Assembly: GCA_002709915.1 (NCBI GenBank) | Contig: PARF01000074.1 | Coordinates: forward strand, 1 to 32,647 | DNA: 32,647 bases | Direction: 5' to 3' | Source: Roseibacillus sp. | GTDB lineage: Bacteria; Verrucomicrobiota; Verrucomicrobiia; Verrucomicrobiales; Akkermansiaceae | Part shown: in pieces, positions 1 to 32,647 of the stretch | How positions within the stretch are numbered: position 1 is the stretch's first letter | Layout: every line of letters begins with the position of its first letter | Made by a program: the position numbers and the translations under genes | The notes under the pieces: model-generated | What the model was told of the DNA's origin: nothing | Seen by the model: the letters and a program-made list of their open reading frames with translations, nothing else | The model's database searches: none

Positions 1-180
1 AGGTTCGGCAACAGGAGGCTCTGCAACGGGAGGCTCTGCAACGGGAGGCTCTGCAACGGGAGGCCCTGCAACGGGAGGCCCTGCAACGGGAGGCTCTGCA
101 ACGGGAGGCTCTCCAACGGGAGGCTCTGCAACGGGAGGCTCTGCAACGGGATGTTCCGCAACAGGAGTCTCTGCGACGGG
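1..180. repeat. 15-bp tandem repeat, 12 units, coding PVAEP
   Basis: Twelve consecutive 15-bp units with plus-strand consensus AGGCTCTGCAACGGG run without spacers from base 1 to 180, with a decayed unit at 181-195. Read on the minus strand each unit is Pro-Val-Ala-Glu-Pro. Units 31-60 and 121-150 are identical; others carry single substitutions (GGCCCT gives PVAGP, TCCAAC gives PVGEP). The array is in frame, as expected if unit gain or loss is tolerated by the protein. It probably continues left of the window. Confidence 0.97.
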
Positions 181-504
181 AGGTTCTGCAGAGAGAGACT
201 GTGCCACCGGCGGTTCGTTATCCGGGATTATTTCAGCTTGGAGGATGCCACTGACAGGGGGATTACCGGTGGGGTGCGCAGGGGTAATATGGGCTTGGGT
301 ATCCGTGGGAGAGGTGAGAGGGGTTTCAGCCTGGGCGACCTTCAAATTTGTCGAGGAGTCGTCGTCGGAAGACTGAATGGAATTCTTTTTTCGAAGTCGG
401 GCGACAAATTCTCCAGTCCTTTGTGTGATGATTTGGTGCGCGCGCGCAAAGCCCCTCGCAAGCTTATGCTTGATGCTTGGTTCGGGCGGCAAGTCGCTCG
501 GCAT
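1..504 (-). CDS. Partial unknown protein with PVAEP repeats (3' end missing)
   Basis: The frame is open from an ATG at 504 down to base 1, giving 168 codons with no stop, so the gene continues beyond the window. It starts MPSDLPPEPSIKHKLARG, then has a short basic amphipathic stretch (about residues 10-42), a polar Ser/Thr/Pro-rich linker (43-105), and from about residue 109 a run of PVAEP-type pentapeptides encoded by a 15-bp tandem repeat. No signal peptide or membrane segment is visible. The start lies 30 bases after the stop of the upstream TPR gene, so the two are probably co-transcribed. I do not recognise the family; Pro/Ala/Glu repeats of this kind are usually flexible linkers, so the functional domain probably lies further left. 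The amphipathic start faintly recalls FtsY-like membrane-targeting segments, but that is speculation. The reading frame is secure and the function unknown. Confidence 0.75.
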   Translation of the reverse strand, partial: MPSDLPPEPSIKHKLARGFARAHQIITQRTGEFVARLRKKNSIQSSDDDSSTNLKVAQAETPLTSPTDTQAHITPAHPTGNPPVSGILQAEIIPDNEPPVAQSLSAEPPVAETPVAEHPVAEPPVAEPPVGEPPVAEPPVAGPPVAGPPVAEPPVAEPPVAEPPVAEP

Positions 505-533
505 TGGGTTCGTCGCGGCGGGGAGTTGACCAC

Positions 534-3500
534 TCAGTTGCCCTCAGGCGCTCTCATGGACTCAAGAAGTTCCTTGGCGGCGGTGGCCGCTTCCTCTTCA
601 GCAAAGCGCGACAGAACCTCCAGAAAGCGTTCCTTGGCCTGTTCTGGTTTGTCCTGTCCGAGGAGAATCTTCCCGATTTGCAGGACCGCCTGAGCTTGCC
701 ACTGGGGATATTGCGGGTAGCTAATCTCTACTTTGACAAATTCGATCACCGCCTGATTATTTTTTTCGAGCGCAGCCTGACAGGAGCCTGTTTGAAATCT
801 GCTCCGCACCGTCCAAAGATCCGTTTTAGGCTCGTCCAGAATCTTGGAATACTCTGCGAGAGCTGTTTCAGGATCACCACTGTTCTCTGTAGCGAAAGCA
901 AAGCCGAATTGAGCATTACGAGTCCAACGGCTATCAGGAAATTTCTCAAGGAAGGTTTGGTAGGATGTTGCAGCATCGCTGTGTTGGCCAGTAAGAGCCT
1001 GCGTCTCAGCAAGGCGCATGGTGATGGATTCAACAAGGGATTGCGGGCTGCCCTCGATTCCAACTGCTTTCGTGAAATGTCCCTGCGCTTTTTCGACCTG
1101 TTTCAACTGCAGCTGTGATTCGCCAGCTTGAAAGTGCATGGAGGCCAAAAAACGCGACTCAGGATAATCCTCAAGGAGGGTGACGAATTGAGTGGCCGCA
1201 GAGGCATAGTCCCCCTTTTTGAAGTGAGCGCTGGCGAGTTGATACCGCAGTTCTTCACGAAGAGATTCCTCTTTTACTGTTTCGAGAGTGGCAGAAAGAT
1301 CGGCTATAATCTTGTCCTGGGCGCCCTTGTCCAGATTGAGTTCGGCAAGTTCACCCTGAACCTTCGGGGCTAAACTGCTGTCGGAGTAATCCTTGAGGAG
1401 AACCTCGTATAATTTGACGGCTTCCTCCTGCCGCTCGTTGCCCCGCTCGCACCAAGCCCACTCGTAAAGGGCATGATCAACAAAATCAGATTCAGCAAAT
1501 TCTTCCGTGATACGCTGAAATTGCTTTGAGGCCTCGGTGTAAAGCTTCTGTCGAGCGAGTGAGAGTCCAAGGTGGTAGACCACCCGAGCGAGCTTTGGAT
1601 GTTTGGCGTAGCCAGTGAGGACTGCCTGAAACTGAGCAGAGGCCTCCTTGAGGCCGCCGGCGTTGAACAGGGCTATGCCATGTTGCAGGGCTGCATCGGG
1701 CGCAAGAGGGTGATCGGCTTGGACATCGACTACGGCCTTAAAGCTTGCGGCAGCAGCAGTATGCTTACCATCGAGGGCCTCGACCCAGCCCAGATAGTAA
1801 TTCACCCGTGGACGCTGTTTCCCAGCGGATTCGCTGAAGGGTTTGTTCTCGGATGTATCGAGTTCCCGAAATTTTTCGAGGGCCTTGCGCGCAAGGGTTA
1901 AATCCTCGATTTCGTAAGCGAGCCGGCCCTGTTCTGCAAGGGCCAGTGGTAACTGGCTGGTCGTAGTCGGGTAGTTGTTGATGACAATATCCAGCTGAGC
2001 GAGGGCGGCTTCCTTCCTCCCGCCACGGTCATGGCAAACGGCTAGCTGTATTAGAGCGGTATCGACGTTTGGTTCTGCTCTTACGGTAGTATTTTCGTCG
2101 GACGTAGTCACTTTCTCGGAGAGAAATTTGGAGAGCGGTTCGACGGCCTGCTCCCATTTCTCCTGCCGGAAAAGGGAATCTCCAATCATGAACGGTAGTT
2201 GGTCATACAGGGAACCTTTTGGGTCGGCAGCCACAATGGCGGCTGAAGTTTTGATACACTCAGCCCAGCGCCCTTCGGCATGGTGGATTTGAGCCTGCCT
2301 GAAGCTGGCCGCGAGTTGATTAGGGTGTTCGGCATGAGCCTGAAGGAAAGCGGCATAGCTTTTGAATGCTTCATCGCGCCTCCCAAGGAAAAAAAGATTC
2401 TCCGATTTCATGAAACGCGCTTCCGCAACCAGCCGGTGCTCGGAATGCTCGGCTAGGAACTTGTTGTTTGAAGCGAGGCTCTCCTCGTTTTTGCCGAGCT
2501 TTTGCTGACAGACGGAAATCTGGTTCAGAACCTCGCCTTGCTGACCGAAGTCCTCCTCGGCGTTGAGAAGGGTAAGAGAAGCCAGGGCCTCTTCCCAATC
2601 AGGCTCAGTCCGAGCCATGAGTGAATTAGCGTAATCGAATCTTAAGTCGTCGATGATGGGAGACTCGGAGTGCGCCTCGATTGCAGCACCAAGAATATCT
2701 GATGCACGGTCGTAATCAGCGGGCTGGGCTCTGGTGTAGACCCGGGCATACCAGAGAGAACTACGGGCAGCGACCTTCCCTTCGCCAGCAACTAAGGAAG
2801 CGAGCTGTTCGCCTGCAGTCTCGAGATCTCCCTGCTCCAGATGAGTGCGTGCGAGGTAAAGTTGTGCTTCTTCGGCGTGCTGACCTGTCGACTCGGCAGC
2901 GAGATAGGCCGAAAGATCCTCTGCTGATTTCTCAAATTGTTTGAGGACGAACCTCGTAAGGCCCAGACGGTAGCGGCATTCAATGGCATCTTTGCCCGTC
3001 AGGCCGGGGAGGGCCTTCTCAAACGCCTGCATGGCTTCCTCGGATTTCTTGAGCTGGTTGTAGCAATCTCCCGATAGATAGAGTCCCCGGGTCGTCCAGA
3101 CGGGGTCAGCCTCCAAGGATTGAATCTTCGAGAGTGATTCGATTGCCTGCGCGGGTGCTTTGAGTTGATAGTGAGCGTATCCCTGCTGGTAATGGCCACG
3201 AGCTGCACGTGCTTTCTCGGGATTTGCGGCAAGGAGCTTGGTGGTCCACTCGACGACTTGATCCCAAGCTCCGGCGCTAAAGCTCACATCTGATATCGAG
3301 GCAAGAGCAGCGTTGAGGTAGGCGGGCGTCTTGAGATTGTTGATTTCGGAAATGTAAAGGGCCTTGGATTGTTCCTTCTGGTTGGTGATAAGCAGGCACT
3401 GTCCCTGCATCATGACCAGACGTTCCCTGCTGATTGCGGGGTCGAGGTTCTCCTTGGCGAGCAAGGTTGCAAGGGGAGCGCTGGCTTCCTTGTATTGTTT

Positions 3501-3788
3501 CGAGGCATAGTGACTCAAGGCGAGGCCGCGTCTGGCAAGATCTCCCTTAGGATGTTCCGGATGCGCTTTTAAAAATGCCTGATATTGCTGAATGGCAACC
3601 GGATACAGCTTGCGATTGTAGGCTCCGTTCGCGACGAAATACTGCTCAAGCGTCGGGTCTGTCTTGGATTGCGCTTCTGCGGCCGCGGGGTCGCTTTCTT
3701 TTTCGTTCTGCGCGTAGCAGGCAAGCGACAACGAGAAAGTCAGTATGAAGGAGGTAACAAGAAGACGGAAGGGCAGGGAATATCTCAC
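534..3788 (-). CDS. Large secreted tetratricopeptide-repeat protein
   Basis: This is a 1084-residue protein. Residues 1-26 form a signal peptide: a short basic start, a hydrophobic core, and a CYA-Q junction that suits signal peptidase I. Cys24 makes a lipoprotein conceivable, but the lipobox is poor. Nearly all the rest is TPR helix pairs of about 34-37 residues, with repeated signatures such as A..QY..FL..HPEHP, A...F..AL and A..QF..VL..YA.HP. They resemble the YbgF/BamD-type TPRs of envelope proteins. No enzymatic domain is visible, so it is probably a periplasmic or outer-membrane scaffold. The next gene starts 30 bases after its stop. It is divergent from trkA across a region holding inverted ATTGGT boxes. 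The TPR assignment is strong; the cellular role is not known. Confidence 0.93.
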   Translation of the reverse strand: MRYSLPFRLLVTSFILTFSLSLACYAQNEKESDPAAAEAQSKTDPTLEQYFVANGAYNRKLYPVAIQQYQAFLKAHPEHPKGDLARRGLALSHYASKQYKEASAPLATLLAKENLDPAISRERLVMMQGQCLLITNQKEQSKALYISEINNLKTPAYLNAALASISDVSFSAGAWDQVVEWTTKLLAANPEKARAARGHYQQGYAHYQLKAPAQAIESLSKIQSLEADPVWTTRGLYLSGDCYNQLKKSEEAMQAFEKALPGLTGKDAIECRYRLGLTRFVLKQFEKSAEDLSAYLAAESTGQHAEEAQLYLARTHLEQGDLETAGEQLASLVAGEGKVAARSSLWYARVYTRAQPADYDRASDILGAAIEAHSESPIIDDLRFDYANSLMARTEPDWEEALASLTLLNAEEDFGQQGEVLNQISVCQQKLGKNEESLASNNKFLAEHSEHRLVAEARFMKSENLFFLGRRDEAFKSYAAFLQAHAEHPNQLAASFRQAQIHHAEGRWAECIKTSAAIVAADPKGSLYDQLPFMIGDSLFRQEKWEQAVEPLSKFLSEKVTTSDENTTVRAEPNVDTALIQLAVCHDRGGRKEAALAQLDIVINNYPTTTSQLPLALAEQGRLAYEIEDLTLARKALEKFRELDTSENKPFSESAGKQRPRVNYYLGWVEALDGKHTAAAASFKAVVDVQADHPLAPDAALQHGIALFNAGGLKEASAQFQAVLTGYAKHPKLARVVYHLGLSLARQKLYTEASKQFQRITEEFAESDFVDHALYEWAWCERGNERQEEAVKLYEVLLKDYSDSSLAPKVQGELAELNLDKGAQDKIIADLSATLETVKEESLREELRYQLASAHFKKGDYASAATQFVTLLEDYPESRFLASMHFQAGESQLQLKQVEKAQGHFTKAVGIEGSPQSLVESITMRLAETQALTGQHSDAATSYQTFLEKFPDSRWTRNAQFGFAFATENSGDPETALAEYSKILDEPKTDLWTVRSRFQTGSCQAALEKNNQAVIEFVKVEISYPQYPQWQAQAVLQIGKILLGQDKPEQAKERFLEVLSRFAEEEAATAAKELLESMRAPEGN

Positions 3789-3855
3789 AGGTTAAGCGCG
3801 GCGTTGGATTCTTTAGGAATACTGAAATAGGTGCGATTTTCGTTCAATAGGAAGC

Positions 3856-3927
3856 GCACCAATAACCAATAGGTCACGTCGACTCAGACGGCAAGACTGC
3901 TTCCCATTGGTGGCTTCTCATTGGTGC
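3856..3927. promoter_or_regulatory. Nested inverted repeat of four ATTGGT boxes
   Basis: In the divergent intergenic region, GCACCAAT (3856-3863) and ACCAAT (3865-3870) are mirrored by ATTGGT (3906-3911) and ATTGGTGC (3920-3927). The outer arms pair perfectly over 8 bases and the inner arms over 6. The arrangement could be a pair of operator half-sites serving the TPR gene, trkA or both, or an RNA hairpin with a loop of about 35 bases. No T-tract follows, so a terminator is unlikely. A regulatory role is inference only. Confidence 0.35.
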
Positions 3928-4060
3928 TTAGCGGGTGTGGATCCAGTTTTTCTTCAAGGAGGCTTGGGGTAGCACTCCGCGCCCGACAACATTTCATTGT
4001 AAAACGCTGATAATTAGTGAATCCATTCCTTTTGGATCGATTTTGCTCGCATGCCACGAG

Positions 4061-4069
4061 GGTGAGGGG
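4061..4069 (+). promoter_or_regulatory. Ribosome binding site deciding the trkA start
   Basis: A purine-rich GGTGAGGGG lies just before the ATG at 4073. It supports 4073 over the upstream in-frame start at 3935 and over the ATG at 4100, which has no clear Shine-Dalgarno but is where family similarity begins. The spacing is short (3-4 bases). Confidence 0.45.
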
Positions 4070-4072
4070 AAA

Positions 4073-5488
4073 ATGCAGCCCAGCCAGAAAATTGTTCATA
4101 TGAACATAATCATCGTCGGAGCCGGAGAAATTGGCCGGCACTTGGCCATCGAGCTTTCACAGGGTCTTGCTCTTCTCGGGACCCAGGGGGAAAAGCTCCG
4201 TGAGTCCTACAGCGTTACCGTGATTGATTCGGATCCGCAGTTAGTAGCGGAGATGGAGCGCGTCATTGACGCGAAGGTGATTTGCGCTGATGGCGGCACC
4301 GTTGAAGCCCTCGGACGGGCCAACATTGCGAAGTGCGACCTTTTCCTCGCTCTCACCAGCGAGAATACGGTGAATCTTGTCAGTGCCTCGATCGCCAAGG
4401 CTCATGGCGTGAATCTAGTGATGTGTCGAATTCATCCGGAGTTGCAACGTGACCTTCCCATGTTTGACCTCGCGGGTCATTTTGGGATCGACGATTTATT
4501 TAGTTCCGAGCGGCTTACTGCGATTGATCTCGCAAAGTTCATACGGAATCCGGACTCCTTGTGGGTGGAGGAGCTTGCCGGTGGCAAGATTGAGGTTCAG
4601 CAGGTGAGGGTAGGTGCAAAGAGTGACGCTGTTGGTAAGAGCCTGAATGATCTTAAGTTTCCAGCAAGAACCAGAGTGGCGGCGATTACGCGTAACGATG
4701 AGGGTTTCGTGCCAGACCGTGAGGCGGTCATAGAGGAGGGAGATGAAGTAACCATTGCGGGGGAGACTAACCGGCTTCGAGATCTTGCGGAAGTGCTTCA
4801 GAAGGGCGGTAAAAAAGCCGAGACCTTGCGGGTTGTAATCTTTGGTGGCGGGGAGTATGGATTTGCGTTGGCGCAGATGTTGCAGAGCTGGGAGCACTGT
4901 CGCGTCCGAATTTTTGAAAAAGATGACAAGATTTGTAAGCGGCTTACCGAGCGCCTTGGAAAAACCACGGTGATTAACGCGGATGCCACGGAGCTTGCAG
5001 CGCTTGAAGAGGAGCAGGTAGGGCAAGCGGATTTCTTCGTGGCCGCAAGCTCGAGTGACGAAGATAATGTGATGACCTGTTTGCAGGCAAATAATCTGGG
5101 CGCCAAGAAGTGCCTGACGATTATTCATCGTGCTGACTACGCCCGGGCGATCAGCTCGGGGGGGCGGCAGTTTGGCGTGGTAGCGGCGGTAAGCCCCCGA
5201 GAGGCTACGAGACGCTATATTGAGCGGCACCTGACGGAGGAAAAATATTACGTTGTACGAAAGTTGATGGCCGGAAAGTTGATTGGAACTGATGTGTTGA
5301 GGAAGGCAAAGGTAGTGGGCTCGACGGTTCGCGATATTTCGTGGCCGACCGGGTCGGTACTGGTGGGGCTTATTCGAGAGGGGAAAGCGATCTTTCCAGG
5401 ACCAGACGACATTCTTGAGGCGGGAGATCATATTTACGCAACGGTTTCGCAAAAGGCTTTAAAGAAATTGCTCAAATTATTGCACTAA
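4073..5488 (+). CDS. trkA: Trk potassium uptake regulatory subunit TrkA
   Basis: TrkA is the cytoplasmic nucleotide-gating subunit of the Trk potassium transporter and assembles as an RCK ring under TrkH. From ATG 4073 the product is 471 residues, close to the usual 458. It shows two tandem RCK units. The first Rossmann motif is GAGEIG (residues 16-21), followed by a VIDSD acidic end of strand 2 that fits NAD(H) binding. The second begins FGGGEYG (257-263). Each is followed by a TrkA-C domain (VGKSLNDLKFP; VGSTVRDISWP). ATG 4100 is a possible alternative start, since the conserved MNIIIVGAG begins there. trkH lies downstream, so both subunits are encoded together. The family call is very secure; only the start is debatable. 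Confidence 0.96.
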   Translation: MQPSQKIVHMNIIIVGAGEIGRHLAIELSQGLALLGTQGEKLRESYSVTVIDSDPQLVAEMERVIDAKVICADGGTVEALGRANIAKCDLFLALTSENTVNLVSASIAKAHGVNLVMCRIHPELQRDLPMFDLAGHFGIDDLFSSERLTAIDLAKFIRNPDSLWVEELAGGKIEVQQVRVGAKSDAVGKSLNDLKFPARTRVAAITRNDEGFVPDREAVIEEGDEVTIAGETNRLRDLAEVLQKGGKKAETLRVVIFGGGEYGFALAQMLQSWEHCRVRIFEKDDKICKRLTERLGKTTVINADATELAALEEEQVGQADFFVAASSSDEDNVMTCLQANNLGAKKCLTIIHRADYARAISSGGRQFGVVAAVSPREATRRYIERHLTEEKYYVVRKLMAGKLIGTDVLRKAKVVGSTVRDISWPTGSVLVGLIREGKAIFPGPDDILEAGDHIYATVSQKALKKLLKLLH

Positions 5489-5521
5489 GCGGATCTTCTG
5501 AAAGTGAGACAGAACACTTGG

Positions 5522-5689
5522 ATGTTGGACGAAATAAAGCCTGCTGATTTCCTGGAACTAGCTTCCGATCTATTGCCAAATGGCAGGGCCCGGGCCTTTA
5601 CGCTTCAGAGTTTATTTGAAGATATATCGGCGAAGGAATTTTCGCTGAATCAGCAAGTCTTGAGGGTATTTCCTGTAGAGAACGTATGA
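5522..5689 (+). CDS. Possible small protein between trkA and trkH
   Basis: A 55-codon frame from ATG 5522 (or 61 codons from GTG 5504) fills the gap between trkA and trkH. Its TGA overlaps the trkH ATG as ATGA, the arrangement of translational coupling. The peptide starts MLDEIKPADFLELASD, is mixed-charge and amphipathic, and has no membrane segment or cysteine. Without it, trkA and trkH would be separated by about 200 untranslated bases inside an apparent operon, which is unusual for this compact region. No strong ribosome binding site is visible at either start. I do not recognise a family. It may be a genuine accessory peptide or a chance frame. Confidence 0.4.
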   Translation: MLDEIKPADFLELASDLLPNGRARAFTLQSLFEDISAKEFSLNQQVLRVFPVENV

Positions 5690-7167
5690 ATTTCCGGCTG
5701 ATGGCAAGAGTTCTGGGAGTGCTCTTCACCTTGGAGAGCGTGGCCATGCTGATCTGTGGGCTCTTTGCATATCTTGATCCTCACGAAGGCGGTAGCCGGG
5801 GGTTGATTCCTCTGCTGGTTGCGGCAGGTATAAGTCTTCTGCTGGGGTTGATCCTTATTTTCTCCGGAGGTAAGCTGGCGAACAGAATTCCGCGCCGTGA
5901 AGGGATACTGATTGTTGGCCTCGGTTGGGTCTTAAGTGCGATCCTCGGAGCTATACCTTTTGTGATTGGAGAACCCAAGCTCTCTCCTGCAGCAGCTCTC
6001 TTCGAGTCGGTCTCAGGGTTTACGACGACGGGGGCTACCGTAATATCCGATTTGAGCGAATGGCCACGAGCGATTTTACTTTGGCGCTCCGTCATGCAGT
6101 GGCTGGGAGGATTGGGAATTCTTGTGCTTTTCGTCGCGCTGCTCTCTGGAAGCGGAGGCGCCAAGTTTCTGTTCAGAAACGAATCTTCCTTCCAGTCTGA
6201 GCAGGTCAGCACGGCGAAGATTCATGACACTGCTCTCAATTTTCTGATCGTCTACGTTGCACTGACGGTGGTTTGTCTTCTCGGGTTAAAAGGGCTTGGG
6301 CTCGGATGGTTTGATGCTGTCGCGCACTCGTTTACGACTGTAGCGACAGGCGGATTCAGTCCGTACAACGAGAGTATTGCCTATTTTTCCGATTCCGCGA
6401 ATGGGCTACTGATTGAGATGTGGATCGCAACCTTTATGCTCCTGGGCAGCACGAGCTTTCTGATCTACGTCGTAATTAAGTCGGGGCGTTGGAGGGAGTT
6501 GCGGCGGCTTGAGGAAGTCCGGTGGTATCTCCTGCTTGTTTTAACGGGCATTCTTGCGACTTGGGCAGTGGGAACGATGGGCGGTGGATTGGGTGCTCTG
6601 GAGGCCCTGCGGGGGGCCGTTTTTACCATTATTTCAATTGCTTCCACGACGGGATACGTGACGGCGAATTATGAGCAGTGGCCGGTGGCAACCTATTTCA
6701 TCATCCTTGCCCTGATGCTGGTTGGCGGATGTGCAGGGTCCACCTCGGGGGGCTTGAAAGTTAGCCGTTTGATTCTACTTGTTCGGGCAGCGTGGCAGGA
6801 GGTAGTGAAGGCGTTTCGCCCCAATCAAATCATGGGGATGAAAGTGAATGGGAATCAGATCGATGATGTGGCTCGGGCCCAGACCGTTTTATTTATAGCG
6901 ATCTTTGCTCTTATGTCTCTTGGATCGATGGTGTTGGTTGCGATCATCGAAACCCCCCACGAGATCGATTTTGGCACAACGGTATCTGCGGTGCTGGCCA
7001 CCTTTGGAAATATCGGCCCTGGTTATGGTGATGTTGGTCCCACGGATAACTACGGGCAATTTCAGCCATCGACGCAGTTGTTTCTCTCGCTCCTCATGAT
7101 CATGGGACGATTGGAATTGTATGCGATCCTCGTGCTTTTTGTTCCGGCTGTCTGGAAAAAATACTAG
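5686..7167 (+). CDS. trkH: Trk potassium transporter membrane subunit TrkH
   Basis: This is a 493-residue polytopic membrane protein of the TrkH/KtrB superfamily, which carries potassium across the inner membrane. The four pore-loop selectivity-filter segments are all present: SGFTTTGAT (about 110-118), TVATGGF (218-224), SIASTTGY (317-324) and TFGNIG (439-444), each with the expected glycine. Hydrophobic helices flank each loop, and the length matches the TrkH rather than the KtrB form. The ATG overlaps the stop of the small upstream frame. The convergent lipoprotein gene ends 53 bases downstream, with no strong terminator between them. Together with trkA this makes a complete Trk system. 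Confidence 0.97.
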   Translation: MNFRLMARVLGVLFTLESVAMLICGLFAYLDPHEGGSRGLIPLLVAAGISLLLGLILIFSGGKLANRIPRREGILIVGLGWVLSAILGAIPFVIGEPKLSPAAALFESVSGFTTTGATVISDLSEWPRAILLWRSVMQWLGGLGILVLFVALLSGSGGAKFLFRNESSFQSEQVSTAKIHDTALNFLIVYVALTVVCLLGLKGLGLGWFDAVAHSFTTVATGGFSPYNESIAYFSDSANGLLIEMWIATFMLLGSTSFLIYVVIKSGRWRELRRLEEVRWYLLLVLTGILATWAVGTMGGGLGALEALRGAVFTIISIASTTGYVTANYEQWPVATYFIILALMLVGGCAGSTSGGLKVSRLILLVRAAWQEVVKAFRPNQIMGMKVNGNQIDDVARAQTVLFIAIFALMSLGSMVLVAIIETPHEIDFGTTVSAVLATFGNIGPGYGDVGPTDNYGQFQPSTQLFLSLLMIMGRLELYAILVLFVPAVWKKY

Positions 7168-7220
7168 TTAGGGCCAGAACTGATCACTGGAGCTATGTCG
7201 CCGTCAGGCGAGTGCTCTAC

Positions 7221-7721
7221 CTACGGATGAAGAGTAAGCCTGTCAGGGTCGTAGTGATCTTCTGGGTAAAATAGCCATCCGGGATCCGTTTTCAGGAGTT
7301 CGTAGTTCCTCAAGCGAAATTCCGGCAAAAACTGGTTGCTGTTAGGCTCGTAGACCGTCTCTCCAGTATATCTTCCCCAGATTCGATACTCGTAATTGTG
7401 GTCGTAGGCGTAGCGGGCGTCGCTGGGCCCGTCCTGAGGAAGATTGTCCGGGGCTCTCATGAGGCTTTGGTTGAAAACGGTAAGCTTAGCTTTTGACCAG
7501 GGTTCCCCCGGTTTACGCAAGTAGCCCCACCACCATGTCCGGTTCACATGATATCGTCGTCCAATAAAGAAATCTCCCGTTGTTTCCGAATTGATATTTT
7601 TCCTGCGCTCCTCCTGCTCTGGTCCTCCCATGTTGGCTGGGCCATAGTTCGGCCGCACGGTTCCGCAGGAGCTAAGAATTAGTCCGGCGGCGAGGATAGA
7701 GATGAAGCGGCTGAAGCGCAT
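7221..7721 (-). CDS. Small lipoprotein of unknown function
   Basis: This is a 166-residue protein with a type II signal peptide: a basic start (MRFSRF), a hydrophobic core, and LSSC with the lipidated cysteine at residue 19. The mature part is rich in Trp, Tyr and Pro (RTWWWGYLRKPGEPW, YDHNYEYRIWGRY, WLFYPEDHYDPDR), suggesting a compact beta or extended fold on the inner or outer membrane. An upstream in-frame ATG would add 12 residues, but 7721 places the signal peptide correctly. It is convergent with trkH and divergent from the PtsN-type gene, with about 127 bases between the two starts. I recognise no family beyond the lipoprotein signal. Confidence 0.8.
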   Translation of the reverse strand: MRFSRFISILAAGLILSSCGTVRPNYGPANMGGPEQEERRKNINSETTGDFFIGRRYHVNRTWWWGYLRKPGEPWSKAKLTVFNQSLMRAPDNLPQDGPSDARYAYDHNYEYRIWGRYTGETVYEPNSNQFLPEFRLRNYELLKTDPGWLFYPEDHYDPDRLTLHP

Positions 7722-7848
7722 GCAGTAGAATGTCTTGCCGGGCATCATGCAGGTCAAGTTGGATCCTGTTTTTACTGGGAAAACCCTTGCGCACCTTACC
7801 TATTGGCTTTACCCGAATCGCCGCGAGTGTTCATACCACTTCGCAATC

Positions 7849-8319
7849 ATGAATATTGTTTCTCTTCTTTCGGAGCGCCGCGTCCTTCCGGATGTGGACG
7901 CGGGCGCACGTGATGAGGTTCTTAAGGAGATGGTTGACCATCTTGTCGCTACCGGAGGCCTTTCCGAATGCTCGCAGGGTGCAGTAGTTGAAGCTCTTAT
8001 CGCGCGGGAGGAGCGCATCAGCACTGGCATAGGATACGGGGTAGCAATTCCTCATTGCTATTCTGATAGCTTGCATGATCCGGTTGCGGTATTCGGTCGG
8101 TCGGGGAGCGGAGTTGATTTCAACGCCTGTGATAGCGCTGCAGTTCATTTTATCATTCTTCTCCTCGTGCCCGAAAATCAGCCTAATTCGCATCTGCAGA
8201 CACTTGCTGGTATTGCGCGACTTTTCTCCCAGCATGCCGTTCGAGAGAAGATGTCAAAGGCACCTACTTCCAGTGCTTTACTGAGAGCGCTGGAGCAGTG
8301 CCAATTGGAACTCGATTGA
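7849..8319 (+). CDS. ptsN: PTS EIIA domain protein, nitrogen-PTS (PtsN) type
   Basis: A 156-residue single-domain EIIA of the fructose/mannitol/Ntr family. The phosphorylatable histidine is His69 in GVAIPH, followed by the family signature (VAVFGRS, FIILLLVPENQPNSHLQTLA). No EIIB, EIIC or HPr domain is attached, which suits a regulatory PtsN rather than a sugar transporter. ATG 7849 is chosen because an upstream start at 7735 would add 38 residues unlike the family. In proteobacteria unphosphorylated EIIANtr controls potassium uptake and stress signalling, and in E. coli it binds TrkA. The nearby trkA-trkH genes make a similar link plausible here. No rpoN or hpf gene is nearby, so the symbol rests on domain type. 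Confidence 0.88.
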   Translation: MNIVSLLSERRVLPDVDAGARDEVLKEMVDHLVATGGLSECSQGAVVEALIAREERISTGIGYGVAIPHCYSDSLHDPVAVFGRSGSGVDFNACDSAAVHFIILLLVPENQPNSHLQTLAGIARLFSQHAVREKMSKAPTSSALLRALEQCQLELD

Positions 8320-8411
8320 ATTCTGATCGCCGTCCAGACGCCTAAAATGTTATTCTTTGTGCGTCACAGGAAAGCTCGGTTCCAGTCGGCAGTAAACATA
8401 GCGAAATCCAG

Positions 8412-10166
8412 ATGACACTTTTAAGGGTTCTTCAAGAGCGGCTGAGAGCTGCATGTGTAGATTGCGGTATAAATGAAGTGGACGCTGAGCGAGCGAGTCT
8501 GAGTCACGCTGCGGACTTACGTTTCGGCGACTACCAGTCCAATGTTGCCATGGTTCTCTCCAAAAGCGTAAAACGCAGCCCTCGGGATCTCGCCGAGGAT
8601 TTAAAGGCGTCCATCAGGGTTGAGGATCTTGGAGAAGTGGAAATCGCAGGGCCAGGCTTTCTTAATTTCCGTGTAAGCGCTCCCGCATATGCGAATCGTC
8701 TCACTGAGATGATGGGTGATGATCGTCTCGGCGTGGAACCGGTGGAGAGTCCGCAACGGATTGTGATTGATTTCAGCGCGCCGAACGTGGCCAAGCCCAT
8801 GCACGTTGGACACCTCCGCTCAACCTTTATCGGAGACAGCCTGGCCCGGATTGGGCGCTTTTTGGGGCATGAGATCATCAGCGACAATCACATCGGAGAC
8901 TGGGGGACGCAGTTCGGGATGGTGATCTGGGCGTGGAAGCGGTCTCTTGATCGGACGTCTCTTCAAGACAATCCGCTCAACGAGCTTCTCAGGCTCTACC
9001 GGTCTGCAAGTGAACAGTGTGGCGAGGATGATATGGTGAGAGAGGATTGCAGGCAGGAGCTGGTTGCCCTCCAGCATGGAGATGAGGAGAATCTTTCGAT
9101 CTGGCGGGAGTGTGTGAAGCTCTCGCGGGAAGGCCTTGCAGTGATCTACGATAGACTGGGAGTGTCTTTCGATCACTGGCTGGGAGAAAGCTCCTACAAT
9201 GATCGCCTTTCCGCCGTGGTTGATGACCTCGTGGAGACTGGATTAGCACGTGAGAGTGACGGAGCGATTTGTGTGTTCTCGAGAGGATCGGAGGACCCGG
9301 GAGTTGACCCGTTCAAGATTCAGAAGGATGGGGACTGGGAAGATAAGCCCATGATCGTAAGGAAGAGCGATGGAGGATTTAATTATGCCACCACTGACAT
9401 CGCGACGGTTGACTACCGAATGGAAGAGCTTGAAGCAGACGCGGCTTGGTATGTCGTGGATCACCGGCAGGGTGATCACTTCAGACAGCTCTTCGCCGTT
9501 GCAGAGCGACGCGGATGCCAGATGGGTCTCGAGCATGTGTCGTTTGGAACGATTCTGGGTAAGGATGGGAAGCCGCTTAAGACCCGGTCAGGGGATCTTC
9601 CCCTCTTGAGCGACTTACTTGACGATGCAGTCGAAGCGGCAAGGAAAAGCTCGGAGGGGCGCTCGCGGGTTGAGAAGCAGGAGGAACGGGACGCTTTGGC
9701 TGAGCTAATTGGAATCAGTGCGATCAAGTTCATGGAGCTCTCTCATCATCGAACTTCCGATTATATTTTCGATCTCGATAAAATGGTCTCGATGGAGGGA
9801 GATACGGCTCCGTATCTACAATACAGCTACGTGCGGTGTCGTTCTATTTTTGCGAAATTAGAGGGAGATTATGTTCCTGCTGGAACGGGTTTCGAGCTTT
9901 CCGAGGAGAAAGAGGTGCATCTCGTTAGAATGCTGGTGCGCTTCGGTGAAGTGGTTCCTGTTGTTCTGGAAGGATTCCGACCAAATCTTCTTGCCGGATA
10001 TCTACTCGATCTCGCCAGAGCATACCACTCGTTCTTCCAGTCGTGCCCAGTTCTTAAGTCACAGGGGGCTATCAGGGATACACGTCTCGCCCTCTGTGAA
10101 TTGACCTCCCGAGTTCTCCGGCAGGGGCTTCATTTGCTCGGCATTGAAGTTCCTGAAAGAATGTAG
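8412..10166 (+). CDS. argS: Arginyl-tRNA synthetase
   Basis: This class I aminoacyl-tRNA synthetase attaches arginine to tRNA-Arg. The 584-residue product has the N-terminal Add-1 domain (about 1-110), the catalytic HIGH-type motif as HVGH (131-134) within AKPMHVGHLRST, and DNHIGDWGTQFG. A diverged KMSKS loop appears as GKPLKTRSGD, as is common in ArgRS. It ends in a DALR anticodon-binding domain with SYVRCRSI and the terminal GLHLLGIEVPERM. The length is typical. It is followed after 15 bases by proB, so argS, proB and proA probably form one transcription unit. Confidence 0.98.
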   Translation: MTLLRVLQERLRAACVDCGINEVDAERASLSHAADLRFGDYQSNVAMVLSKSVKRSPRDLAEDLKASIRVEDLGEVEIAGPGFLNFRVSAPAYANRLTEMMGDDRLGVEPVESPQRIVIDFSAPNVAKPMHVGHLRSTFIGDSLARIGRFLGHEIISDNHIGDWGTQFGMVIWAWKRSLDRTSLQDNPLNELLRLYRSASEQCGEDDMVREDCRQELVALQHGDEENLSIWRECVKLSREGLAVIYDRLGVSFDHWLGESSYNDRLSAVVDDLVETGLARESDGAICVFSRGSEDPGVDPFKIQKDGDWEDKPMIVRKSDGGFNYATTDIATVDYRMEELEADAAWYVVDHRQGDHFRQLFAVAERRGCQMGLEHVSFGTILGKDGKPLKTRSGDLPLLSDLLDDAVEAARKSSEGRSRVEKQEERDALAELIGISAIKFMELSHHRTSDYIFDLDKMVSMEGDTAPYLQYSYVRCRSIFAKLEGDYVPAGTGFELSEEKEVHLVRMLVRFGEVVPVVLEGFRPNLLAGYLLDLARAYHSFFQSCPVLKSQGAIRDTRLALCELTSRVLRQGLHLLGIEVPERM

Positions 10167-10167
10167 C

Positions 10168-10173
10168 AGGAGG
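10168..10173 (+). promoter_or_regulatory. Strong Shine-Dalgarno for proB
   Basis: AGGAGG is followed by 8 bases and then the proB ATG at 10182, directly after the argS stop. It fixes the proB start and indicates independent ribosome loading within the argS-proB-proA run. Confidence 0.7.
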
Positions 10174-10181
10174 AAGGCAAG

Positions 10182-10946
10182 ATGAGCGAAGGAGATGCGA
10201 TCGTTGTTAAAGTTGGTACTGGTGTTCTCACCCGGCAGGATGGGACATTGGATAGCGCTTCGCTTGCGCGTCTTGTGAATGCAGTCTCAGACCTGCCCGA
10301 CCAAGGCAAGCGGGTGATTCTGGTTTCGTCCGGTGCAGTTGGAGCTGGCACCTCGGCATTAGGACTTCGGGAGTATCCAGATGATGTATCTGCACGGCAA
10401 GCAGCTGCTGCCGTAGGGCAGACCCGGCTCATGCACGCCTACGAAAATCTTTTTCGGAGCTTCGATCTCAGTGTGGCACAGCTTCTCCTCACTGCTGCGG
10501 ATCTTGAAAATGAAGATCGCCGTCGGAGGATCGGTGACCTTCTTGAGCGTCTTGTTGATGAGGAGGGCATTGTTCCAGTGATCAACCAGAATGATTCGGT
10601 CGCAGTGGAGGAATTAAGTGTCGGGGATAATGACATGTTATCCGCGCGGGTCGCGGATCTTGTGTCGGCGCGAATGCTGATACTACTGACAACTGTGGAT
10701 GGGTTGTATCCTCCAGATTCGGACAAAATTGTGGAAGAGGTTTCTTCTGTCAGCGAGGTCATGTCCTACGCCAAGGAGGAAAAGGGGAGGTTTGCGATTG
10801 GAGGAATGGAGTCAAAGCTCAGGGCTGTGAAATTTGCGGTTGAGCAGGGAGTAGAAACTATTATCGCGAATGGGCGCCGTCCTGATCGACTCGTCAAGAT
10901 TTTGGAAGGCCATGGCTTTGGAACAAGGTTCCCGGTTGGCGAGTAA
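10182..10946 (+). CDS. proB: Glutamate 5-kinase, short form without PUA domain
   Basis: ProB phosphorylates glutamate to gamma-glutamyl phosphate, the first step of proline synthesis. The 254-residue product is a single amino-acid-kinase domain: KVGTGVLT at the N-terminus, VSSGAVGAG (about residues 47-55), INQNDSVAVEEL and GDNDMLSARVA for glutamate and ATP binding, and GGMESKLRA near residue 207. The C-terminal PUA domain of the 367-residue E. coli enzyme is missing. The protein ends cleanly, so this is a short form and not a truncation. proA follows after 25 bases and acts on the product. Confidence 0.96.
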   Translation: MSEGDAIVVKVGTGVLTRQDGTLDSASLARLVNAVSDLPDQGKRVILVSSGAVGAGTSALGLREYPDDVSARQAAAAVGQTRLMHAYENLFRSFDLSVAQLLLTAADLENEDRRRRIGDLLERLVDEEGIVPVINQNDSVAVEELSVGDNDMLSARVADLVSARMLILLTTVDGLYPPDSDKIVEEVSSVSEVMSYAKEEKGRFAIGGMESKLRAVKFAVEQGVETIIANGRRPDRLVKILEGHGFGTRFPVGE

Positions 10947-10971
10947 GAGTTTTGAATCTAAAGAATACTTT

Positions 10972-12267
10972 ATGAGAGGGAGTGAACGCCTTAGTCCGGA
11001 AGCTATTCACGAGGAGATTTTTGCCATGGGGCGAAAAGCGAGGGCAGCTGGACATTCTCTGGCCAATCTGGCTAGTGGTGAGAAGAATGACATTTTAAGG
11101 GCGATGGCGTCCGAATTACGCTCTCGGGCGCCTGCGATTTTGTCTGAAAACGCAAAGGATTTGAAGGCAGGTCGAGATAACGGACTTAGCAGTGCGATGC
11201 TGGACAGATTGCGGCTGGATGAATCTCGTTTGGAATCTATGGCTAATGGAGTTGAGCAGGTAGCCCAGCTCTCTGATCCAGTTGGTGATATTCTTGATGA
11301 AAGAGAGCGGCCGAACGGGATAAAAATCCAGCAAGTCAGGGTTCCCATAGGCGTGATAGGAATCATCTTTGAAAGTCGTCCCAACGTGACAAGTGATGCC
11401 GCGGTTCTCTGCCTTAAGTCCGGGAATGCCACTATTTTGCGGGGTGGATCCGAGGCAATTCACTCTAATCGGGCGATCTGTGATGCGTTGCAAGCCGGAG
11501 GCGAAGCTAAAGGGCTTCCTCCATGTTCGATTCAACTGGTTCCGTTCACCAACAGGGAAAGCGTAAAGGAAATGGCCTCCATGGACCGCTACCTGGACCT
11601 GATAATTCCGCGGGGAGGCAAGGGCTTGATCGAAACGGTGGTATCCCTTGCGCGAATGCCGGTTATCAAGCATTATGATGGCATCTGCCATGTCTTTGTC
11701 GATGAAGCAGCAGATCTGAAGATGGCTCGCCTGATTGTGGTAGACGCAAAGACGCAAAAGCCCGGCGTCTGTAATGCCCTGGAAACCCTCCTCGTGCATG
11801 AGAGGGTGGCAGAAAGACTACTTCCCGAGGTTGCCAGCTCTCTTGTCCGTCGGGAGGTTGAAATAAGGGGTTGCCAGCGAGTAGAGAAGATTCTGGGAGA
11901 GGTGGTGGGGGCAGCTACGGAAGAGGATTGGCGAGCTGAGTATCTCGATCTGATTCTTTCCATCAAGGTGGTCGCCTCGAGAGAGGAGGCGATCAAGCAT
12001 ATCAATCGGTATGGCTCTCATCATACCGACTGTATCGTCACAGAAGACCACGAGAGTGCAGAGAAGTTTCTCAGAGAGGTCGACTCAGCGTGTACTTTTC
12101 TCAATCTTTCTACCCGCTTCAGTGATGGGGAGGAGTTCGGATTTGGCGCAGAAATTGGCATCTCCACGGACAAGATACACGCTAGAGGTCCGATGGCCCT
12201 TCGTGAATTGACGTCCTACCAATATCGGGTCCGGGGAACCGGTCAGCTCAAGGAGTCCCCGGATTAG
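10972..12267 (+). CDS. proA: Gamma-glutamyl phosphate reductase
   Basis: ProA reduces gamma-glutamyl phosphate with NADPH to glutamate semialdehyde, which cyclises towards proline. The 431-residue product belongs to the aldehyde dehydrogenase superfamily. It shows the cofactor-binding FESRPNVTSDAA region, LKSGNATILRGGSEA, IPRGGKGLI, and the catalytic Cys267 in KPGVCNALETLL. The C-terminal GFGAEIGISTDKIHARGPM is characteristic. The frame extends upstream into proB, but ATG 10972 gives the family length and avoids the overlap. proB lies immediately upstream. A convergent FHA gene ends 47 bases downstream. Confidence 0.97.
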   Translation: MRGSERLSPEAIHEEIFAMGRKARAAGHSLANLASGEKNDILRAMASELRSRAPAILSENAKDLKAGRDNGLSSAMLDRLRLDESRLESMANGVEQVAQLSDPVGDILDERERPNGIKIQQVRVPIGVIGIIFESRPNVTSDAAVLCLKSGNATILRGGSEAIHSNRAICDALQAGGEAKGLPPCSIQLVPFTNRESVKEMASMDRYLDLIIPRGGKGLIETVVSLARMPVIKHYDGICHVFVDEAADLKMARLIVVDAKTQKPGVCNALETLLVHERVAERLLPEVASSLVRREVEIRGCQRVEKILGEVVGAATEEDWRAEYLDLILSIKVVASREEAIKHINRYGSHHTDCIVTEDHESAEKFLREVDSACTFLNLSTRFSDGEEFGFGAEIGISTDKIHARGPMALRELTSYQYRVRGTGQLKESPD

Positions 12268-12314
12268 TGTTGTAAGCCCCAGCGCAGACCTTGAGAATTT
12301 GCGTAGAGGGGACC

Positions 12315-12953
12315 CTACTCTGAAGTCGCAGGCTTCTTTTTAGGGAACGTTCCGTTGCTCCACATATCACCCCATAATCCCTTCGAAGAGTAATCTTTCC
12401 TCTTGTAGGTGCTTGAGTGCTTACTCGCCATCCCAAAGTAAAAGGCCATCAGGACAAGGAAGAGGAGTCCGATCGTAACTGCAAAATTTGAACCGCTGGA
12501 TGTCTGAGTGCTGGCGAGAGGCGCCGGGACACCCGGACGAACGGAAGGTGTGGCAGTTGGAGCAGGACGTTTGCGAGGTTCGTTATTCGCCTTTTTTTTC
12601 GGAAGAGGTGCCCGCTGTTTGGGGACATGGTCCTCGTCAGCCAGTGCGTCCTTTTCTTTGTCGGTCAGTTCGAAATCTAGAGAGGCGTCTCCTACGAGAA
12701 TATTCAGGTCATTCTCGAGGTCGATAATTTCCATCCTTTGATCATCCAGCTTGATTCCATTAGTCGAATCCTTATCCTCGAGAATGTAGCCTCCATCAAT
12801 GCGCTTCATTTCACAGTGGTGGGAAGAAACGGATGGGCAATCGATAACGATATCGTTATCTGTGGAACGTCCCATACGGACAACTTTCCGGTCGAGGGCG
12901 AATCGATATGGTTGAGCATTCTTGCCGTGGACCTTGATGCAGACTCGGGGCAT
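12315..12953 (-). CDS. FHA-domain protein with one C-terminal membrane segment
   Basis: This is a 212-residue protein. Residues 1-95 are a forkhead-associated domain with the phosphothreonine-binding residues in place: Gly28-Arg29-Ser30, Ser43/Ser44-His45 and Asn65-Gly66. A Lys/Pro-rich linker (110-150) leads to one hydrophobic helix (about 157-175) and a basic 37-residue tail. FHA domains read Ser/Thr-protein-kinase phosphorylation. Here the domain would be tethered to the inner membrane, with the N-terminus presumably cytoplasmic. No kinase or phosphatase gene is in the window, so the partner is unknown. The gene is convergent with proA and divergent from htpG. Confidence 0.9.
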   Translation of the reverse strand: MPRVCIKVHGKNAQPYRFALDRKVVRMGRSTDNDIVIDCPSVSSHHCEMKRIDGGYILEDKDSTNGIKLDDQRMEIIDLENDLNILVGDASLDFELTDKEKDALADEDHVPKQRAPLPKKKANNEPRKRPAPTATPSVRPGVPAPLASTQTSSGSNFAVTIGLLFLVLMAFYFGMASKHSSTYKRKDYSSKGLWGDMWSNGTFPKKKPATSE

Positions 12954-13049
12954 GATTTGTGGACAGAAAGGATTTCAGTAGTGGCGGGCTTTTAGTCCGG
13001 TTGACAGCTACGCCATCCCGGGTTAGTTCCCGCCAACAAGAGTTCTACC

Positions 13050-14891
13050 ATGAGTAAGAAGAACAGTGAAACCAAAGAATTTCACGCAGAAGTTCGCCAG
13101 CTTCTGGATATCGTAATCCATTCCCTCTACACTGACAGGGAGATTTTCATTAGGGAGTTAATTTCCAACGCGTCCGATGCTTTGGAGAAGTTGAGAATGA
13201 CTCAACTAACTGAGAATAAGATATTTGAAGGAGATCTTCCACTTGAAGTCAATGTTACCACCGACGAGACCGCGAAGACGATTACCATTGCAGACTACGG
13301 GATCGGTATGACTCGCGAGGAGCTTTCTGAGAATCTGGGAACGATTGCGCATTCTGGGACAAAGGCATTTCTGGAGAAAGCCAAAGACGGAGCCAAGCCG
13401 GACGTGATTGGTCAGTTTGGAGTTGGGTTTTACAGCGCCTACATGGTCGCGGACAAAGTGGAGGTATTTACCCATTCGTGGCAGGAGGATGAGGAGCACC
13501 TGCGCTGGGAGAGTGATGGAGCCAGTGGCTATACCATCGATGAGGTAGAAGGGCAGAAGAGGGGTTCGCGTATCGTGGTGCATCTCAAGGAGGAGCATGA
13601 GGAGTTTGCGAAGACCCACAGAGTCCGGGGAATCGTGGAGCGCTATTCAAACTTTGTTGGCTTCCCCGTGAATCTGAACGGTGAGCGGGTCAACACCGTC
13701 GAAGCTTTGTGGTTACGTTCAAAAAAAGAGGTGACTGATGAACAATACAAGGAGTTCTACCAGTTTACGGCACACGCGATGGATGACCCTCGCTACACCA
13801 TGCATTTTTCCGCGGACGCCCCACTAGCGATCAATGCACTTCTGTTTGTTCCTGAGGAGAACGCGGAGCGTATGGGCCTGGGAGCGCAGCCTCCCGGGGT
13901 TGCCCTCTACTGCCGCAAGGTTTTGATCGATGCGCAACCGGAAGGCCTTCTTCCAGAGTGGTTGCGATTCTTGAAAGGTGTTGTCGATAGCGAAGATTTA
14001 CCACTGAATATTTCACGTGAATCCATGCAGGATACTGCCCTTGTTCGGAAACTCAGTGAGGTAATTACAAAGCGGTTCATCAAATTTCTGGCGAAACAGG
14101 CGGAAAATTCCCCAGAGGATTATAAGAAATTTTACGAGAGGTTTAATCGCTTTCTCAAGGAGGGCATCGTCGCATCACCGACACATCAGGAGTTACTCGC
14201 AGGACTCCTGCGATTTGAATCCTCCATGACGGAGTCGGGAGGTTTTACCTCTCTTGACGGTTACATCGATCGAATGAAGGAGGGACAGGAGGAAATCTAT
14301 TTTCTGGTTGGCACCGGTCGTGAGGCGCTTGAGAGGGGGCCTTATTTCGAGGGATTTCGAGACCGGGGACTTGAAGTCGCATTCTTTACTGAAGCGGTTG
14401 ACGACTACGTTCTTGAAGGTCTCAGGGAATACAAGGGCAAGAAGCTGGTAGCTGCAAACCGGTCCGGAATTGAATTGGAGGACCTGCCTCAGGAGGGTGA
14501 GGAGGACTCATTGGATGAGAAGGAGACAGAGGGGTTGATCTCATGGTTGAATTCATCGCTCGGGGACCGTGTTGCACGTGTTGATGAGGGAAAAAGATTA
14601 GTTAACCATCCCATGGTTGCTCTCCTTCCGGAGGATGCTCCGAATGCGCAGATGCGGGCAATGATGGAAGCGATGGGGCAGGAGGCTCCTGAAACGAAGG
14701 CCAAGATTGAGGTGAATCCCCGGCATCCGCTTATTCGTCAGCTTGCATCCATGCGTGAGGACCGGGGAGAGCTGGCGTCAAAAGTTGCTGATCAACTGAC
14801 CAATCATGCGTTGCTAGCCGCAGGTATGGAGGTCAACACTGCAGACATGGCGGAGGAGATGGCAGCGTTGATTGGAAATCTGCTTGAGTGA
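13050..14891 (+). CDS. htpG: Molecular chaperone HtpG (bacterial Hsp90)
   Basis: HtpG is the ATP-driven cytosolic Hsp90 chaperone. The 613-residue product has the GHKL ATPase domain with ELISNASDAL, the DxGxG motif as DYGIGMT (most Hsp90s have Asn where this has Tyr), GTIAHSGTKAF, and the lid GQFGVGFYSAYMVADKV. The middle domain carries the conserved GVVDSEDLPLNISRE with its catalytic-loop arginine, and the dimerisation domain ends with HPLIRQL and NHALLAAGM. Length and order are normal. It starts 96 bases from the divergent FHA gene. The convergent pheA ends 17 bases after its stop. Confidence 0.98.
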   Translation: MSKKNSETKEFHAEVRQLLDIVIHSLYTDREIFIRELISNASDALEKLRMTQLTENKIFEGDLPLEVNVTTDETAKTITIADYGIGMTREELSENLGTIAHSGTKAFLEKAKDGAKPDVIGQFGVGFYSAYMVADKVEVFTHSWQEDEEHLRWESDGASGYTIDEVEGQKRGSRIVVHLKEEHEEFAKTHRVRGIVERYSNFVGFPVNLNGERVNTVEALWLRSKKEVTDEQYKEFYQFTAHAMDDPRYTMHFSADAPLAINALLFVPEENAERMGLGAQPPGVALYCRKVLIDAQPEGLLPEWLRFLKGVVDSEDLPLNISRESMQDTALVRKLSEVITKRFIKFLAKQAENSPEDYKKFYERFNRFLKEGIVASPTHQELLAGLLRFESSMTESGGFTSLDGYIDRMKEGQEEIYFLVGTGREALERGPYFEGFRDRGLEVAFFTEAVDDYVLEGLREYKGKKLVAANRSGIELEDLPQEGEEDSLDEKETEGLISWLNSSLGDRVARVDEGKRLVNHPMVALLPEDAPNAQMRAMMEAMGQEAPETKAKIEVNPRHPLIRQLASMREDRGELASKVADQLTNHALLAAGMEVNTADMAEEMAALIGNLLE

Positions 14892-14908
14892 TGGGGCCGC
14901 CCGCCCTG

Positions 14909-15979
14909 CTATTCGGTGCTATCAGGGTAGCTGCCGAGTAGCTTGACGAGGGAGCAATGTTTTTCAAGTTCTGCGAGGGCAGAAGACACCTGCTCTGTCT
15001 CGCAATGCCCGGCGAGATCCACATAGAAAATATACTCCCAGTCCTTCTGCTTGGAGGGTCTTGACTCGATCTTTGACATATTGATCTCAAAGGAGTCGAA
15101 AGCCTTCAGGGCGGCAACCAGAGATCCTGGGCGGTCGTTGACTGAAAAGAGTATGGAGGTGCGGTCATGGCCGGTCGGGGGACATGTTTTCTCCCCAATA
15201 ACGAGGAAGCGGGTTGTGTTGGTCGCACGATCCTGAATCGACTCCTCCAGAACCTCGAGACCGGCTAGCTCAGCAGCAAGCTTGCCACCCAATGCCGCTG
15301 CTCCTTCTGAGGCCTTCTCCTTCGCAAGGTGAGCAGCCTTGGTTGTTGATGAAACTTCCACAAGTTCAGCATCTGGTAGATGGCGCAGGATCCAGTTCTT
15401 GCATTGGCCAAAAACCTGAGGATGTGAGTAGAGCGTCGTGATGTTTTCGCGTGGAATTGCGGCGAGAAGATTGTTTTCGATCCGGAGGAGAATCTGGGCG
15501 CAGATCCTCAGCGTGGAGTCAACAAAAAGGTCAAGCGTATGGGAAACTGCGCCCTCGGTAGAATTTTCGATTGGAACAACTCCATAATCCGCCCGACGCC
15601 GGGCAACATCATCAAAGACCTCTGCAAAGCTTGAGTGCGGGTTGTAGTTGACGGAATGTCCGAACTTTTTGATTGCGGCCTGATGAGTCCATGTGCCTTC
15701 CGGTCCTAGGTAGGCAATCTTGAGGTCCTCCTCGAGGGCAAGCGCGGCGGACATGATTTCCCGATAAATCGCCCGGATAGACTTTTCCGGTAGAATACCC
15801 TGGTTCATCTCCACCAACTTTCTGAGAAGTGCATCTTCCCGGTCGGGCGCATATATCTGAAGGCCCTCGCGCTTCTTGATCAGGCCAACCTCATGCACTA
15901 GATCGGCCCGCTGCGACAGAATTTCTAGCAGTTGCTGATCGATTGAATCGATTTTCTTTCGGATTTCGTCGAGAGACAC
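14909..15979 (-). CDS. pheA: Bifunctional chorismate mutase / prephenate dehydratase (P-protein)
   Basis: The P-protein converts chorismate to prephenate and then to phenylpyruvate, committing carbon to phenylalanine. The 356-residue product has three domains in order: an AroQ-type chorismate mutase (about 1-85, IRKKIDSIDQQLLEIL); prephenate dehydratase (about 87-265, LGPEGTWTHQA, VPIENSTEGAV, and the catalytic TRF in NTTRFLVI); and a C-terminal ACT domain (about 273-350) with the phenylalanine-binding ESRP motif, so feedback inhibition is expected. It lies 48 bases downstream of scpB on the same strand and is likely co-transcribed with it. Confidence 0.97.
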   Translation of the reverse strand: MSLDEIRKKIDSIDQQLLEILSQRADLVHEVGLIKKREGLQIYAPDREDALLRKLVEMNQGILPEKSIRAIYREIMSAALALEEDLKIAYLGPEGTWTHQAAIKKFGHSVNYNPHSSFAEVFDDVARRRADYGVVPIENSTEGAVSHTLDLFVDSTLRICAQILLRIENNLLAAIPRENITTLYSHPQVFGQCKNWILRHLPDAELVEVSSTTKAAHLAKEKASEGAAALGGKLAAELAGLEVLEESIQDRATNTTRFLVIGEKTCPPTGHDRTSILFSVNDRPGSLVAALKAFDSFEINMSKIESRPSKQKDWEYIFYVDLAGHCETEQVSSALAELEKHCSLVKLLGSYPDSTE

Positions 15980-16027
15980 TTTTTAGTAGCTGGAACGGAT
16001 AGGTGTGAAATTCTAATCTTAAAGGAG

Positions 16028-16774
16028 CTAGTTGCCGAGTTCTCCTTTTTCCGAGGAGATGTTTTCGTCATATGGTTCAGCGAGCGTAAGTTGCTTTTCT
16101 CCTTCCGTAGATGGTCCCGCTTCCGTTTCTTCTGAGGGTTCCTCAGCGCTTGGAGGCTCCGGTAGCTCTACGGCACGGAGTTCCTCGGAATTGGGGAGTT
16201 CGTCGATAGATTTTATGCCGAAATGCTCGAAGAAGAAATCCGTGGTGCCGTAGAGAAGAGGTCGGCCCGGTAATTCCGCTCTTCCTGCGATTTTAACGAG
16301 CTCCCGATCGAGTAATTTTTGGAGGATACTGTCAGAGGAAACGCCTCTCACGTGCTCAATAGAAGCCTTGGTGACTGGCTGGCGATACGCGATAATAGCC
16401 AAGGTTTCCATCGCGGGAGGGCTGAGGCGACGGGGTTTTAATCCAGGAAAGAGCTGGCGTACGAATCCTCCGTATTCAGGCCGAGTAAAAATTTTCCATC
16501 CTTTCGACCTTTCCGTCACTGAGAAGGAACGCTTACCACGCTCGTATTTACGATTGAGAGCATGGATGGCTTCAACCACCGCCTCTTCATCCACGTCAGA
16601 GCGGTCCTTGATGGTTTCGGCAAGAGCGGATTCTGCCGCGCTAGGCTGTTCATCGTCAGCCATTCCGTCTTCAAGTTCAGCGAGTCGATTTCGAATCAAA
16701 CGGGCAATTTCCGAGGCACTCAAGGGGTCTTCGGAGGCGATGAGGACTGATTCAATGACCGCAGGGAGATCCAT
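16028..16774 (-). CDS. scpB: Segregation and condensation protein B
   Basis: ScpB binds ScpA and Smc in the bacterial condensin that organises and separates chromosomes. The 248-residue product has two winged-helix domains: DLPAVIESVLIASEDPLSASEIA at the start, and later ETLAIIAYRQPVTKASIEHVRGV, then LPGRPLLYGTT and FFEHFGIKSIDELP, all diagnostic. ATG 16774 is chosen because this is where family similarity begins; a longer frame starting at 16948 adds 58 unrelated residues. The last 50 or so residues are an acidic, Pro/Glu-rich tail. The partner gene scpA is not next to it, which is unusual, since the divergent neighbour is the DksA-like gene. Confidence 0.94.
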   Translation of the reverse strand: MDLPAVIESVLIASEDPLSASEIARLIRNRLAELEDGMADDEQPSAAESALAETIKDRSDVDEEAVVEAIHALNRKYERGKRSFSVTERSKGWKIFTRPEYGGFVRQLFPGLKPRRLSPPAMETLAIIAYRQPVTKASIEHVRGVSSDSILQKLLDRELVKIAGRAELPGRPLLYGTTDFFFEHFGIKSIDELPNSEELRAVELPEPPSAEEPSEETEAGPSTEGEKQLTLAEPYDENISSEKGELGN

Positions 16775-16969
16775 AGCGCGATGGAACCCTAGGAGGCCGG
16801 AGGTCAAATTCAAGCGCAGGACGGTCTGGAAAATGTGAATATCAAGGGAGAAGTGAGACACTTTCCTCTTGCAGCGTATGTGGAAAGCCAGTAGGCAATC
16901 CCGCCCCCGCTGCGAACTTCGTGTTTCTGGCGGGTTATCACAGCGCAATTCCCGTAATTAGTTTACCCC

Positions 16970-17545
16970 ATGGCCGCGAAAAAGAAGGCTGCAAAGAAAG
17001 CTCCTGCGAAGAAGGCTGCAAAGAAAGCTCCCGCGAAGAAGGCTGCAAAGAAAGCTCCCGCGAAGAAGGTTGCGCCAAGAAAACCCGTCAAATTGACGCT
17101 TTTTGTCAAAAAGCAGCGGCAGCGCCTTCTTGATTTTCAGGACGAGCTGATGGACGCGATGGATGGAGTTCAGCAGGAAACCCTCCGCAACGGCTCCTCG
17201 GGTTCAGAGGCGTCGGTGAGCGGAACCCATCTGGGTGACGCAGGCAGTGACGCCTACGACCGTGATTTTGCTCTTAATCTTCTCTCCAAGGAGCAGGATG
17301 CTTTGCAGGAGATTCAGGCGGCCTTGGAGCGTATCGTAGACGGATCTTATGGCATATGTGAAATTTCGGGGAAAAGAATTCCTCAGGCCCGCTTAGAAGC
17401 GATGCCAATTGCCCGTCTCACGGTAGAGTGCCAGCACAAGTGGGAGCAGGAAAATCCTAATCGTAAATTTCGAAGCTCTGATGCAATAGGCTTTGGATCC
17501 GTGGCATCCGGCCCTTCAGCAGTTTCTCTTGACGGAAGCGCCTGA
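16970..17545 (+). CDS. DksA/TraR-family regulator with Lys-rich tail and degenerate zinc finger
   Basis: This is a 191-residue DksA-like protein; DksA binds the RNA polymerase secondary channel and works with ppGpp. Residues 4-38 are a histone-H1-like Lys/Ala/Pro tail built from three exact KKAAKKAPA repeats. A coiled coil follows (about 45-120), with Asp94 and Asp97 at its tip in DAYDRD, matching the functional DxxDR acidic tip. The C-terminal finger (126-160, YGICEISGKRIP...ARLTVEC) keeps Cys130 and Cys154 but has Ser133 and Thr151 at the other two zinc positions, so zinc binding is doubtful. Zinc-independent DksA2 proteins of Pseudomonas are a known parallel. The gene is divergent from scpB and precedes rpmG by 30 bases. 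Confidence 0.92.
   Translation: MAAKKKAAKKAPAKKAAKKAPAKKAAKKAPAKKVAPRKPVKLTLFVKKQRQRLLDFQDELMDAMDGVQQETLRNGSSGSEASVSGTHLGDAGSDAYDRDFALNLLSKEQDALQEIQAALERIVDGSYGICEISGKRIPQARLEAMPIARLTVECQHKWEQENPNRKFRSSDAIGFGSVASGPSAVSLDGSA
16982..17062 (+). repeat. 27-bp tandem repeat (3 units) coding KKAAKKAPA
   Basis: Three consecutive 27-bp units (16982-17008, 17009-17035, 17036-17062) differ at a single synonymous position (CCT versus CCC in the proline codon). They encode the lysine-rich tail of the DksA-like protein, and a partial fourth unit (Lys-Lys-Val) follows. Near-identity at the DNA level points to recent duplication. Confidence 0.95.
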
Positions 17546-17575
17546 TCCGCTAGGTTTCCGGCCCTTTTCGCAACC

Positions 17576-17749
17576 ATGCCACGCGACATCATCATTCTCG
17601 AATGCACCGAAGCAAAGGCGGAGGGCAAACAGCCATCCCGCTACGCGACTACCCGTAATAAGAAAAGTCTGCGGACACCGGGGAGGCTCGAGAAAGTAAA
17701 GTTCAATCACTACCTGAAGCGTAGGACACTTCATCGCGAACTCCGCTAA
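17576..17749 (+). CDS. rpmG: 50S ribosomal protein L33, zinc-free type
   Basis: A 57-residue product starting MPRDIIILECTEAKAEGK, with SRYATTRNKKS, RLEKVKFNHYLKRRTLHRELR and a basic composition, all typical of L33 in the large ribosomal subunit. Zinc-binding L33 carries two CxxC pairs. Here only Cys10 remains: the second position of the first pair is Ala13, and the second pair is absent (FNHYLKR). This makes it the C-minus form. It starts 30 bases after the DksA-like gene and ends 15 bases before rpsR, so co-transcription is likely. Its small size makes it easy to miss. Confidence 0.96.
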   Translation: MPRDIIILECTEAKAEGKQPSRYATTRNKKSLRTPGRLEKVKFNHYLKRRTLHRELR

Positions 17750-17764
17750 CGACCGATACCGATC

Positions 17765-18007
17765 ATGAGTGAGCCCAAGACCAAGGAGCGCCGGATTGCT
17801 TTCCGGAAGGCGAACAAGAGGATGACGCGAAAGCGGCTTGACCTCCAGATCGAACAGATCACCTACCTGAACCCCAAGGTACTCGCAAAATTCACCACTG
17901 AAACGGGAAAAATTCTTCCGAGGAAGGTGACTGGTGTTTCAGCCAAAATGCACCGCAGGATTACTCGTGAGATTAAGCGCGCCCGGGCGGTAAGCCTACT
18001 TCCCTGA
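17765..18007 (+). CDS. rpsR: 30S ribosomal protein S18, cysteine-free
   Basis: An 80-residue basic protein with the S18 core: [30 protein letters not shown] followed by [13 protein letters not shown] at the C-terminus. S18 sits on the small-subunit platform with S6. The protein has no cysteine at all, so it lacks the N-terminal zinc-binding pairs of the C-plus form. The usual partners rpsF, ssb and rplI are not adjacent; instead it sits between rpmG and folE2. The start is ATG 17765. Confidence 0.95.
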
Positions 18008-18074
18008 TTCCTCCCTTGAATACCTAACTTTGAAGAGTTGGGCTCAATGGAGCGTGATCGCCTGGCTGGCCCAC

Positions 18075-18863
18075 ATGGGATCGATGCAGGACCTGATTGA
18101 CACGCAGAACGAAAAAGACGATCGGAATCTGCCTATCGATCGGGTAGGGATCAAGTCCCTGAGGCACCCATGTGGGGTTGTTGGTAGAGATGGCGAACTC
18201 CAATATACGGTTGCGGATGTCTCATTAGCGGTGAATCTGCCCCATGACAAAAGGGGAACGCACATGAGTCGTTTTGTTGAGGTCCTCAACGAGTATGGAA
18301 AGCGCCTTAACGTCAGGGAGCCGGGGCTCGTGCCGCGCGAGCTTCAGAGGCGCCTCGAGGCAGAGACCGCATGGGTAACTTACGAATTTCCTTTCTTTCT
18401 CTCCAAGCGGGCTCCGGTAACAGAGAAAGAGGGCAATCTCTGCTACGAGGTCCGGTTCGAAATCGAAGCAGGTAAGACGGAAGACTTTATCCTAACGGTC
18501 ATAGTGCCAGTTACAACTTTGTGTCCATGCTCCAAGGCCATCAGCGAACGCGGAGCTCATAACCAAAGGGGTATTGTCACCTATTCGATCAGATCCTCGC
18601 AGGTGATCTGGATTGAGGATGCGATCGATATGGTCGAGGAATCGGCGAGTTCGGAGCTCTATAGCCTTTTGAAACGTCCAGACGAAAAAGCTGTAACAGA
18701 GCGAGCTTATGATCATCCGGTATTCGTAGAGGACTTGGTGAGAAACGTTGCGCGGAGGTCTGAGGAACAGGGATCAATCTCATGGTACAGGGTCGAGGCT
18801 GAGAATTTTGAATCTATCCACAATCATAGTGCCTATGCCGAAATCGAAAATGAGCTGAGGTGA
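18075..18863 (+). CDS. folE2: GTP cyclohydrolase I, FolE2 (type IB)
   Basis: FolE2 converts GTP to dihydroneopterin triphosphate, the first step of folate and related pterin synthesis. From ATG 18075 the product is 262 residues. It carries the FolE2/COG1469 signatures: DERN-like KDDRNLPIDRVGIKSLRHP near the start, NLPHDKRGTHMSRFVE, TTLCPCSKAISERGAHNQRG with the metal-ligand Cys150, and the C-terminal FESIHNHSAYAEIE. A further ATG at 18084 is equally possible, and TTG 18030 would add 15 non-conserved residues. Unlike FolE, this class does not depend on zinc and is often induced by zinc limitation in other bacteria. The downstream gene overlaps its stop (TGATG). Confidence 0.95.
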   Translation: MGSMQDLIDTQNEKDDRNLPIDRVGIKSLRHPCGVVGRDGELQYTVADVSLAVNLPHDKRGTHMSRFVEVLNEYGKRLNVREPGLVPRELQRRLEAETAWVTYEFPFFLSKRAPVTEKEGNLCYEVRFEIEAGKTEDFILTVIVPVTTLCPCSKAISERGAHNQRGIVTYSIRSSQVIWIEDAIDMVEESASSELYSLLKRPDEKAVTERAYDHPVFVEDLVRNVARRSEEQGSISWYRVEAENFESIHNHSAYAEIENELR

Positions 18864-19291
18864 TGGAGGATGCGAACGAGAAAAAAGGGTCATTGCGAAG
18901 CCCCTACATCAGCCTACCGGGAATCACCGGGATGCCTGATATTGGTGAGATTCTTGCTCACATGCCGGCTGAAGCGCACCATCGGTTCGAGTCCGCCGGA
19001 GAATTTGTCAAGCGGCTCGCGCACCGCGTGCAAAAGTGGCGGGAGCGTCTGGCCGAGGATGAGCAGCCTGTGATTCTCTGTATTCTTGCTAACGGGAGCT
19101 CCATAGAAGTCCGTTCAGTAGGCGAAGATGGGCATTCGGGCGTTGTGGTGGAGGGGATCGTAGATGGAGCCTCCTGTATGTTCGTTTCGCACCAAGCCAG
19201 TCTCCAAATTCTATGCTATACCCAGAAGGTAGAGCCGGAGGAAAGGCGGAAGATTGGATTCCATGTTGGCGGCAAGGAAATCGAGGTCTAA
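18863..19291 (+). CDS. Unknown protein coupled to folE2
   Basis: A 142-residue soluble protein whose ATG overlaps the folE2 stop as TGATG, indicating translational coupling. It has no signal peptide or membrane segment. Residues about 1-68 are helical and polar, with a Gly/Pro-rich SLPGITGMPDIGEIL. Residues about 69-130 look like a run of beta strands (VILCILANGSSIEVRSVG, GVVVEGIVDGASCMFVS, LQILCYTQ). The spacing resembles an Sm/Hfq-like small barrel (an NG turn, a bent strand, and a final S-H-x-A-S-x-Q-I strand), but this is only a pattern impression. I recognise no family. It ends 9 bases before the convergent oppD-type gene. Three cysteines are scattered and form no metal motif. Confidence 0.82.
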   Translation: MEDANEKKGSLRSPYISLPGITGMPDIGEILAHMPAEAHHRFESAGEFVKRLAHRVQKWRERLAEDEQPVILCILANGSSIEVRSVGEDGHSGVVVEGIVDGASCMFVSHQASLQILCYTQKVEPEERRKIGFHVGGKEIEV

Positions 19292-19300
19292 GAAGACCGG

Positions 19301-20296
19301 CTAGGGTGCAACGCAACCTGGGCAGTTCTGCACGAAGTGTCCCTTAGAGATTTCTTCGAGTTCAGGTCGTTCATCCTTCATGCAGAGGCTCGGATCCCCG
19401 ATCGTGTTGCGGGGAGTGAAAGAGCAGTGATTAGGGTCTTGGGACAGGTCCGGCGGAACCCCTGGAATCGTATACAAAGACTCGCCACTCTGGTGAGTAG
19501 CTGGGATGCTCTTCAAGAGAGAACGGGTGTAGGCATGCAGTGGTCTCGAGAAAAGCTCACTTGTCTGGGCGTGCTCTACGATCCGGCCTGCATACATGAC
19601 GTTTACCAAGTCGCAGCTTTCTGAGACCACTGCCAGATCGTGAGTGATAAGTATGATGGACAGTCCGAGTGCTTTCTGGCGCTCCTTTAAGAGATCGAGG
19701 ACTTGCTTTTGAACGGTTACGTCGAGCGCTGTTGTGGGTTCGTCCGCGATGAGAATTTCAGGTCTGGTGATAAGAGCCATCGCGATCATGACCCGCTGCC
19801 GCATTCCACCAGAGAATTCGTGCGGATAGGCATGAATCCGTTTGGAAGCTTCAGGTATTCCAACCTCTTCAAGTGCCATGATAGCCCTTTTCAGAGCATC
19901 GGGCCCACTTATGTTCTCATGGATCTCCAACGGCTCGGTCAATTGTTTTGAGATTTTGAGGTACGGGTTCAGAGAGGTCATTGGGTCCTGAAAGATCATC
20001 GAGATCTTCTTGCCGCGAATACCAGCGAGTTCTTTTTCGGAGCTGGCCAGAAGATCAACGCCTTTCCGGTCTGCGATTCCCCGGAATATGGCGCTTCCAC
20101 CATGAATTTTTCCTGGCGGTTGCGGAATCAGCCCCAGAAGGGAGTAACAGGTGACACTTTTCCCTGAGCCGGATTCGCCGACGATACCGACTGTTTGTCC
20201 AGCTCCCAACGAAAAAGAGATGTCCTCCACTGCATGGACCACCCCTGCCCGTGTATGGAATCTGGTAGTCAGGTTTTTAACCTCGAGTATGGGCAT
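19301..20296 (-). CDS. Oligopeptide/dipeptide ABC transporter ATPase (OppD/DppD type)
   Basis: A 331-residue ABC ATPase that would power peptide import. Walker A is GESGSGKS (residues 40-47), then come the Q-loop ([10 protein letters not shown]), the signature SGGMRQRV, Walker [13 protein letters not shown] and the H-loop ITHDLA. The C-terminal oligopeptide-transporter extension ([15 protein letters not shown]...) is present, which separates OppD/DppD from general ATPases, although one of its usual cysteines is Asn here (SFTPRN). ATG 20296 places [13 protein letters not shown] at the start. No permease, OppF-type or binding-protein gene is adjacent: der lies upstream and a convergent unknown downstream. 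The partners must be encoded elsewhere. Confidence 0.95.
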
Positions 20297-20355
20297 AAAG
20301 GCATTCTGTACGCTCTGAGAGGCAGGATCAACGACCAACACAGGATTAGGACCTT

Positions 20356-20378
20356 CAATCTAGATTGTTCTGGCCAGA
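20356..20378. promoter_or_regulatory. Two adjacent perfect palindromes upstream of the oppD-type gene
   Basis: CAATCTAGATTG (20356-20367, 12 bases) and TCTGGCCAGA (20369-20378, 10 bases) are both perfect palindromes one base apart, in the 103-base gap between der and the oppD-type gene, 60-82 bases before the start. They could be binding sites for dimeric regulators controlling the peptide-transport ATPase. Neither matches a consensus I can name. Confidence 0.3.
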
Positions 20379-20399
20379 GAACCATTGCCTTTCCCTGAA

Positions 20400-21791
20400 T
20401 TATTGCTTCTCGGGTCTGCGGCGTGAGCGAACCGAGAAATTAATAGGGATTCCCAGAGAGGGGTTCTCCTTGCGGAGCGCATTCTCAAGATAGGACCGAT
20501 ATGTATCACCAAGAAGGCGCTTGTCGTTTACAAACAAGATGTAAAGAGGGACCGGAACGGCCGAATATCGGTCATTGATAGCTGCGGTGCCATAAAGAAT
20601 CTTGAGCCGTCTCCGTTGGCGCTTACTGATGGGCGGGGGATTCCGTCTGAGCGCATCACTCAGAAGGCGATTGAGCTCACCCGTCCCCATGATCTTCTGT
20701 GACCCTTGCCTAACCTTTTTTATGGAAGCAAAAATCCTGTCCAGCTCCTGTTTCTCTCTCGCAGAAACGCAGATGAAAGGTGCGTAGTGGAGGAAGAAGA
20801 GCTCATTTCTGATTGTCTCCTCGGCCTCTTCCATTCGGGCGCTTCTGGGAGCATCGGGATGGTAGAGGTCCCATTTGTTGGCAACGATAATGCACGGTTT
20901 TTGTTCTTTCTGTACAAGACGGGCTATTTTTCGGTCCTGGGCGGTAATTCCTGCGGCGATATCGACGACCAGCAGGCAGAGATCTGCCCGGCGGATCGAT
21001 CTCTCTGCCCGCATGGCAGAAAAGACCTCTACGGAAGTATCCATGCGCGAGCGCTGGCGCAGACCTGCGGTATCGATCAGAGTGTGACGTTCACCTGCGC
21101 GGTCGTAAGGAACATCAACCGCATCGCGGGTAGTGCCTGCAACCTCGGAAACAATGGTGCGGTCGTCATCAAGGATTGCATTGACCAACGATGATTTTCC
21201 GGCATTAGGCCTTCCAATCACAACAATCTTGAGGCCAGTGACGCAAGATGCCTCCTCGGCTTCACGTGCTGATTCAGCAAATGGTGTCAGACGACTGTCA
21301 AGAACGCTCAGAAGCAATTTGATATTTCTCCCGTGGGCTGCCGACACGGAAATACCGTCTCCGAGTCCAAGTCCTGCAAAATCTCCTGCAACGTGATCCA
21401 GTTCCTGATGGTCGCTTTTGTTGATCACCAGACACACCTTGTCTGCGGCTTTGCGAAGTTGCTGGGCGATAGCTTGATCAACAGGAGTGGATCCTTCCCG
21501 AGCATCAACCAGAAAAAGTATGATATCAGAGGTATCAATTGCGATCTCTGCTTCGGTGCTCACGGCCTCGGAGAAATCAGTATCAGCAAGAGCTCCGATC
21601 CCTCCTGTGTCTACCAGATCACAGGGTGTGGCGGTTAGGCGACAGGGGGAAGAGACTCGATCCCGTGTGACCCCCGGTTCATCGTGGACTATTGAGATGC
21701 TTCGACCGGCCAAGCGATTGAACAAGGCGGACTTGCCTACGTTGGGACGTCCAACAAGTGCGACCACGGGCTTCCGAATACTGGGTTTCAT
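20400..21791 (-). CDS. der: Ribosome biogenesis GTPase Der (EngA)
   Basis: Der is a double-GTPase needed for maturation of the 50S subunit. The 463-residue product has two G domains in tandem. The first has G1 GRPNVGKS (residues 14-21), G2/G3 DEPGVTRDR and VDTGG, and G4 NKSD. The second has GRPNAGKS, AGTTRDAVD, DTAGL and NKWD. A C-terminal KH-like domain follows (LNRLLSDALRRNPPP, KILYGTAA, PVPLYILFVND), with a basic tail. Order and length are typical. It lies 594 bases downstream of the pgsA start on the same strand, separated from the pgsA stop by only 7 bases. Confidence 0.98.
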   Translation of the reverse strand: MKPSIRKPVVALVGRPNVGKSALFNRLAGRSISIVHDEPGVTRDRVSSPCRLTATPCDLVDTGGIGALADTDFSEAVSTEAEIAIDTSDIILFLVDAREGSTPVDQAIAQQLRKAADKVCLVINKSDHQELDHVAGDFAGLGLGDGISVSAAHGRNIKLLLSVLDSRLTPFAESAREAEEASCVTGLKIVVIGRPNAGKSSLVNAILDDDRTIVSEVAGTTRDAVDVPYDRAGERHTLIDTAGLRQRSRMDTSVEVFSAMRAERSIRRADLCLLVVDIAAGITAQDRKIARLVQKEQKPCIIVANKWDLYHPDAPRSARMEEAEETIRNELFFLHYAPFICVSAREKQELDRIFASIKKVRQGSQKIMGTGELNRLLSDALRRNPPPISKRQRRRLKILYGTAAINDRYSAVPVPLYILFVNDKRLLGDTYRSYLENALRKENPSLGIPINFSVRSRRRPEKQ

Positions 21792-21798
21792 AGTCCTG

Positions 21799-22386
21799 CT
21801 AGTTTATGGACGAGATTTTTTCCTGATGAAGCATCTGCACTCCTTGAAGAATACTCTGCCCTGTAGCCAGAACGATAAAGACCGAGGTGATAATGACAGG
21901 AAAAATTGGATTGATAGGAATAATTTTCAGGCCTGTCCATGAGACTGTTACCATGATTGATGCTGTGCAGGCTTTTCCTGTCCAATGAGGCTTTATCTCA
22001 ACGGAGCGTTTCAAATAGCGCAGTATTGCGATTCCGCCCCATACGATGGCATCCCGGAGAAAGACAAGCCCGACGAACCACACAGGGATCTTCCAGTTGT
22101 CGCCCCATGGAAGGAGGAAGAGGATCGTTATGGCGGTAAGAATGAGAAGCTTATCTGCGAAAGGGTCAAGAAATGCACCGAAGCGGGTTCGTTGATTGTA
22201 GCGACGGGCTATGACTCCATCAGCGTAATCCGTCATTGCGGCGACAAAAAATATCCCTACCGCCCACCAGTGAAGAGTCTCATTGGGATTGCCTGATTTT
22301 ACGCTCAACCCATAGGAGACGGCGGGCACCGCAAAGACCGGAACCAGAATGGTCCGGAGAAGCGTGAGGTAGGTCGCCGCAGTCAT
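21799..22386 (-). CDS. pgsA: CDP-alcohol phosphatidyltransferase (PgsA type)
   Basis: A 195-residue integral membrane enzyme that probably makes phosphatidylglycerophosphate from CDP-diacylglycerol and glycerol-3-phosphate. The CDP-alcohol transferase motif D-x2-DG-x2-AR-x8-G-x3-D-x3-D is complete: DYADGVIARRY through FGAFLDPFADK. About five or six hydrophobic helices surround it. ATG 22386 is preferred to TTG 22407, since MTAATYLTLLRTILVP matches the usual start. Related transferases (for example phosphatidylserine synthase) share the motif, but the ADGVIARR...FGAFLDPFADK context is closest to PgsA. It is upstream of der and divergent from rsmA. Confidence 0.9.
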   Translation of the reverse strand: MTAATYLTLLRTILVPVFAVPAVSYGLSVKSGNPNETLHWWAVGIFFVAAMTDYADGVIARRYNQRTRFGAFLDPFADKLLILTAITILFLLPWGDNWKIPVWFVGLVFLRDAIVWGGIAILRYLKRSVEIKPHWTGKACTASIMVTVSWTGLKIIPINPIFPVIITSVFIVLATGQSILQGVQMLHQEKISSIN

Positions 22387-22486
22387 GGCAGGCCTTAACC
22401 TAGTCAAGAGAGCGGCATGTGGCGAGTGCTTGATCTCCAGTCTCTCGTTTCTTGCCCCATCGGAAGGGTTCCCTCATTATTTCCCT

Positions 22487-23836
22487 GTGACCGGGAATGA
22501 TGTCAGGGAGGCCCTTAAGCAGGCGGGGGTAGTTCCCTCCAAGAAACTGGGCCAGAATTTCCTGACTGACCCAAATACCGCTAAATGGATTGTCGATCAG
22601 TTAGCTCCAGGTACAGAAGATTTCGTAGTGGAAGTGGGTCCGGGTACGGGCTCCTTGAGCGAGGCTCTTGTCGGCAGGGTGCGCCGATTACTTCTTGTCG
22701 AGTTTGACCGAAGGCTCGCGGATTGGCTTCAAAGGCGGTTTGCCAAAAACGACAACGTCGAGGTATTGCATGCAGATGGAGCCAGATTCGACGTGCGGAC
22801 CCTGTTCAAGGAGGGGCCTGTGAAGCTCGTTGGGAACCTGCCTTATTCTGCAGGTGGTGCAATTTTGAGAAACTTTCTCCAGCGACCGTCTCCGATCTTT
22901 CAAGCGGTCCTCATGCTCCAGCGAGAGGTAATTGACCGGATCGTGGCGAAGCCGCGAACGAAGGAATATGGAGTGCTTTCGCTTAGGATGCAGAGCGAGT
23001 GGGTGAGTAATCCAATAAAGACGATTGGCCCCGGTGTATTTTTTCCGCGTCCGGCTATTGACTCAACCGTGGTCAAGGTTAGTGCGCGGAGCGACGATCT
23101 ACCGGTCTATGATGCTCGCTTTTTTGATGAGCTTGTCCGCAGGGGATTTTCGCAGAGGCGTAAGCAACTTCGAAAGGCCCTACCATCTGGGCCAGAATGG
23201 TCTGAGGTAGCTGCTAATCTCGGCGTCGCAGAGACTGCTCGAGCAGAGGAGCTGGACCTCGCCCAGTGGATAGAGCTTTGCAGATGCTACGACCCCCATC
23301 CTCTGAGCAAGATTCCACAGCGAGATGACGAGTTGTTTGATGTTGTCAATGAGCAAGATCAGGTAGTTGGTCAGGAGCAACGTTCGGTGGTCCATAAGAA
23401 GAATCTCATCCATCGTGCCGTTCATGTCTTCATTTTGAATAAGCGTGGGGAGGTGTTTCTTCAGAAAAGGTCGAAACTGAAGGATGCTCAGCCAGGGGTC
23501 TGGGGCTCAAGTGTCGGTGGTCACCTGGATTCCGGAGAGAGTTATGAGTCTTGTGCAATCAGAGAACTTGAGGAAGAGGCCGGTCAGAAGAAGATTGGAG
23601 AAGACGTAGGGAAATTAACTCCTGTGGCGATTTTGCCGCCCACCAAGGAGACAGGATGGGAGTTCGTGCACCTTTTCGAAGTTCGCCAAACGGATCCGAT
23701 TCGCTTCCCTTGTTCCGAGGTTGAGGCTGGCATATGGATGCCTCCGGAGGAGATTTGTGCCTGGCTTTCAAGGCGCCCTGAGGATTTTTCTACCGGATTT
23801 ATTTCCTGTTGGAGGGCATGGAAAGCGGTTCGGTAG
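22487..23836 (+). CDS. rsmA: RsmA (KsgA) 16S rRNA dimethyltransferase fused to a Nudix hydrolase
   Basis: A 449-residue two-domain protein counted from GTG 22487. Residues 1-270 are RsmA, which dimethylates two adjacent adenines near the 3' end of 16S rRNA: LGQNFL (21-26), the SAM-binding VEVGPGTGS (48-56), NLPYS (117-121), FFPRPAIDSTVV, and FSQRRKQLRKAL. Residues about 275-449 are a Nudix hydrolase with an intact box G-x5-E-x7-RE-x2-EE-x-G (365-386). Its flanks (FDVVNEQDQVVGQ, HRAVHVFILN, LQKRS) resemble the YfcD/IPP-isomerase-like branch. GTG 22487 leaves the usual 20 residues before LGQNFL. An ATG at 22385 adds 34 unlike residues and would overlap the pgsA start codon. The TonB-like gene overlaps its end. 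Confidence 0.93.
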   Translation: MTGNDVREALKQAGVVPSKKLGQNFLTDPNTAKWIVDQLAPGTEDFVVEVGPGTGSLSEALVGRVRRLLLVEFDRRLADWLQRRFAKNDNVEVLHADGARFDVRTLFKEGPVKLVGNLPYSAGGAILRNFLQRPSPIFQAVLMLQREVIDRIVAKPRTKEYGVLSLRMQSEWVSNPIKTIGPGVFFPRPAIDSTVVKVSARSDDLPVYDARFFDELVRRGFSQRRKQLRKALPSGPEWSEVAANLGVAETARAEELDLAQWIELCRCYDPHPLSKIPQRDDELFDVVNEQDQVVGQEQRSVVHKKNLIHRAVHVFILNKRGEVFLQKRSKLKDAQPGVWGSSVGGHLDSGESYESCAIRELEEEAGQKKIGEDVGKLTPVAILPPTKETGWEFVHLFEVRQTDPIRFPCSEVEAGIWMPPEEICAWLSRRPEDFSTGFISCWRAWKAVR

Positions 23837-25032
23837 TTGCCAGTGGGGAAAACTCGGGCGAGACTTCCGGTGTCGTGTTGGCTCCAAGACCAGCGAAAGA
23901 AAAAAGTGTCGCCATCGCAGTAGTCGCTGCGGTGATTTTACATCTGATGGCATTTGGTGCGATGGTTGGAGGTGCCGTAATCAATATTCTGGCGGAGCAG
24001 AAGGATATCGAGGTCGTCAGTAATGCTCCTGCTGCTAGTGGAAGTGATGCTCTCGTCGAGCTGGACGCATTGGCGTTGATGGCGGTGCGTGATGCTCCTG
24101 AACAGGTAAGTGCACTCCCTCAGATTTCTGATCGAGCAAGTGAGGATACCTCTTTGCCAGAGTTGGCTGAAGCTGATTCAAAGCGCTTTGCGGAGACATC
24201 GCGGGAACAGGAGATTGAAAGCACTCCCGAAGGTGTGGTTCTGATTGGAGAACGTAATACCGAGGAGAGCAGCGAGTTAGCTCCTTCTCGTGTGGACGGA
24301 CCAGCTATTCCGACTCAGAGTGGAAGAGAATCTGAGCGAAACGAAAGAATTCTCACCGACTCCAAATTTTCGCCGGGAGAGGACGAAGGTCAGACCGGTT
24401 CCGAAGAGCCCCGGGAAGAGGTCAGGGGGTCTACGATTCGAGAGCCAGAGAGCCCAGCGCTGCAAAATGATCCGGTAGAGCCTGCTGGAGGGCGCGATGT
24501 CGTTGAGGTTCCAGTTGGTAAAAAATCAGATTTACGGCAGAAGGAGAATGAGAATTATTCAGACCGCCCGGAGAGCGTTGATACCGATGAGGGCGTAAAG
24601 GAGGGATTGAGAGAGACATCCGAAGATCGTTTAAAGGATAGTAAAGAGAACGTGGGGTTCAATACTGAGGCTCGGAAGACGAGGATGGAGGGGACGATTA
24701 GTCGCCGAGGTCAGAGTTCTCTAAAGGTGGAGGCAACAGCTCTCGGAAAATACAAGGCGCAGGTGAACAGGATCATTGAGACCGAGTGGCAGAGGCGTTG
24801 CGTGATGCACAGGGATCATGTTCTTCCAGGAATTCTGACCCTCCGCTTTTATGTCGATAAGGCCGGTCTGGTTTCCGGCCTACGTTACCTTGATGTCTTT
24901 CAAGCGAGCGCCATGCAGAAGGGTTTCACCATGAGAGCAGTTCAGCAGCCACAGTTGCCTAGAATGCCGGAGGAGGTTATCAGGGAGCTTGATGGAGAGT
25001 CTCTGGAATTTCATATAAACTTTCACTTTTGA
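23818..25032 (+). CDS. TonB-like energy transducer
   Basis: A 404-residue protein. A short cytoplasmic N-terminus leads to one membrane helix (about 30-58) containing His42, at the place where TonB and TolA carry a conserved histidine for coupling to ExbB-ExbD. A long, strongly acidic and polar periplasmic spacer follows (about 60-305, rich in Glu, Ser, Asp and Arg), not the Pro-Glu/Pro-Lys spacer of E. coli TonB. The last 95 residues form a TonB C-terminal domain (YKAQVNRIIETEW, GILTLRFYVDKAGLV, RAVQQPQLPRMPEEV, FHINFHF). The ATG overlaps the rsmA fusion by 19 bases; TTG 23809 is an alternative. exbB and exbD follow, completing the energising complex. TolA is the alternative identity. Confidence 0.88.
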   Translation: MESGSVVASGENSGETSGVVLAPRPAKEKSVAIAVVAAVILHLMAFGAMVGGAVINILAEQKDIEVVSNAPAASGSDALVELDALALMAVRDAPEQVSALPQISDRASEDTSLPELAEADSKRFAETSREQEIESTPEGVVLIGERNTEESSELAPSRVDGPAIPTQSGRESERNERILTDSKFSPGEDEGQTGSEEPREEVRGSTIREPESPALQNDPVEPAGGRDVVEVPVGKKSDLRQKENENYSDRPESVDTDEGVKEGLRETSEDRLKDSKENVGFNTEARKTRMEGTISRRGQSSLKVEATALGKYKAQVNRIIETEWQRRCVMHRDHVLPGILTLRFYVDKAGLVSGLRYLDVFQASAMQKGFTMRAVQQPQLPRMPEEVIRELDGESLEFHINFHF

Positions 25033-25042
25033 GATATTGCCT

Positions 25043-25774
25043 GTGTTTACTCAATTTTCAGTATCAGGAGTTGCACCGGAAGCTCTCCAGAAAACTTGGA
25101 AGTTCTTTGCGGACGGTGGTTTTTTCATGCTCCTGATCATATTATGCTCGGTGCTGGCACTCATGGTGATCGTGTACAAAATGATGACCCTGACGAAGGC
25201 CTCGGTTGTGCCCGGACGCTTAGCCGGGGAGGTTGAGTTGGTCGAGGCGCACCACGAAAGCGACCAGCTTGAAAGGCTGCGTGTCGAGTTCAGAGAGGGG
25301 GATTCTTCGCTTGCGCGTCTGTGCGATGTCGCCATGAGGAATGAGGGCCGCCCCTTGGGGGAGGCCAAGGAGGCGGTTCAGGCAAGTGCGAGAGAAGAAA
25401 TTGTCCGGATGAATGCAGGTTTACCGATTCTTGACGTGGTTATCACCGTGGCTCCCTTGTTAGGCCTGCTTGGAACAGCGAGCGGGTTGGTTCTCATTTT
25501 TGGAAACACCGAGGACCTGACTTCGGGTGTCAATAATGCCAAGATTGGTGCAGGTATTGCGCGGGCGCTGGGAACCACAATCGCCGGGATGGTCGTTGCG
25601 GTTCCATCGGTGGTGGCCCACAGCTATTTTACGAGAAAAATTGAGACAATGGCAGCTCGTCTGGAGGTGTTGTTAGGGGGGCTTGTCGGTGCTCGTGTTA
25701 CTTCGGCAGAGGGCAGTGGAAAAATGGATGGTCAGCAGAAGCTCTCTCAATTTCCAGACGCGGGCCGATCATGA
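25043..25774 (+). CDS. exbB: ExbB/TolQ/MotA-family proton channel
   Basis: This 243-residue inner-membrane protein would form, with ExbD, the proton channel that energises the TonB-like protein. It has three hydrophobic helices in ExbB layout: one near the start (FFMLLIILCSVLALMVIVY), a cytoplasmic loop of about 85 residues, then ILDVVITVAPLLGLLGTASG and ALGTTIAGMVVAVPSVVAH, which carry the conserved Pro/Gly/Thr pore residues. GTG 25043 is preferred with GAGA 8 bases upstream; TTG 25037 is possible. Its stop overlaps the exbD start (ATGA). TolQ is the alternative name, but there is no tolB or pal gene here. Confidence 0.93.
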   Translation: MFTQFSVSGVAPEALQKTWKFFADGGFFMLLIILCSVLALMVIVYKMMTLTKASVVPGRLAGEVELVEAHHESDQLERLRVEFREGDSSLARLCDVAMRNEGRPLGEAKEAVQASAREEIVRMNAGLPILDVVITVAPLLGLLGTASGLVLIFGNTEDLTSGVNNAKIGAGIARALGTTIAGMVVAVPSVVAHSYFTRKIETMAARLEVLLGGLVGARVTSAEGSGKMDGQQKLSQFPDAGRS

Positions 25775-26250
25775 AATTTTATCAGGCAGGGCGAAGAAAA
25801 GAAAGGGTTCCGATTGTTCCCCTTATAGATATTCTTACGATTCTGCTCATCTTCTTCATCGTAACTCGTGGGGTTCCGGAGGAAGAGCAGACCCCCGTGA
25901 TGCCTCCGGAGCCAAGGCCAGTGGTCAAGGTGACTCTGCCTGTGGTAAGGGAAATGGAAACCTCCGAGGTTGTCGAGCGCAGGGCCGTGCTCGCGGTCGG
26001 ATCAGGAGGTACAATTACTCTTGATAACTATGAGCTTGCGAGCCCTGATCTTCTCACCGACGCGCTAATTGTGTTCCGTCAGGAAAATCCCCTTCGTAAG
26101 CTGGAGCTTGCGGCAGATCAGGGAGCGACTCTTTCACAGCTTTTCATGGTGCTGGACGCCCTGACGGCAGCACAGTATGATATCAAGGACGTTCCCGCCC
26201 GTATTCGTCGTCCCCAGCCTGTTGACTTTGTAGATCCGCTTCAGCCATGA
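25771..26250 (+). CDS. exbD: ExbD/TolR-family protein
   Basis: A 159-residue protein with one N-terminal membrane helix (VPIVPLIDILTILLIFFIVT) containing the proton-carrying aspartate in PLIDIL. It is followed by a Pro-rich stretch and a periplasmic TolR-like domain (LAVGSGGTITLDNYEL, LELAADQGATLSQLFMVLDAL). It completes the TonB-ExbB-ExbD set. Its start overlaps the exbB stop as ATGA, and its own stop overlaps the def start as ATGA. These tight overlaps point to a single translationally coupled transcript. Confidence 0.94.
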   Translation: MKFYQAGRRKERVPIVPLIDILTILLIFFIVTRGVPEEEQTPVMPPEPRPVVKVTLPVVREMETSEVVERRAVLAVGSGGTITLDNYELASPDLLTDALIVFRQENPLRKLELAADQGATLSQLFMVLDALTAAQYDIKDVPARIRRPQPVDFVDPLQP

Positions 26251-26795
26251 TTCTCCCAATTACCCAGTTTGGAGACCCAGTTCTGCGTAAACGCTGCAGA
26301 GAGGTCAAAGAAGTCACAGATGAAATCATGAATCTCGTAGAGGACATGATTGAGACCATGCATGATGCCAACGGAGTGGGCCTTGCTGCCCCTCAGGTAG
26401 GGATCGATCTTCGATTGGCAGTTGTGGATGTCTCTCATGATCCCGACTGCGTGAGTTTTCTCAGGGTGAACGGCGAGGAAGTATCAGTCGCTGAAATCAT
26501 GCCGCTGGTATTTGTAAACCCAACTTTCAAAAAGGGAGGACAAAAGGAGCATATGGAAGAGGGCTGCCTGAGTATTCATGAGGTCCGCGCGGAGGTGCAA
26601 AGGCCGAGAATGGTAGATGGAATCTTTCCACAATTAGATGGGAGCGAACTGCGAATCGAGACGGACGGGTTGCTGGCGAGGGTCATTCAGCACGAAACGG
26701 ATCATCTCAATGGAGTTCTCTTCGTTGATCGACTGAGTGCCGCCGGCAAGCTGATGGTGCGGGGAGAGCTGAAAAGGCTTAAAGCCCGGAGGTAG
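26247..26795 (+). CDS. def: Peptide deformylase
   Basis: Def removes the formyl group from the first methionine of new proteins. The 182-residue product has the three family motifs: GVGLAAPQVG (43-52), EGCLS (105-109) with the metal-ligand Cys107, and HETDH (149-153), whose two histidines bind the metal and whose glutamate is catalytic. An insert of about 10 residues around FLRVNGEEVSVAEIM is slightly longer than in E. coli. The start overlaps the exbD stop (ATGA). Pairing with an ExbB-ExbD operon is not the usual def-fmt arrangement. No fmt gene is in the window. Confidence 0.97.
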   Translation: MILPITQFGDPVLRKRCREVKEVTDEIMNLVEDMIETMHDANGVGLAAPQVGIDLRLAVVDVSHDPDCVSFLRVNGEEVSVAEIMPLVFVNPTFKKGGQKEHMEEGCLSIHEVRAEVQRPRMVDGIFPQLDGSELRIETDGLLARVIQHETDHLNGVLFVDRLSAAGKLMVRGELKRLKARR

Positions 26796-26940
26796 AGGGA
26801 AAGGCCGATCTGCCGGGATTCAGGTGTTTGACTGAGTCTGATCCGGACTGATGTGCTCGGATAGTCCCGGTTATTCACATCAAATAGGTTTTACATTTCC
26901 GAGGGAGGCTACTTATTTTGGGTTTTAGCCACTTTAAGGT

Positions 26941-27837
26941 ATGTCTCATTCACATCATCCATCAAACCCATTTGCTCCCCATCAGGGTGGGGAGACCGCT
27001 GACAGGGGCGGAGCTAATGAGAATCCATTTCAGGTAGAGGCAGACGGTTCTCAGAGTGATTCAATGGTGCTGTCAGAGCGTGAAGCCCTGCGCCCGGAGA
27101 AAGGTTCTCGGGCCTCTGTTTCAGGAAGCCCGTTTGAGCTCGTTGAGGGGGATCGCTCAGAACTTGACGGAAGCGCGGGTCCAGGATTTCCCATGCATGG
27201 ATTTTCCTCTGGTCCCGCAGCCCTAGCTCCATTGGAAATGTCGCCATCCCGATCTGAGGTGCAGGCCTCATCCAGCGGTGCGGATACCAAATCAGATGAT
27301 TCTGAAGATACCTTTGGTGAAATGGCCTCGCCGCAGGAAAATGCCGCTTCCGCAATGAATCAAGCCGTGCCGATTTCTCCGGTTGAAAGCAAACTGCGAG
27401 GGGACTTCTCGATGCCCGCAGGTGGCAGTCAGTCCGCTGCCCGGGGGAACCCGGGGGTAGCTTTGCCGGGACAACGAGACGGTTTTCCAGTCGATCTGTC
27501 GGACCGCACAAAGCAGCTTGAGTTGCGGGCAATTTTCGGGGTGGACCATGAGTTGAGTCATCTTGAGATCATGGAGCGAATGCGCGATTTGCCGGGGATC
27601 ATCAATGTAGCAGAGATTGATCCTTCTGAGTTAGAAGCTTTCAGAAGTTTGAGAAGCTGTGCAACAAAGCTCGGATTGGGTAAAGAAGATGCGGTGATAG
27701 TAAACTCCCCGAGTGGTGTAATTGATTGTGTTCAGTATCAGGGAACAGCATTAGGGATCCTCATGGAGGGCGGGTATGGCCCCGGAGTCCGGGAGACAAT
27801 TTACATCTGCACGAGAGAGCTTGAGAGGCTCAAGTAG
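26941..27837 (+). CDS. Unknown protein with NPF-like motifs and a C-terminal domain
   Basis: A 298-residue soluble protein. The first 180 or so residues are low-complexity (Ser, Gly, Glu, Pro) and contain spaced NPF/SPF motifs at residues 9-11 (NPFAPHQGG), 28-30 (NPFQVEADG) and 63-65 (SPFELVEGD). They look like a repeated short binding peptide. The last 110 or so residues look folded, with alternating helices and strands: LELRAIFGVDHELSHLEIMERMRDL, GIINVAEI, ESFRSLRSCATKLG-like helix, DAVIVNSPSGVIDCVQY, and a final TIYICTRELERL. No signal peptide or membrane helix is seen. I do not recognise the family. It stands alone, 145 bases after def. Confidence 0.85.
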   Translation: MSHSHHPSNPFAPHQGGETADRGGANENPFQVEADGSQSDSMVLSEREALRPEKGSRASVSGSPFELVEGDRSELDGSAGPGFPMHGFSSGPAALAPLEMSPSRSEVQASSSGADTKSDDSEDTFGEMASPQENAASAMNQAVPISPVESKLRGDFSMPAGGSQSAARGNPGVALPGQRDGFPVDLSDRTKQLELRAIFGVDHELSHLEIMERMRDLPGIINVAEIDPSELEAFRSLRSCATKLGLGKEDAVIVNSPSGVIDCVQYQGTALGILMEGGYGPGVRETIYICTRELERLK

Positions 27838-27957
27838 CTTTAATGGGCTCGAATTTGCCGAAGGGCCCAGAAGCATTTAGACAGGTCGGTCTGGGCGACT
27901 AGGTGGGAGCGAAGAAGCTAATAGCCTCTGAGCTGGTCCTTGCTACCCTGTGTTGGT

Positions 27958-27963
27958 GAGGAG
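27958..27963 (+). promoter_or_regulatory. Shine-Dalgarno fixing the hydantoinase start
   Basis: GAGGAG lies 7 bases before ATG 27971 and supports that start over the in-frame GTG at 27950. Confidence 0.6.
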
Positions 27964-27970
27964 CATTCAT

Positions 27971-30900
27971 ATGGCAGAGGAATGTTGGAAGGTTCGCGTT
28001 GATACGGGGGGCACGTTTACGGACGGCTGGGCGCTGAGCCCGGATGGTAGCGAGCATCGCTGTAAGGTGCTTTCCAGTAGTGTCATAAGGGTACAAATTC
28101 AGGATGTGCTACCCGGAGGTTGGTACCAGCTCAGGGGAGCTCATGATTTTTCAGGAAATTTTCTAAGAGGTTTTCAGGTCGAGGGCGGAGGAGTGGTTGA
28201 TGATTGGAATCCTGAGGGGTGTTTGCTTTCCATTCATGGAGGACGTGCTTTTGCAAGGGGAGATGCTCTGGAAATGTTCACCGGGGAGGAACCTCCGATT
28301 CTCGCGTTGCGAATTCTCACCTCTACTCCGCTCGAAAATCCCTTTCCGAATGTTGATTTCAGGGTTTCCACGACGAAGGCGACAAACGCATTGCTGGAGC
28401 GGAAGGGCAGCAAGGGAGTTCTGATTACGACTGCAGGATTTGAAGACCTCCTGCGGATTGGTGATCAGCGCCGACCACGCCTTTTTGACCTGAAGCAAAA
28501 CCTCGAGGCCCCGGTTTTCGACTCCTGTGTTGGATTAAGTGGACGTATCGATGCCTCCGGACAGGTTGTTGAGCCTCTCAGCAGAGCAGAGGGAGCGGAA
28601 CTTGTAGCCAAGTTGAAAGCCGATTCCGTGGAGGTTGTGGCTGTCGCTCTTTTGAACAGCTATGCGAATCCCGTGCATGAGCAGGAGGTGGGCGATTGGC
28701 TGCGAGAGGCTGGGATCTCTTCGGTCTCGCTCTCTACGGATCTCACAGGTGCCATTCGACTTCTCCCGCGCGCAGAGACTGCAACCGCTAATGCCTATCT
28801 TGCTCCAGTCATGGATTCCTTCGTAGCAACCGTCAGCCGCGGGATAAATAACGGAAGCTTGGAGCTGCTTACCAGTGGGGGAGGGCTCAAGGACGCGGCA
28901 AATTATAGACCAATTGATAGTCTATTGAGTGGTCCAGCTGGTGGAGTAAGAGGTGCCCTCGAAGTGGCACGATCCGCCGGTTACGATAAGGTTATATCTT
29001 TTGATATGGGAGGCACCAGCAGCGATATTTCCCGGATTAATGGTGCACCAGTCCTGCGTTATGAGCAGAAAATCGGCCCTGCGAGAGTGGCTGCTCCGTC
29101 AATCAAGATTGAGACCGTAGCCGCAGGAGGAGGTTCAATTTGTCAGTGGTCGGGCGGGGCACTCGCGGTAGGACCGGAAAGTGCAGGGGCAGATCCTGGT
29201 CCGGCATGCTATGGTAACGGAGGTCCTCTAACGGTAACGGATGTTAATCTACTCCTTGGTTTGATGGATCCAAAGCGGGCTGGGATTCCACTCGATGTCG
29301 AAGCCGCGCGGGTCAAGTTGCATGAGTTCCAATCTCAAATGGAGCAAGATGGAGTGCCTCCGGGACCTGAGCGAAAATTACTTGAGGGGCTCCGGGAGAT
29401 AGCGATTGAGCGAATGGCGGAGGCGATTCGAAAAGTTTCGATCAGGGAAGGATGCGATCCATCTGATTACGCCTTGGTGGCTTTCGGAGGAGCCGGCCCT
29501 CAGCATGCATGTGGGGTGGCAGACAAAATCGGGATCAGAGAGGTTCTTATTCCTGGCGATGCAGGGTTACTTAGTGCGAGAGGTTTGCATCACTGTAGCA
29601 GAGAAAAAATAGTAGAGCATCAGGTGTTGTCTCGCTTGGACGTTCTCAGCGAAGGATGGCTCGAGAGAGTCGAGGCTCTGATTGAGGAGGCCTTGGAGTC
29701 GCTAGGCGAAGGGGGGGCATTGGCCAGAATACTTTGTGAAATGCGGTTGTGGGGACAGGATTCCACGCTGGAGCTCGAAATGAGTGCCATACCAGAGCAT
29801 GGTGAGTTAGAGAGGGGATTTCTTGAGAGGTATCGAAAGCTCTACGGATACGACCCTCCCGCTGGGAGGGAGATCGAACTGGTGGCGCTGAGAGTCGTCG
29901 CAAGGGTCGCTGAGGCAGGGCTTCTCCCGGAGCATTTTGGTCCGGCCCTGCCGGTTGATACGATGGAAGTCATACAAGATGCTTTCAGAACTTGTCTTAT
30001 TGAACCCGGGTGGAGCTGGGCAAAGGGTTCGCGCGGTGGGATGTATCTGGTAAAGCAGGATCAGACAGCCCCAAGCCGTCGGGAACTCTCTTCAGGATGG
30101 TCTTCAGAGATAGAGTCGGAGCTTTTCCGTTGCCGTTTTGAAGGTCTCGTAGAGGAGATGGGGGAATTACTGCGGAGGACTGCTATGTCTCCCAACATCA
30201 AGGAGCGCCTCGACTTTTCCTGTGCTCTGCTCGACGCAGCCGGAAGACTGGTCGTGAACGCTCCTCATATTCCCGTTCATCTGGGCGCAATCGGTCTGTG
30301 TGTCAGGAAAGTCGGAGAGGGTCGTAAATGGAAGGACGGAGACATGGTGATGGTGAATCACCCCGCCTTCGGAGGATCACATCTTCCCGACGTGACGTTG
30401 ATAAGCCCCGTTTTTTTCGAAGGTGGCATAATTGGCTTCATCGCGAACCGAGCGCATCATGCTGAGATTGGAGGAAAGGCACCAGGCTCCATGCCCGCGG
30501 AAGCTCGCTGTCTGGAGGAAGAAGGAGTAGTCATCCCGCCAATTCTGATCTGCGAATCGGGAAGGAGCCGGTTTGAGGCGGTCGAAGATCTCTTTCGATC
30601 GTCGCGTTATCCAAGTCGAATGCTGGGTGATAACCTCGCGGATCTTGCTGCTCAGACCGCATGTAATCATCATGGAGTCAGAGCCTTGAAGGCGCTCGCT
30701 CGAGGCTCATCCCGCGAGATCGTTATTCGGAATATGGAGGAGTTACGTCACCATGCGGCTGAGATTATGCGTTCGAAACTTGCCCCTGTCATAGGTCACC
30801 GATGGCATGGCAAGGACGCTCTTGATGATGGAACGCGAATTCAAGTGTTGCTGCGGTGCTCCGAGCAAGGCTTGCATGTTGATTTTTCGGACTCCGGGCC

Positions 30901-31633
30901 TGTCCATGCAGGGAACCTGAATGCAACAGAGGCAATCGTGAGGAGTGCGGTTCTCTACGTGCTACGAGCGTGGGTTGGTGAGGACCTCCCTTTGAACGAA
31001 GGCCTTCTTGACGACGTTCATATCAAGACGCCCGAGGGCATTCTTAGTCCCGTCTTTCCTGAGGACCCGGGCGTCTGCCCTGCGGTCGTGGGAGGGAATG
31101 TGGAGACCAGCCAGAGAATCGTTGACGTCCTTCTCGATGCGCTTGATCTGCAGGCCAACAGCCAGGGCACAATGAATAACTTCCTCTTCGGGAATGCGGC
31201 CTTTGCGTATTACGAAACCATTGGAGGTGGGTCTGGAGCGGGGCCTGGGTGGTCTGGGTTGAGCGGCACACACGTGCATATGAGTAATACCGCGATCACG
31301 GATCCGGAGATCCTGGAACGCCGGTTTCCTGTGCGCTTACTTAGCTTTTCTGTGAGAGAAGGCTCTGGAGGACGCGGTCGATGGAACGGGGGATATGGCC
31401 TCGAACGAGAGTTTGAGTTTCTAGAGGGCATGACCGTCTCAATGCTGACTCAGAGACGCACGAGGGGCCCCCGGGGGAAAAGGGGAGGAGCTGCGGGATT
31501 GCCCGGGCGGCAACATGTAATCCGGCGAGACGGATCGTGTGAGGAATTGGCGGGTATATGCAGTTTTACGGTTGAAACCGGCGAGCGGGTCCGGATCCTG
31601 ACGCCAGGGGGAGGAGGCTGGGGGAAGGCCTAG
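27971..31633 (+). CDS. Fused hydantoinase A/B (5-oxoprolinase-type) protein
   Basis: A 1220-residue protein joining both subunits of the hydantoinase/5-oxoprolinase family, which uses ATP to open cyclic amides such as 5-oxoproline or hydantoins. The HyuA half (about 1-690) has VDTGGTFTD (10-18), TNALLERKG (about 138-146), FDMGGTSSD (about 344), GGGSI and FGGAGPQHA. The HyuB half (about 716-1215) has MSPNIKERLDFSCAL, NHPAFGGSHLPDVT, ANRAHHAEIGG, GGGSGAGPG and GGRGRWNGG. The same fusion occurs in eukaryotic 5-oxoprolinase (about 1290 residues). Odd here is the stretch of about 100 residues between the first two motifs, longer than usual. The true substrate cannot be read from sequence. Confidence 0.93.
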   Translation: MAEECWKVRVDTGGTFTDGWALSPDGSEHRCKVLSSSVIRVQIQDVLPGGWYQLRGAHDFSGNFLRGFQVEGGGVVDDWNPEGCLLSIHGGRAFARGDALEMFTGEEPPILALRILTSTPLENPFPNVDFRVSTTKATNALLERKGSKGVLITTAGFEDLLRIGDQRRPRLFDLKQNLEAPVFDSCVGLSGRIDASGQVVEPLSRAEGAELVAKLKADSVEVVAVALLNSYANPVHEQEVGDWLREAGISSVSLSTDLTGAIRLLPRAETATANAYLAPVMDSFVATVSRGINNGSLELLTSGGGLKDAANYRPIDSLLSGPAGGVRGALEVARSAGYDKVISFDMGGTSSDISRINGAPVLRYEQKIGPARVAAPSIKIETVAAGGGSICQWSGGALAVGPESAGADPGPACYGNGGPLTVTDVNLLLGLMDPKRAGIPLDVEAARVKLHEFQSQMEQDGVPPGPERKLLEGLREIAIERMAEAIRKVSIREGCDPSDYALVAFGGAGPQHACGVADKIGIREVLIPGDAGLLSARGLHHCSREKIVEHQVLSRLDVLSEGWLERVEALIEEALESLGEGGALARILCEMRLWGQDSTLELEMSAIPEHGELERGFLERYRKLYGYDPPAGREIELVALRVVARVAEAGLLPEHFGPALPVDTMEVIQDAFRTCLIEPGWSWAKGSRGGMYLVKQDQTAPSRRELSSGWSSEIESELFRCRFEGLVEEMGELLRRTAMSPNIKERLDFSCALLDAAGRLVVNAPHIPVHLGAIGLCVRKVGEGRKWKDGDMVMVNHPAFGGSHLPDVTLISPVFFEGGIIGFIANRAHHAEIGGKAPGSMPAEARCLEEEGVVIPPILICESGRSRFEAVEDLFRSSRYPSRMLGDNLADLAAQTACNHHGVRALKALARGSSREIVIRNMEELRHHAAEIMRSKLAPVIGHRWHGKDALDDGTRIQVLLRCSEQGLHVDFSDSGPVHAGNLNATEAIVRSAVLYVLRAWVGEDLPLNEGLLDDVHIKTPEGILSPVFPEDPGVCPAVVGGNVETSQRIVDVLLDALDLQANSQGTMNNFLFGNAAFAYYETIGGGSGAGPGWSGLSGTHVHMSNTAITDPEILERRFPVRLLSFSVREGSGGRGRWNGGYGLEREFEFLEGMTVSMLTQRRTRGPRGKRGGAAGLPGRQHVIRRDGSCEELAGICSFTVETGERVRILTPGGGGWGKA

Positions 31634-31704
31634 TGCTGGCTGGACCGGGAGGTTCTCTGGATTTGGGTCGCGCTTGTCGCCGGGGGATTTAAGTTTGCCG
31701 CTTA

Positions 31705-32647
31705 ATGCGCTTGTTTGTTCCGGGAATCATTCTGCTTAGTCTTCTTGCTCAGGGAGAAGAGGAGAAGGCAGGCCTTGAATGGTGGGCCTTTCAGACCGTT
31801 GAACGCCCTCCGGTCCCCGTTCTAGAGGAAGGAGATGGGTTGGCACCGATTGATTCCTTTGTCAGGGCGCGTCTGGTGGAGAACGGAATGGTGCCTGCAA
31901 AACAAGCCGGGCCGGGAGTCCTGATACGGCGGCTTCATCATGACTTGACGGGGATCCCGCCGACTGCCCAAGAGGTCTCGTCCTTCGCATCGGGGCAATC
32001 GGGGAAGTCCTATGATGAGTTGGTTGATGAGCTGCTCTCCTCAAGCTTATTCGGGGAGCGGTGGGCCCGGCACTGGCTCGATGTTGTGCGCTATGCCGAA
32101 ACTAATGGATACGAACGTGATGCTGTTAAACCCAATATCTGGAAGTATCGAGACTGGGTTATTGGAGCATTCAATCGGGACATGCCCTATGACCAGTTCG
32201 TGCGCGAGCAGCTAGCGGGGGACGAGCTTACAGGGCGGACTGAACACTCTGTGATTGCAACCGGAATGCTGAGAGCCGGGACTTGGAATGATGAACCGAA
32301 TGATCCTAAGGAATATATCTATGAACGGTTGGAGGATATGGTGGATGTAGTGAGCACGGCCTTCCTTGGAATCACCGTGAGGTGTGCCCGCTGTCACGAT
32401 CACAAATTTGATCCTATTCCTCAGCGTGACTATTATCGTCTGGCAGGTGCTTTCTGGCCCGGCGCAATTGAGCCTCGGGACGGAAAACTGATGGGAGGTC
32501 CGAGTGAGTCAGAACTGGGAGTAAAGGGGGTTTTCGGATGGACGGATATAAGGAAGGATCCTGCTGACCTGCATCTATTGGAGAATGGTGAGATTCACCG
32601 GAAGGCAGAAGTTGTGGCACCGGGTTTTCTTTCGCTTGTTCCAGTTC
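31705..32647 (+). CDS. Partial secreted DUF1549-type protein with CxxCH motif
   Basis: The frame is open from ATG 31705 to the window end (314 complete codons). Residues 1-17 look like a signal peptide (MRLFVPGIILLSLLAQG). A DUF1549-type domain follows (about 45-250): IDSFVRARL, LIRRLHHDLTGIPPT, ERWARHWLDVVRYAETNGYE, DMPYDQFVREQLAGDEL, and a CARCHDHKFDPI motif with Cys227, Cys230 and His231 that could bind haem c. The N-terminal PSCyt1-type cytochrome domain often found in this family is absent. The family usually continues into DUF1553, which would lie beyond the window. It is abundant in Planctomycetota and Verrucomicrobiota, and its function is not established. The gene starts 71 bases after the hydantoinase stop. 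Confidence 0.9.
   Translation, partial: MRLFVPGIILLSLLAQGEEEKAGLEWWAFQTVERPPVPVLEEGDGLAPIDSFVRARLVENGMVPAKQAGPGVLIRRLHHDLTGIPPTAQEVSSFASGQSGKSYDELVDELLSSSLFGERWARHWLDVVRYAETNGYERDAVKPNIWKYRDWVIGAFNRDMPYDQFVREQLAGDELTGRTEHSVIATGMLRAGTWNDEPNDPKEYIYERLEDMVDVVSTAFLGITVRCARCHDHKFDPIPQRDYYRLAGAFWPGAIEPRDGKLMGGPSESELGVKGVFGWTDIRKDPADLHLLENGEIHRKAEVVAPGFLSLVPV

Follow-up and report, generated by a model that had tools for sequence, protein, structure and literature searches.

A stretch of 32,647 nucleotides from Roseibacillus sp. (contig PARF01000074.1, below called the window) carries on the forward strand a gene whose product seems to combine the rRNA dimethyltransferase RsmA with a Nudix hydrolase. 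RsmA is nearly universal in cells and acts late in the assembly of the small ribosomal subunit. The locus raises the question whether the two domains truly belong to one gene, and what a hydrolase of this kind could do on such an enzyme.

Gene layout and the junction

The gene is a single open frame without an internal stop (Table 1). The earlier note, made from the letters alone, described a complete RsmA/KsgA domain and a complete Nudix domain with intact catalytic box in this one frame, and Pfam, TIGR00755, and the sequence itself agree. The Pfam family RrnaAD matched the N-terminal half with 170.3 bits, and the score with the ksgA equivalog TIGR00755 was 214.6 bits versus a curated cut-off of 171. 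Pfam NUDIX was matched at aa 309-423 with 74.9 bits, above the gathering score of 21.1. The AlphaFold2 model of the whole fusion has pLDDT of 93.7 and pTM of 0.89, and its N-terminal half matches KsgA structures; the model of the Nudix half has pLDDT of 95.2 and pTM of 0.90. When relatives were compared, the GTG start given in the earlier note was preferred over an upstream ATG at 22385. The latter was rejected as it sits in the start region of the divergent pgsA gene; it is also missing from the relatives L034-L038, and L037 and L038 have an intervening stop.

Table 1. Features of the rsmA-nudix fusion gene, in coordinates of the window
Feature	Position	Strand	Basis or remark
rsmA-nudix fusion gene	22487..23836	+	GTG start; stop codon within end coordinate; 449 aa
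RsmA/KsgA 16S rRNA A1518/A1519 dimethyltransferase domain, aa 19-266	22541..23284	+	PF00398, TIGR00755, KsgA structures
NLPY motif, aa 117-120, inside RsmA/KsgA domain		+	sequence
Short linker, about aa 267-282	23285..23332	+	translated: mostly synonymous changes, no indels among near relatives
Nudix domain, about aa 283-444, YfcD / DR_0079 / IDI group	23333..23818	+	PF00293, structure comparison
Nudix box, aa 345-367, GHLDSGESYESCAIRELEEEAGQ	23519..23587	+	sequence
His303 codon (Idi His25 counterpart)	23393..23395	+	alignment with E. coli Idi
His309 codon (Idi His32 counterpart)	23411-23413	+	alignment with E. coli Idi
His346 codon (Idi His69 counterpart)	23522-23524	+	alignment with E. coli Idi
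Glu392 codon (Idi Glu116 counterpart)	23660-23662	+	alignment with E. coli Idi

A stop or frameshift near 23290-23310, named in the earlier note as what would separate two genes, was not found; relatives have a single frame there. In comparison with six close relatives of equal length, substitutions at aa 261-284 fall mostly on the third codon position, as in both domains, and no indels occur in this segment. The fusion was matched in 282 of 289 genomes in an order-wide search, with 273 matches at E <= 1e-100, a threshold which one half could not reach at these identities and which hence requires both; the remaining seven genomes gave no match. The order matches listed run end-to-end in one frame, and the nine weaker ones are cut short by a contig end or an assembly gap, and none of them is a separate gene pair. 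A frameshift artefact is excluded by the third-position changes at the junction together with the 273 genomes matching both halves. The assembly behind the window is a draft in 93 contigs, but an assembly error that fused two genes found no support and has a negligible probability, as hundreds of independent assemblies, some of them single-contig, show the identical frame, and the substitutions at the junction follow a synonymous pattern.

Distribution and origin of the fusion

A Roseibacillus MAG holds the closest named relative of the window fusion, with 94% identity. The fusion is the normal architecture across Verrucomicrobiales, including the gut bacterium Akkermansia. Outside this order but within the class, at least 73 genomes in at least 15 families have a full-length, stop-free match, while no match spanning both halves was found in 262 genomes of the phylum outside the class. 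The statement of the earlier note that the fusion is not a usual architecture therefore holds outside this lineage, but not in Verrucomicrobiales and related families, where it is standard. Beyond the phylum, short patterns taken from the window protein were used, which find close relatives only. Long RsmA frames outside the class (G836, G764, G743, G624, G612, and G778) were considered as other fusions and rejected; what they have in addition lies upstream of RsmA and is mostly Arg/Ala/Gly-rich read-through, and no Nudix match was found in them. The architecture is already on record, since a 450 aa dimethyladenosine transferase of Akkermansia with ksgA and NUDIX domains was listed in a fosmid table in 2013 (PMC3861447, Table 1 gene 34). 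That protein has the same two domains and comes from the same order, but it was listed without comment. No paper dedicated to the RsmA-Nudix fusion was found in a literature search.

Among 53 unfused genomes of the class, one per family, rsmA and nudix are same-strand neighbours in 23, apart or on different contigs in 27, and RsmA only is present in three; some neighbour pairs may be hidden by contig breaks in this count. The loci retrieved contain 26 neighbour pairs. In two of them (L051 and L052), rsmA and nudix are split by one in-frame stop only, and in the others, there is either an overlap of the two frames or a gap of a few dozen bases. In quickly built RsmA and Nudix trees, whose branches are moderately supported (least so in the Nudix tree) and whose root is unsure, the majority of fusions cluster, but those of families f34, f22, f7, and f51 tend to fall among unfused relatives. 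A single clade of all fusions was rejected in the RsmA tree (AU p 0.001), while the main fusion clade of 20 rows was not (AU p 0.81), both groups having been picked after the tree was seen. As the fusions do not, by this test, go back to one single event, the joining of neighbouring rsmA and nudix genes probably happened more than once. By this account, rsmA and a nudix gene next to it on the same strand would have merged in frame in the common ancestor of one large clade, and a second time in at least one other lineage. Some of the unfused pairs could be later splits of a fusion; joining versus splitting is left unsettled in single cases because the root is unsure.

The two halves and their nearest relatives

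The fusion is the sole RsmA of the genome, as no second one scored above the family cut-off. Residues N117, L118, P119, and Y120 and the AdoMet-binding E49, G51, and G53 are invariant in 41 fusions. The N-terminal half agrees with RsmA/KsgA over its full length, in the NLPY and AdoMet-binding motifs, in fold, and in being a single copy, and the protein differs from it by the extra C-terminal Nudix domain.

In the Nudix half, the box GHLDSGESYESCAIRELEEEAGQ fits GX5EX7REUXEEXG with every charged and Gly position present, and R359, E360, E363, and E364 are invariant in the 41 fusions. The last hydrophobic position (U of GX5EX7REUXEEXGU) is Q in the window protein and not a bulky aliphatic residue. 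A fusion from family f45 (L063) has Cys in place of the first Glu of the box, GHLNAGCDYEESAQRELQEELG. An alignment was computed from 71 such Nudix domains together with E. coli Idi, YfcD, and DR_0079. Each of the 71 domains has His303, His309, and His346, and 70 have Glu392; the four residues align with His25, His32, His69, and Glu116 of Idi, which are established metal residues of that enzyme. Idi Glu114 falls opposite an alignment gap. The position of the catalytic Cys67 of Idi is occupied by Gly344 in the window protein and by Ala, Ser, or Gly in 26 of 26 aligned fusions. The catalytic Nudix residues are invariant in nearly all forms, whether fused, neighbouring, or separate.

YfcD (Z 24.3, rmsd 1.5 A, 159 aligned residues), DR_0079 (Z 22.7), and type I IPP isomerase (Z 22.0) are the closest solved structures, and most other Nudix proteins are well removed. 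E. coli YfcD (2fkb) shares the Nudix box, but is a stand-alone protein and has R and V in place of the His303 and His346 counterparts; the score with the YfcD equivalog NF011922 was 75.9 bits, below the curated cut-off of 152. Enzymes of the DR_0079 type are marked by a preference for cytosine nucleotides. The D. radiodurans protein (2o5f), which is the best single-sequence PDB match, lacks counterparts of all three His and of Glu392; it is a pyrimidine nucleoside triphosphate diphosphatase (PMC5389931). E. coli Idi differs from the fusion by its Cys67 and by the absence of the REXXEE box. Because the three His and Glu of the isomerase site and the REXXEE residues are kept, the Nudix half joins an isomerase-like metal site to a hydrolase box, and the presence of both in one domain bears on the kinship of IPP isomerase and Nudix hydrolases. 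The plant Nudix hydrolase AtNUDX3 was grouped with IPP isomerase (PMC2707057) and is said to hydrolyse IPP and DMAPP (PMC6412517). Likened by description only, AtNUDX3 also has a Nudix domain attached to an unrelated enzyme, but its partner is dipeptidyl peptidase III and not RsmA. This parallel hints that hydrolase activity is possible in a Nudix domain resembling the isomerase.

Proposed function and gene surroundings

The product is probably a bifunctional RsmA-Nudix protein, a dimethyltransferase and a metal-dependent diphosphohydrolase that came from repeatedly joined neighbours. Judging by family, fold, and sole copy, the N-terminal domain would dimethylate A1518 and A1519 of 16S rRNA. 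The C-terminal domain would be a metal-dependent Nudix diphosphohydrolase with the isomerase-like metal site beside the full box, and would cleave a small diphosphate compound. It is read here as an active hydrolase and not an isomerase because the metal residues are kept, Cys67 is missing, and the Nudix box is present; the Q at the end of the box and the fusion without the first box Glu speak against activity. The substrate suggested in the earlier note, a nucleotide or an isoprenoid diphosphate, would fit the closest relatives, YfcD, DR_0079, and IPP isomerase. As to the substrate, a nucleoside di- or triphosphate is the tentative first guess, isopentenyl or dimethylallyl diphosphate is almost as likely, and some other compound is less likely.

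A type I IPP isomerase is highly improbable. IDI is one of the three closest structures, the counterparts of its three His and Glu are invariant or nearly so, and no type II isomerase was detected in the host genome; however, the Cys67 position is changed in all aligned fusions, and the Nudix half scores below the curated cut-offs of TIGR02150 (57.6 bits versus 105.8) and of NF002995. The genome, which has three further Nudix genes besides the fusion, also encodes IspH, an enzyme that produces both isomers, IPP and DMAPP. Conservation of residues in the Nudix half also fits a ligand-binding domain, and multidomain proteins are the typical setting of non-catalytic Nudix domains (PMC5389931). 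Against an inactive RNA- or protein-binding module, which is very unlikely, stands the invariance of the four charged box residues and the His3-Glu set in the 41 fusions.

The hydrolase reading leaves room for a fusion without mechanistic meaning, in which both halves are active and independent and are merely co-expressed. This null form of the bifunctional reading, compatible with it, has a serious chance, somewhat short of even: many genomes of the class manage with separate genes and the gene surroundings of the fusion are not conserved past near relatives, but the fusion arose more than once and is kept order-wide and in two genomes of 0.9 Mb (G304 and G312). Adjacency and recurrent fusion tie RsmA to one particular hydrolase, which points to a link between both jobs, and such a functional link is plausible and directly testable in Akkermansia. 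Coupling to 30S or ribosome assembly is possible. A checkpoint, where a metabolite bound or cleaved by the Nudix half would, through its level, alter the action or release of RsmA on the maturing 30S subunit, fits the repeated fusion, the class-wide adjacency, and a confident whole-protein model with a short linker. It is unlikely, as shared expression alone also yields adjacency and fusion, and rsmA and nudix are kept apart in many class genomes. It is improbable that the Nudix half handles an RsmA-linked compound, such as N6,N6-dimethyladenosine di- or triphosphate recovered from degraded rRNA, or that such a metabolite gates 30S release. If the dimethyladenosine phosphate reading were true, the enzyme that writes the mark would also bar the modified nucleotide from new nucleic acid.

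Elsewhere in the window, a frame of 143 aa (18860-19291) directly behind a folE2-type GTP cyclohydrolase gene and a frame of 298 aa (26941-27837) between the deformylase gene and a hydantoinase/oxoprolinase-type gene (27950-31633) have no Pfam match. In E. coli K-12 (L103, 381-2431), rsmA is followed by apaG and apaH; the latter encodes diadenosine tetraphosphatase and is another nucleotide-phosphate-cleaving neighbour of rsmA. Downstream of the fusion gene, a TTG-start frame of 407 aa (23809-25032), without a Pfam hit, overlaps its end by 28 bases and is followed by genes for ExbB, ExbD, and peptide deformylase. Its product is perhaps TonB-like, by position beside ExbB/ExbD. This gene order was seen in the near relatives L033-L038 only.
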